Origin: Streptosporangiales bacterium | GTDB taxonomy: Bacteria > Actinomycetota > Actinomycetes > Streptosporangiales > Streptosporangiaceae | Length of the DNA stretch: 49,627 nucleotides | Direction of reading: 5' to 3' | Assembly (NCBI GenBank): GCA_009380095.1 | Contig: WHSL01000016.1 | Span: forward strand, 1 to 49,627 | In this document: positions 1-49,627 of the stretch, piece after piece | How the letters are laid out: each line of letters starts with the position of its first letter | How positions within the stretch are numbered: the first letter of the stretch is position 1 | The notes under the pieces: generated by a model | The model's input: the letters and a program-made list of their open reading frames with translations, nothing else | Database searches by the model: none | Told to the model about the DNA's origin: nothing | Position numbers and translations under genes: made by a program

Positions 1-1
1 C

Positions 2-553
2 AGGACCGGGATGCCGGTCGTGGTGAGCGGCCGGTTACGGATGCGCGCCTGGGCCGATCAGTCAGGGGCGCGCAGGTCCGCCCTCGAGGTGGAGGCCTTC
101 AGCGTCGGTCCCGACCTGAGCCGCGGCGTGGCGACCTTCCAACGCGCACCGGCCGGCGGCACCGGCTCCTCGCCCGACCCCAGGACGGCGGCGCGGGTCC
201 CGGCGGCCGTGCATGGCCCGTCCGCTGCGCATGGCCCGTCCGCTGCGCATGGCCCGTCCGCTGCGCATGGCCCGTCCGCTGCGCATGGCCCGTCCGCTGC
301 GCATGGCCCGTCCGCTGCGCAGGGCCCGTCCGCCGCGCAGGGCTCGCCGGATCAGAGCCCGGCCGCGCAGGATCCATACCCCGCGCATTGCCCGGCGGCC
401 GTGCAGGGTGCGGAGCGCGCGCCCGGCGCGGGGGCGGCGGTGGCCGAGGGCGAGGTCGCGCACGAGTGGAGGGAGGCCGGGATCGCCTCAGCCGGCTCGG
501 CGGGCACCCTCCGCCACGAGGCCCGCGATCAAGCCGATCCGAACGCCGCCTGA
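2..553 (+). CDS. ssb: Single-stranded DNA-binding protein, C-terminal part (5' end outside window)
   Basis: The reading frame is open from the first bases of the window, so the gene starts upstream; 183 residues are visible. The first 45 or so residues (MPVVVSGRLRMRAW, then VEVEAFSVG-like text and DLSRGVATF) match the last strands of the OB fold of actinobacterial SSB, which coats single-stranded DNA in replication and repair. After the OB fold comes a low-complexity tail in which the hexapeptide HGPSAA is repeated about six times, encoded by an 18-bp tandem array. The protein ends ...ADPNAA and lacks the acidic DDDIPF-type tip by which canonical SSB recruits partners. It may therefore be a paralogous SsbB-type protein rather than the main replicative SSB. 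The partner-binding role is family knowledge; the paralogue status is inferred. Confidence 0.75.
   Translation, partial: RTGMPVVVSGRLRMRAWADQSGARRSALEVEAFSVGPDLSRGVATFQRAPAGGTGSSPDPRTAARVPAAVHGPSAAHGPSAAHGPSAAHGPSAAHGPSAAHGPSAAQGPSAAQGSPDQSPAAQDPYPAHCPAAVQGAERAPGAGAAVAEGEVAHEWREAGIASAGSAGTLRHEARDQADPNAA
211..336 (+). repeat. 18-bp tandem repeat array inside the ssb tail
   Basis: Six perfect head-to-tail copies of GCATGGCCCGTCCGCTGC occupy 211-318, followed by one diverged copy at 319-336 and a decayed one after it. The unit is a multiple of three, so each copy adds six residues (H-G-P-S-A-A in the ssb frame) and copy number can change without a frameshift. Perfect identity between copies points to recent slippage expansion. 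Confidence 0.95.
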
Positions 554-1088
554 GCCCGGCGGGCCGAGGTCCGTCGGCGCGGGTTGTTGCTCGGTGCGGG
601 CCGTTGCGTGGTGGGGTCCGGCCGGTGCTGGAGGTCGCCATCCCGGGGTCCCGGTCCGTCCGGTGGAGCCGGCCGGACCGGGACCGCGCGACAGTGGCCG
701 ATGGGCTCACACCCAGGTGACGCCTCGCATCGATGCCGCTCCTTCCAGCTCGGGTTCAGCTCAGAGCTTGGGCAGGGCCGCCTGTTCGCATGTCGGGACA
801 TGCACGGGCCGGTCAGATCTGCCCCCCTCGGGAGACCCGGCGTGGGATCACGTTCCTACGCATCCCCCGGACACGTTCTCCCACGCGTTCCCCCAAGCGA
901 AACGTTAGCGCGAGGGCTTTGATCGCGCCCGGCGTTCCGCGTCTTTCCGGCCCAATCGGCGCAGAACCGGCTGACCAGCGGCGTGAGGCTTTCGGCAAAG
1001 GTAGCCGTTCCGGTGCCGAGATGCACTCGTCGCAACTATCGTGTTACGCATCGTGATCCAGTCGCCGGGGGCGCGGGGGTGGTCATCC
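554..1088. other. Intergenic region, no supported gene
   Basis: About 535 bases between the ssb stop and the GGDEF gene. Open frames exist on both strands but all are Arg/Pro/Ser-rich, lack third-position GC periodicity and a convincing ribosome binding site, and resemble nothing I know. I see no tRNA-like fold and no strong intrinsic terminator. The promoter of the GGDEF gene is presumably here but I cannot place it. Confidence 0.5.
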
Positions 1089-2411
1089 ATGACGGCGGCG
1101 CATCAAGCGGTGAAGGGTGATCCCGTCGCCGCACTGGTCCGCGGGCGCACCAAGCCGGCGGACTCGCATCCCATCCGCCTGCGGTCGTACGCGCTCGCAC
1201 TCGTCCTGATCGACGTCGTGCTGATCGCCCACTGGGCGACCGGCACCCGCTTCCGCACGGCCGACGTGCTCACCGCGCTCGCGCTGCTCGGTTGCGGCGC
1301 GGTCTGCATCGAGGCCACGCGGCGGCTCGGGGTGCCCGCGGGCGTCTCCCGCGACCTGCTCTCCGCGTGGTGGCTGCCGGCGGCGCTGCTGTTGCCGCCG
1401 CTCTACGCCGTGCTCATCCCGATCCCGGTCAACGTGCTGCTGCAGCTGCGGGTGCGGCGCACCCTGGTCATCCGGCGGGTGGTCAGCACCGCCGCCGTGG
1501 GCATCGCGGGGGCGACGGCCTCGGTGCTGTTCCACACGGTGGTGCCCGATCCGCTGACCGGTCCCATCGGCTGGCTCACCGGCGGGCCCGGGGTGTCCGC
1601 CGCAGTCGGCGCCGGGGTCGTCTTCACCGTGCTCAACACCGCGCTGGTGGCGGCCGCGGCGCACAGCGCCGTGCCGGACACCCGGTGGCGCGACGTGCTG
1701 TGGGACCAGGAGAGCCTGCTGCTGGACGTGGTGGAGCTGTGCGTGGGCGTGATGGTCGCGATCCTGTGCGCGCTCGGCACCCTGCTGCTGGTCCTGGCCC
1801 TCCCGCCGGTGATCCTGCTGCAGCGCAGCCTGCTGCACCAGCAGCTGCAGGCCGCCGCGCGGATGGACGCCAAGACCGGGCTGCTCAACGCCGCGGCCTG
1901 GCAGCGCGAGGCGGACATCGAGATATCGCACGAGCGCCGCGACGGCGACGCGGTCGCCCTGCTGATCCTCGACATCGACCACTTCAAGCAGGTCAACGAC
2001 ATGCACGGGCACCTGATCGGCGATCAGGTGCTGGCCGGTGTGGCGGCCACGCTGACCAATCAGCTACGGGCCGCCGACGTCGTCGGGCGCTTCGGCGGCG
2101 AGGAGTTCGTCGTGCTGCTGCCGCGCACCGATCTCGTCGAGGCGTGCCGCGTGGCGGAGCGGCTGCGCACGCAGATCGGGCGGATGGCGGTGCCGGCCGA
2201 GCACAGCACGGTCTCGATCACGGTCTCGGTGGGCGTGGCGCTGCTGCGCACCCACGGTGAGGACCTCATCGAGCTCCTCACCGCGGCGGACATGGCGCTC
2301 TACCGGGCGAAGGAGTCCGGGCGCGACCGGGTCTGCCTGCCCGGGCGCGGCGGCGATGGAGCGGCGGCGGAGCGGTTGACGGTCCAGTGGGGCGACGCCA
2401 CCGCAGGGTGA
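1089..2411 (+). CDS. Membrane-bound diguanylate cyclase (GGDEF domain)
   Basis: Predicted 440-residue protein that would condense two GTP into the second messenger cyclic di-GMP at the membrane. Residues about 33-250 hold five or six hydrophobic segments; a GGDEF domain spans about 258-420. It has the substrate motif LDIDHF (about 294-299), the active-site motif GGEEF at 336-340, and an intact inhibitory I-site R-A-A-D at 327-330, five residues before it, as in PleD. The enzyme is therefore probably active and product-inhibited. No EAL domain is present. I chose ATG 1089 over an upstream ATG at 1041 because family similarity to membrane-anchored cyclases begins after it; the upstream 16 codons look non-coding. 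In Streptomyces such proteins influence development; that role here is inference. Confidence 0.9.
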   Translation: MTAAHQAVKGDPVAALVRGRTKPADSHPIRLRSYALALVLIDVVLIAHWATGTRFRTADVLTALALLGCGAVCIEATRRLGVPAGVSRDLLSAWWLPAALLLPPLYAVLIPIPVNVLLQLRVRRTLVIRRVVSTAAVGIAGATASVLFHTVVPDPLTGPIGWLTGGPGVSAAVGAGVVFTVLNTALVAAAAHSAVPDTRWRDVLWDQESLLLDVVELCVGVMVAILCALGTLLLVLALPPVILLQRSLLHQQLQAAARMDAKTGLLNAAAWQREADIEISHERRDGDAVALLILDIDHFKQVNDMHGHLIGDQVLAGVAATLTNQLRAADVVGRFGGEEFVVLLPRTDLVEACRVAERLRTQIGRMAVPAEHSTVSITVSVGVALLRTHGEDLIELLTAADMALYRAKESGRDRVCLPGRGGDGAAAERLTVQWGDATAG

Positions 2412-2431
2412 CGGGGGAGATCGGCCCAGGT

Positions 2432-2460
2432 CTGTGGACGGCGTACCGCGTCGTCCACAG
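2432..2460 (+). terminator. Hairpin after the GGDEF gene
   Basis: Inverted repeat CTGTGGACG (2432-2440) and CGTCCACAG (2452-2460), a 9-bp perfect stem with an 11-base loop, 20 bases after the GGDEF stop. There is no T-run. The arms also read as DnaA-box-like sequences, so the hairpin may be incidental. Confidence 0.45.
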
Positions 2461-2488
2461 CGTCCCCCGGAAGGCGCATTTATCCACA
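2433..2488. promoter_or_regulatory. Cluster of three DnaA-box-like sites
   Basis: TTATCCACA at 2480-2488 is a perfect match to the DnaA box consensus TTATNCACA. TCGTCCACA at 2451-2459 and, on the other strand, CCGTCCACA (2441-2433) are close to the actinomycete form TTGTCCACA. All three lie within 56 bases of the intergenic region between the GGDEF and DUF4192 genes. The matches are read directly; binding is inferred. Confidence 0.45.
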
Positions 2489-2539
2489 GCCTGAGATTCC
2501 GCCCTTCGCGGGCCCGCACGCCCCGGCAGTGTGCGGTGC

Positions 2540-3646
2540 ATGACCGAACGACAGACCCCGGCCACACGGCCGATGATCCGCCTGAAGAGCCCCGTCGACG
2601 TGCTCGGCGCCGTGCCCTACCTGGTGGGCTACCACCCGGAGGACAGCGTCGTGATGCTCGCGCTGGATCCGGCCTCCGGGCGTGACGTGTTCACCATGCG
2701 AGCGGATCTGCCGCCCTCGGCGGCGCACGCCGGCGCCCTGGCCGCCTCGCTGACCGCCGCCGCCGTGCGCGAGGGCGCGGGCGCGGTGGTGCTCGTCGGC
2801 TACGGCCCCGGCCCGCGGGTGACGCCGGTGATCGATGGGCTGCGCTCGCGGCTGAGAGCCGTCGGCGTCTCCGTCGTCGACGCGCTGCGCGCCGAGGGCG
2901 GCCGCTTCTGGTCCTACGTGTGCGGCTCGGCCCACTGCTGCCCACCGCAGGGCACGCCCTACGACGCGGGCGCCACCCGGGTGGCGGCCACCGCGGCCTC
3001 CGCGGGCATGGTGGCGCTGCCCAGCCGCGCCGCCCTGGCCCGCAGCATCGCCCCCGCCGTGGGCGCGGTCCGGCAGCGGATGCGGGTGGCCACCGGGCGG
3101 GCCGAGCGGCGGCTGGTGCGGTTCACCGCGACCGGCGGCGGGGCCGGCCGGCTGACGGCGGAGGGCGACGCCAGCGTGCGGTCCGCCTATCGGCGGCACG
3201 CGGAGTCCGGGGGGTGGCTCGACGACCACGAGGTGGCCTGGCTGGGCCTGATGCTCACCTCCTTCCGCGTGCGCGACGTCGCCTGGGCCAACGTGGACGT
3301 GTTCGGGCCGCCGGTCGCCCTGCGGCTCTGGGCCGACGTGGTCCGCCGTGTCGACGGGGCCTATGTCGCGGCGCCCGCCTCCCTGCTGGCGTTCGCGGCC
3401 TGGCGCGCCGGCGACGGCGGCCTGGCGGGCCTCGCGGTCGACCGCGCCCTCACCGCCGACCCGGAGTACTCCATGGCCAAGCTCATCGGCGAGATGCTCA
3501 CGGCGGGCGTCCCACCCCGCGACCTCGCCCCGCTGGACCCGAAGAGCGTCGCCGAACACTACGAGGCCCGCCGCCCCCACCGAACGGCACCACCGATGCG
3601 AAAGGCCACCCGAGACGTGAGCCGCGGCCAGGACGCGACGGGGTGA
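2540..3646 (+). CDS. DUF4192 family protein
   Basis: A 368-residue protein. The N-terminus (IRLKSPVDVLGAVPYLVGYH, then PEDSVVMLAL) is the hallmark opening of DUF4192, a family of unknown function found almost only in Actinobacteria. The rest is rich in Ala and charged residues and includes a Cys-containing stretch around VCGSAHCCPPQG (about 130-141). No membrane segment or signal peptide is seen. The start is ATG 2540; an in-frame GTG lies at 2531 and no clear Shine-Dalgarno separates the two choices. It follows the GGDEF gene by 128 bases across the DnaA-box-like cluster, so co-transcription is not assured. No function is claimed. Confidence 0.85.
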   Translation: MTERQTPATRPMIRLKSPVDVLGAVPYLVGYHPEDSVVMLALDPASGRDVFTMRADLPPSAAHAGALAASLTAAAVREGAGAVVLVGYGPGPRVTPVIDGLRSRLRAVGVSVVDALRAEGGRFWSYVCGSAHCCPPQGTPYDAGATRVAATAASAGMVALPSRAALARSIAPAVGAVRQRMRVATGRAERRLVRFTATGGGAGRLTAEGDASVRSAYRRHAESGGWLDDHEVAWLGLMLTSFRVRDVAWANVDVFGPPVALRLWADVVRRVDGAYVAAPASLLAFAAWRAGDGGLAGLAVDRALTADPEYSMAKLIGEMLTAGVPPRDLAPLDPKSVAEHYEARRPHRTAPPMRKATRDVSRGQDATG

Positions 3647-3793
3647 GCGCCGGAAGCGCCGGGACGAAGCCATGCGTGGCGGCACGGGCATGCGAGGCGG
3701 GCGGGCATGCGCGGGGGACGGGAGCTGTGCGCGGGGGGTGTGCGAGATGTGCGGGGGCACGGAGCACTGTGCGTGACGCTCTAGGCTGGAGGC

Positions 3794-5458
<1,665 letters not shown>

Positions 5459-5503
5459 ACCGGCCGCCCCCGCCACCTCCGCGGGACGACCACCGCACGA
5501 ACC

Positions 5504-5553
5504 CGGGGAAGGACCACCGGAACTCGCCCAGGCGTCCGGAAGGTCCTTCCCCG
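5504..5553. terminator. Long hairpin terminator after ettA
   Basis: CGGGGAAGGACC (5504-5515) pairs perfectly with GGTCCTTCCCCG (5542-5553), and an inner stem CCGGA (5517-5521) pairs with TCCGG (5535-5539) after a small bulge. It lies between the convergent ettA and the small membrane protein gene and is symmetric, so it could stop transcription from both sides. No T-run follows, as is usual for actinobacterial terminators. Confidence 0.75.
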
Positions 5554-5669
5554 TGGCGGTCACCCAGCGCGATCTCGGGTGTCGATGGACCGGCACGCCG
5601 AATCCCGGTTCCCGGTTCGGTCCTGCGGTCGGCCGTGGCGAATCGTCGGCTGAGCCGGGTGGATGTCCG

Positions 5670-6077
5670 TCAGCTGCGGCGGATGACGGTGGCGGCGACG
5701 GCGTTGACGAGGACGATGCCGAGCCAGGCGATGCCGAGGCCGAGAACGCCCGCGTTGAGCGAGGCGAAGGCGGAGATCGGGATGGCCAGCACGAGGGACC
5801 AGCCGGCCACGGTCATCATCTGCCGGGCGGGCTGCACGTCGGCGCCCTGCGCGGCGATCCGCTCGTCGACCAGCCGGGAGATCTCCTCGCTTAGCTCCTC
5901 CGAGACGAACGGGCCCTCCGCCGAGACCGGCCGGCCCTCCGCGGAGACGCCGGCGCCCGCCGCCTGGGGGGTCGCACCGGCAGCCTGGGGGGCCGCGCCC
6001 GCGGGCGGGCCGGCCGGCTCCGGGGTGGCCGCCGTGGGGGCGGACTCGCCCTGGCGTTCGGATGTCGGCGAGGTCAT
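5670..6077 (-). CDS. Small membrane protein of unknown function
   Basis: A 135-residue protein. About the first 45 residues are Ala/Pro/Glu-rich and disordered, with imperfect repeats of PQAAGA and SAEG. An acidic amphipathic stretch follows (SEELSEEISRLVDERIAAQG), then two hydrophobic segments near the C-terminus (about 88-130), ending RRS. The start is ATG 6077, with GGAGG in cccggaggaccgcATG. The frame runs upstream to 6200 but crosses the 28-bp palindrome, so the longer form is unlikely. It is divergent from the MFS gene. I do not recognise the family. Confidence 0.65.
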   Translation of the reverse strand: MTSPTSERQGESAPTAATPEPAGPPAGAAPQAAGATPQAAGAGVSAEGRPVSAEGPFVSEELSEEISRLVDERIAAQGADVQPARQMMTVAGWSLVLAIPISAFASLNAGVLGLGIAWLGIVLVNAVAATVIRRS

Positions 6078-6107
6078 GCGGTCCTCCGGGATGGGTCGTG
6101 CCGGGGT

Positions 6108-6135
6108 CGGGCATCCGGCGGCCGCCGGATGCCCG
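6108..6135. promoter_or_regulatory. 28-bp perfect palindrome, candidate operator
   Basis: Two 14-base arms meet with no spacer: CGGGCATCCGGCGG and its exact complement CCGCCGGATGCCCG. It lies 31 bases upstream of the small membrane protein start and about 105 bases upstream of the MFS start, in the divergent region. Such symmetry fits a dimeric repressor site or a cruciform; no regulator is encoded next to it. Confidence 0.55.
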
Positions 6136-6240
6136 GCGCCATGGGGATTCTGCCACTGAAAGTCACGCTTGATCGTGGTTGTGACCGGATTGCCGCCCAC
6201 CCGATGATCGTCTCACTATATGGGCTTCTAGTATCAGAAT

Positions 6241-7419
6241 ATGGAAGTCACCTCCCGGCGCGCGTGGGGCATGCTGGCCCTGGCCGTGCTCGCGCAGGGC
6301 GTCGGCAGCGTGTACGCCTTCGGCCTCGCCTACCTGGTCCCGACGTTCCGCACCGAGCTCGGCGCCTCGCTGAGCACGGCCGGTCTGCTCGTCGGCGCAC
6401 CCAGCGCGGGACTGATGCTGGCCCTGGTGGCCTGGGGGGCACTCGCCGACCGGGTGGGGGACCGCCCGGTCATCACCGCCGGGCTGGCCGGCATGGGCAT
6501 ACTGCTCGGCTGCGCCTCCCTGGTGCACGACCCGCTGCCGCTCGGGCTGCTGCTCCTCGCCGCCGGCGCCGCGGGGGCGGCCGTGCACGCCGCCAGCGGG
6601 CGGGTGGTGCTGGGCTGGTTCAGCGCGCGGCGGCGCGGGCTGGCCATGGGCATCCGGCAGACCGGCCAGCCCGTCGGGGTGGCCGCCGCGTCGCTGCTGC
6701 TGCCGGCGGTCGCGGGCGCGGCCGGGCTGGGGGCCGCGCTGCTGGTTCCCGCGGTGCTGTCCATGGTGGCGGCGGTACTGACCGGGGTGCTGCTCCGGGA
6801 CCCGCCGCGCGCGCCCGTCACCGGTACCGCCCGGGCCGCCTCGCCGTACCGGTACGGCGCCATCTGGAGGGTGCACGGGGTCAGCGCGCTGATGGTGATC
6901 CCGCAGTTCGCCGTGTCCGGCTACAGCTTCGTGTTCCTCGTCGAGGCGCGGCACTGGGCGCCCGCGTCGGCGGGCGTGGTGCTCGCGGTGACCCAGTTCG
7001 CCGGGGCCGCGTCCCGGCTGCTCGCGGGCAGTTGGTCGGACCGGGTGGCGAGCCGGCTCGGCCCGCTGCGCATCGTCGCGGCGGTGAACGCGGTGACCAT
7101 GGCGTTGCTCGCGACCGCGACGGTGAGCGGGTCCGGTGTGGTGGTGCCGATGCTGCTGGCCGCCGCGGTCATCACGGTCAGTGGCAACGGGCTGGCGTTC
7201 ACGTCGGTGGCGGAGCTCGCCGGAAGCGCCTGGGCGGGACGGGCGCTGGGCATCCAGAACACCGGGCAGAACCTCACCGCGGCCGCCACCTCGGCGTCCA
7301 TCGGCGCCCTCATTGGCGCGGCCGGCTACGGCTGGGCGTTCGCCGCCGTCGTCGTCTTCCCCCTGCTGGCCGTCTTCCTCGTCCCCGTCGCCTCCGACCC
7401 CGTCCGCCACGCCCGCTGA
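6241..7419 (+). CDS. MFS transporter
   Basis: A 392-residue protein with about twelve hydrophobic segments, the usual size for a major facilitator. The loop between TM2 and TM3 carries the MFS motif as GALADRVGDRPVITAG (about 61-76), and the matching second-half loop reads AGSWSDRVASRLG. The early segment GSVYAFGLAYLVPTFRTELG resembles the CynX/NimT and monocarboxylate-type MFS group, but the substrate cannot be read from sequence. The ATG is preceded by unusually AT-rich DNA (tatgggcttctagtatcagaat) with no clear Shine-Dalgarno; this could hold the promoter and give a near-leaderless mRNA. Its partner across the palindrome is the small membrane protein. Confidence 0.85.
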   Translation: MEVTSRRAWGMLALAVLAQGVGSVYAFGLAYLVPTFRTELGASLSTAGLLVGAPSAGLMLALVAWGALADRVGDRPVITAGLAGMGILLGCASLVHDPLPLGLLLLAAGAAGAAVHAASGRVVLGWFSARRRGLAMGIRQTGQPVGVAAASLLLPAVAGAAGLGAALLVPAVLSMVAAVLTGVLLRDPPRAPVTGTARAASPYRYGAIWRVHGVSALMVIPQFAVSGYSFVFLVEARHWAPASAGVVLAVTQFAGAASRLLAGSWSDRVASRLGPLRIVAAVNAVTMALLATATVSGSGVVVPMLLAAAVITVSGNGLAFTSVAELAGSAWAGRALGIQNTGQNLTAAATSASIGALIGAAGYGWAFAAVVVFPLLAVFLVPVASDPVRHAR

Positions 7420-7481
7420 CGCCCGTCACCGGCCGCCGCGCCGAGACTCCCGCTCGCCTCCGGGATGTCAAGGAATCCGCG

Positions 7482-8376
7482 TCACTCCGGCCGCCACTTG
7501 GCGAACGCCTCCCGCACCTCCCGGGGAGCGTGGGCGAGGGCGGCGTCGTCGGGGTCGGCGGCGGTGACGTGCGGAAGGTGGACGAGGATGTCGAACGCGT
7601 CCAGCGGCTCACGTCCGCGTAGAACGCGCCGTTGCCCGCACGCTGCCGCGAAGCCGCCCGTACGGCCTCGGCGTCGCTCGGTGTGAGCCGGCGCAGGTCC
7701 GCCGCGAAGGCGCCGTCATGGCTCGCGTGCATGAGCCCGTCGAGGCTCCCGGCCTCGGGCGCCTCCATCGGCGCGAAGAGCCTGCCGTCGAAGAAGTCGG
7801 GGCCGACGTTGAGCTGCTCGCCGGTCCCCGAGGTCGCGCCGATGACGAGATAGTCCTCGCCGAGCCGTTCGGCCAGGGCCATGCCCATGGGCGTCGCCGC
7901 GGGCATCCCCGGTAGCGCGACCGGCCGGCGCTGGACGTGCCCGTTGTGCGCGGCGAGCACGATCCGGTCCTCCCGCCGCAGGATCCATTCGACGGTGTCC
8001 GCGATCGTGGCGTCGCGGTCGGCCACGACCGTCCGCTGGTCGCCGCGTGCCATCGCGCGCAGCGCCGTGTCGAGGCGCATCGTGACGCGCAAGGTGTGGA
8101 GCGCCCGTTCGTACGCCTCGGCCGTGCCGCGGCCGATGTGGTCCATGCGCCGGCCCGTCATGTGCGCGGCGAGATCCGCGAGCCCGGCCGTCAGGGCGTT
8201 CGCCCGCTCCCCGGTGCGAGCTTCGCGTACGCGGCGAGCGCCGCGGGCGCGGTGAACGCGGAGTCCGCCGCGAACGCCGCCGCCGTCTCCCGAAGACCCG
8301 GGTCGATCGGGAACTCGGGATCCGCCTCCGCCAGGTACGCCGCCACGGCGTCCAGACCGGTCAGCAAGGAGACCAT
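7482..8376 (-). pseudogene. Erythromycin esterase family pseudogene, 5'-truncated with two frameshifts
   Basis: Three frames read in order on the minus strand give one continuous erythromycin-esterase-like C-terminal half. 8376-8209 encodes LLTGLDAVAAYLAEADPEF to AYAKLAPG. From about 8209 to 7605 it encodes ALTAGLADLAAHM, ILRREDRIVLAAHNGHVQRR, GEDYLVIGATSGTGEQLN and ASHDGAFAADLRRL. From about 7604 to the TGA at 7482 it encodes LDAFDILVHLPHVTAADPDD to FAKWRPE. Both shifts equal one missing base; the first is in a C-run at 8209-8212. The N-terminal catalytic part of the family is absent. The family hydrolyses macrolide lactones or related esters. Either shift could be a sequencing error, but the 5' truncation would remain. 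Confidence 0.75.
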
Positions 8377-8548
8377 CGACTCGGTCGGCTACCGGCAGGG
8401 GGTCCTCTGGCTCGACCCGGACGAGCTGGCGGAGCTGGCCGGCGAGCTGCGGGCCGTGCTGGCCGCCCGTGCCGGCAACGGGCCCGGCCCCGGCCGCGAG
8501 CCCCACCTGATGAGCCTGATCCTCTTCCCGGCCGGCGAAGAGGGCTGA
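8369..8548 (+). pseudogene. C-terminal fragment of a winged-helix-type regulator
   Basis: The frame ending at TGA 8546-8548 encodes about 60 residues, SKETIDSVGYRQGVLWLDP then DELAELAGELRAVLAARAGN and PHLMSLILFPAGEEG. This has the coding character of the C-terminus of an ArsR/winged-helix regulator common in actinomycetes. No start codon or DNA-binding domain precedes it; upstream the frame is antisense to the esterase pseudogene. It is most simply the tail of a gene whose 5' part was deleted. Family assignment is from memory of similar tails and is tentative. Confidence 0.45.
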
Positions 8549-8552
8549 CGGC

Positions 8553-10139
8553 TCAGGGGGTACGGAGCCAGACCGCGGTGTCCGCGGGCAGTTCGCCGTC
8601 CGCGGCGGCGCCCGGGCGAGTGGAGGTGAGCAGCACCTCGGTGTGCGGGGGCAGCGGGACCGGCTCGGTTCCGCAGTTGAGGACGCAGGTCAGGCCAGGT
8701 CCCGCCGAGTCGGGGGAGCGGGTGAAGGCGAGCACGTCGGGGCCGAGGTCCAGCCAGCGGAACTCCGCCCCGTGCAGGGCGGGCTCGGCGCGGCGGGTGC
8801 GGAGGGCGCGGCGGTACAGGTTGAGCGTGGAGCCGGGGTCGCGGTCCTGGGCCTGCACGCTCAGCGGCGACCACGTGACGGGCATCGGCAGCCAGGGCCG
8901 TACGCCGTCCGGCCCGAACCCGTACGAGACGCCGTCCTCCGCCCACGGGATCGGCACCCGGCACCCGTCACGGCCCCGGCGGCGGTGCCCGCTGCGCTCC
9001 CAGATCGGGTCCTGCAGCGCGTCCTCCGGGATGTCCGTCACCTCGGGCAGGCCCAGCTCCTCGCCCTGATACAGATACGCCGAACCGGGCAGCGCGAGCG
9101 TCGCGAGCAGCGCGGCGCGGGCCCGGGCCAGACCGACGGCGCCCCCGCCGAACCGGGTGACCTGGCGGACCACGTCGTGGTTGGCCAGCACCCAGGTGTT
9201 GGCCGCGCCCACCGGCGCGGTGGCCTCCAGCGCGCCGGCCGCGACCTCGCGGAACTCCGCGGCCGACCAGTCCGCGCGGAGCCAGTCGAAGGTGAACGCC
9301 TGGTGCAGTTCGTCGGGACGTACGTAGCGGGCCAGCTCGGCCGGCGCGTCGGTCCAGATCTCGCCGACCGCCATCCGGTCCCCGTCGTAGCCGTCCAGCA
9401 CGCGGCGCCACGTACGGTACAGCCCGTGCAGCTCGGGCCGGTTCCACACCGGCCCGTCCGTGCGTTTCGCGCGGATGTCGTCGCCCTCGATATCGGGCAG
9501 GCCCGGGTCCTTGAACAGCCCCATCGCCACGTCGATGCGGAAGCCGTCCACGCCGCGGTCCAGCCAGAACCGCAGGATGCCGGCGAACTCCTCCGCCACC
9601 TCCGGGTTGCGCCAGTTCAGGTCGGGCTGCTCGGGGGCGAAGAGGTGCAGGTACCACGCGCCGTCGGGCAGCCGGCTCCACGCGGGACCGCCGAACACGG
9701 ACCGCCAGTTGTTGGGCGGCCGGTCGCCGCCGGGCCCGCTTCCGGCCCGGAAGATGTAGCGGTCGCGCTCGGGAGAGTCGGGCGGCGCCGCCAGCGCGGC
9801 CGCGAACCAGGGGTGGGCGCTGGAGGTGTGGTTGGGGACGAGGTCGATGATGATCCGGAGGCCGTGCCGGTGCGCGGTGGCGAGCAGCGCGTCGAAGGCG
9901 GCGAGGTCCCCGAAGAGCGGGTCGACCCCGCGGAAGTCGGCGACGTCGTACCCGCCGTCGGCCATGGGGGAGGGGTAGAACGGGGTCAGCCAGAGCGCGT
10001 CGACGCCGAGGTCGCTCAGGTACGGGACCCGGTCCGCCACCCCGGCCAGGTCGCCGACCCCGTCAGCCGAGGAGTCGAGGAAGCTGCGTACGTACACCTC
10101 ATAGACGACCGCGTTCCGCCACCAGGGTGCCTGATCCAT
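8553..10139 (-). CDS. GH13 alpha-glucosidase (oligo-1,6-glucosidase / trehalose synthase-like)
   Basis: A 528-residue cytosolic glycoside hydrolase of the alpha-amylase clan. The TIM-barrel opens with WWRNAVVYEVYVRSFLDSSA (6-25). Conserved regions are DLVPNHTS (99-106), GFRIDVA with nucleophile D203, VGEIWT with acid/base E260, and LANHD with stabiliser D322. The C-terminal beta domain ends AVWLRTP. It should release glucose from short alpha-linked maltooligosaccharides or isomaltose; linkage preference cannot be read safely. Start ATG 10139 was chosen because homology begins with MDQAPWWRNAVVYEVY; the frame upstream runs into glbO. It sits 40 bases after glbO on the same strand. MalQ elsewhere in the window acts in the same glucan metabolism. 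Confidence 0.9.
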   Translation of the reverse strand: MDQAPWWRNAVVYEVYVRSFLDSSADGVGDLAGVADRVPYLSDLGVDALWLTPFYPSPMADGGYDVADFRGVDPLFGDLAAFDALLATAHRHGLRIIIDLVPNHTSSAHPWFAAALAAPPDSPERDRYIFRAGSGPGGDRPPNNWRSVFGGPAWSRLPDGAWYLHLFAPEQPDLNWRNPEVAEEFAGILRFWLDRGVDGFRIDVAMGLFKDPGLPDIEGDDIRAKRTDGPVWNRPELHGLYRTWRRVLDGYDGDRMAVGEIWTDAPAELARYVRPDELHQAFTFDWLRADWSAAEFREVAAGALEATAPVGAANTWVLANHDVVRQVTRFGGGAVGLARARAALLATLALPGSAYLYQGEELGLPEVTDIPEDALQDPIWERSGHRRRGRDGCRVPIPWAEDGVSYGFGPDGVRPWLPMPVTWSPLSVQAQDRDPGSTLNLYRRALRTRRAEPALHGAEFRWLDLGPDVLAFTRSPDSAGPGLTCVLNCGTEPVPLPPHTEVLLTSTRPGAAADGELPADTAVWLRTP

Positions 10140-10179
10140 GCCCCAATGCCTTCCCGCGATCCGCCGTCTGACGATCGCG

Positions 10180-10608
10180 TCAGGTGACGGGCAGGCCGCC
10201 GGCCTGGTCGTCGGTGTCCGTGGTGTTGACGAGGCTGTGGGCCGCCATGACGAGGTACTCCCAGAGGGGCTGCTCCAGGTCGGCGGGGAGGTCCAGCTCG
10301 TCGACGGCGTCGCGCATGTGCCGCAGCCAGGCGTCGCGCTCCGCGGCACCCACCCGGAACGGCATGTGCCGCATGCGGAGCCGTGGGTGCCCGCGCTGCT
10401 CGCCGTAGGTGCGCGGCCCGCCCCAGTACTGCACGAGGAACATGCGCAGCCGCTCCTCGGCGCCGCTCAGGTCGGCCTCCGGGTAGAGCGGCCGGAGCAC
10501 GGGGTCGGTGGCGACGCCCTGGTAGAAGCGGTGCACCAGCCTACGGAAGGTCTCCTCGCCGCCCGCGGCCTCATAGAAGGAGATCCGGGCACCCTCCGGC
10601 GAGCTCAT
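10180..10608 (-). CDS. glbO: Group II truncated haemoglobin GlbO
   Basis: A 142-residue 2-on-2 globin that closely follows M. tuberculosis trHb[41 protein letters not shown] and [14 protein letters not shown]. Key residues are present: Tyr B10 (Y29), Tyr CD1 (Y42), proximal His F8 (H81) and Trp G8 (W94), the group II signature. It binds haem and O2 or NO; roles in peroxide or NO handling are known for relatives. Start ATG 10608 has gggaagggg upstream. It lies between mscS and the GH13 gene on the same strand. A 15-bp repeat precedes it and may regulate it. Confidence 0.95.
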
Positions 10609-10621
10609 CGCGCCCCTTCCC

Positions 10622-10659
10622 TGCGTCACACCGTCATGCGTCACACCGTCATGCGTCAC
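10622..10659 (-). repeat. 15-bp direct repeats upstream of glbO
   Basis: TGCGTCACACCGTCA occurs at 10622-10636 and again exactly at 10637-10651, followed by a third start, TGCGTCAC, at 10652-10659. On the glbO strand this gives three TGACGCA words spaced by 15 bases, ending about 14 bases before the start codon. It could be an operator array, a slippage product, or part of the 5' leader. Confidence 0.7.
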
Positions 10660-10714
10660 GGTCAAGCCTACGCGCCCCGGGCCGCGCACCGGCCCCCGGA
10701 ACGAACGGCCGGAG

Positions 10715-11731
10715 TCACTCGGAGACGGCCACGTTCTCCCGCTGGAACGCGTCCTTCAGGCGCGCCCGCAGCTCCCGGGCCGCGTCGCTCTGCCGCAGCG
10801 GCACGGTCTTGACCACCACGCGCATCACCACCGAGGCGCTGGACAGCGCCTCCACCCCCCAGACCTCGGGGTCCTCGATGAGCACGTCGTGCCAGTCCTC
10901 CTCGGTGCGCATCTCGGCGGCCGCACGCTCGATGATGCGGCGGACCCGGTGCGCGTCCTCGTCGTAGGCGATGGGCACGTCCAGAATCGCCCGGGACCAG
11001 CCCTGGGCCTCGTTGCCCACCTGGGTGATCTCGCCGTTGCGCACGTACCAGACCACGCCGTTCACGTCGCGCAGCCGGGTGACCCGCAGCGACACCGCCT
11101 CCACCGTGCCCTTGGTGGTGCCGACGGTGATGACGTCGCCGACCCCGTACTGGTCCTCCATCAGCATGAACATGCCGGTGATGAAGTCCTTGACCACGGC
11201 CTGGGCGCCGAACCCGATGGCGACGCCCACCACGCCGGCACTGGCGAGCAGCGGCGCCAGGTTCATGCCCAGCTCGCCGATGATCATCAGCAGCGCTATG
11301 CCGAGCGTGATCACCGACGCCGTACTGCGCAGTACGGACCCGAGCGTGTTGGCCCGCTGCCGGCGCCGCTCCTCGCGGAGCACGGCCGAGCCGTTGGGCC
11401 GGCCGGCGTTGCGCCCGCGGGCCCGCAGCCGGTCCGGCATCGTGGCCTGGGCGGCCCGCCGGGTGAGCCGGTTGGTCAGCCGGTGCAGCATGGCCCGCGC
11501 GAACAGCGCGATGCCGAGGATGAGCGCGACCCGGCCGAGCAGGTTGAGCGGCCCGGCGAGGAAGGTGTCCGCGAAGCCGGCCAGCCGCGCGTTGCCGGTG
11601 ATGCCGACGATCACGTCGCACCACACGCCCGGGTCCTTCGAGCAGGCGGTGGGCCAGCCGTCCACGGCGCGCTGCACGGTCTGCGGCCCGGAGGGCAGGA
11701 CGTCGGTGGCGGACAGGACGCTGAGACTCAA
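10715..11731 (-). CDS. Mechanosensitive ion channel, MscS family
   Basis: A 338-residue small-conductance mechanosensitive channel protein that releases solutes on osmotic downshock. A first membrane helix is near 62-82. The pore-lining region and beta domain follow: [20 protein letters not shown], then [20 protein letters not shown] and [20 protein letters not shown], with the Gly/Ala-rich TM3 typical of MscS. The C-terminus is the usual alpha/beta cap. The likely start is TTG 11731, with agaggtgg upstream in agaggtggccagccTTG; the frame continues upstream as Arg/Pro-rich non-coding sequence with no better start. It is first in a same-strand group with glbO (107 bases on) and the GH13 gene. 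Confidence 0.88.
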
Positions 11732-11899
11732 GGCTGGCCACCTCTGCGGACCGGGGGGACGTGGATGCCGGCATCGCCGGCCCCACCAGGGTGATCGGCC
11801 TACGTGCCGACCACCAGTCTGCCCACTCCGCACGAGTGCTCGTGCCACATATCGCCAGGTACGCCTACCGCAGGGCGCGCAGCGCCGGAGGACCAGGAG

Positions 11900-11934
11900 G
11901 ACCCGGGGGGTCCGGGGGGTCGTCCCCCCGGGTC
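11900..11934 (-). terminator. GC-rich hairpin after the 97-residue orphan gene
   Basis: GACCCGGGGGG (11900-11910) pairs perfectly with CCCCCCGGGTC (11924-11934), 11 bp with a 13-base loop. It lies about 100 bases past the stop of the minus-strand gene at 12034 and 170 bases before mscS. It probably insulates the two. The rest of 11732-12033 shows no gene. Confidence 0.6.
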
Positions 11935-12033
11935 GTCTCCGCCGGCCCGGCGGCGCCTGACCAGAGGTCACCGGCCAGGCCGAGCGGGGGTGGAGCGGGC
12001 ATGATCACAGGCAGAAAGTCGGTGCCTGGTATT

Positions 12034-12327
12034 TCATTCATCTTCGACCTCCAAGACGCGGGCAACCTTGGTCGCCGCGCCCGCGGGGTCGTCGACGCCG
12101 TGCATTCTTTCTCCCCAAGACCACCAGTAATACCATCCGGGAACGTCGTGTGCCCCGGAAAACGGGGCACACGTGACATTCTCCGCCAAACTGATGGTGC
12201 CTGGATTGATCACTCGAACGAATGACGGTCCCGCACCCGTATGCACCACGCGTGCGCGCAGCCCGTGCGCGTCCAGTTCGCTTGCCAGGGCGCGTAAGTG
12301 ATGCAGCGGGTCTATGTCCACCCCCAC
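12034..12327 (-). CDS. 97-residue protein of unknown function, divergent from an XRE regulator
   Basis: Start GTG 12327 is preceded by a strong purine-rich site, gggaggaggga, which decides the start although the frame runs to 12579. The product contains DPLHHLRALASELDAHGLRA, then PSFVRVINPGTISLAENVTC, an aromatic cluster VPGWYYWWSWGERM, and ends ATKVARVLEVEDE. It is small, soluble and slightly acidic. The layout (short protein divergent from or beside a helix-turn-helix/TPR regulator) is common in actinomycetes, where small partners such as DUF397 proteins accompany XRE regulators; this one is not DUF397. Function unknown. Confidence 0.75.
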   Translation of the reverse strand: MGVDIDPLHHLRALASELDAHGLRARVVHTGAGPSFVRVINPGTISLAENVTCAPFSGAHDVPGWYYWWSWGERMHGVDDPAGAATKVARVLEVEDE

Positions 12328-12614
12328 CGGTCCCTCCTCCCCTGCCGTTCCGGGTGCTGTGAGGATGGCAAGCGGCCGGGGGGTGGTCAACAGCGTGACT
12401 TTCCGTACGAGCGAAGAGAAACCCCTAGTGGTATGTGGTTTATCGAACTCGGGTGGAAGATCTTTTATCTGAAACTCCGTGCCTTCTCGGGCCCAATGAA
12501 TTTTCTCGCCATATTGGTTGGCCGACCGCAATAGCGGGGTTACGCTGCGTCGCGGGGACGAGGTTCGGTCGTGTATCACCTGCGATTGTGATTCGCACCT
12601 GGGGAGGGGACCGA

Positions 12615-14159
12615 GTGTCCGAGACCAGAGGTGGGAAAGAGGCGGACGTCGCGCGGCGCGTCCGTGCGCGATGCCTCGCGCGGGGCCTGGCCCCCCGGCT
12701 GATCGCGGCGGAGATCCACGACGCGTGCGCGCCGTCGTTCGGCACGACCCGGGTCAAGGCGCACCGACTGGCCTTCGGCGTGGCCCTGGCCGATGTCGTC
12801 GAGCAGGTCTGCGCCCTGTACGAGGCCGAGGGCCGCGCCCGGCCCAAGCTGGGGGAGACGCTGCTCTCCGCCTACGAGGGCGGGCACAAGCGGCCGGGCC
12901 GCGAGTACCTGCACTACCTCTGCGCCGTGTACCACGCGACGCCCGAGGAACTCGGTTACGACGGCCCGTGCATCTGCGGGCACGACCACCGGGGGAACGC
13001 TCCGCCGAAGGTCACCGGCACGACCGGCCGTGACATGACCGTCAAGGAGCCCGCCGAGAACGAGCCGTGGGCCGCGCCTTCGGACGGCGGTGCGGACGGG
13101 GGCGACAGGGAGGACAACGTGCTACGCCGAACGCTGTTGCAGTTGCTGGCCGGTTCGGGCGTCGCCATGGAGAGCATGGACGGCCAGTTCTTCTCGGCGA
13201 TCGAAGGGATCCGGCGCCGGATGGACGACACGCTCGTGAGCGCCACCGTCTCGCCGACGATGCTCGACCAGTGGGAGGAGACGACGGCCAGCTACGGCCG
13301 TCAGTACATGAGCGTGCCGCCGCTGCGGCTGCTCTGCGACGTGCTGCTGGACTTCAGCGACATCCAGCGGATGGTCGGCAACCGGCAGCCCACCGAGATC
13401 CAGGAACGGCTGTGCCGGCTGGCGGCCCAGCTCTCCGGGATCACCGGGATATTGATGATCGACCTCGGCGACCACCGGCTGGCCAGGTCCTTCTTCCGGA
13501 CCTCGCGCACGGCCGCCGACGACACGGGGGACCGCGCGCTGCGGTCCTGGGTGGCGGTCCGGGAGGCCGTGGTCCCGCTCTACTACGGAGACCCGCGCGA
13601 GGCCGTGCAGCTCGCCCGCAAGGGCCGGGACCTCGCGGGCCGTACGCAGTGCGCCGCCGCCGCCATGGCACCGCTGACCGAGGCGCGTGCCCTCGGCGCG
13701 CTCGGGCAGGGCCGCGAGCATCGGGAGCGTGCTCGCCGCGCGGTCGCCCACGCCCAGGAGGCGATGGGACACCTGCCCGACGAGGCCAAGCACGACACCG
13801 CGTTCGGCTACACCGACCGGCAGTTCATCTTCCACACCGGCGACGCGTTCGTGGGCGTGGGAGAGGTGGACGACGCCCACCGGCTGCTCGCCGACGCGCT
13901 GGACGGCTACGCCATGACGGAGCGGCTGGACCGCACGCTCATCCGGTTCGCCCAGGCCCGCGCGCATCTCGCCACCGGCGAGGTGGAGCAGGGGCTGAAG
14001 ACCGGGCTCGCCGCGATCAACGAGCTGCCCGACGACCACCGTACGGACATCGTGCTGCACCGGGCCCGCCAGCTCGGCAGCGCCGCGGTGGCGCAGTACG
14101 GAGAGGTCCGCGCGGCCCGGGAGTACAGGGAGGCGCTGGCGCTTCCCGCCGGCGGCTGA
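12615..14159 (+). CDS. XRE-family helix-turn-helix regulator with TPR-like C-terminal domain
   Basis: A 514-residue protein. Residues about 5-125 form a divergent helix-turn-helix domain (VKAHRLAFGVALADVVEQVC, ETLLSAYEGGHKRPGREYLH, LCAVYHATPEELGY), followed by CICGHDH. After an acidic linker, the C-terminal 300 residues are helical repeats typical of actinomycete signal-sensing regulators (LARSFFRTSRTAADDTGDRA, ALGQGREHRERARRAVAHAQ, VDDAHRLLADALDGYA). The start GTG 12615 has ggggagggga at ideal spacing; the open frame further upstream is AT-rich and non-coding in character. It probably controls itself and the divergent 97-residue gene. The ligand is unknown. Confidence 0.82.
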   Translation: MSETRGGKEADVARRVRARCLARGLAPRLIAAEIHDACAPSFGTTRVKAHRLAFGVALADVVEQVCALYEAEGRARPKLGETLLSAYEGGHKRPGREYLHYLCAVYHATPEELGYDGPCICGHDHRGNAPPKVTGTTGRDMTVKEPAENEPWAAPSDGGADGGDREDNVLRRTLLQLLAGSGVAMESMDGQFFSAIEGIRRRMDDTLVSATVSPTMLDQWEETTASYGRQYMSVPPLRLLCDVLLDFSDIQRMVGNRQPTEIQERLCRLAAQLSGITGILMIDLGDHRLARSFFRTSRTAADDTGDRALRSWVAVREAVVPLYYGDPREAVQLARKGRDLAGRTQCAAAAMAPLTEARALGALGQGREHRERARRAVAHAQEAMGHLPDEAKHDTAFGYTDRQFIFHTGDAFVGVGEVDDAHRLLADALDGYAMTERLDRTLIRFAQARAHLATGEVEQGLKTGLAAINELPDDHRTDIVLHRARQLGSAAVAQYGEVRAAREYREALALPAGG

Positions 14160-14179
14160 CTCGGAGGCGCGGAGAGGTC

Positions 14180-14689
14180 ATGGTGGACGGATCGTTGCGG
14201 ATCCGGCGGTACCGGCCGGCGGATCGGGACGTGGTGATGCGGCTGCACCGGATCGGCCTGGCCCAGGTGGGGCTCCGCCCCGGGGACGGCGTCTACTACG
14301 ACGACGACCTCGGCCGGATCGAGGAGCTCTACCTGCGGGCCGGGGGTGACTTCCTGGTCGGGGAGGTCGTCGGCGGCGAGGGGCAGGTGGTCGCGATGGG
14401 CGCGGTGCGCCGGGTGGACGAGGTGACCGCGGAGGCCGTGCGGCTGCGCGTGCACCCCGTCCACCAGCGGCGCGGGTACGGCCGCGCCATGCTGCGCGCC
14501 GTCGAGCGGCGCGCCGCCGAGCTGGGCTATCGCACGCTCCGCGGCGACACCACCGAGCGGCAGATCGCGGCGATCGCGCTGTACGCCGAGTTCGGCTGGC
14601 GCGAGGTCGGCCGCCGGGTGGTCGGCGAGATCGTCAACATCGACTACGAGAAGCCGCTCGTCCCGGCCGACAGGGAGGTCAGGCCCTGA
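14180..14689 (+). CDS. GNAT family N-acetyltransferase
   Basis: A 169-residue protein with the GCN5 acyl-CoA fold: LRIRRYRPADRDVVMRLHRI at the N-terminus, then AVRLRVHPVHQRRGYGRAML with the acetyl-CoA-binding motif Q-R-R-G-Y-G (about 95-100), and ALYAEFGWREVGR near the end. It transfers an acetyl group from acetyl-CoA to an unknown amine. The start ATG 14180 follows ggagaggtc and lies 20 bases after the XRE gene, so the two are probably co-transcribed. Its last 11 bases overlap the 3' end of the converging prolyl oligopeptidase gene. Confidence 0.85.
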   Translation: MVDGSLRIRRYRPADRDVVMRLHRIGLAQVGLRPGDGVYYDDDLGRIEELYLRAGGDFLVGEVVGGEGQVVAMGAVRRVDEVTAEAVRLRVHPVHQRRGYGRAMLRAVERRAAELGYRTLRGDTTERQIAAIALYAEFGWREVGRRVVGEIVNIDYEKPLVPADREVRP

Positions 14690-16766
14690 CCCGCAGCCCG
14701 GTGTGCTCGGCGAGGAACGCCAGCTGGTCCGCGGACAGCGCCACCGTACGGCTCACGGCCCGCGCGCCGTGCCCGACCTCGGCCTCCCTGCGCAGCAGGA
14801 TCGGCGCGTCCCCGGCGGTGGCGTGCTGCAGCGCCGCGCACATCTTGCGCGCGTGCATCGGGTCCACCCGGGTGTCCCCGTCGAACACCGTGAACAGCGT
14901 CGCCGGATAGGACACGCCGTCCCGGACGTGGTGGTACGGGGAGTAGCCGAGCAGCCAGCCGAACTGCTCCGGGTCGTCTGCGGAGCCGTACTCCACGTTC
15001 CAGGTCGCGCCGAGGCCGAACAGCTCGTACCGGACCATGTCGAGCAGCGGCGCGGAGCACACGGCCGCCGCGTACAGCTCCGGGCGCTGGGTGATGGCCG
15101 CCCCGGCCAGCAGGCCGCCGTTGCTGCCGCCGGAGATGCCGAGCATGTCCGGCGTGGTGACGCCGTCGGCGATGAGCCGCTCGGCGGCGGCGTGGAAGTC
15201 GTCGAAGACGTTCTGCTTGCGGCCGAACGTGCCGGCCCGGTGCCACTCCTCGCCCTCCTCGAGCCCGCCGCGCAGGCCCGCCACCGCGTAGCTGCCGCCG
15301 GCCTCCACCCAGGCCAGGATGCCCGCCGAGTAGCCCGGGGTGAGCGAGATCGAGAAGCCGCCGTAGCCGTACAGGATCGTGGGGCGGGGACCGTCGGCGC
15401 CGGGTGGCGAGATCACCAGCATCCGGACGGGCGTGCCGTCCTTGGAGGTGTAGACGACCTGGCGGGTGGTGATCTCCGGCAGGTCGGCGGGGGCGGGCGC
15501 GGTGGCCCAGGCCGTCGCCTCGCCGGTCCGGGCGTCGAAGCGGAGCACCGCGGCCGGCGTGGTGTGGTCGGTGTAGCCGATCCAGGCCTCGTGCCCGCCC
15601 TCCGGGCGCTCGGTCAGCCCGGTGACCGTGCCGTGCCCGGGCAGCGGCACCCGGCCGAGCACCGCGCCGGTGGCCATGTCGTGCACGCTGACCTCACCGA
15701 TGGCGTGCCTCGTCCACGAGGCGAGCAGCACCGGACGGTCCAGCTCGGGGCCGTCCAGCAGGGCGAAGTCCTCCAGGACGGCGCCCGGGTCCTCCGGCAC
15801 CAGGTCGCGCCAGCCGGTCGCGCCGGACTCGGACGGGTCCGCGGGGTCGCCCACCGCGATCCGGCCGCGCGGTGCGCCCCGGTCCGTGAAGACGTAGAGC
15901 CGGCCGTCCCGGCCCACCCGGGCGCCCGTCTCGGCGTCCACGTCGACCTGCACCGGCACCAGCGCGGGGGTCTCCGGGGCGGACGCGGACAGGTCGGCAA
16001 GCCACAGGCCGTTGCGCGGGGCGGTGCCGCGTGCGGCGGACACCGTCAGCCAGCGGCCGTCCTGACTCGTGGACACCCCGAAGTACTCGGTCTTCTCCCG
16101 CCCCTCGCCGAAGATCAGCACGTCGTCCTCGGCCGGCGTGCCGACCCGGTGCAGATACACCCGGCGGTGGTACTGCTCCTCACCCTCCGGTACGGCCTCC
16201 GGCGGCAGCCGGCGTACGTAGTAGAACGCCTTCCCGCCGGGCAGCCACGCGACCGGCGAGTAGCGGCAGCGGCTGATCGGGCCGTCCACGACCTCGCCGG
16301 TCGTCACGTCCAGCGCGCGCAGCGCCGACTCCTCGTCGCCGCCCTCGGACAGCTGGTACGCCAGCAGCCGGCCGTCGGTGTCCGGCCGGTAGGAGTCCAG
16401 CGTGGTGGTGCCCTCCGGGTCCAGCGTCATCGGGTCGAGCAGCGGGCGCTCCGGGCCGTCGCCGTCGGCCACGTACAGCACCGCGTGCTCCTGCCCGGCG
16501 GACCGCCGCAGCAGGAAGCGCCGGCCGCCGCGCCAGACCGGGACGCCGACCGTACCGGCGCCGAGCAGGTCGGCGACGCGCCGCCGCAGCTCCTCGCGGC
16601 CGTGCAGGGACGCCCCCGCGAACAGCCGGTCCTGCGCCTCCAGCCAGGTCTTCGTCTCCGTGGAGGCGGCGTCCTCGAGCCAGCGGTACGGGTCCGCGAC
16701 GGGACGGCCATGCAGGGTCTCCACGAGGCCGAGCCTGTGTGCCGGGGGGTACTCGGGGTGGGTCAT
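14679..16766 (-). CDS. Prolyl oligopeptidase family serine peptidase (S9A)
   Basis: A 695-residue cytosolic endopeptidase that cleaves short peptides after proline. The N-terminus (RPVADPYRWLED) and a seven-bladed propeller region are followed by the C-terminal alpha/beta-hydrolase domain. Catalytic Ser lies in GISGGSNGGLLAG (about residue 545), Asp in DGDTRVDP (about 631) and His in VGHGARA (about 664). YGYGGFSISLTPGYSAG and NVFDDFHAAAERLI are typical S9A blocks. The start ATG 16766 precedes the family's opening residues; the Shine-Dalgarno is poor. It converges on the GNAT gene with an 11-base stop-to-stop overlap. Confidence 0.93.
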   Translation of the reverse strand: MTHPEYPPAHRLGLVETLHGRPVADPYRWLEDAASTETKTWLEAQDRLFAGASLHGREELRRRVADLLGAGTVGVPVWRGGRRFLLRRSAGQEHAVLYVADGDGPERPLLDPMTLDPEGTTTLDSYRPDTDGRLLAYQLSEGGDEESALRALDVTTGEVVDGPISRCRYSPVAWLPGGKAFYYVRRLPPEAVPEGEEQYHRRVYLHRVGTPAEDDVLIFGEGREKTEYFGVSTSQDGRWLTVSAARGTAPRNGLWLADLSASAPETPALVPVQVDVDAETGARVGRDGRLYVFTDRGAPRGRIAVGDPADPSESGATGWRDLVPEDPGAVLEDFALLDGPELDRPVLLASWTRHAIGEVSVHDMATGAVLGRVPLPGHGTVTGLTERPEGGHEAWIGYTDHTTPAAVLRFDARTGEATAWATAPAPADLPEITTRQVVYTSKDGTPVRMLVISPPGADGPRPTILYGYGGFSISLTPGYSAGILAWVEAGGSYAVAGLRGGLEEGEEWHRAGTFGRKQNVFDDFHAAAERLIADGVTTPDMLGISGGSNGGLLAGAAITQRPELYAAAVCSAPLLDMVRYELFGLGATWNVEYGSADDPEQFGWLLGYSPYHHVRDGVSYPATLFTVFDGDTRVDPMHARKMCAALQHATAGDAPILLRREAEVGHGARAVSRTVALSADQLAFLAEHTGLRVRA

Positions 16767-16869
16767 GGGAGAAACTGTATGGCGCGTGGCGGCGGAACGG
16801 ACCTGACGGGAATGTCGGGACCCGCTTCTGAAATCACTGGCTTGCTTCGGTAAACGAGGCGTGCGTCGG

Positions 16870-17156
16870 TAATCACGCGGACACACCAGTTTTTAGGGTG
16901 GCGGTACGGTGACCGACACGACACACTTGATGTTGGGTTGGACAGGCTCGCGAGCCGGGGTTCCCCCAGGGGAGGTCCACGTGGCAGGTGAATCGTCAAC
17001 AGGCCCCGAGGCGGCGGTGCTCGCTCATCGCCCTTTGGGCGATTTCGCCTGGGCCCGCGGTTTTTGCCCGGGGGGGCGACCCCGCGGACGTCCCGCGGTC
17101 CTCGGGCGCTGCGCGTCCTGTGGCGGGGGTCTCGGGCTCCCTGGGGAGGCGGTTTG
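16870..17156 (+). other. Structured leader upstream of the HNH gene
   Basis: This 5' region is rich in inverted repeats: the perfect palindrome GGCTCGCGAGCC (16945-16956), a hairpin ATCGCCC-TTT-GGGCGAT (17027-17043), and CCGCGG repeats around 17090. An 82-codon frame from GTG 16909 ends in TGA overlapping the HNH ATG (tTGATG), but its codon use is not coding-like. I read it as an untranslated leader, possibly regulatory; that is inference. Confidence 0.4.
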
Positions 17157-17666
17157 ATGCGCCGCGTCCTCTTGCTCAACGCCACCTTCGAGCCGCTGAC
17201 GACCGTCCCGCTCCGTCGGGCGGTCGTTCTTGTTCTCGGGGAGAAGGCGGATGTCATCCACGGCGACGCGGGGGGCGCGGCGCTGCACTCCGCCTCCATG
17301 ATCGTGATGGTCCCGTCGGTGATCCGGCTCCGCCGCTACATCCGGGTGCCGTACCGTACGCGCGTCCCGCTGACCCGGGCCGCTCTGATGCGCCGCGACG
17401 ACTACCGCTGCGCGTACTGCGGGCGCCGGGCCGAGACCATCGACCACGTGCTGCCGCGCAGCCGCGGCGGCGGGCACACGTGGGAGAACTGCGTGGCCTC
17501 CTGCATGTCGTGCAACCACCACAAGGCCGACCGTCTCCTGGAGGAGCTGGGCTGGACCCTGCAGGTCCGCCCGTCGGTACCACGGGGCGTCCACTGGCGG
17601 CTCATCGTCGGTGCGCCGCACGACGATCCGCAGTGGGCGCCGTATCTGGCCAAGCCGGCCGCGTAG
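17157..17666 (+). CDS. HNH endonuclease (McrA-like)
   Basis: A 169-residue protein. The N-terminal 75 residues (MRRVLLLNATFEPLTTVPLR, then RYIRVPYRTRVPLTRAAL) are the usual partner domain in a family nearly universal in actinobacteria. The HNH motif follows: paired cysteines C85/C88 in CAYCGR, DH at 96-97, N111, and CMSCNHHKADR with C116/C119 and the final His pair. The fold binds zinc through the cysteines and cleaves DNA with one metal; the biological target is unknown. The start ATG has ggggagg 8 bases upstream. A long structured leader precedes it and a cupin remnant follows in the same frame after its TAG. Confidence 0.88.
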   Translation: MRRVLLLNATFEPLTTVPLRRAVVLVLGEKADVIHGDAGGAALHSASMIVMVPSVIRLRRYIRVPYRTRVPLTRAALMRRDDYRCAYCGRRAETIDHVLPRSRGGGHTWENCVASCMSCNHHKADRLLEELGWTLQVRPSVPRGVHWRLIVGAPHDDPQWAPYLAKPAA

Positions 17667-17690
17667 CCGAACCTGACCAACTCTCGTCAA

Positions 17691-17921
17691 GTACGTCCCG
17701 GCCAGCGTCCCGAGTTCGACGAGTACACCCTGGTCCTCCGCGGCACCCTGCGGGTCGAGTACGAGGGCGGCAAGCTGGACGTCGACGCCGGTCAGGCCGT
17801 GCACACCCGGCCGGGGGAGTGGGTCCGCTACAGCTCACCCGGCCCCGAGGGCGCCGAGTACGTGGCCGTCTGCCTGCCGGCGTTCTCGCCGGACACCGTG
17901 CACCGCGACGGGGACGTGTAG
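17691..17921 (+). pseudogene. Cupin-domain protein remnant (5'-truncated)
   Basis: The frame ending at TAG 17919-17921 encodes QVRPGQRPEFDEYTLVLRGT, then LRVEYEGGKLDVDAGQAVHT, RPGEWVRYSSPGPEGAEYVA and VCLPAFSPDTVHRDGDV. This is a clear cupin beta-barrel core and C-terminus. There is no ATG, GTG or TTG at a plausible place and no ribosome binding site; in frame upstream is only the HNH stop codon. About a third of a normal single-domain cupin is missing from its N-terminus. It is best read as a gene fragment; readthrough of the HNH stop is possible but unlikely. Confidence 0.7.
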
Positions 17922-17988
17922 GCCCGCCTCGGCGGGGGCGTCGGTTCCCGGTCCGCCGAGCGGCGGGGCGCCCCCTTATGCTTGCGGC

Positions 17989-18210
17989 ATGCCGCGCTAC
18001 GACTTCCGCTGCCGCGCCTGCGGGGCGACGTTCGAGGTGTCCCGCCCGATGTCCGAGTCGGGCGCGCCCGCGTCGTGCCCGGACGGGCACGACGACACCG
18101 TCAAGCTGCTCTCCACGGTCGCCGTCATGGGCGCCCCCGGCGCCGGTCCGGCCGCCGGGCCCGCGCCGGGTGGGGGCGGCTGCTGCGGCGGGGGCTGCTG
18201 CGGCGGCTGA
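17989..18210 (+). CDS. FmdB-family zinc-ribbon protein
   Basis: A 73-residue protein. It starts MPRYDFRCRACGATFEV, the standard opening of the FmdB putative regulatory family, with CRACG and then CPDGH forming the zinc ribbon. The C-terminal tail is Gly/Ala/Pro-rich and ends with paired cysteines in GGCCGGGCCGG. FmdB was named from a formamidase/amide operon, but the general function is unknown; metal binding is inferred from the cysteines. It stands alone, facing the minus-strand GNAT gene. Confidence 0.85.
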   Translation: MPRYDFRCRACGATFEVSRPMSESGAPASCPDGHDDTVKLLSTVAVMGAPGAGPAAGPAPGGGGCCGGGCCGG

Positions 18211-18271
18211 CCCACCGCGCCGGCCCCGGCCCACCGCGACGACTTCCGCTCCGGCTCGGCGGGACGCGGGG

Positions 18272-19231
18272 TCAGGCGCCGTGTCCCTCCGGGGCGGAAA
18301 GGATCAGCCGGGTCTCGGTGTTGCGGTAGCCGGCCCGCTCGAACGCCGCGGCCATCGGGCGGTTGTCCACGTCGGTGGTGGCGGTGATCCGCTCGGCGCC
18401 GTAGGCGGCCTGGAAGCGGGTGATCTCGGCCAGGATGTCCGAGACGAGGCCGCGTCCGCGCAGCTCGGGTACGACGCCGAGGTAGCCGACGTTGCGGGCA
18501 TAGGGTGTGGCCGAGGGAACGGCCAGCCCGGCGAGCGCACCGTCGGGTGTGTACGCCAGCCGCCACCACTCCCGCTTGCCGGGCCGGTCGAGGTAGAACG
18601 CCAGAGCCGCGCGGGCGGTGGCCTCGGCCCCGTCGGCCGCCTCTCCGGCGCGGGTCTGCGCGTCCAGGCTGCCTGCGGCAACCCGTACGAACGCGTCGAG
18701 GAACACCTCGTCGTCCGGCTCGGGACGGAACTCCAGCCGCCCACTCGGCTCGGGCACACCCGCCTCGGGCGCCCACTCGTACTGCAGCCGCTCGGTCCGC
18801 TCGGTCAGCCCCGCGCGGCCGGCGGCATCGCACCGCCAGGCGACCGCCCCGGCCACCTGCGGGTCGGCTCTCCACCCACCGGGCAGCCGCATGATGTTGT
18901 ACTGCGGCGGCCGCGGCGCGCCCGCCTCGCGGAAGGCCCGGTTGGCCGCGGTCAGCAGCTCCGCGGCCAGGCCCGCGCGGTCGGCGACGCCGTCATCGGT
19001 GGCCAGGCAGTCCAGCACCAGCGGATGCACGCTGTCGCCCTGGCCCCACCAGATCGCGCGCGCGAGCACCCGGCCCTGGTCCTCGGCGACCCAGGTCCAT
19101 TCGGGGCGGTATTGGCGCAACGCGGCCTCGGCGCGATAGCGCTCGCCGTCCAGCGCCCAGACGGGCTCGCCGACCGGCATGGCCAGGGCACGGTCGAGGC
19201 CGGCCCCGGCCACAGCGTGGAAGAACGGCAT
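18272..19231 (-). CDS. GNAT family N-acetyltransferase (two-domain)
   Basis: A 319-residue acetyltransferase. The C-terminal half holds the better GNAT fold: NVGYLGVVPELRGRGLVSDI with the acyl-CoA loop at about 242-247, then TATTDVDNRPMAAAFERAGY. The N-terminal half (about 1-120) is likely a degenerate GNAT repeat. The ATG abuts the ilvD stop with no gap (TGA then ATG), so it is translated from the ilvD transcript. The family includes mycothiol synthase-like double-GNAT proteins, but I see nothing that fixes the substrate. Confidence 0.82.
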   Translation of the reverse strand: MPFFHAVAGAGLDRALAMPVGEPVWALDGERYRAEAALRQYRPEWTWVAEDQGRVLARAIWWGQGDSVHPLVLDCLATDDGVADRAGLAAELLTAANRAFREAGAPRPPQYNIMRLPGGWRADPQVAGAVAWRCDAAGRAGLTERTERLQYEWAPEAGVPEPSGRLEFRPEPDDEVFLDAFVRVAAGSLDAQTRAGEAADGAEATARAALAFYLDRPGKREWWRLAYTPDGALAGLAVPSATPYARNVGYLGVVPELRGRGLVSDILAEITRFQAAYGAERITATTDVDNRPMAAAFERAGYRNTETRLILSAPEGHGA

Positions 19232-21094
19232 TCAGCCCTCGATCTGTGAGACGTCGCGGGCGGCGCCGGTGGAGGCCGAGGTGGCCATGGCCGCGTACGC
19301 GCGGAGCGCCGCGGTGACCGGGCGGTCCCGGTCGCGCGGGCGGTATCCGCCGAGGTCGTCGAGCAGCTCGGTGCGCCGCCGCTCCAGCTCCGCGTCGTCG
19401 ACCTCCAGCCGGATCGCCCGGGCCGGGATGTCGATGCTGACCGTGTCGCCCTCCCGCGCCAGCGCGATGACGCCGCCGGAGGCCGCCTCCGGGGACATGT
19501 GCCCGATGGACAGCCCCGAGGTGCCGCCGGAGAAGCGCCCGTCGGTGACCAGAGCGCACGCCTTGCCGAGGCCCTTGCCCTTCAGGAAGCTCGTCGGGTA
19601 GAGCATCTCCTGCATGCCCGGCCCGCCCTTGGGGCCCTCGTACCGGATCACCACGACGTCGCCGGCCTCGACCCGGCCGCCGAGGATGCCGTCCACCGCG
19701 GCCTCCTGGCTCTCGAAGACCTTGGCCGGGCCGGAGAACCGGTACAGCGCCTCCTCCACCCCGGCGGTCTTCACGATCGCGCCGTCGGGGGAGATGTTGC
19801 CGCGCAGCACGGCGAGCCCGCCGTCCGCGGTGTAGGCGTGTTCGATGTCCCGGATGCAGCCGTTCTCCCGGTCGAGGTCCAGCGACTCCCACCGGGTGGC
19901 CTGCGAGTACGCCTTCGTGGTGCGCACACCGCCGGGCGCCGCGTGGAACAGCTCGATGGCCTCCGGTCCCGCGGACGGGGACCGCACGTCCCAGCGGTCC
20001 AGGAACTCGCCGAGCGTCTGCCCGTGCACGGTGTGCACGTCGGTGTGCAGCAGCCCGCCGCGGCGCAGCTCGCCGAGGATGGCCGGGATGCCGCCGGCGC
20101 GGTGCACGTCCTCCACGTGGTACTTGTCGGAGTTGGGCGCCAGCTTGGACAGGCACGGCACCCGCCGGGAGACCTCGTCGATGTCGGTGAGCCCGAAGTC
20201 CACCTCGGCCTCGGTGGCGGCGGCGAGCAGGTGCAGGATCGTGTTGGTGGAACCGCCCATGGCCACGTCGAGGGCCATCGCGTTCTCGAAGGCGTCCCGG
20301 GAGGCGATGCTGCGCGGCAGCACCGACTCGTCGTCCTTCTCGTAGTAGCGGCGGGCCAGCTCCACCACGGCCCCGCCGGCCTGGACGTAGAGGTCCTTGC
20401 GCGCGACGTGCGTGGCCAGCGTGGAGCCGTTGCCGGGCAGGGCCAGGCCGATCGCCTCGGTGAGGCAGTTCATCGAGTTGGCGGTGAACATGCCGGAGCA
20501 CGACCCGCAGGTCGGGCAGGCGTTCTCCTCGATCTCGGCGAGCTCGGCGTCGGACACCGACGGGTCGGCCGAGGCGACCATCGAGTCGATCAGGTCGAGC
20601 TTGCGGCTGGTAGTGGCGGTCCCATGGACCACGGTGACCTTGCCGGCCTCCATCGGCCCGCCGGAGACGAACACGGTCGGGATGTTCAGCCGCATCGCGG
20701 CGAGCAGCATGCCGGGCGTGATCTTGTCGCAGTTGGAGATGCAGACGAGCGCGTCCGCGCAGTGCGCCTCCACCATGTACTCGACCGCGTCGGCGATCAG
20801 CTCACGGCTGGGCAGCGAGTAGAGCATGCCGCCGTGGCCCATCGCGATGCCGTCGTCCACGGCGATCGTGTTGAACTCGCGCGGCACACCGCCGGCCTCA
20901 CGGACCGCGCCGGCCACCACGTCGGCGACCTCGCGGAGGTGTACGTGGCCCGGAACGAACTGCGTGAAGCTGTTCGCGACCGCGACGATCGGCTTCCCGA
21001 AATCCTCGCGTTCCATGCCGGTCGCGCGCAGCAGGGCGCGCGCGCCGGCCATGTTCCTGCCATGGGTGACCGTACGTGACCTCAGCGGCGGCAT
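19232..21094 (-). CDS. ilvD: Dihydroxy-acid dehydratase
   Basis: A 620-residue enzyme for the third common step of isoleucine and valine synthesis, dehydrating 2,3-dihydroxy acids to 2-keto acids. Very close to E. coli IlvD throughout: [51 protein letters not shown] and [17 protein letters not shown], which carry the Fe-S cluster cysteines, then [20 protein letters not shown] and [15 protein letters not shown]. Start ATG 21094 aligns with the E. coli start and has GGAG in ggatggagcc upstream; ATG 21109 in frame is an alternative. Co-translated with the downstream GNAT gene. Other ilv genes are not in the window. Confidence 0.96.
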
Positions 21095-21156
21095 GATCGT
21101 TGGCTCCATCCGGACATGCGTAAGCGGTTTGACCTTCGATCGTACGCTCTTGACGC

Positions 21157-21177
21157 CGATCTCGGACACAGAGATCG
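21157..21177 (-). promoter_or_regulatory. Inverted repeat upstream of ilvD
   Basis: CGATCTC (21157-21163) and GAGATCG (21171-21177) form a 7-bp inverted repeat with a 7-base spacer, about 63 bases upstream of the ilvD start. Position and symmetry fit an operator or a small leader hairpin. I found no leader peptide with runs of Val, Ile or Leu codons nearby. Confidence 0.4.
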
Positions 21178-21282
21178 TTGATCCAGATAGTGAGACGGAC
21201 GGCGGCGCGCGGACCGGGAAACGGTGACGCTGTGTAACGGAGATCGCTCGGACAAGATCGCGGCAATGACTACACAGAGTTA

Positions 21283-21318
21283 GTAGAAGCGCCCCACCGG
21301 ACGGTGAGGCGCTTCTAC
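21283..21318 (-). terminator. Strong hairpin terminator after the NERD gene
   Basis: GTAGAAGCGCC (21283-21293) pairs perfectly with GGCGCTTCTAC (21308-21318), with CACCG and GGTG continuing the stem inside. It starts 19 bases beyond the stop of the minus-strand NERD gene and lies before the ilvD promoter region, so it separates the two units. Confidence 0.85.
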
Positions 21319-21336
21319 AGCGGAAGGAAAGTGGTC

Positions 21337-22155
21337 TCAGTACTTCGGTGGCAGGACGCGCTCCGCGATGTCCATGATCCGGTCGATCTCGGACGGTGCG
21401 AGCTCCTTGGTGCCCTTGCGCAGCCACTTGCGGACCTTGCGGCCCGTGAACACGTCCACCCCGAGGATCTTCAGAATGTCCCACGGGACCGTCGGCCCGT
21501 AGATGGCCAGCGACGGCCTGACGTCGATGTCGGTGCCGAGCGCCTGACTGATCAGCTCACTGGCCTGCTTGGCCTCCCACGCGGCCTCCGTCAGCCGGTC
21601 CTTCTTGGAGAACGGCCCGTGGTAGAGCTTGTTGGGCATCGAGCGCACGGGCAGCCGGGTGTCCCAGCCCTCCGAGTCGATCGCGTACACCCCGGTCGGC
21701 CCGGCGACGAGGTGGTCGATCGAGGACTCGCTGCCGGGGATCGCCCGCGCGTGCAACGCGCGGTAACCCGCCTTCTCCAGCCCGCGCAGCTGGCGCTCCG
21801 TACGGCGCTCCGCCGCCGACGGCTTGCGCCAGGCCGGGATGCTGGACTGCCGCCGCGCGTAGTACACGGTGTGCGCGATGGCGGCGAGGACCAGGGCCGT
21901 CAGCCCCAGTCTCCAGTTGAACAGCACGGTGACGACAAGGCCGGCCGCGACGGCGATGACTCCCCGGGCCACCCAGCGGCGGCGTTGCGGATCCGACAGG
22001 AGGTCGCCGTAGGTCGGCCGCTCGACAGGTACGTACGGTGTCGTGACGGACGAGGACGCCTCTCGCTCCGGTGAATGGTCTCCCACGGAGACGTGCGACG
22101 GAGCGTGATTGCTCTTCTCGCCTGATACAGGGTCCACGTTGCGCAGCGTAATCAA
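21337..22155 (-). CDS. NERD-domain membrane protein
   Basis: Up to 272 residues. The N-terminal 60 residues are polar; two hydrophobic segments (about 62-80 and 84-100) form a hairpin in the membrane. The C-terminal cytosolic part, about 115-225, is a nuclease-related NERD domain ([40 protein letters not shown]). The D-x-V and following acid resemble restriction-nuclease-fold catalytic acids, but the usual Q/E-x-K lysine is not obvious. The start is uncertain: TTG 22155 opens the frame, GTG 22137 is a shorter choice, and neither has a good Shine-Dalgarno. Function unknown. Divergent from the amidase. Confidence 0.75.
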
Positions 22156-22419
22156 ACCCTATGTCGGTGCCTAGTAGTGACGCGTTCATACTTTTGTCCC
22201 CCGTTCGGGCCCCCTTATTCCATTCGACGACGTGTCGAGGAGGGCCCGCCGGGGCATGTTCCACAGACTGAAGTTCTCTAGAGAAGTTACGGCCCCGCCC
22301 CAATCTCCCGCGCGGATATGACCAGATTCAGGCCTCGAATCCGGTGTGACCCTCGTCCCCGCGGACGGGTTCCCCCGCGGGGGGTGGCGTCCGCGGCGCT
22401 CGGGCTGTCTACTTCCGGT

Positions 22420-23850
22420 GTGCCGCAAAATCACGCCCTCCATGACATGACAGCCCTGGAGCTCGCCGCCGCGGTACGGCGCCGCGAGCTGTCGCCCGTC
22501 GAGATCACCGAGCACTACCTCGACCGCATCGAGCGGCTCAACGACACCGTCGGCGCGTTCGTCACGGTGACCGCCGAGGACGCGCGCGCCTCCGCCAAGC
22601 AGGCCGAACTCGCGGTGGCCGACGCCGCCGACCCCGCCGCGCTGCCCCCGCTGCACGGCGTCCCGGTGCCCATCAAGGACCTGGACATGGTCCAGAACGT
22701 CCGCTGGACCTGGGGCTCGGCCGCCTTCGAGGACCAGATCGCGCCGCTGGACGACGACGTGGTGACCGCGATACGGCGGGCCGGCGCGGTGCTGCTCGGC
22801 AAGACGCAGGCGCCGGAGTTCGGGCTGCCCCCGTACACCGAGAACGCGGTGGGGCCGCCCGCGCGCACGCCCTGGGACCTGACCCGCTCCGCCGGCGGCT
22901 CCAGCGGGGGAGCGGCCGCGGCGGTGGCGGCCGGGCTCGCGCCGGTCGCCCAGGGCAGCGACGGCGGCGGCTCGGTACGGATCCCGGCGAGCGTCTGCGG
23001 CCTGGTGGGGATCAAGCCGAGCCGCGGCAGGATCAGCTCCGGCCCGATCAAGCCGGACCTGATCGGGCTGTCCACGGCCGGCCCGCTGGCCCGTACGGTC
23101 CGGGACGCGGCGCTGCTGCTCGACGCCATGGTCATCCGCAGCCCCGGCGACATGTACTGGGCGCCGTCCGCGGACGGTGGCTTCCTCGGCTGCGCGGAGC
23201 GCGAGCCCGGGCGGCTGCGGATCGCCAGGTTCGCCACCTCGCCGGTGCCGGGCGGCGATCCGCACCCCGACGTGCTGGCCGCGTATGAGGCCGCGACCAC
23301 CCTGCTCACGGACCTCGGGCACGAGGTGGAGGAGATCACCCCGCCGTTCGGCCCGGAGCTGATCGCGCCGTTCGAGACCGTGTGGGCGGCCATGTCCACG
23401 CTGTATCCGGTCGCGCCGGACAGGGAGGACCGGCTGCTGCCGCTGTCCCGCTGGCTGCGCGAGCGCGGGCAGGCCACCGCGGTGCCCGAGTACCTCAACG
23501 CCTGCACCGCGCTGCAGTGGGCGATGCGCGCGGCGATGCCGCTGCTGGAGTCGTACGACGCCGTGCTGAACCCGACGGTCTCGCTGCCGCCCGTACCGCT
23601 CGGGTACTTCACCGACGGCGCCGACGGCGCGGAGGAGTTCGAGCGGATCAAGGGCTTCGCCGCGTTCACCGCCACCTACAACGTGTCCGGCCAGCCGGCG
23701 GTGAGCCTGCCGCTGTTCTGGACGGACGAGGGCCTGCCCACGGGGATCATGCTGGCCGGGCGGCCGGGTGACGAGGCCACGCTGATCTCGTTGTCCGCGC
23801 AGCTGGAGGCGGCGCGTCCCTGGCACGGCCGGCGGCCGGAGGTGTGGTGA
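22420..23850 (+). CDS. Amidase signature family hydrolase
   Basis: A 476-residue amidase that hydrolyses carboxylic amides by a Ser-cisSer-Lys triad. Lys86 is in PVPIKDLD, the cis-Ser is in AGGSSGGAAAAV (about 161-162), and nucleophile Ser185 is in QGSDGGGSVRIPAS. The typical late block YNVSGQPAVSLPL is present. No GatA context is seen, so this is a free-standing amidase rather than the tRNA amidotransferase; the substrate is unknown. Start GTG 22420 is likely because homology begins at ALHDMTALELAAA; ATG 22447 is an alternative. A hairpin follows the stop. Confidence 0.88.
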   Translation: MPQNHALHDMTALELAAAVRRRELSPVEITEHYLDRIERLNDTVGAFVTVTAEDARASAKQAELAVADAADPAALPPLHGVPVPIKDLDMVQNVRWTWGSAAFEDQIAPLDDDVVTAIRRAGAVLLGKTQAPEFGLPPYTENAVGPPARTPWDLTRSAGGSSGGAAAAVAAGLAPVAQGSDGGGSVRIPASVCGLVGIKPSRGRISSGPIKPDLIGLSTAGPLARTVRDAALLLDAMVIRSPGDMYWAPSADGGFLGCAEREPGRLRIARFATSPVPGGDPHPDVLAAYEAATTLLTDLGHEVEEITPPFGPELIAPFETVWAAMSTLYPVAPDREDRLLPLSRWLRERGQATAVPEYLNACTALQWAMRAAMPLLESYDAVLNPTVSLPPVPLGYFTDGADGAEEFERIKGFAAFTATYNVSGQPAVSLPLFWTDEGLPTGIMLAGRPGDEATLISLSAQLEAARPWHGRRPEVW

Positions 23851-23863
23851 CGCGGAGCGCGGG

Positions 23864-23882
23864 ACGGGAAGACCCTTCCCGT
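23864..23882 (+). terminator. Short hairpin between amidase and malQ
   Basis: ACGGGAAG (23864-23871) pairs with CTTCCCGT (23875-23882) around a 3-base loop, 14 bases past the amidase stop and 45 bases before malQ. A compact stable hairpin without a T-run; probably a terminator or attenuator. Confidence 0.6.
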
Positions 23883-23926
23883 GACTCCGGAAGCAGGCCC
23901 GGCGGGACGTCCCGCGCGGTGATCGG

Positions 23927-26002
23927 ATGAACGACGAGGAGCTGCGGCGGCTCGCCGCCGCGCACGGCGTCGCCACCGCCTACCACGACTGGCGCGGCGA
24001 GGACGTGGGGGTGGGCGCGGACACGCTGCGCTCGGTGCTCCGCGCGCTCGGCGTGGACCCGTCGGACCCCAAGTCCGGCGCCCCGAGGCGGCGGCTGCTG
24101 CCTCCCGCCCCCGTGGTGCGGACGGGGGCACGGCTGTGGCTCCCGGCCGGGAACATACCGGAGGAGGTGACGCTGCTCGCCGGCACCGAGTGGCCGCTGT
24201 CCCCGGGAGGGCCGGACGCCGATGGGCGGGTGGGTTTCGCGCTGCCCGCGGACCTGCCGCCGGGACGCTACCGGGTACGGGCCGTGGCCGGGGGCCGTAC
24301 CGACGAGGCGCCGCTGATCGTGGCGCCGGACCGGCTGCCGCCGCCGAAGGCGCTCGGCGACCGGCGCGTCTGGGGGCTGATGACCCAGCTCTACGCGGTG
24401 CGGTCGCGGCGGTCCTGGGGGATGGGGGACCTGCACGACCTCGCGGTGCTTGCGCTGTGGAGCGGCGCCTCCCTCGGCGCCGGGTTCGCGCTGGTGAACC
24501 CCGTGCATGCCGGTGAGCCGGGGCCGGGGATCGAGCCCTCGCCCTATCTGCCCACCGGCCGGCGCTTCGGGAACGCCCTCTACCTGCACGTGGAGGACGT
24601 GCCCGAGTACGCGGAGCTGCCCGCGGTGCGGCGTGCCCGGGTGTCGGCGCTGGCCCAGCGGGCGCGGGCCGCGTCCGCGGACCTGATCGACCGGGACGCG
24701 GTGTGGGCGGCCAAGCGGGAGGCGCTGGAGCTGCTCTACGCGGTGGACCGTACGCCGGCCCGGGAGGCGGCCTACCGCGCGTACGCCGAGCGTGAGGGCA
24801 CCGCCGCGATCGACTTCGCCACCTGGTGCGCGCTCGCCGAGGAGTACGGCGGCGACATCCGGGACTGGCCCGCCGCGCTGCGCGACCCGCGCTCCTCCGG
24901 CGTCGCCCGGGAACGCGCGCTGCGCTGGCGGCGGGTGGACTTCCACCGCTGGACGCAGTGGCTGCTGGACGAACAGCTCGCAGCCGCGCAGCGGGCCGCG
25001 CGCGACTCCGGCATGCCGCTCGGCGTCGTGCACGACTTCGCGGTCGGCGTGCAGGCCGGCGGCGCCGACGCGTGGATGTACGGCGAGACGCTCGCCCACG
25101 GCGTGGAGGCCGGCGCGCCCCCCGACGAGTTCAACCCCCGCGGCCAGGCCTGGGCGCTGCCGCCCTGGCACCCCGGACGGCTCGCCGACGCCGCCTACCT
25201 GCCGTTCGCCGAGCAGCTGCGCCAGGCGCTCCGGCATGCGGGCGGGCTACGGGTGGATCACGTGATGGGCCTGTTCCGCATGTGGTGGGTGCCTCGCGGC
25301 GCCTCGGCGGCCGAGGGCACGTACGTCCGCTACGACCACGAGGCCATGCTGGGCGTCCTGCTGCTGGAGGCCTGGCGCCGCCGTGCCCTCGTGGTGGGGG
25401 AGGACCTGGGCACCGTCGAGCCCTGGGTCCGCGACCACCTGGCGGAGCGGGGCGTGCTCGGCACCTCGGTGGTCTGGTTCGAACGCGAGCGGGACGGTTC
25501 GCCGCGCCCGCCGGACGGGTGGCGGCGGGACTGCCTGGCCACCATGGCCACCCACGACCTGCCACCGGTGGCCTCCTTCCTGAGCGGCGAGCACGTGGAC
25601 CTGCGGGAGCGTCTCGGCGTCCTCGGCCGCCCGGCGGCGGACGAGCGCGCCGACGCCGCGGAGCAGGTGGCGGCCTGGCGGCGGGAGCTCGCCCGCCTCG
25701 GCCTGGTGGCGGAGGACGACGGAGACGACGCGGTGATCCGCGCGCTGCACGCGTTCCTGGCCGAGACCCCGGCTCGCCTGATCGGCGTCCAGCTCAGCGA
25801 CCTCACCGGGGAGCGGCGTCCGCAGAACGTCCCGGGCACCGTGGACGCGCACCCCAACTGGCGCCTTCCCCTGGGTGACGCCACCGGCCGTCCGGTGACC
25901 TTGGAGGACCTGATGGCCGATCCGCGCGTACGGGACCTGGTCGGACCCTTGACCGCACGCCCCGAGCTCGCCCCGGATCGCGGTTCCGTGCACGCTCGCT
26001 GA
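23927..26002 (+). CDS. malQ: 4-alpha-glucanotransferase (amylomaltase)
   Basis: A 691-residue GH77 enzyme that moves 1,4-alpha-glucan segments between chains in maltodextrin and glycogen metabolism. The N-terminal 150 residues form the extra domain of the actinobacterial long MalQ type. The barrel includes RSWGMGDLHDL, ALVNPVHAGEP, GLRVDHVMGLFRMWWVP with nucleophile Asp (about 443), VVGEDLGTVEPWV with acid Glu (about 491), and ATHDLPPVASF with the third Asp. The C-terminus contains NVPGTVDAHPNWRLPL, a MalQ hallmark. Start ATG 23927; the Shine-Dalgarno is weak. It complements the GH13 glucosidase at 8553-10139. Confidence 0.95.
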   Translation: MNDEELRRLAAAHGVATAYHDWRGEDVGVGADTLRSVLRALGVDPSDPKSGAPRRRLLPPAPVVRTGARLWLPAGNIPEEVTLLAGTEWPLSPGGPDADGRVGFALPADLPPGRYRVRAVAGGRTDEAPLIVAPDRLPPPKALGDRRVWGLMTQLYAVRSRRSWGMGDLHDLAVLALWSGASLGAGFALVNPVHAGEPGPGIEPSPYLPTGRRFGNALYLHVEDVPEYAELPAVRRARVSALAQRARAASADLIDRDAVWAAKREALELLYAVDRTPAREAAYRAYAEREGTAAIDFATWCALAEEYGGDIRDWPAALRDPRSSGVARERALRWRRVDFHRWTQWLLDEQLAAAQRAARDSGMPLGVVHDFAVGVQAGGADAWMYGETLAHGVEAGAPPDEFNPRGQAWALPPWHPGRLADAAYLPFAEQLRQALRHAGGLRVDHVMGLFRMWWVPRGASAAEGTYVRYDHEAMLGVLLLEAWRRRALVVGEDLGTVEPWVRDHLAERGVLGTSVVWFERERDGSPRPPDGWRRDCLATMATHDLPPVASFLSGEHVDLRERLGVLGRPAADERADAAEQVAAWRRELARLGLVAEDDGDDAVIRALHAFLAETPARLIGVQLSDLTGERRPQNVPGTVDAHPNWRLPLGDATGRPVTLEDLMADPRVRDLVGPLTARPELAPDRGSVHAR

Positions 26003-26087
26003 CCGTGAGGACGGCGGGCTTCGAGTCGCGATCGGCCGGTCACACTGTGTACTCGTAACGATGACCTAGCCGAGTTACGGTGACCAC

Positions 26088-26699
26088 GTGAGCACACTCC
26101 AGGTTCTCGGCGTCTTCGTGGGCGTGCCGGTGGCGATCTTCACCATCGTCGCGCTGCTCACGCTGGCCCCCCAGCACGGCAGGGCGGAGCGGGACGAGGC
26201 GGCGCCGGTACCGGTGTGGTTCGGCGGGCCCGCGCGCCCGCGCGAGGCGCTCGCCGGCGTGGTGCCCTCCGCCGAGGGAGGCGGCGCCAGCGCCCGCTGG
26301 TCGCCGATGCCGGGCGTCAAGGCGGGGTTCTCCGACGCACAGACCGACGACGTACGGCGCGCGCTGCGCCGGGCGGGTGACGGCACCGATATGCGGTTCT
26401 CCGTGTTCGCCGGGCCGTCGTCGGGGGAGCCGCGGCCGTACGCCCGGCGGCTGCACGCCGCGCTCGGCGCGGACGCCGGCCACACCGTGCTGATCTTCGT
26501 GGACCCGGCGGCGCGGGTGATCGAGATCGTGACCGGGAAGGAGGCGCGGATGCGGCTCGACGACCCGGTCTGCGCGCTCGCCACGATCACCATGACCTCG
26601 TCCTTCGAGGGCGGCGACATCCCCGGCGGGATCGTCGCCGGGGTCAACCTGCTGGCCGAGCGGGCCCGCGACGCCCCCCTCATGTACGAGGAGGGCTGA
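26088..26699 (+). CDS. DUF5130 / TPM-like domain protein
   Basis: A 203-residue protein. A short N-terminal hydrophobic segment (about 5-27) anchors it in the membrane, followed by a Pro/Ala linker and a domain of about 120 residues (GFSDAQTDDVRRALRRAGDG, HTVLIFVDPAARVIEIVTGK, SFEGGDIPGGIVAGVNLLAE). This pattern is the actinobacterial DUF5130 family, related to TPM-fold proteins. Function unknown. Start GTG 26088, with no clear ribosome binding site; an inverted repeat CGTAAC-N14-GTTACG lies just upstream at 26054-26079. Confidence 0.78.
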   Translation: MSTLQVLGVFVGVPVAIFTIVALLTLAPQHGRAERDEAAPVPVWFGGPARPREALAGVVPSAEGGGASARWSPMPGVKAGFSDAQTDDVRRALRRAGDGTDMRFSVFAGPSSGEPRPYARRLHAALGADAGHTVLIFVDPAARVIEIVTGKEARMRLDDPVCALATITMTSSFEGGDIPGGIVAGVNLLAERARDAPLMYEEG

Positions 26700-26756
26700 C
26701 GCGCCCCTGCGGCGTGGACCGGGAATACTGTCGGAGGGCTCTGCCAGAGTGGCGGC

Positions 26757-27656
26757 ATGCTCACGATGCTGTCCGCGCCGAGCAACCTCGGCCTCCGCCC
26801 ACCGGCTCCCGGCAGCGTGCCCGGCTGCGCGAAGGCGCCGGAGGCACTGCGCGAGGCGGGGCTGTTCCGGCGGTTCGCCGGCCTCGGCGCGGTGGAGGCC
26901 GGCGTGGTGCTGCCGGGGCGCTATGCCGACGACGTCAGACCGGGCCGGCTGCGCAACCAGGAGGCGATCGTCGACCACGCCCGGCGGCTGGCGGGGCGGC
27001 TCGGCCGGCCGTACGACGACGGCGACGCCACGCTGGTGCTCGGTGGCGACTGCGGCATCCTGCTGGGGCCGGCGCTGATGCTGCGGGAGCGCGGCCGGTT
27101 CGGGCTCGTGCACCTGGACGGGCACACCGACTTCCGGCATCCGGGCAACTCGGACGCGTGCGCGAGCCTGGGTGGTGAGGCGCTCGCGGCCGTGGTCGGG
27201 CGGCACTGGCCGGCGGTCTCCGCCGTCGACGGGCCGGGGCCGTACTTCCGGCCGGAGGACGTCGTGCACGCGGGCTGCCGGGACGACGACGAGGAGATGA
27301 CCGAGGTGCGGGCGGTGCTCGCGGCGGTGATCCCGAGCTCGGAGATCCTCGGAGAGGGCGTCGCGGCGGCCGCGGAGCGGATCCTCGCCGTGGTGGCGCG
27401 TCCGGAGCTCGACGGCTACTGGATCCATCTCGACGTGGACATCCTCGATCCGGCGCACATGCCCGCGGTGGACAGCCCCGACCCGGGCGGCCTGGCGCCG
27501 GAGGACCTTTCCGGCCTGCTCCGCCGGCTGGCCCCGGGTGCGGCCGGCGCTCAGGTCACCATCTTCGATCCCGACCTCGACCCGCACGGCGAGGGCGCGG
27601 GCGTGCTCACGGACGTCCTCGTCGACGGCCTCGGCGACCTCGGCACCGCCACCTGA
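26757..27656 (+). CDS. Arginase/agmatinase family hydrolase
   Basis: A 299-residue ureohydrolase-fold protein. The dinuclear manganese site motifs are GGDCGIL (about 99-105), HLDGHTDF (about 119-126) and HLDVDILDP (about 223-231), corresponding to GGDHS, DAHxD and DxDxxDP. The first motif has Cys where arginase normally has a His ligand; Cys at this place is seen in some bacterial arginase-like proteins. The likely reaction is release of urea from arginine or another guanidino compound; the exact substrate is uncertain. Start ATG 26757. No arginine-catabolism neighbours. Confidence 0.87.
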   Translation: MLTMLSAPSNLGLRPPAPGSVPGCAKAPEALREAGLFRRFAGLGAVEAGVVLPGRYADDVRPGRLRNQEAIVDHARRLAGRLGRPYDDGDATLVLGGDCGILLGPALMLRERGRFGLVHLDGHTDFRHPGNSDACASLGGEALAAVVGRHWPAVSAVDGPGPYFRPEDVVHAGCRDDDEEMTEVRAVLAAVIPSSEILGEGVAAAAERILAVVARPELDGYWIHLDVDILDPAHMPAVDSPDPGGLAPEDLSGLLRRLAPGAAGAQVTIFDPDLDPHGEGAGVLTDVLVDGLGDLGTAT

Positions 27657-27680
27657 CCGCGCTCGGGCCGGCCGGGCCGG

Positions 27681-28697
27681 TCAATTCTCCGTGAGCGTGG
27701 TGACGAGGGTGTCGGAGACCTCGGCGATGAGGGTGCCGGGGGCGATGGGAGCGTCGGCGACGGCGCTGATCAGGGAGGGGAGGCCGGGCAGAACGTACCC
27801 GTCGTCCTTCAGCACGGCGTCGCCGAGCGCTCGCTCGCCGAGCCGTTCGCGCGAGCGTTCCCAGGCGTCCGCGACCTCGTCGGTGGAGGGCACGCCGAAG
27901 CCGTGCCCGACCGGCGCCGCGTGCCGCAGCCGGACCAGCGGGCTGTCGGTGAACGCCGCGGCGAGCCGGCACCGTTCCCGCAGCGCGTTCCGCTCCGCGC
28001 CGAGCCGGGTGATCACCGTGCACGGGTCGTGGCACTCGGCGGCGCACACGCCGAGCGCCCCCGCGATGTGACTGTGCCGCCGGTCCAGGTACTTGCGCCA
28101 GCGCGGCCCGTCCGACCGGCCGATCTCCAGCGACCGGGAGGCCGCCGCGCGCTGCGGCCCGTTGTGCGGGCAGGCCCTGTCGTTCGAACCGCCGTCGGCG
28201 GAGCCGAACAGGCTGCCGTGCCCGGCCACCGCGCCGTGCAGCCGCAGCGGGTCGCCGGCGTGCCCGAGCACCGGCTCCCAGGCCAGCAGCGGCAGATACT
28301 CGCTCATGATGTGCGCGGTCGCCACCAGCGCGGTGGTCTCCCGCCGCCGCCAGCGGATCTCCATCGCCTCCAGCAGCAGCACGTACGCCGGGCGCAGCGT
28401 CTCCAGGGCGCCGCGCGGCTCCTCCTTGGCGGTCTGCGGCATCCGCGCGGCCCGCGCCCGGGAGCGCAGCGCGCGCGGGACGGCCGTGGCGTCCGCCACC
28501 TCGTCGCCGCTGGACTCCTTGACGCCGAAGTCCTCGGCGTCAAGGTCGAGCAGCCGCTGCCCGAACGAGCACAGCAGCGAGACCTCGGCGAGCTCCCGCG
28601 TCCCGTCCGGGAGCGCCCCCGCCGCCGCCACCGCGGCGAGATCCCGGAAGGCGTACTGCCGGGCCAGCTGGATGAGTACCTCTCCCGCACTTCGCAC
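27681..28697 (-). CDS. Unrecognised protein with Cys/His motifs
   Basis: About 338 residues from GTG 28697 (the frame extends to 28730 but its first 11 codons look non-coding). Mostly helical and soluble. Early part: VLIQLARQYAFRDLAAVAAA; middle: RPAYVLLLEAMEIRWRRRE and EYLPLLAWEPVLGHAGDP. Then come two Cys/His groups: ACPHNGPQR (about 190) and GVCAAECHDPCTVITR (about 226-241). These could bind a metal. Codon bias and the ordered protein text support a real gene, but I do not recognise the family. It lies downstream of pepN on the same strand with a 63-base gap. Confidence 0.65.
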   Translation of the reverse strand: MRSAGEVLIQLARQYAFRDLAAVAAAGALPDGTRELAEVSLLCSFGQRLLDLDAEDFGVKESSGDEVADATAVPRALRSRARAARMPQTAKEEPRGALETLRPAYVLLLEAMEIRWRRRETTALVATAHIMSEYLPLLAWEPVLGHAGDPLRLHGAVAGHGSLFGSADGGSNDRACPHNGPQRAAASRSLEIGRSDGPRWRKYLDRRHSHIAGALGVCAAECHDPCTVITRLGAERNALRERCRLAAAFTDSPLVRLRHAAPVGHGFGVPSTDEVADAWERSRERLGERALGDAVLKDDGYVLPGLPSLISAVADAPIAPGTLIAEVSDTLVTTLTEN

Positions 28698-28760
28698 CCG
28701 ACGATTATGCAGGCCCCGCCACGGCCCCACCGGCCATCCGCCGGAGCCGGGAAACCGAGG

Positions 28761-31298
28761 TCAGGCCTTGGCGCGGTCGCACTCCTGGGCGGCGAGGGCC
28801 CGCCGGACCCCGTCCGCGCCTTCGCGGAGCAGCCGGCGCAGCGCCGCCGGCGGCTCCTCAGAGGCGATGTAGGCCTCCGTACGGTCGATCGTGTCCTGCT
28901 TGATCACCGCCGCCGGGTACGCCGCGACCGCGAAGGTCTGCGCCATGTCGCCGGTCCAGGTCCGCCAGATCCCGCCGACCGCGTCGAAGAACGGCTCCAC
29001 GTACGGCTCCAGCAGCTCGGGCTGGTCCCCCTGGAAGAACCCGCCGAGCGTGGACCGGTACGTGGCGTTGGCCAGGTCTCCGCCGACGATCCGCTCCCAC
29101 GCCGCGCGCTTGGCCTCCGGGGTGGGCAGCGCAGCCCGGCAGGCCGCCGCGTTCCGCTCGCCCGCCGCCGTGGCGTCGCGCTCCAGCTCGGCGTCGATCT
29201 CGGCCTCGGCCGCCGCGCCCCGGCTCGCCAGCCGGCGCAGCAGCCCCCAGCGCAGGTCGGTGTCCACGGTCAGCCCCTCGAGCCGCTCGGATCCGTCCAG
29301 CAGCCCGCGGACGAACGCCAGCTCGTCGGCGGAGCCCGCCACGCCGAGGAAGGCGTTGAGGTACGCGAGCTGCAGGTCGCTGCCGGGCACGGCGTCGTCG
29401 AGCAGCCCGCGCAGCACCCCGGCGAGCCGGGCCCGCCCGGTGTCCCGCCACTCCGGGTCGGCGTACAGCTGCACCGCGAGCGTGGCCTGCCGGAGCAGCG
29501 TCTGCGCCACCGTGATGTCGGTGACCGCGCGCACGCCGGAGGCGATCAGCTCGATGTAGTCCCGGGTGGCCATCTCCGCGTCGCGGCACATGTCCCAGGC
29601 GGCGCCCCAGGCCAGCGCGCGCGGCAGCGACTCGCGGATGTCCGCGATGCCGGAGATCACCGTGACCAGCGAGCGCTCGTCGAGACGGAGCTTGGCGTAC
29701 GTGAGGTCGTCGTCGTTGATCAGCACCAGGTCGGGACGGCGCTCACCGACGAGCTCCGGCACCCCGTTACGCGGCCCGGAGATGTCCAGCTCCACCCGCC
29801 TGCGCCGGACGATGCCCGCGTCGGTCCTGTCGTACAGGCCGATCGCGACGCGGTGCGTGCGCAGCGTCGGGTGGTCCTCGGGCGCCTCCTGCAGCATCGC
29901 GAAGGAGGTGAACAGGTCGCCGTCGCCGGTCTGGAACTCCGGCCGCAGCGTGTTCACACCCGCGGTCTGCAGCCACTCCTTGGACCACTCCGCGAGATCG
30001 CCACGCCCGGAGGTCTCCTCCAGGCAGGTGAGCAGGTCCTGCAGGGTGGTGTTGCCCCAGGCGTGCCGCTGGAAGTAGCGCCGCACGCCCTCCAGGAAGT
30101 TGTCCAGCCCCACGTACGCGACGAGCTGCTTGAGCACCGACGCGCCCTTGGCGTAGGTGATGCCGTCGAAGTTGACCTCCACCGCCTGGATGTCGACGAT
30201 GTCGGCGGCGATCGGGTGGGTCGAGGGGAGCTGGTCCTGGCGGTACGCCCAGGCCTTCTCCACGTTGGCGAACGTGGTCCACGCCCCGCGCCACCGGGTC
30301 GCCTCGGACTGGCAGAGCGTGCTCGCGTACGTGGCGAACGACTCGTTCAGCCACAGGTCGTCCCACCAGCGCATGGTGACGAGGTCGCCGAACCACATGT
30401 GCGCCATCTCGTGCAGGATCGTCTCGGCGCGGCGCTCGTACAGCGCGTCGGTGACCCGCGAGCGGAACACGTAGTCCTCGAGGAACGTCACGGCGCCCGC
30501 GTTCTCCATCGCGCCGGCGTTGAACTCCGGCACGAAGAGCTGGTCGTACTTGGTGAACGGGTACCGCAGCCCGAACACCCGGTGGTAGAAGTCGAACCCC
30601 TGCCGGGTGACCTCGATGATCTTGTCCGCGTCCAGGTGCTCGGCCAGCGAGGCGCGGCAGTAGACGCCGAGCGGGATGCCGTCGTGCTCGTCCCGGACCA
30701 CGTGGTACGGCCCAGCGATGAGCGCGGTGATGTAGGTGGAGATCCGCGGCGTCGGCGCGAAGTGCCAGCGGACCCGGTCGGCGCCCGCAGGCTCCCGTAC
30801 GACGTCCGGGATCGCGTTGGAGACGACCTCGAAACCCTCCGGCGCGAACACCGTCAGCTCGAAGGAGGCTTTGAGATCAGGCTGGTCAAAACCGGCGTAC
30901 ATGCGCTGCGCGTCGGCGGTCTCGAACTGCGAGTGGAGGTAGACCCCGCCGTCCACCGGGTCGACGAAGCGGTGCAGCCCCTCGCCGGTGCGCATGTACG
31001 CCGCGTCGGCCACCACGCGCAGCTCGTTGCGCTCGGCCAGCCCGGTCAGCAGCACGCGCTCGCCGGTGAACGCCTCGGCGACGTCCAGGGACCGCCCGTT
31101 CAGCGTGATCTCGCGGACCGCCGGGGCGGCCAGGTCGATGAAGGTGTCCGCGCCGGGCTCGGCGGCCCGGAACCGTACGGTCGTGGTGGACGTGAACGTC
31201 TCGTCCCCCACCGTGAGGTCCAGCTCGACCTCGTACGACTCCACGTCGAGCAGCCGGGCGCGTTCCCGTGCCTCATCGCGCGTCAGATTGCCTGCCAC
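28761..31298 (-). CDS. pepN: Aminopeptidase N (M1 family)
   Basis: An 845-residue zinc aminopeptidase that removes N-terminal residues from peptides in the cytosol. The exopeptidase motif GAMENAGAV (about 261) and the zinc motif [10 protein letters not shown] with downstream NESFATY (about 295-325) are intact. The C-terminal helical ERAP1-like domain is present to the end. Length fits actinobacterial PepN. The start GTG 31298 has gggagctg upstream; the longer frame to 31352 lacks support. Divergent from the Rv2466c-like gene. Confidence 0.95.
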
Positions 31299-31362
31299 GT
31301 CCAGCTCCCACCCTGAAGAGATTGTCCGGCCCCGTCCTCGGCATCCTGCCATGCGGCGACGG

Positions 31363-31389
31363 GGAATGCCTTACGACGGGCTGCCGGTT
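31363..31389 (+). promoter_or_regulatory. SigR/SigH-type promoter of the Rv2466c-like gene
   Basis: GGAAT (31363-31367) followed after 19 bases by GTT (31387-31389) fits the disulfide-stress sigma factor consensus GGAAT-N18/19-GTT of Streptomyces SigR and mycobacterial SigH. It points towards the gene starting at 31436, with a leader of about 40 bases. M. tuberculosis Rv2466c belongs to the SigH regulon, which makes the match meaningful. Confidence 0.6.
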
Positions 31390-31435
31390 GCAGTCGTTGG
31401 ACAATCGGTTCACCCGCCGCGTCGAGGAGGATCCT

Positions 31436-32047
31436 GTGACGGAACGTGCCACGGTCGACTTCTGGTTCGACCCCGTCTGCCCATGGGCGTGGATGACGTC
31501 CCGCTGGATGCTGGAGGTCGAGAAGCTGCGGCCGGTCCAGGTCCGCTGGCATGTCATGAGCCTTGCCGTGCTCAACGAGGACAAGGAGGACCTCTCCGAG
31601 CGGTATCGGGAGCTGCTCGGCAAGGCCTGGGCGCCCGTCCGGGTGGCCATCGCCGCCGAGCAGAAGTACGGCAGCGAGGTGCTCGGCCCGCTCTACACCG
31701 CGCTCGGCACGCGCATCCACAACGAGAAGCGGGGCCGGGAGCGGGACGTCATCGTCGACGCGCTGGCCGAGGTGGGCCTGCCCGCGGAGCTGATCGAGGC
31801 GGCCGACTCCACCGCGTACGACGAGGCGCTGCGGGCCTCGCACAAGGACGGCATGGACCGGGTGGGCTACGAGGTCGGGACCCCGGTGATCTCGGTGGAC
31901 GGCACCTCCTTCTTCGGCCCGGTCGTCTCGCCCATCCCGCGCGGTGAGGCCGCGGCCAAGCTGTGGGACGGTGTGCTCCTGGTGGCGCACACCGAGGGAT
32001 TCTTCGAGCTGAAGCGGAGCCGTACGAACCCGCCGATCTTCGACTAG
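31436..32047 (+). CDS. Rv2466c-like DsbA-fold oxidoreductase (mycothiol-dependent nitroreductase family)
   Basis: A 203-residue thioredoxin-fold protein with the DsbA helical insert. It follows M. tuberculosis Rv2466c along its length: [63 protein letters not shown] and the C-terminal [12 protein letters not shown]. Rv2466c uses mycothiol and a CPWC active site; here residues 15-18 are CPWA, so only one thiol remains. It is still able to form a mixed disulfide with mycothiol in principle. Start GTG 31436 has an excellent gaggagg. A SigR-type promoter precedes it and a 54-residue acidic protein gene follows. Confidence 0.88.
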
Positions 32048-32075
32048 CGACCTTCCATCGGGACGGGGGAGTCTC

Positions 32076-32240
32076 ATGGCCGGACCGGACGACGAGCGTG
32101 AGATCGAGCCGGGCGACGAGGACTTTGTGGTGTTGCCCGACCGTACGAGCGACGAGTTCGACGTGGGCTGGAGCGAGTGGCGCGGCTCGGACGACGACGA
32201 ACGGCTGACCGCCGACCGCCCGCCGCACTGGGACGCCTGA
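32076..32240 (+). CDS. 54-residue acidic protein
   Basis: A short gene from ATG 32076 with gggga 6 bases upstream, 28 bases after the oxidoreductase gene. The product starts MAGPDDEREIEPGDEDFVVL and ends RLTADRPPHWDA; about a third of its residues are Asp or Glu, with three Trp (WSEW and PPHW). Third-position GC and the site support translation. A perfect hairpin follows its stop immediately, so it is the last gene of the unit. Function unknown; it may be a stress-regulated small protein by association. Confidence 0.72.
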   Translation: MAGPDDEREIEPGDEDFVVLPDRTSDEFDVGWSEWRGSDDDERLTADRPPHWDA

Positions 32241-32268
32241 GCGCGGAGAGCTTGAACGCTCTCCGCGC
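32241..32268 (+). terminator. Perfect hairpin terminator
   Basis: GCGCGGAGAGC (32241-32251) pairs with GCTCTCCGCGC (32258-32268) around TTGAAC. It begins at the base after the stop of the 54-residue gene and ends 76 bases before rpiB. Confidence 0.88.
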
Positions 32269-32344
32269 CCAGGCCCGGTGAGACCACTCACAAACGGCGC
32301 GTGAGCCTCGTGGACGACCGGTCTGACCTGCCAGACTGGCAATC

Positions 32345-32815
32345 ATGCGGGTGTACCTCGGGAGTGACCACGCCGGGTTCGAGCTGAAGCGGCACCTGAT
32401 CGACTGGCTGCGGGCCCAGGGGCACGAGGCGGTCGACGTGGGGGCGCCGAGCTACGACGCGGCGGACGACTACCCGCCGTTCGTGATCAGGGCGGCGCAC
32501 CGCGTCGCCGACGACCCGGGCAGCTTCGGCATCGTGCTCGGCGGCTCCGGCAACGGCGAGTCCATGGCGGCCAACAAGGTCCCCGGGGTGCGCGCGGCGC
32601 TGGTCTGGAACGACGAGATCGCCACGCTGGCGCGGGAGCACAACGACGCCAACGTGATCAGTATCGGCGCGCGGATGCACACCCACGACCAGGCCACCGG
32701 ATTCGTCGCGCTCTTCCTGTGCACCCCGTTCTCCGGCGACGACCGCCACTCCCGCCGCATCACCCAGATGCACGACTACGAGACCACCGGCGCCCCGCCA
32801 CCCCTCCCGGCCTGA
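32345..32815 (+). CDS. rpiB: Ribose-5-phosphate isomerase B
   Basis: A 156-residue RpiB/LacAB enzyme that interconverts ribose 5-phosphate and ribulose 5-phosphate in the pentose phosphate pathway. Key text: [38 protein letters not shown] with Glu in place of the E. coli catalytic Cys as in mycobacterial RpiB, and [12 protein letters not shown]. Length and motifs are typical of actinobacterial RpiB. The start ATG 32345 is the first Met and matches the family start. Confidence 0.95.
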
Positions 32816-32821
32816 TCTTGG

Positions 32822-33022
32822 CTACCTGCGGCGGCGTCGGCGGCGGCGGGGCGTGGCCTCGGGGGGTAGGCGGGGTGGGGGGACGCGGCGTTCCTGGCGG
32901 GCCTTCTCCTTGGACTCACGGGCCTCTTTGCGGGCGGCCTGGTAGTCCTCCGGGCGGGGGCGGGAGACGTCGCGCGCCCGCATCGCCGTACCGAACGTGA
33001 TGCGCATTCCGGGTCGGCTCAT
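32822..33022 (-). CDS. 66-residue Arg-rich basic protein
   Basis: ATG 33022 is preceded by ggaggtgctc, a good ribosome binding site, and ends 7 bases from the rpiB stop. The product starts MSRPGMRITFGTAMRARDVS, has a highly charged middle (YQAARKEARESKEKARQERR) and ends with eight arginines. It is strongly basic and probably disordered or nucleic-acid binding. I do not recognise the family. The good start site and defined N-terminal text support a real gene; 62 bases separate it from the upstream Eis-like gene. Confidence 0.6.
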   Translation of the reverse strand: MSRPGMRITFGTAMRARDVSRPRPEDYQAARKEARESKEKARQERRVPPPRLPPEATPRRRRRRRR

Positions 33023-33084
33023 GAGCACCTCCGTGCCTCGACCGTAAGCGCCCGGCCCACCCCGGCGGAAGACTCCGGGTCGGC

Positions 33085-34335
33085 TCAGAAGATCGTCGGG
33101 CAGCAGGGCTCCGGGCTCCACCGCAGGCCGGCGGAGAGCGGGGCCAGTGTGCCCGGCCGCAGCTCGGTGACCCGCCCGGTGGGCCCGTACGACATCAGCG
33201 TGGTGCCGCCGAGGTAGGCCGCGCCCAGCGCGCCCGCGTCGGCCCGGACGTCGGCGGGCGCGGAGGTGGGGGAGCACTCGGCGCCGGCGGCCCCGCCGCG
33301 GAGCCGGTAGCGCCCGGCGTTCCACGGGCAGACCGGGTCGTCCACCTCGATCACCGCGTCCACCGGTACCGCGTACCGCCGGGCGGCGAACGCGGCGGGC
33401 ACGTCGACGAGCCGGACCCAGAGGTTGTCGGAGCTCGTGGCGCGCAGCCGGCGCGGGTCGGTGACCAGGTGCAGCAGCGGGTCGTCCGGCGGGCGGTGGC
33501 CGATGGTCACCGTGCTCACCAGGTCCCAGCTCAGCACCTGCTCCCAGACCGCCACGTAGGCGGCCGTGTCGAGGGCGGCCATGTCGCGGACGCGCAGCCG
33601 CCCGTCCGGCAGGTTCTCCACGGTCCAGGTGCCGTGCACGGAGACGAGCGCGTAGCCGCGCGGGCCGGATTCGTCCTCCACGATGACGCAGCGCAGCGGC
33701 GCCGCGCCCTCCCGCCGGTACGGCGGGTCGTAGAGCAGGGCGAGCTCCCAGAGCGCCTCCCCGCGGGCGAACCGCCCGGGCCGCTCCGCCAGCGTCGCGT
33801 CGAACACCTTCGCCACCTCGGGCCGGGCCGTGGCCGGATCGGCGATCCGCACCCGGAGCGCCGGGTCGCGCGGCGCATCGTCGCGCACCCGCACCTCGCC
33901 GCGGACCGCGGTGAAGTCGAGCTGGCGCGCGGCGGGACCGTACCCGAAGCGGCCGTAGATGACCGCCTCCGAGGCCCACAGCGCCGCGACGGTCTCGCCG
34001 CCCGCGCGCAGCTCCTCGAGCTGCGTGCGCATCAGCGCGGAGAGCACGCCGCGCCGGCGGTGCGAGGGCAGCACCGAGACGTCGGACACACCCGCCACCG
34101 GCAGCGATGCGCCCGGCACGGTCATCCGCAGCGGCAGCGTGGTGGTGGTGCCGATCATCAGCGGGCCGTCGAACGCGGCGAGGCTGCGGTCCACCTCCAG
34201 CAGCCGGGTGGCCCGCTCGACCTCCGGCTCGACCGGCCAGGCGGAGTTGAAGCCGATGTGGTTGACCTCGTGGAACGCCGGGACCTCGGGGGGCTGGATG
34301 GTCCGGATCGGGTACGGCCCGCTGGAGCTGCTCAT
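33085..34335 (-). CDS. Eis-like GNAT acetyltransferase
   Basis: A 416-residue protein with two GNAT domains and a C-terminal sterol-carrier-like domain, the architecture of Eis. The acyl-CoA loop is in SDVSVLPSHRRRGVLSALM (about 88-106), and YGRFGYGPA (about 126-134) holds the Tyr used as general acid in Eis. The protein ends TIF; the free carboxylate of a terminal Phe is the general base in Eis. Eis acetylates amines such as aminoglycosides and lysine side chains; the natural substrate here is unknown. Start ATG 34335 was chosen where family homology begins. Confidence 0.88.
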   Translation of the reverse strand: MSSSSGPYPIRTIQPPEVPAFHEVNHIGFNSAWPVEPEVERATRLLEVDRSLAAFDGPLMIGTTTTLPLRMTVPGASLPVAGVSDVSVLPSHRRRGVLSALMRTQLEELRAGGETVAALWASEAVIYGRFGYGPAARQLDFTAVRGEVRVRDDAPRDPALRVRIADPATARPEVAKVFDATLAERPGRFARGEALWELALLYDPPYRREGAAPLRCVIVEDESGPRGYALVSVHGTWTVENLPDGRLRVRDMAALDTAAYVAVWEQVLSWDLVSTVTIGHRPPDDPLLHLVTDPRRLRATSSDNLWVRLVDVPAAFAARRYAVPVDAVIEVDDPVCPWNAGRYRLRGGAAGAECSPTSAPADVRADAGALGAAYLGGTTLMSYGPTGRVTELRPGTLAPLSAGLRWSPEPCCPTIF

Positions 34336-34450
34336 GTGACGTTCGTAGCAGGCGGCGCCGACAATCCGCACCGGAATATCCGCCTCATGGCGATCGCGTC
34401 GTGTGGCGGCACGTGCCCGGCCAGGGCCCGACCGCTACAGTTCCGGCATC

Positions 34451-35551
34451 ATGAAGTTCCGTCCGGTGCGCGCCACCCCCGTTCGCGTGCGCGCCGCACT
34501 GCGCCACAACTGGGCGACCTTCCGGCGACGTTTCCTGTTCAAGTACCGGGTCGTCCTGATCACGCTGGTCACCCTCGCGGTGGCCATCGGCGTTGGCGGA
34601 CTCTACTCGCCGGCCTGGTTCCCGCCGAGCGCGGTGATCGTCACCATGCTGGCCGGCGGGCTGCTGCTGAAGCGGCGCAGCCTCGCGTTCCTGTACGGCG
34701 TGGTGACCGTGGTGCTGGTGGTCGACGCCATCGCGCTCGGCCTGCCGCAGGTGGGGCCGGGGCTCGCGGTCACCATCGCGGTCACCGCCACGGTGGCGTA
34801 CATGCTGGCGGGGGTGCGCGAACGGATCGGGGTGCAGGGCCTGCGCGGCGAGCAGATGCTGCTCGAGCTGCGGGACCGGCTGCGCGCCCAGGGCACGATG
34901 CCCAAGCTGCCGCGCGGCTGGCGTTCCAAGTCCGTGCTGGAGCAGGCGGGCGGCTCCTCCTTCGGCGGCGACTTCCTGGTCTCCTCGCTGCACGATGACA
35001 AGCTCGAGGTCGCGCTGGTGGACGTGTCCGGCAAGGGCGTGGACGCGGGCACCCGCGCGCTGCTGCTGTCCGGCGCGTTCGGCGGGCTGCTCGCCTCGGT
35101 GCCGGCGGGCGACTTCCTCGCCACCTGCAACGAGTACCTGCTGCGCACCTCCGTCGGCGAGGGCTTCGTGACCGCGGTGCACCTCAGCCTGGACCTGTCC
35201 ACCGGGGAGTACGTGGTGGAGTCCGCCGGGCACCCGCCGGCGGTGCAGTTCGACGCGGGCAGCGGGAGCTGGCAGATCACCGAGGCCAAGGGCATGGTGC
35301 TCGGGGTCGTACCGGAGCTGAAGTGCGCGCCGGTGCACGGCCAGCTGCGCACCGGGGACGCGCTGATGCTCTACACCGACGGCCTGATCGAGGCCCCGGG
35401 CCGGGACATCGACGCCGGCATCGACCGGCTGCTCGGCGAGGCGGACCGGCTCATCACGGAGGGCTTCTCCGAGGGCGCGCGGGACTTCGTCCGGACCCTC
35501 GGCAAGGGCAAGGAGGACGACTGCGCCATGGTCGTCATCTGGCGCACCTGA
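34451..35551 (+). CDS. Membrane PP2C/SpoIIE-type serine phosphatase
   Basis: A 366-residue protein. Residues about 33-120 contain four hydrophobic segments; a PP2C-like SpoIIE domain covers about 155-366. Metal-binding and core motifs are GGSSFGGDFLVSSL, VALVDVSGKGVDAG, ESAGHPPAVQF, DALMLYTDGLIEAPG and EDDCAMVVI. Such RsbU-like phosphatases dephosphorylate anti-sigma antagonist proteins and thereby release stress sigma factors; no partner is encoded nearby. The ATG follows ttccggcatc, with a weak ribosome binding site. The flavodoxin-like gene follows after 32 bases. Confidence 0.9.
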   Translation: MKFRPVRATPVRVRAALRHNWATFRRRFLFKYRVVLITLVTLAVAIGVGGLYSPAWFPPSAVIVTMLAGGLLLKRRSLAFLYGVVTVVLVVDAIALGLPQVGPGLAVTIAVTATVAYMLAGVRERIGVQGLRGEQMLLELRDRLRAQGTMPKLPRGWRSKSVLEQAGGSSFGGDFLVSSLHDDKLEVALVDVSGKGVDAGTRALLLSGAFGGLLASVPAGDFLATCNEYLLRTSVGEGFVTAVHLSLDLSTGEYVVESAGHPPAVQFDAGSGSWQITEAKGMVLGVVPELKCAPVHGQLRTGDALMLYTDGLIEAPGRDIDAGIDRLLGEADRLITEGFSEGARDFVRTLGKGKEDDCAMVVIWRT

Positions 35552-35583
35552 CCGGCTCCGTACCGCCGCCTAGGCTGTGGATC

Positions 35584-36036
35584 ATGGCCACGCTGCTGAT
35601 CGTGCATCACACGACCTCGCCCTCCACGCAGGCCATGTTCGAGGCCGTACGGTCGGGCGCCACCACCGACGAGATCGAGGACGTCGAGGTGGAGGTGCGC
35701 CCGGCGCTGGGCGCCACCGCCGCCGACGTGCTCGCCGCGGACGGCTACCTGCTCGGAACGCCGGTCAACATCGGCTATATGGCGGGCGCGATGAAGCACT
35801 TCTTCGACACGATCTACTATCCCTGCCTGGAGGCCACGCAGCGCCGCCCGTACGGGCTGTACGTGCACGGCGACAACGACGCGACGGGCGCCGTACGGGC
35901 CGTCGAGTCGATCACGACCGGGCTGGGCTGGCGGGCGGCCGCCCCACCGCTGGTGGTGACCGGCCGCCCGGAACGAAGCGATCTGGAAGCGTGCTGGGAG
36001 CTCGGCGCCACTGTCGCGGCCGGGCTCGTCCCCTAG
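35584..36036 (+). CDS. Flavodoxin-like / NAD(P)H-dependent FMN reductase-type protein
   Basis: A 150-residue single-domain flavodoxin fold. The phosphate-binding loop is HHTTSPSTQAM (about 8-18); the second flavin loop is LLGTPVNIGYMAGAMKHFFD (about 56-75), and YGLYVHGDNDATGAVRAVES is the third. It should bind FMN and carry electrons or reduce quinones or flavins; the partner is unknown. It is probably co-transcribed with the phosphatase gene upstream. Confidence 0.85.
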   Translation: MATLLIVHHTTSPSTQAMFEAVRSGATTDEIEDVEVEVRPALGATAADVLAADGYLLGTPVNIGYMAGAMKHFFDTIYYPCLEATQRRPYGLYVHGDNDATGAVRAVESITTGLGWRAAAPPLVVTGRPERSDLEACWELGATVAAGLVP

Positions 36037-36107
36037 CTCCCCCTGACGGTCCGCCCGCTCCCCACGGACGGAATCCCCCTGTCAACCCCCGTTCGGTTCC
36101 CCGTTGG

Positions 36108-36344
36108 TCACCACTGGCGCTCGGGGAGCTCGATGAGCTCCGCCGAGTCGTAGAGCACGGCCGCGTCGGCGAGCCGCGTCACTCGGATCTTCTGTGCGAG
36201 CCCGGCGAGCGCGAGGTGCCGGGCGAAATCGATGGCGACGGACGCGAAGTGGTAACGCTCCCGGACGGCGGGCCGGCCGGGGAAGGCGTAACTCACTTCG
36301 TAGCGATCCTGAGGCCACGGTGGGGCGATGGCATGTTCACTCAC
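36108..36344 (-). CDS. 78-residue protein of unknown function
   Basis: GTG 36344 starts VSEHAIAPPWPQDRYEVSYA, continues FPGRPAVRERYHFASVAIDF and ARHLALAGLAQKIRVTRLAD, and ends LYDSAELIELPERQW. The text is well ordered (predicted beta strands with one helix) and has coding-like codon use. No Shine-Dalgarno precedes the GTG, so it may be leaderless. The frame continues upstream to 36755 antisense to the PAC2 gene, which I do not accept as coding. Family not recognised. Confidence 0.6.
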   Translation of the reverse strand: MSEHAIAPPWPQDRYEVSYAFPGRPAVRERYHFASVAIDFARHLALAGLAQKIRVTRLADAAVLYDSAELIELPERQW

Positions 36345-36585
36345 AGGACAGAATCGTATGGCCGTGTCCGAGGTGATTCGCACATGGGGGTGTAATCCGC
36401 CGGATCTGGGGACCTGTGCGCGCACGCGGTCGGGGCTGAGAGAATGGGAGGTGGGAGCGGCGCCACGCCCTCCGGGGGCGATGACCGGCCGGAGCGGCCG
36501 GAAATGATCCCGGGGCGCGGGGCGTTGAGCATCCGTTGACAGCGAGACCCCCGAACGCGCGTGAAAACGGAGGGTGGTGGCGGCA

Positions 36586-37491
36586 GTGCCGCACCCCGAG
36601 GACCTATACCGCCTCGACCCCGACCTGCCGGAGCTGGACCGTCCGGTGCTGCTGCACAGCCTCGACGGCTTCGTCGACGCGGGCTCGGTCGGCTCCCAGG
36701 TCCGTGAGCAGCTGTTCGAGCACCTTCCGAAGCGGATCATCGTGACGTTCGACACCGACCCGCTGATCGACTACCGCTCGCGCCGCCCGATCATGACCTT
36801 CGACCGCGACCACTGGTCCGGCTACGAGCCGCTGTCGCTCGTGGTGTACGTCATGGAGGACACGGCCGGCACGCCGTTCCTGCTGCTCACCGGCCCCGAG
36901 CCGGACGTGTCGTGGGAGGCCTTCACCGCCGCCGTACGGTCCCTGATCGAGCGCTTCGACGTGCGCCTCACCGTCGGCGTGCACGGCATCCCGATGGGCG
37001 TGCCGCACACCCGGCCGATCGGCCTCACCCCGCACGCGACCCGCGTGGAGCTCATCGAGGACTACAAGCCCTGGCTGAACAAGGTGCAGGTGCCGGGCAG
37101 CGCGTCCGCGCTGCTGGAGCTGCGGCTCGGCGAGGCCGGGCGGGACGCCGTGGGCTTCGCCGTGCACGTGCCGCACTATCTCTCCCAGGCGGAGTACCCG
37201 ACGGCCGCGGTCGCCGCGCTGGAGGCGCTGGAGGGCGTGACCGGCCTGCGGCTGCCCGCCGACGACCTGCGCACCGCGGCCGAGGTGACCGACCGGGAGA
37301 TCCGCGAGCAGGTGGAGGGCTCGGAGGAGGTGGCGAAGGTGGTCACCGCGCTGGAGCAGCAGTACGACGCGTACGCCGGCGCCGCCGACCGGGAGAACCT
37401 GCTCGCCGACGACGCCGAGATGCCCACGGCGGACGAGCTCGGCGCCGAGTTCGAGCGCTTCCTCGCGGAGCGCGAGCGCAAGGAGCCGTAA
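36586..37491 (+). CDS. PAC2 family protein (proteasome assembly chaperone-like)
   Basis: A 301-residue cytosolic protein of the actinobacterial PAC2/DUF75 family: RPVLLHSLDGFVDAGSVGSQ, VTFDTDPLIDYRSRRPIMTF, LLLTGPEPDVSWEAF, VGVHGIPMGVPHTRPIGLT and VPHYLSQAEYPTAAVAALEA. The C-terminal 60 residues form an acidic helical tail. The family is named after a eukaryotic proteasome chaperone; the bacterial role is not settled. GTG 36586 is chosen because GGAGGG lies 11 bases upstream; GTG 36574 and 36577 are too close to it. Confidence 0.88.
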   Translation: MPHPEDLYRLDPDLPELDRPVLLHSLDGFVDAGSVGSQVREQLFEHLPKRIIVTFDTDPLIDYRSRRPIMTFDRDHWSGYEPLSLVVYVMEDTAGTPFLLLTGPEPDVSWEAFTAAVRSLIERFDVRLTVGVHGIPMGVPHTRPIGLTPHATRVELIEDYKPWLNKVQVPGSASALLELRLGEAGRDAVGFAVHVPHYLSQAEYPTAAVAALEALEGVTGLRLPADDLRTAAEVTDREIREQVEGSEEVAKVVTALEQQYDAYAGAADRENLLADDAEMPTADELGAEFERFLAERERKEP

Positions 37492-37863
37492 CAGCCGGGC
37501 CTCGCGACACGGGCCGGCGCGCGTCCGGTCACACTCACTGAAGTGCGGCATATCGGGCGCGATCCGCTCATTTCCGGAGCGGCGGGCACCCGGTGCCACG
37601 GGGTTGAATCGAAATCAGCGGGACCAGCTCGTGGCCTTCCTGGGGACCGCGGCCGCGAGAAACCGCGTGAGGCCCGCGACTCATCACCGAGTCGCGGGCC
37701 TTTTCCCGTCTCGCCCCGCAACCGCCCGATTCCGGCTGCTTGAACTAAGATCCCGCTTCCCTGAGTCTGAGGCGAACCAGAAGGGTAGGCGCGGAGGGAT
37801 CGTAGGGCCCGCCCGTGGCCCTTTGCCGCGTCTCGGGGGGAGGACGGCTCCGGCCGGCTCCAC
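37492..37863 (+). other. Structured region between PAC2 and BCCT genes
   Basis: It contains a hairpin CCGCTC-N7-GAGCGG (37564-37582), a palindrome GGCACC-C-GGTGCC (37585-37597), a palindrome-rich CGCGGCCGCG stretch near 37650, and then the strong intrinsic terminator at 37671. About 160 bases remain before the BCCT start. This could be a small RNA, the PAC2 3' region, or an attenuating leader of the transporter gene. I see no credible coding frame. Confidence 0.45.
37671..37704 (+). terminator. Classical intrinsic terminator with T-run
   Basis: GGCCCGCGACTC (37671-37682) pairs perfectly with GAGTCGCGGGCC (37689-37700) around ATCACC, followed by TTTT (37701-37704). It is the only hairpin in the window with a proper T-run. 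It lies 180 bases after the PAC2 stop and 160 before the BCCT start. Confidence 0.92.
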
Positions 37864-39534
37864 ATGGTCGACCAACCCACACAGCCCAATGGACCCGATC
37901 CGGACGGACCGGCGTTGCCCGGTCCGGACGCGCGGGGCGAGCATCGGCCCTCCACCGACCTGCTCGTCTTCGGCGTCGCCGCCGTCGTCACGCTGGCCTT
38001 CGTGGTCTGGGGCGCGACCGCCACCGAAGGCCTCGCCGCCGTCGCGACCTCCGTACTCGGCTGGGTGATCACGAACCTCGGCTGGTTCTTCGTGCTCACC
38101 GCGTCCGGCTTCGTGGTCTTCGCGCTGTGGCTCGCGCTCAGCCGGTACGGGCGCATCCCGCTGGGCCCGGACGACGCCGAGCCGGAGTACCGCACGGTCT
38201 CCTGGGTGGCGATGATGTTCAGCGCGGGCATGGGCATCGGCCTGATGTTCTACGGCGTCACCGAGCCGCTGACGCACTTCACCGAGCCCCCGCCGGACAC
38301 GGTGGCCGGGTCGTCGAACGCCGCCGTGGAGACCGCGATGGCGACCAGCCTGTTCCACTGGACCCTGCACCCCTGGTCCATCTACGCGGTCGTCGGGCTG
38401 GCGCTCGCGTACAGCACGTTCCGGCGCGGGCGCCGGCAGCTGATCAGCGCGGTGTTCACGCCGCTGTTCGGGAAGCGCGCCGCGGAGGGCACCGCCGGCC
38501 GGCTCGTGGACATCCTGGCGATCTTCGCGACGCTGTTCGGCTCCGCCGCCTCGCTGGGGCTGGGCGCGCTGCAGATCGGGTCGGGGCTCAACGTGCTCGG
38601 CTGGCTCACCACCGAGGGCACCCCGCTGCTGGTCGGCGTGATCGTGGTGCTCACCGCCGCGTTCATCCTGTCCGCGGTGTCCGGGATCGAGCGCGGCATC
38701 CAGTGGCTGTCCAACATCAACATGGTGCTGGCCGCGCTGCTGGCGCTGTTCCTGTTCGTGGTCGGGCCGACCGTGTTCGTGCTCAACCTGCTGCCCACGT
38801 CCATCGGCGGCTACTTCCGGGACGTGTGGGAGATGATCGCCCGGACCGACGCCACCGGCGGCGCGGCGACCGCGGAATGGCTCGCCACCTGGACGGTCTT
38901 CTACTGGGCCTGGTGGATCTCCTGGACACCGTTCGTCGGCATGTTCATCGCGAAGATCAGCCGGGGCCGTACGATCCGCCAGTTCGTCGCCGGGGTCATC
39001 CTGGTGCCGTCGGTGGTGAGCATCGTCTGGTTCTCGGTGCTCGGCGGCACCGCGATCGACGTGCAGCGGGGCGGGGTCGACCTGGCCGGCCAGAACACCC
39101 AGGAGGCGCAGCTGTTCGGGCTGCTGGCCGAGTTCCCCTGGGCCACCGCGATGAGCATCCTGGTGATGCTGCTGGTGTCGATCTTCTTCGTGTCCGGCGC
39201 GGACGCGGCCTCGATCGTGCTCGGCACGCTCTCCCAGCGCGGAACCGAGCATCCGCAGCGCTGGGCGGTGATCTTCTGGGGGGCGCTCACCGGAGCCGTC
39301 GCCGCCATCATGCTGCTCATCGGGGGAGACACGGCGCTCACCGGGCTGCAGAACCTGACCATCATCGTGGCGGTCCCGTTCGTGATGGTCATGGTGCTGC
39401 TGTGCGTGTCGCTGATGCGCGACCTGAACAGCGACCCGATGATGGTGCGGCACGCCAAGCGGCAGGTCGCGCTGGACACGGGGGAGATCGACAGCCTGGT
39501 TAACCGGTTCCAGCGGATGGTGCGCAAGGGCTGA
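37864..39534 (+). CDS. BCCT family betaine/choline/carnitine transporter
   Basis: A 556-residue sodium- or proton-coupled importer of quaternary ammonium solutes such as glycine betaine. Twelve membrane segments; the conserved glycine stretch is MMFSAGMGIGLMFYGVTEP (about 116-134). The substrate tryptophan box is in TVFYWAWWISWTPFVGMFIA and the C-terminal half has FFVSGADAASIVLG. The short C-terminal tail (SLVNRFQRMVRKG) is basic, which in BetP-like proteins is linked to osmosensing. Start ATG 37864. The upstream leader is structured, see separate entry. The EI24 gene follows after 42 bases. Confidence 0.93.
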   Translation: MVDQPTQPNGPDPDGPALPGPDARGEHRPSTDLLVFGVAAVVTLAFVVWGATATEGLAAVATSVLGWVITNLGWFFVLTASGFVVFALWLALSRYGRIPLGPDDAEPEYRTVSWVAMMFSAGMGIGLMFYGVTEPLTHFTEPPPDTVAGSSNAAVETAMATSLFHWTLHPWSIYAVVGLALAYSTFRRGRRQLISAVFTPLFGKRAAEGTAGRLVDILAIFATLFGSAASLGLGALQIGSGLNVLGWLTTEGTPLLVGVIVVLTAAFILSAVSGIERGIQWLSNINMVLAALLALFLFVVGPTVFVLNLLPTSIGGYFRDVWEMIARTDATGGAATAEWLATWTVFYWAWWISWTPFVGMFIAKISRGRTIRQFVAGVILVPSVVSIVWFSVLGGTAIDVQRGGVDLAGQNTQEAQLFGLLAEFPWATAMSILVMLLVSIFFVSGADAASIVLGTLSQRGTEHPQRWAVIFWGALTGAVAAIMLLIGGDTALTGLQNLTIIVAVPFVMVMVLLCVSLMRDLNSDPMMVRHAKRQVALDTGEIDSLVNRFQRMVRKG

Positions 39535-39576
39535 GAACGGGGTCTCCGGGTGGGGACTCCGTTACCCTCGGGCGCC

Positions 39577-40320
39577 ATGACCGATGTGGTGGCGGGATTT
39601 GGGTACCTGGTGGCCGGCGTCCGCTGGGTGGCGTGGCATCCGCGGCTGTGGCTGTTCGGGTTGATCCCCGCGCTGATCACGCTCGCCGGGTACGTACTCG
39701 GGCTCGTCATGCTGATCGGCTACGCCGACGACCTCGCGACGTGGGCCACGCCGTTCGCCGACGGCTGGGCCGAGCCGTGGCGCACGGCCGTGCACTGGGC
39801 GGCCGGGCTCATGGTGGTCGGCGCGGCGGCGCTGCTGGCCGTGCTCACCTTCACCGCGGTGACGCTGATCGTGGGCGGCCCGTTCTACGAGGCGCTGGCC
39901 GGGCGGGTGGAGGAGGCCGAGGGCGGCGAGGCCCCGGAGTCGGGCCTGTCCATGGCGCGGGAGCTCGCCGTCTCCATCCGGGAGAGCGTGGTCACCGTGC
40001 TGCTCGCGGTCATGTTCGCGGTGGTGCTGTTCGGGCTCGGGTTCGTGCCGTTGTTCGGGCAGACCGTGATCCCGGTGATCGGTGCCTGCGTCTCCGGGTT
40101 CTTCCTGGCCGTCGAGCTCACCGCGGTCACGCTGCTGCGGCGGGGCGTACGGCTGCGCACCCGGATCCGCCTGCTGCGCGGCCGGCTGGGCCTCACGCTG
40201 GGCTTCGGCGTGCCGCTGTTCCTGACGTTCCTGGTGCCCTTCGTGGCCGTCGTGCTGATGCCGGGAGCGGTCGCGGGCGCCACCCTGCTCGCCCGCGACC
40301 GCCTCGTCTCCCAGCCCTGA
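39577..40320 (+). CDS. EI24 domain membrane protein
   Basis: A 247-residue protein with four to six hydrophobic segments. The family pattern is clear: GFGYLVAGVRWVAWHPRLWL at the start, VTLIVGGPFYEALAGRVEEA in the middle, and LGFVPLFGQTVIPVIGACVS. It belongs to the EI24/CysZ-like superfamily; E. coli CysZ handles sulfate, but nothing here shows that substrate. Start ATG 39577. It is probably co-transcribed with the BCCT gene. Confidence 0.85.
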   Translation: MTDVVAGFGYLVAGVRWVAWHPRLWLFGLIPALITLAGYVLGLVMLIGYADDLATWATPFADGWAEPWRTAVHWAAGLMVVGAAALLAVLTFTAVTLIVGGPFYEALAGRVEEAEGGEAPESGLSMARELAVSIRESVVTVLLAVMFAVVLFGLGFVPLFGQTVIPVIGACVSGFFLAVELTAVTLLRRGVRLRTRIRLLRGRLGLTLGFGVPLFLTFLVPFVAVVLMPGAVAGATLLARDRLVSQP

Positions 40321-40336
40321 CAGCCCGCCTGCCGGA

Positions 40337-41593
40337 TCAGCCGTCCAGACTGGCCGCCCAGATCTCCAGGGCGGCGTCGATCTGCTCGGCGTCCACGATC
40401 AGCGGCGGGATCATCCGTACGACGTTGCCGTGCACGCCGCAGGTGAGCAGCAGCAGCCCGCGCTCGGCGGCCCGGCGCTGCGCGCCCTGCGCGGCGGCCG
40501 TGCCGGGCGTGCCGTCCGGGGCGGTGAACTCGCTGCCCACCATGAGCCCGAGGCCCCGTACGTCCCCGATGCCCGGCCTGTCGTGCGCGACCTCCTCCAG
40601 GCCCTTCTTGAGCCGCGCGCCCATCTGCGCCGCGTTGTCCACCAGACCCTCGTCGCGCACCACGTCGAGCGTGGCGAGCGCCGCCGCGCAGGCCACGGCG
40701 TTGCCCCCGTACGTGCCGCCCTGCGAGCCGGGCCACGCCTTGCCCATGACGTCGGCCGGGGCGGCGATCGCGGACAGCGGGAAGCCGCTGGCCAGGCCCT
40801 TCGCGGTGATGAGGATGTCGGGCACGACGGCGGCGTGCTGGTGGCCCCAGAACCGCCCGGTGCGGCCCACGCCGGTCTGCACCTCGTCCACCACGAGCAG
40901 GATGCCGTGCCGGTCCGCGCGCTCGCGCAGGCCCGCGAGGAAGGCGGGCGGGGCGGGGATGTATCCGCCCTCGCCGAGCACCGGCTCGACGAAGAACGCG
41001 GCGGTGTCGGCGGCCGGGCTGACCGTGGCCAGCACCTCGTCGAGCTCGCGCAGCGCGAACGCGACGGCCTCGTCCTCCGGCCTGCCCCAGCGGTAGGCCA
41101 TCGGGAAGGGCGCCACCGCCACGCCCGGCATCAGCGGGGCGAGCCCGGCGCGGAACTTGGTGCCCGAGGTGGTGAGCGCGGCCGCGCCCATGGTGCGGCC
41201 GTGGAACGAGCCGTGGAACACGATCGCGTTCTGCCGGCCGGTGGCGTGCCGCGAGAGCCGCAGCGCCGCCTCCACCGCCTCGCTCCCGGAGTTCACGTAG
41301 AACAGCGAGTCGAGCCCGGCGGGGAGCACCTCGCCGAGCCGCTCGGTGAGGTCGAGCAGCGGACGGTGCATGACCGTCGTGTACTGCCCGTGGATCAGCG
41401 TGCCCACCTGCTTCTGCGCCGCCTCGACGACGCGCGGGTGGCAGTGCCCGGTGCTGGTGACCCCGATGCCCGCGGTGAAGTCGAGGTGGCGCCGGCCCTG
41501 CTCGTCGTACAGGTAGACGCCCTCGCCTCTGGCGGCGAGCACGGGCGTCGCCTGCTTGAGGACCGGGGACAGCGTCGCCCGTGGCTGATTCAT
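40337..41593 (-). CDS. gabT: Class III aminotransferase, 4-aminobutyrate aminotransferase-like
   Basis: A 418-residue PLP enzyme. Catalytic Lys265 is in ITAKGLASGFPLSA and the pyridine-binding Asp236 in LLVVDEVQTGVGRTG. NSGSEAVEAALRLSRH and FHGSFHGRTMGA are standard class III blocks. It probably moves the amino group of GABA or another omega-amino acid to 2-oxoglutarate, yielding a semialdehyde. Start ATG 41593 follows gaagggagccggc. It is divergent from a GabD-like dehydrogenase across a perfect 14-bp palindrome, which supports a shared pathway. The assignment to GABA itself is inference. Confidence 0.87.
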   Translation of the reverse strand: MNQPRATLSPVLKQATPVLAARGEGVYLYDEQGRRHLDFTAGIGVTSTGHCHPRVVEAAQKQVGTLIHGQYTTVMHRPLLDLTERLGEVLPAGLDSLFYVNSGSEAVEAALRLSRHATGRQNAIVFHGSFHGRTMGAAALTTSGTKFRAGLAPLMPGVAVAPFPMAYRWGRPEDEAVAFALRELDEVLATVSPAADTAAFFVEPVLGEGGYIPAPPAFLAGLRERADRHGILLVVDEVQTGVGRTGRFWGHQHAAVVPDILITAKGLASGFPLSAIAAPADVMGKAWPGSQGGTYGGNAVACAAALATLDVVRDEGLVDNAAQMGARLKKGLEEVAHDRPGIGDVRGLGLMVGSEFTAPDGTPGTAAAQGAQRRAAERGLLLLTCGVHGNVVRMIPPLIVDAEQIDAALEIWAASLDG

Positions 41594-41669
41594 GCCGGCT
41601 CCCTTCGGGTGCACGTTGAGCTGGAAGGTCGTGCGCGGACCTATGTTCGCCCAGAACAATGTTTCGTAG

Positions 41670-41683
41670 GATTGTCGACAATC
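41670..41683. promoter_or_regulatory. GATTGTCGACAATC palindrome, candidate GntR operator
   Basis: A perfect 14-bp palindrome in the 151-base divergent gap between the aminotransferase and dehydrogenase genes, 76 bases from one start and 61 from the other. The core TTGTCGACAA is of the type bound by GntR/FCD regulators, one of which is encoded at 46888-47553. A second small palindrome AACAATGTT lies just upstream. Confidence 0.55.
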
Positions 41684-41744
41684 GACAGGGATATAGAATC
41701 ACGCCCGAGCCCCGGGTGTCGAGGGTGCAGCGATTGGAGGACCC

Positions 41745-43229
41745 ATGGTCAACGGTGCCGGCGACGAGTCTCGGCGGGAGCGGCACGTCATCGACGCGGT
41801 GGACAAGGGGGTGTTCATCGGCGGCCGCTGGCGTGAGTCCGGCGACGGCCGCACCTTCGGCGTGGCGGACCCGTCCACCGGCGAAGAGCTGTGCCGCGTG
41901 GCCGACGCCTCGCCCGCGGACGGCATGGCGGCGCTGGCGGCGGCCGACGCGGCCCAGGAGGCGTGGGCGGCGTATCCACCCCGCGAGCGCGGCGAGATCC
42001 TGCGCCGCGGCTACGAGCTGCTGATGGCCCGGCAGGACGACCTGGCCCTGCTGATGACCCTGGAGATGGGCAAGCCGCTGCCCGAGGCGAAGGGCGAGAT
42101 CGCGTACGCCGCGGAGTTCCTCCGCTGGTTCTCCGAGGAGGCGGTCCGCATCGACGGCGGGTACGCGGTGCCCCCCGCGGGCACCGGCCGCTTCCTCGTG
42201 ACGCGCCGCCCGGTCGGCCCCTGCCTGCTCATCACCCCGTGGAACTTCCCGATGGCGATGGGCACTCGCAAGATCGGCCCGGCGGTCGCGGCGGGCTGCA
42301 CGATGGTGGTCAAGCCCGCGCCGCAGACGCCGCTGTCCATGCTGGCGCTGGCCGGCATCCTGCGGGAGGCGGGGCTACCGGAGGGCGTGCTCAGCGTGCT
42401 GCCCACCAGCCGCGCCGGCGAGGTCTGCGAGCCGCTGATGCGCGACGGCCGCATCCGCAAGCTCTCCTTCACCGGCTCCACCGTGGTCGGCAAACTGCTC
42501 CTGGAGCAGAGCGCCGAACAGGTGCTCCGCGTCTCCCTGGAGCTCGGCGGCAACGCCCCGTTCCTGGTCTTCGAGGACGCCGACCTGGACGCCGCGGTGG
42601 ACGGCGCGATGCTCGCCAAGATGCGCAACATCGGCGAGGCCTGCACCGCGGCCAACCGCTTCTACGCCCACGAGTCGATCGCGGAGGAGTTCGCGGCGAG
42701 GCTCTCCAAGCGCATGGAGGCCCTCACCGTGGGACGCGGTACGGACGAGGGCGTCCAGGTCGGCCCGCTGATCGACGATGCCGCACGCGACAAGGTGCAG
42801 AGCCTGGTGGAGGACGCGGTGGGCCGCGGCGCCAAGGTCGCCACCGGCGGCGCGCCCGTCGACGGCCCCGGCTTCTTCTACCGCCCCACGGTGCTGGCGA
42901 ACGTCCCGCCCGGCGTCGCCATGGCCGAAACCGAGATCTTCGGCCCGGTGGCCCCCATCGGCACCTTCGCATCGGACGACGAGGCCCTGCGCCTCGCCAA
43001 CGACACCCCGTACGGCCTGGTCAGCTACCTCTACACCCAGGACCTGACCCGAGCCCTCAAGGTCAGCGAAGCCCTCGACACCGGCATGGTCGGCCTCAAC
43101 ACCGGCCTCGTCTCCAACCCCGCTGCCCCCTTCGGCGGCGTGAAGCACTCCGGCCTTGGCCGCGAAGGCGGCACGGTCGGCATCGACGAGTTCCTCGAGA
43201 CCAAGTACGTGGCCATCGGCGGCATCTGA
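41745..43229 (+). CDS. gabD: NAD(P)-dependent aldehyde dehydrogenase, succinate-semialdehyde dehydrogenase-like
   Basis: A 494-residue aldehyde dehydrogenase. Catalytic Cys300 is in RNIGEACTAANRFY, general base Glu266 in VSLELGGNAPFLVF, and the nucleotide-binding block in ITPWNFPMAMGTRKIGPA. The C-terminus has PAAPFGGVKHSGLGREGG, common in GabD. It would oxidise succinic or a similar semialdehyde to the acid, the step after the divergent aminotransferase. Start ATG 41745 with ggagg 4 bases upstream. A strong hairpin follows the stop. Confidence 0.9.
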   Translation: MVNGAGDESRRERHVIDAVDKGVFIGGRWRESGDGRTFGVADPSTGEELCRVADASPADGMAALAAADAAQEAWAAYPPRERGEILRRGYELLMARQDDLALLMTLEMGKPLPEAKGEIAYAAEFLRWFSEEAVRIDGGYAVPPAGTGRFLVTRRPVGPCLLITPWNFPMAMGTRKIGPAVAAGCTMVVKPAPQTPLSMLALAGILREAGLPEGVLSVLPTSRAGEVCEPLMRDGRIRKLSFTGSTVVGKLLLEQSAEQVLRVSLELGGNAPFLVFEDADLDAAVDGAMLAKMRNIGEACTAANRFYAHESIAEEFAARLSKRMEALTVGRGTDEGVQVGPLIDDAARDKVQSLVEDAVGRGAKVATGGAPVDGPGFFYRPTVLANVPPGVAMAETEIFGPVAPIGTFASDDEALRLANDTPYGLVSYLYTQDLTRALKVSEALDTGMVGLNTGLVSNPAAPFGGVKHSGLGREGGTVGIDEFLETKYVAIGGI

Positions 43230-43235
43230 CGCGTG

Positions 43236-43270
43236 GGACGGGTGCCCGCCGTGGTGGCCGGCACCCGTCC
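43236..43270. terminator. Bidirectional hairpin terminator
   Basis: GGACGGGTGCC (43236-43246) pairs with GGCACCCGTCC (43260-43270), 11 bp with a 13-base loop, in the 50-base gap between the convergent gabD-like and ABC substrate-binding protein genes. Confidence 0.85.
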
Positions 43271-43279
43271 AGGCCGGCG

Positions 43280-44245
43280 CTACTCGTAGAGCAGCGGCGC
43301 GATCTTCGGATCGTCGATGTTGTTCTTGTCGTACCAGTAGAACCCGGTATCGATCGTCTTCGGCAGCTTCTCCTTCTTGATCGCCTTCATCGCGGCCGCG
43401 ACCGTCTGCTGTCCGATGCCGATCGGGTTCTGCGTGACGGCCCCGAGCATGGTGCCGTTCTTGACCGCGTCGATCTGCGCCTTGCCGGAGTCGAAGCCGA
43501 CGATGGTGATGCCCTTCTTGCGGCTCTCCTCGACACCCTTGACGACGCCGATCGCCGAACCTTCGTTGGCCCCGTAGATTCCCTTGATGTCGGGGTTGGC
43601 GGTGATGATCGACTTGGTGATGTCGGCCGACTTGGCCTGGTCGCCTCCGCCGTACTGAACCGGCAGCAGCTGGATGCCGGGCGCGTTCTGCTTCATCCAC
43701 TCGATGAAACCGTCACGCCGCTGGGTGCCGGTGAGGCTCGTCTGGTCGTGCACGACCATGGCGACCTTGCCCTTGCCGCCCAGCGCCTCCGACATGCGCT
43801 TGGCCGCCTCGGCCGCCGCCGCCTTGCTATCGGTCGCCGCCGTGGTCAGCGGGATGTCGCTCTCCACGCCGGAGTCGAACGCGATGACGGGGATGTTCTT
43901 GGCCTTGGCCTGCTGGAGCAGCGGCGCGGCGGCCCGGGAGTCCAGCGCCGCGAACCCGATCGCGTCCGGCCCCGCGTTCAACTTGTTGGTCAGCATGTTG
44001 ATCTGGGCCTCGACCTCGGCCTCGGTCGCCGGGCCCTCGAAGGTGATGCGGGCGCCCTGCTTCGCCGCCTCCTGCTCGGCCCCCCTCTTCACCGCCTGCC
44101 AGAACTGGTGCTGGAAGCCCTTGGAAACGATCGCGATGTACGGTTTGTCGTCGCCACCCGCACTTTCTCCTGCGTTTCCGCAGGCGCCCAGGGGGGCGCT
44201 CATCGCCACCACCACGAGCATCGCGGTGTATCGCTTGATGCTCAT
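43280..44245 (-). CDS. ABC transporter substrate-binding lipoprotein (RbsB-type)
   Basis: A 321-residue periplasmic-type binding protein. It begins with a lipoprotein signal, KRYTAMLVVVAMSAPLGACG, with lipobox L-G-A-C22. The mature part is the two-lobed family of sugar-type binding proteins: PYIAIVSKGFQHQFWQAVKR, EAEVEAQINMLTNKLNAGPD, IPVIAFDSGVESDIPL and NPIGIGQQTVAAAMKAIKK. The ligand is unknown; the genes around suggest a small acid or amino compound as well as a sugar. Start ATG 44245 with gaaggagg. It is the last gene of the transporter unit. Confidence 0.93.
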   Translation of the reverse strand: MSIKRYTAMLVVVAMSAPLGACGNAGESAGGDDKPYIAIVSKGFQHQFWQAVKRGAEQEAAKQGARITFEGPATEAEVEAQINMLTNKLNAGPDAIGFAALDSRAAAPLLQQAKAKNIPVIAFDSGVESDIPLTTAATDSKAAAAEAAKRMSEALGGKGKVAMVVHDQTSLTGTQRRDGFIEWMKQNAPGIQLLPVQYGGGDQAKSADITKSIITANPDIKGIYGANEGSAIGVVKGVEESRKKGITIVGFDSGKAQIDAVKNGTMLGAVTQNPIGIGQQTVAAAMKAIKKEKLPKTIDTGFYWYDKNNIDDPKIAPLLYE

Positions 44246-44267
44246 CGATCGGCCTCCTTCGTACGGG

Positions 44268-45278
44268 CTATGCGGTTCGTTGCCTGGCCATATCGGCATA
44301 GACGGCGAGGACGATGACACAGCCGAGGATGACGTTCTGCCACTCCTGCGGGATCGACATGATCTGCAGGCCGTTGTTGAGCACCGAAATGATCAATGCA
44401 CCGATCAGGGTGCCGACGATGGAGCCCTTGCCGCCCGACAGCGAGGTGCCACCGATCACCACGGCGGCGATCGCCTGCAGCTCGTACCCGAGACCGGTGC
44501 CCGGCTGCGCCGAACCCAGGCGGGAGGAGATCATCACGCCGGCGATGCCGGTGAAGAGGCCGGCGAGCGTGTAGATGATGATCTTCCACTGCCGGACCTT
44601 GATCCCCGAGAGCGCGGTCGCCTCCTCGTTGCTGCCGATGGAGAAGGCGAAGCGGCCGAGGATCGTCCTGCTCAGCAGCACGCCCGCGATGATCGCGATG
44701 GCCGCGAGGATCAGGACGGAGTTGGGAAAGTCGGCGCCCGGAATGATGCTGCCGATCGAGATCTCGACATAGCCGGGCGTGTCGCTGAAGTAGATCGGCG
44801 TGCTGTCCGAGATGACCAGAGCGAGGCCTCCCGCGGCGAGCATCATGGCCAGCGTCGCGATGAACGGCGGCACCTTGAGCAGGGCGACGTTGAGCCCGTT
44901 GACCAGGCCGATCAGGCCACCGAACAGCACGGTCAGGAGGACGCCCAAGGGCACTGGCATGCCCAGGTTGGTGATGAACGTGCCCGCCATGACCGCGCAG
45001 AGCGCCATTCCGGTGCCGACGGACAGATCGATGCCCCCGGAGATGATGACGAAGGTGGTGCCGAGCGCCAGCGTGCCGATCACCACGGTCGCCAGCAGGA
45101 TGGACGTGACGTTCCCGTAGTTGAAGAAATTGGGGCTGGCGATCGAGAAGAAGGCGAAGACGACGATGAGGCCGCCGAAAGCCAGGAACTGTTGAAGCCG
45201 CTTCCGCAGCCTCGCCGGCACCAGGGAGGGACGCGGCTGTCCGGCCTGGCCTTGCTCGGTAACCGACGGCGTGGTCAT
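44268..45278 (-). CDS. ABC transporter permease (RbsC-type)
   Basis: A 336-residue membrane protein with about ten hydrophobic segments: FGGLIVVFAFFSIASPNFFN, TTFVIISGGIDLSVGTGMAL (the typical IDLSVG block), AAVVIGGTSLSGGKGSIVGT and a C-terminal segment QEWQNVILGCVIVLAVYADM. It forms the channel with the double ATPase at 45275-46813. Its ATG overlaps the ATPase stop by 4 bases (ATGA), showing translational coupling. The binding-protein gene starts 22 bases downstream. Confidence 0.93.
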   Translation of the reverse strand: MTTPSVTEQGQAGQPRPSLVPARLRKRLQQFLAFGGLIVVFAFFSIASPNFFNYGNVTSILLATVVIGTLALGTTFVIISGGIDLSVGTGMALCAVMAGTFITNLGMPVPLGVLLTVLFGGLIGLVNGLNVALLKVPPFIATLAMMLAAGGLALVISDSTPIYFSDTPGYVEISIGSIIPGADFPNSVLILAAIAIIAGVLLSRTILGRFAFSIGSNEEATALSGIKVRQWKIIIYTLAGLFTGIAGVMISSRLGSAQPGTGLGYELQAIAAVVIGGTSLSGGKGSIVGTLIGALIISVLNNGLQIMSIPQEWQNVILGCVIVLAVYADMARQRTA

Positions 45279-46813
45279 CGATCTCCTATGAAGCGCATCG
45301 TCGCGAGGTGCATCACGTTCTCCTCGCCGGCCTCCGCGGCGGACAGCACACCCGTCACCCGTCCCTCGCTCATCACGACGACGCGATGGGACAGGCGCAG
45401 GACCTCCGGCAGCTCGGAGGAGATCATGATGATCGACTTGCCCCGGCGGGCGAGCTCGTTGAGCAGCTGGTAGATCTCCTCCTTCGCGCCCACATCGATC
45501 CCGCGCGTCGGTTCGTCGAAGATCAGGACGTCGCAGTCCTTGACCAGCCACTTGGCGATGACGACCTTCTGCTGGTTGCCACCCGAGAGGTTCTTCGTGG
45601 TGAGCGCCACGGACGGGGTCTTGATGGCCAGGTCGCCGACGTACCGTTCGGCCGTCTCGCGGACCGCCCTGTCCTTGACGAAACCGAGGGTCTGGAACAG
45701 CTCCTGCAGGGCGCTGAGACCGATGTTGCTCTCCACGGCCTGCTCGACCAGCAGCCCGAGCTGCTTGCGATCTTCGGAGAGATAGCCGATCCGGTGCTTC
45801 GCCGCGTCCGCGGGGCTCGCGATGTGGACCGGCCTCCCGCGCAGCGTGACCGAGCCCGAGGCCATCTTGTCCGCACCCACGAGCGCCCTGGCCACCTCGG
45901 TACGGCCCGCGCCCATGAGCCCGGCGAACCCGAGGATCTCGCCCTCCATGAGGTCGAAGCCCACGTCCTCGAGCAGTGCCTTGGTGCTCATCCCGCGGAC
46001 GGACAACATGACGTGGCGGTCGTCCCGGACGTTCTCCGGTCGCGCGTCGCCGGCGAGCTCACGTCCGACCATCCGTGAGATCACGTCCTGGACGGTCGTG
46101 GTGGGGGTATCGAGCGTCTCGATGTAGCGGCCGTCGCGGATCACGGTGATCCGGTCGGCGATGGCCTTGAGCTCCTCGAGCCGGTGCGAGATGTAGATGA
46201 CGCCGGTGTCCGGCCGTACGAACCGCCGGATGAGCTCGTGCAGGACCCGCACCTCGGCGTCGTTCAACGCCGCCGTGGGCTCGTCCATGATGAGGACCTT
46301 GGCGTCGAAGGACAGAGCCTTGGCGATCTCGACCATCTGCTGCCTGGCGACGCTGAGCGTACCGACCACCTGCCGGGGGTCGAGCGGCAGCTGGAGCGAG
46401 TCGATGAGCTCCTGCGCCCTGGCGTTGAGCTCCCCTTCGCGAAGGAGGAGCCCTCCGTACCGGGGCTCGCGCCCGAGGAAGATGTTCTGCGCGATCGTGA
46501 GGTCGGGGACCAGGTTGAACTCTTGGTGGATGATGCTGATCCCGCGCTCGAGGGCCTGCCGGGGGCCGCTGACCTCGAGCGGCTCCCCATGGAGCAGGAA
46601 CTGACCCTCGTCCGGTGAGTAGACGCCGGTCAGCAGCTTCATCAACGTCGACTTGCCGGCGCCGTTCTCGCCGACGAGCGCGAGCACCTCGCCGTGGCGC
46701 AGCTCCAGATGCATGTCCTGAAGCGCCTTGACGCCGGGGAAGTTCTTGACGACCCCCCACGCCTCCAGCAGCGCCCGACGGCCCGAGTCGGGCGCCTGAG
46801 CATCCAGGGGCAT
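45275..46813 (-). CDS. Double ABC ATPase (RbsA-type)
   Basis: A 512-residue protein with two ABC domains that powers the importer. The first domain has Walker A GENGAGKSTLMK (48-59) and the switch block DVLIFDEPTRGIDVG belongs to the second. The second Walker A is the usual degenerate form GLMGAGRTEVARAL, and the signature is NLSGGNQQKVVIAKWL. Start ATG 46813 with aaggagcg. It follows the GntR gene by 74 bases on the same strand and overlaps the permease gene. Confidence 0.94.
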   Translation of the reverse strand: MPLDAQAPDSGRRALLEAWGVVKNFPGVKALQDMHLELRHGEVLALVGENGAGKSTLMKLLTGVYSPDEGQFLLHGEPLEVSGPRQALERGISIIHQEFNLVPDLTIAQNIFLGREPRYGGLLLREGELNARAQELIDSLQLPLDPRQVVGTLSVARQQMVEIAKALSFDAKVLIMDEPTAALNDAEVRVLHELIRRFVRPDTGVIYISHRLEELKAIADRITVIRDGRYIETLDTPTTTVQDVISRMVGRELAGDARPENVRDDRHVMLSVRGMSTKALLEDVGFDLMEGEILGFAGLMGAGRTEVARALVGADKMASGSVTLRGRPVHIASPADAAKHRIGYLSEDRKQLGLLVEQAVESNIGLSALQELFQTLGFVKDRAVRETAERYVGDLAIKTPSVALTTKNLSGGNQQKVVIAKWLVKDCDVLIFDEPTRGIDVGAKEEIYQLLNELARRGKSIIMISSELPEVLRLSHRVVVMSEGRVTGVLSAAEAGEENVMHLATMRFIGDR

Positions 46814-46887
46814 GAACGCTCCTTGAAATCGATCTCCAGGGAGTGTAGGCAGCCCCCCGATGGCGACGCCAGGCCTGTTTCAGGGCC

Positions 46888-47553
46888 CTAGGCGGCTCCC
46901 GGGTGGATCCGGTCGATGGTCTCCAGCATGTGGGCCTCGATGAGCCTCAGGAGCAGAGGCTCGTCACCGTCGGCGATGGCGTCGACGAGAACGCTGTGCT
47001 CCTCGACCAACTCCGTGGGTTCGGGATAGACCGCCTGCATCGCGGTCAGGCACATGCGCGTCTCGACCAGGAGCGTCTCGGCCATGCGTTCCAGCCGCGC
47101 GTTGCCCGACAGACTGACCAGGGTCTGATGGAACGCCTGGTCGGCGTCGCTCATCGCGACACGGTCGCCCGAAGCGGCGGCGGTGATCAGCACCTCCAGC
47201 GCCTCGGTCAGCCTGACGACCGCCTCGCCGCGGTTGCCCTGCATGATCAGCTGGCAGGCGGAACGCTCGATGGCCAGGCGCGCCTGATATATGTCGCGTA
47301 CGTCGTTCTCGTCCAGGTCGATCACGAACAGCCCGCGATGACGCTCGCTCCGCAGCAACCCCTCCTGGACCAGTCGTTGCATGGCCTCGCGCAACGGCCC
47401 ACGACTCACCCCGAGCCGGTTGGCCAGCTCGGACTCCCCGAGCTGGTCTCCCGGCTGCAGCGAGCCGTACATGATCGCGGACCGCAGCTGCCCGGCGATG
47501 ATGGCGGCCGTGGATTCACGGGTAACCGGTTCCAGCTCGCCCAGATCGCCCAT
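46888..47553 (-). CDS. GntR family regulator, FCD subfamily
   Basis: A 221-residue DNA-binding protein. Residues about 10-75 are the winged helix (AIIAGQLRSAIMYGSLQPGD, LGESELANRLGVSRGPLREA, LVQEGLLRSERHRGLFV). Residues about 85-215 are the all-helical FCD effector domain, with the metal or ligand residues D and H in DADQAFHQTLV and the helix RLIEAHMLETID. FadR/FCD regulators sense small organic acids and usually repress nearby catabolic genes. It lies in the middle of the run of genes it likely controls; the 14-bp palindrome at 41670 is the best operator candidate. Confidence 0.92.
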   Translation of the reverse strand: MGDLGELEPVTRESTAAIIAGQLRSAIMYGSLQPGDQLGESELANRLGVSRGPLREAMQRLVQEGLLRSERHRGLFVIDLDENDVRDIYQARLAIERSACQLIMQGNRGEAVVRLTEALEVLITAAASGDRVAMSDADQAFHQTLVSLSGNARLERMAETLLVETRMCLTAMQAVYPEPTELVEEHSVLVDAIADGDEPLLLRLIEAHMLETIDRIHPGAA

Positions 47554-47598
47554 CGTCCCAATACACCTCTCTTCAGTTAGCGCTCACGGCGCGCCAAC

Positions 47599-48345
47599 TC
47601 ACCGCACCGGCGCCTCCGCACCGGCGCGGAACAGCGCCCCGAGCCCGGACCGCGGCGCCGTGTCACCGGCCAGCCGCAGCCCCTCCCACACACTCACCTG
47701 ATTCGCGGTCAGCACCGGCTTGCCCAGCCGGAACTCCAGTTCGTCGAGCACCTCCGCGGTGTGCAGCGCGGTGTCCGGCACCAGCACCGCCTCGGCCTCC
47801 GGGTGGTCGCCCGCGGTCACGAAGCCGAGGACGTCCGTATCACTGAGCGTGCCCACTTCGGCGGCGGTGACGATGCCGCGCTCGCAGGCCGCCACGACCT
47901 CGATGCCGCCGTGCCCGAGGAACGCCACGAAGCGCTCCGCGACGTCCGCCGGGTACGTCGCCGCGACCGCCACCCGGGTCAGCCCCAGATGCCGCGCGGC
48001 GTTGACGAAGGCGAAGGACGTACTGGACGCGGGCACGCCGGCCGCCGCGGCCACGCCCGCGACCTGCTCCCGCGCCCCCTCCCAGCCGAACACGAAGCTG
48101 CCGCTGGTGCAGGCCCAGACCGCGGCGTCCACGCCGAGGGCGCGCAGCTCCCGCGCGCCCTCGCCGAGCACGTCGGCGCCGCCCACGTCGAGCAGCGCGT
48201 CCACGCGGTGCGCGTCCTCGCGCATCAGCGTGTGCACGACCGGCAGCCGTACGGCCCCGCCGGTCAGCCGCTCGAACCGCGGGTAGTCGTCCTCCGCGCT
48301 GAACCCCGGGTACAGGAACCCGACGCTTCGCCGTCCATCCGGCAT
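47599..48345 (-). CDS. Asp/Glu racemase or maleate isomerase superfamily protein, second paralogue
   Basis: A 248-residue protein of the superfamily that includes maleate cis-trans isomerase, arylmalonate decarboxylase and aspartate/glutamate racemase. The first catalytic Cys is kept at C79 in VWACTSGSFVFGWEG. At the place of the second Cys it has Asp191 in LVPDTALHTAEVLDELE. LGKPVLTANQVSVWEGLRLA matches its neighbour. ATG 48345 follows gggaggg closely; ATG 48357, overlapping the previous stop in TGATG, is an alternative. It may act alone or with its tandem partner. Confidence 0.85.
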   Translation of the reverse strand: MPDGRRSVGFLYPGFSAEDDYPRFERLTGGAVRLPVVHTLMREDAHRVDALLDVGGADVLGEGARELRALGVDAAVWACTSGSFVFGWEGAREQVAGVAAAAGVPASSTSFAFVNAARHLGLTRVAVAATYPADVAERFVAFLGHGGIEVVAACERGIVTAAEVGTLSDTDVLGFVTAGDHPEAEAVLVPDTALHTAEVLDELEFRLGKPVLTANQVSVWEGLRLAGDTAPRSGLGALFRAGAEAPVR

Positions 48346-48356
48346 ATGCCCTCCCA

Positions 48357-49121
48357 TCACGCCACCGTCAGCGGCGTCGCGTCGACCAGGCTCTGTCCCG
48401 CTCCCACCGCGCGGCGGCCCATGGCCTGCAGGGCCGCCCACATGGTCACCTGGTTCGCGGTGAGCACCGGCTTTCCGAGGCGCCGCTCCAGCGGCGCGAT
48501 GATGTCGTACGTGGCCACGTTCGTGCAGCTCACGAACACGGCGTCGGCGTCCGGGCGGTCCACCTCGCTGACCGCGTGCACGACCTCGCTGTAGCCCACC
48601 CGCCAGATATGGTTGAGCAGGCCGAGGCCGTAGCTCGACACCGTGTCCTTGCCGTGCTCGTGCAGGTACCCGACCAGCCGGTCGGTGACGCTGTCGACGT
48701 ACGGAGTCACGACCGCCACCCGCCGTACGCCCAGGGTGTCGAGGGCGCGGATGAGCGACCCCGAGGTGGTGCGCGCCGCCGGCGCGCCCGCGTCGAGGAT
48801 GCACTGCTCCAGCGCCCGTTCGGCGTTGCGCCCGTGCACGAAGCTGCCGGACGCGCACGCGTAGGCCACCGCGAGCGGCTCGGGGGCGAGCAGGTCGCGG
48901 GTGGCCCGGCTGACGTTCTCATGATCACTGAGTGCGGCCGCCATCTCCACGGTGACCGGAACCGGCACGAAGGGAAGCCGGGTGAGGTAGAGCGACACGT
49001 CGTCCGGCGCCCACCGCCACAGCTCCCGATCCAGGGCGAAGTCGAACGGGGCGACGACGCCCACGCCCTGCTGCCATGGCGGTTCCGGTCTGCCGATGAA
49101 GTCCGCGACGCTGATCTGCAT
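48357..49121 (-). CDS. Asp/Glu racemase or maleate isomerase superfamily protein, first paralogue
   Basis: A 254-residue protein of the same superfamily with both catalytic cysteines: C89 in VAYACASGSFVHGRNAE and C199 in VFVSCTNVATYDIIAPLE. The two-Cys arrangement is that of maleate isomerases and amino-acid racemases, which act without cofactor. N-terminal PPWQQGVGVVAPFDFALDRE carries the substrate-carboxylate loop. ATG 49121 is preferred for homology; ATG 49154 would overlap the DUF3830 gene by 20 bases. It shares the strand and a one-base stop/start contact with its partner. Confidence 0.85.
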   Translation of the reverse strand: MQISVADFIGRPEPPWQQGVGVVAPFDFALDRELWRWAPDDVSLYLTRLPFVPVPVTVEMAAALSDHENVSRATRDLLAPEPLAVAYACASGSFVHGRNAERALEQCILDAGAPAARTTSGSLIRALDTLGVRRVAVVTPYVDSVTDRLVGYLHEHGKDTVSSYGLGLLNHIWRVGYSEVVHAVSEVDRPDADAVFVSCTNVATYDIIAPLERRLGKPVLTANQVTMWAALQAMGRRAVGAGQSLVDATPLTVA

Positions 49122-49134
49122 CGGCGCCGCGACC

Positions 49135-49626
49135 CTAATCTTCGTGTCGTGCATAGACGAGCCGTTCGCCCACTCCGCCGGAGCGCCAGACGTCGTTACA
49201 GGCCTCGGCCATCCGGTCGAGCCCTTCCACGATCGTCGCGTAGACGTTGCCCGGCACCCAGCCGACATCGCCGTTGAGCAGGAGATTGTTGCGGCCGTAG
49301 AAGATCGCCAGGTCGATCACACCCGGCAGGGCGTCGATGCCCTTCTCCTCCTTGAACGCACGGTCCAGCATGCCTCCGGAGAAGGAGAAGTAGACGACGT
49401 CACCGGGGATCGGCGTGACGGTCGGGTTCTCCTGCCCGACCTCCTCACCGAACCTCGGCACCATCGCGTACACCTCGTTCCGGGCATACTTCGCGTGGTA
49501 CGCGTCACCGCCGAGCGGCAGCGCGTTCCACACCGCTTCACACGTGCGCGGCGCGTCCTTCTCGAGGAGCTCGGCCACGCAGGAGACGCCCCGGCGCTCC
49601 AGAGTGATGGTCAGGTACCTGCTCAT
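49135..49626 (-). CDS. DUF3830 family protein (cyclophilin-like fold)
   Basis: A 163-residue protein, complete to its ATG at the window edge (49626). Text: LTITLERRGVSCVAELLEKD, CEAVWNALPLGGDAYHAKYA, RNEVYAMVPRFGEEVGQENP, TPIPGDVVYFSFSGGML and GRNNLLLNGDVGWVPGNVYA. This is DUF3830, a cyclophilin-like beta-barrel family of unknown function, often beside racemase/isomerase or amidohydrolase genes in degradation loci. It is the most upstream gene of this run that is visible; more genes may precede it outside the window. Confidence 0.85.
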   Translation of the reverse strand: MSRYLTITLERRGVSCVAELLEKDAPRTCEAVWNALPLGGDAYHAKYARNEVYAMVPRFGEEVGQENPTVTPIPGDVVYFSFSGGMLDRAFKEEKGIDALPGVIDLAIFYGRNNLLLNGDVGWVPGNVYATIVEGLDRMAEACNDVWRSGGVGERLVYARHED

Positions 49627-49627
49627 C

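Follow-up and report, generated by a model that had tools for sequence, protein, structure and literature searches.

P1 and P2, two tandem, cofactor-free paralogues of the Amdase fold, differ at the second catalytic position of their family: P1 has a cysteine at both catalytic positions, whereas P2 has an aspartate in place of the second. The pair is part of a wider module that is conserved in Actinomycetota. What is new is a variant inside a known fold together with a candidate module that is apparently undescribed, rather than a new kind of system. We tentatively propose, with doubt slightly outweighing confidence, that P2 is an EutA-like enzyme in which the aspartate acts as acid/base in a proton transfer, and that the module degrades an ectoine-type osmolyte without EutD.

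The window, a stretch of 49,627 nucleotides from a Streptosporangiales bacterium, carries the following features.

49135..49626, minus strand: DUF3830 protein (like 3kop), the gene before P1 (PF12903, 209.5 bits; 3kop, E 5.8e-61)
48357..49121, minus strand: P1, EutA-like paralogue of the Amdase fold carrying Cys89 and Cys199 (Pfam, alignment, model)
48857-48855, minus strand: codon of P1 C89
48527-48525, minus strand: codon of P1 C199
47599..48345, minus strand: P2, EutA-like paralogue of the Amdase fold carrying Cys79 and Asp191 (Pfam, alignment, model)
48109..48111, minus strand: codon TGC of P2 Cys79, aligned with P1 Cys89 and AMDase Gly74
47773..47775, minus strand: codon GAC of P2 Asp191, aligned with P1 Cys199 and AMDase Cys188
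46888..47553, minus strand: GntR/FCD transcription regulator, after P2 (profile match)
45275..46813, minus strand: RbsA-type ATPase of a sugar ABC transporter, part of an insertion into the cluster of this genome (profile match)
44268..45278, minus strand: RbsC-type permease (profile match)
43280..44245, minus strand: RbsB-type substrate-binding protein (profile match)
41745..43229, plus strand: aldehyde dehydrogenase, succinate-semialdehyde dehydrogenase group (sometimes in the module)
40337..41659, minus strand: class III aminotransferase (often in the module)

On the minus strand the order is DUF3830, P1, P2 and GntR/FCD, then the Rbs-type transporter, with the aldehyde dehydrogenase and aminotransferase genes beyond. 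The contig ends at the start codon of DUF3830. Another contig of the same genome (C189, L198) shares an exact 141-base overlap with the window end (49487-49627) and holds genes for an amidase and a D-2-hydroxyacid dehydrogenase, divergent from DUF3830, so the window appears to lack these two genes because its contig ends there.

Fold and active site of the two paralogues

The earlier note had read C89 and C199 in the first paralogue, and both residues are encoded there on the minus strand. Its reading of the second paralogue, in which C79 is kept and Asp191 stands opposite the partner's cysteine, was confirmed, with the aspartate sharing a column with P1 C199. The P2 residues carry two numberings: counted from the ATG at 48345, which has GGAGGG upstream, the residues are C79 and D191, and in the protein P0002, translated from an earlier in-frame GTG at 48360 that overlaps the P1 stop, they are C84 and D196. 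The latter numbers are used below.

Both proteins are members of the Pfam family Amdase (PF17645), with 94.3 and 94.0 bits against a gathering cut-off of 25.9. The best NCBIfam model for both was EutA (TIGR02990), which gave 109 bits for P1 and 95.7 bits for P2 and did not reach its cut-off of 318, and the arylmalonate decarboxylase (AMDase) model NF052327 gave 93.6 and 94.9 bits, short of its cut-off of 225. AMDase proper and classical EutA were rejected as identities on these scores, and we therefore assign neither named function to P1 or P2. The two are paralogues of one another, with 35% identity over 171 aa (E 7e-25), and a profile-profile alignment (probability 99.9) set C199 of P1 and D196 of P2 in one column.

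The solved sequence nearest to P2 was 3ixl, the G74C/C188S mutant of AMDase (E 1.8e-18), and this alignment paired Cys84 with position 74 and Asp196 with position 188. AlphaFold models of P1 and P2 (pLDDT 84.6 and 87.3) had the AMDase/maleate isomerase fold, and Foldseek returned 4ix1, AMDases and maleate isomerases as top matches of both, with TMq about 0.8. The predicted models place the second-site residue just after the same strand in both proteins (194-197 in P1, 191-194 in P2). By alignment, the P2 aspartate thus appears to occupy the position of the second catalytic cysteine, a correspondence that the models show at the level of the strand. The earlier note's claim would have failed had the aspartate lain outside the active site; its alignment with AMDase Cys188 and its place after the shared strand speak for a position inside it.

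Conservation of the aspartate and of the gene module

We assembled a conservation set of 98 P2 proteins from the window, the best 80 of 251 related loci and 17 distant P2s from P1-bearing genomes; one locus (L077) was counted although a cut at the contig edge hides its P1. In the window and the best 80 of 251 related loci, all 81 P2 rows had Cys84 and Asp196, and all 80 P1 rows had both cysteines. Over the whole set, which includes those best 80 loci, every P2 of a P1-type cluster had the aspartate (94 Cys/Asp, 4 Ser/Asp), none had cysteine at this site (0/98), and P1 was Cys/Cys in 98 of 98 orthologues. P2 orthologues with cysteine there would have counted against the earlier note. Sequencing error and a local mutation of a single strain were rejected as explanations on the strength of this invariance. 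Identity to the P2 of the window was 60-81% for strong matches within its family and 51-65% in other families.

Other active-site residues were conserved as well. Within the same 98 proteins (best 80 of 251 loci included), T85, S86 and Y136, which correspond to AMDase T75, S76 and Y126, were each present in 98 of 98, and T85, S86, S88 and D196 were all invariant. P1 had Ala at the place of AMDase T75 in 76 of 98, and the residue at AMDase G189 was Thr in both paralogues. We do not favour a dead gene copy: P2 frames were nearly all free of stops, and the invariance of the carboxylate-binding residues argues against it. A stop codon was found in one of 81 P2 rows from the window and the best 80 of 251 loci (L027, just before the end of the match), and the 23 P2 frames from wider Actinomycetota genomes contained none and were 239-264 aa long.

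The earlier note had also suggested a one-Cys enzyme, and here the distant orthologues spoke against it. Of the 17 distant P2s sharing a genome with P1, 13 were Cys/Asp and 4 were Ser/Asp, so that the remaining cysteine was itself replaced in 4 of 17. The four belong to one family (f19), their P1 is Cys/Cys, and their stretches carry all six module genes. Because serine replaces the first cysteine in these proteins while the aspartate is kept, P2 looks like an Asp enzyme and not a one-Cys enzyme. It is improbable that P2 works like the engineered G74C/C188S AMDase, with the first cysteine as sole proton donor and the aspartate as bystander: that mutant is indeed its nearest solved sequence and the first cysteine is present in 94 of the 98 P2s (best 80 of 251 loci included), but the Ser/Asp proteins sit in complete modules and Tyr48 of the AMDase hydrophobic pocket falls opposite a gap in all 98. 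As a counterpoint to aspartate chemistry, the conserved residue can be structural, and three of six P2s without P1 in the genus g70 have Gly in its place.

Cysteine is the usual residue at the second position among other members of the family, being present in 15 of 16 proteins picked from 40 among 337 plasmid records. The sole exception, from Nitratireductor, is also Cys/Asp, and its nearest relative in the tree, where branches are long, is Cys/Cys. This alphaproteobacterial protein, encoded on a plasmid of Nitratireductor thuwali (L199 8857-9630) and annotated as hypothetical, lies near genes of sugar-acid type (enolase-like, dihydrodipicolinate-synthase-like, Gfo/Idh/MocA). In three further Amdase-family members from Actinomycetota (L140, L141 and L142) the two sites read Phe/Gly, Ser/Gly and Met/Gly; judged by these residues, they may represent further lineages that lack both catalytic cysteines. 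The superfamily also includes natural Thr/Cys members, such as the E. coli L-aspartate/glutamate racemase.

To describe the genes around the pair, a conserved module that the earlier note had not brought up, we counted module genes by tblastn in the best 80 of 251 related loci. Homologues were found for the amidase in 77, the D-2-hydroxyacid dehydrogenase in 78, DUF3830 in 79, P1 in 79, P2 in 80 and the GntR regulator in 77. Loci without one of the first six genes (L025, L052, L068, L077 and L079) were all cut at a contig end, as were the three that missed the regulator. The class III aminotransferase was present in 62 of these 80 loci and the aldehyde dehydrogenase in 26. The Rbs-type sugar ABC transporter (43280-46813) sits within the cluster of the window, and no homologue of its RbsB-type binding protein was found by tblastn in the best 80 of 251 related loci. 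Family f19 has Glu/Leu/Phe/Val dehydrogenase genes beside the module (L189 14379-15566, L193 2106-3296), and no aminotransferase of the usual kind was seen in its stretches. DUF3830 had two distant matches on plasmids, and the one inspected had no P1 or P2 annotation nearby. Our literature search, mostly at the level of search results and outside subscription papers, returned no paper on DUF3830 and no description of the module or of the Asp variant.

Co-occurrence of P1 and P2, and P2 in genomes without P1

To determine how widely the pair is distributed, we drew an even sample of 396 Actinomycetota genomes, including that of the window, and took E <1e-70 as a strong P2 and E <1e-60 as a P1 orthologue. 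A strong P2 was present in 23 genomes besides the window's own, 17 of which had a P1 orthologue. Among the 395 genomes without that of the window, P1 occurred in 18 and P2 in 23, with both in 17, P1 only in 1, P2 only in 6 and neither in 371 (Fisher p 6.5e-24, kinship between genomes being ignored). G404, the one genome in which P1 was present and a search for P2 came back empty, is a draft of 240 contigs in which P1 lies on a 6.9 kb contig. Within the family of the window, 46 of 200 genomes had a strong P2 (own included) and 45 of these had a P1-like neighbour among the matches listed, the exception being G198, in which a search with the P1 profile matched only P2 itself.

Of the best 80 of 251 related loci, 79 had both genes, and in all 79 P1 lay before P2 on the same strand. 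More distant Actinomycetota showed tandem pairs, divergent pairs, and pairs separated by about 8.5 kb in which further genes of the module lay. We built a tree by quick search from 34 P1 and 39 P2 rows with the two catalytic columns removed. P1 and P2 each formed one clade, apart from EutA and an AMDase-like row, with some branches weak. Genomes of g70 without P1 fell in three places in this tree, which makes repeated loss of P1 probable.

P2 persists without P1 in seven genomes, six of g70 and G198, always as a full-length frame. Of the six g70 proteins, two are Ser/Gly, one is Cys/Gly and three are Ser/Asp. Those of G222, G392 and G445 have Gly for both S88 and D196; T85 and S86 are changed in G381 and G306; G198 has Gly for S86 and S88 and keeps its cysteine and aspartate. 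Six of the seven therefore differ at at least one of T85, S86, S88 and D196, and the seventh, G568, has Ser for Cys with these four residues unchanged. Across these proteins (L180-L185, L223), the change from Asp to Gly always came with that from Ser88 to Gly (3/3), and positions 88 and 196 of P2 may be linked. Judged from these residues, the active site of P2 appears to drift or to be retuned when P1 is missing.

Because all P2s without P1 have altered motifs, the role of P2 seems tied to P1, either physically or metabolically. DUF3830 is missing from the stretches of all seven genomes and the amidase from six, so the changes in P2 may reflect a lost pathway and not a lost binding partner. 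A test for relaxed selection on P2s without P1, based on distances between P2s, did not point one way. Relative to EhuA, the median P2 distance was 1.48 for pairs with P1 (3 pairs), 1.85 for pairs without (15) and 1.88 for mixed pairs (18); relative to EhuB the values were 0.90 with P1 (3 pairs), 0.68 without and 0.99 mixed, the opposite direction to EhuA.

A physical tie, as in the heteromeric enzyme that the earlier note had offered as one option, would fit a P2 that is a non-catalytic or assisting subunit, in a hetero-oligomer to which P1 gives the cysteines and in which P2 binds or positions the substrate. The strong co-occurrence, the fixed order of the two genes in the best 80 of 251 loci and the altered residues of P2s without P1 are consistent with this. 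We nevertheless regard it as unlikely, since full-length P2 frames persist in seven genomes without P1, the genes are divergent or well separated in other lineages, every P2 accompanied by P1 retains its carboxylate-binding residues, and in six of the seven genomes the stretches read are also without amidase and DUF3830. An obligate P1-P2 heteromer is not favoured.

Linked transporters, a candidate pathway and known systems

The ectoine/hydroxyectoine binding protein EhuB scored above its curated cut-off in 17 of the 24 genomes with P2. As a control, none of 14 well-known genomes exceeded the cut-off, and 11 of them gave weaker matches. In 12 of the 24 genomes, ten of g70 together with G207 and G425, EhuB and P2 lay no more than about 11 kb apart; 10 of these 12 thus represent one genus. 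Of the ten g70 genomes, six lack P1 and, in the stretches that were read, the amidase and the DUF3830 gene as well. In G404, EhuB sits beside P1 with 291.8 bits (cut-off 190.9), and EhuC is above cut-off too. Linkage of EhuB to P1 or P2 spans four actinobacterial families (f2, f3, f17 and f48). EhuA and EhuC of G327 and EhuC and EhuD of G207 were likewise above cut-off, while EhuA of G207 (L192), whose gene is called short, scored 314.9 against 345.4. Other copies have a BCCT transporter nearby (G469 and, by Pfam, G264) or MFS transporters (G207 and G297, the latter ProP-like with 469.7 bits against a cut-off of 544).

The ectoine hydrolase EutD/DoeA, searched with two models, was above cut-off in none of the 24 genomes. 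The best EutD score, 416 bits against a cut-off of 613, came from an M24 protein of G207, so a diverged hydrolase may be present in that genome. Around P1 and P2 of G297 (L190 2622-3773, 10899-16677) we observed a DoeA-related M24 protein that stays below cut-off at 220 bits, a deaminase and genes that by eye look to be of molybdenum-hydroxylase type. The linked ectoine transporter of the 12 genomes and G404 is absent from the window, and no EhuB-like gene was found in the stretches of the best 80 of 251 related loci. In the genome of the window, ehuBCDA instead adjoins ectABCD, for hydroxyectoine biosynthesis, on another contig (C379; L205 8038-14450). With an Rbs-type transporter in the cluster and ehuBCDA elsewhere beside ectABCD, the case for an ectoine substrate is weak for this strain.

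These data leave a serious possibility, if one we somewhat doubt, that the substrate is not ectoine-like (an N-acyl omega-amino acid or a hydroxy-dicarboxylate, for instance) and that the Ehu transporter has been reused for it. The transporter varies by lineage between Rbs-type, BCCT, ProP-like MFS and Ehu, the best 80 of 251 loci have neither an EhuB- nor an Rbs-type binding protein, and the amidase, aminotransferase and aldehyde dehydrogenase match generic models. Against this, EhuB above an equivalog cut-off recurs near P1 or P2 in four families, and other copies come with osmolyte-type transporters.

Our proposal of an osmolyte pathway with an Asp-based P2 builds on observed features: the conserved residues, the P1 and P2 clades, the module itself and the Ehu, BCCT and ProP-like transporters linked to it. 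From these we infer that the aspartate is catalytic, which reaction takes place, what the substrate is and how the steps follow one another. P1 and P2 would be two long-separated EutA-like enzymes in one catabolic module. A zwitterionic osmolyte of the ectoine/hydroxyectoine type would be imported, as the linked transporters suggest, and the amidase would hydrolyse an amide or a ring. P1, with the two-thiol Cys/Cys machinery of racemases and isomerases, would by family knowledge catalyse a stereochemical inversion or isomerisation. P2 would carry out a second proton-transfer step, with Asp196 as acid/base and T85, S86 and Y136, to judge by their invariance, holding the carboxylate. The reaction may be an isomerisation, decarboxylation or hydration of a carboxylate intermediate made or used by P1; it would be thiol-independent, with the first cysteine dispensable. 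Where present, the aminotransferase and aldehyde dehydrogenase would, again by family knowledge, remove an omega-amino group and then oxidise the product.

If P2 works in this way, a superfamily of cysteine chemistry would include a lineage in which a key cysteine was swapped for aspartate and the aspartate then held, a natural test of the need for a thiol and a lead for cofactor-free biocatalysts. The module may let soil actinobacteria use ectoine-like salt-stress protectants by an undescribed route. A 2018 review describes ectoine consumers as restricted to Proteobacteria (PMC5924519), and a 2026 paper reports candidate Gram-positive ectoine clusters found through EutD and EutB (PMC13188858). 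Should the osmolyte link be true, the module would offer a concrete, testable gene set for use of ectoine or related osmolytes in Gram-positive bacteria, and DUF3830 would gain a metabolic setting.

Among the nearest known systems is that of EutA (TIGR02990), which shares its Pfam family with P1 and P2 and, in the two proteins examined, is Cys/Cys like P1, whereas P2 has Asp for the second cysteine. In the tree, the rows of EutA separate from P1 as well as from P2. EutA is described as occurring with Ehu transporters, an aminotransferase and a semialdehyde dehydrogenase (PMC5924519). The published route runs from ectoine through EutD and EutE to an aminotransferase and a semialdehyde dehydrogenase (PMC5924519, PMC13188858), and enzymes of these last two kinds are described as homologous to GABA enzymes (PMC5320631). 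The module has in common with ectoine clusters the kind of aminotransferase and aldehyde dehydrogenase, EutA-like proteins and a hydroxyacid dehydrogenase; it differs in its amidase, in DUF3830 and in its want of an EutD above cut-off. Judged by EutD in the 24 genomes, P1 and P2 do not stand beside a eutBCDE set.

AMDase of the Bordetella bronchiseptica type provides the nearest solved structures by sequence for both proteins. Its dioxyanion residues T75, S76 and Y126 (PMC4996985, Table 4) are retained in P2 and its pocket residue Tyr48 is not; AMDase is Gly74/Cys188, in contrast to Cys/Asp in P2 and Cys/Cys in P1. Maleate cis-trans isomerases (2xec, 2xed, 4fq5, 4fq7) match in fold, with TMq 0.78-0.85 and identity of 19-24%, and have two cysteines, as does P1, whereas P2 is without the second. 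The top Foldseek match of both models, 4ix1 (Rhodococcus opacus OPAG_01669), has Ala-Val-His-Thr after the site, which resembles Ala-Leu-His-Thr in P2, and has Gly where P2 has Asp, as do three P2s without P1. The putative Gram-positive ectoine clusters retrieved with EutD and EutB as queries are reported from Actinomycetota as predicted catabolic clusters, with Ehu, BCCT or MFS transporters and an amidohydrolase (PMC13188858, 2026). In contrast to those clusters, the module lacks an EutD above cut-off; it comprises an amidase, a D-2-hydroxyacid dehydrogenase, DUF3830 and a pair of EutA-like proteins.
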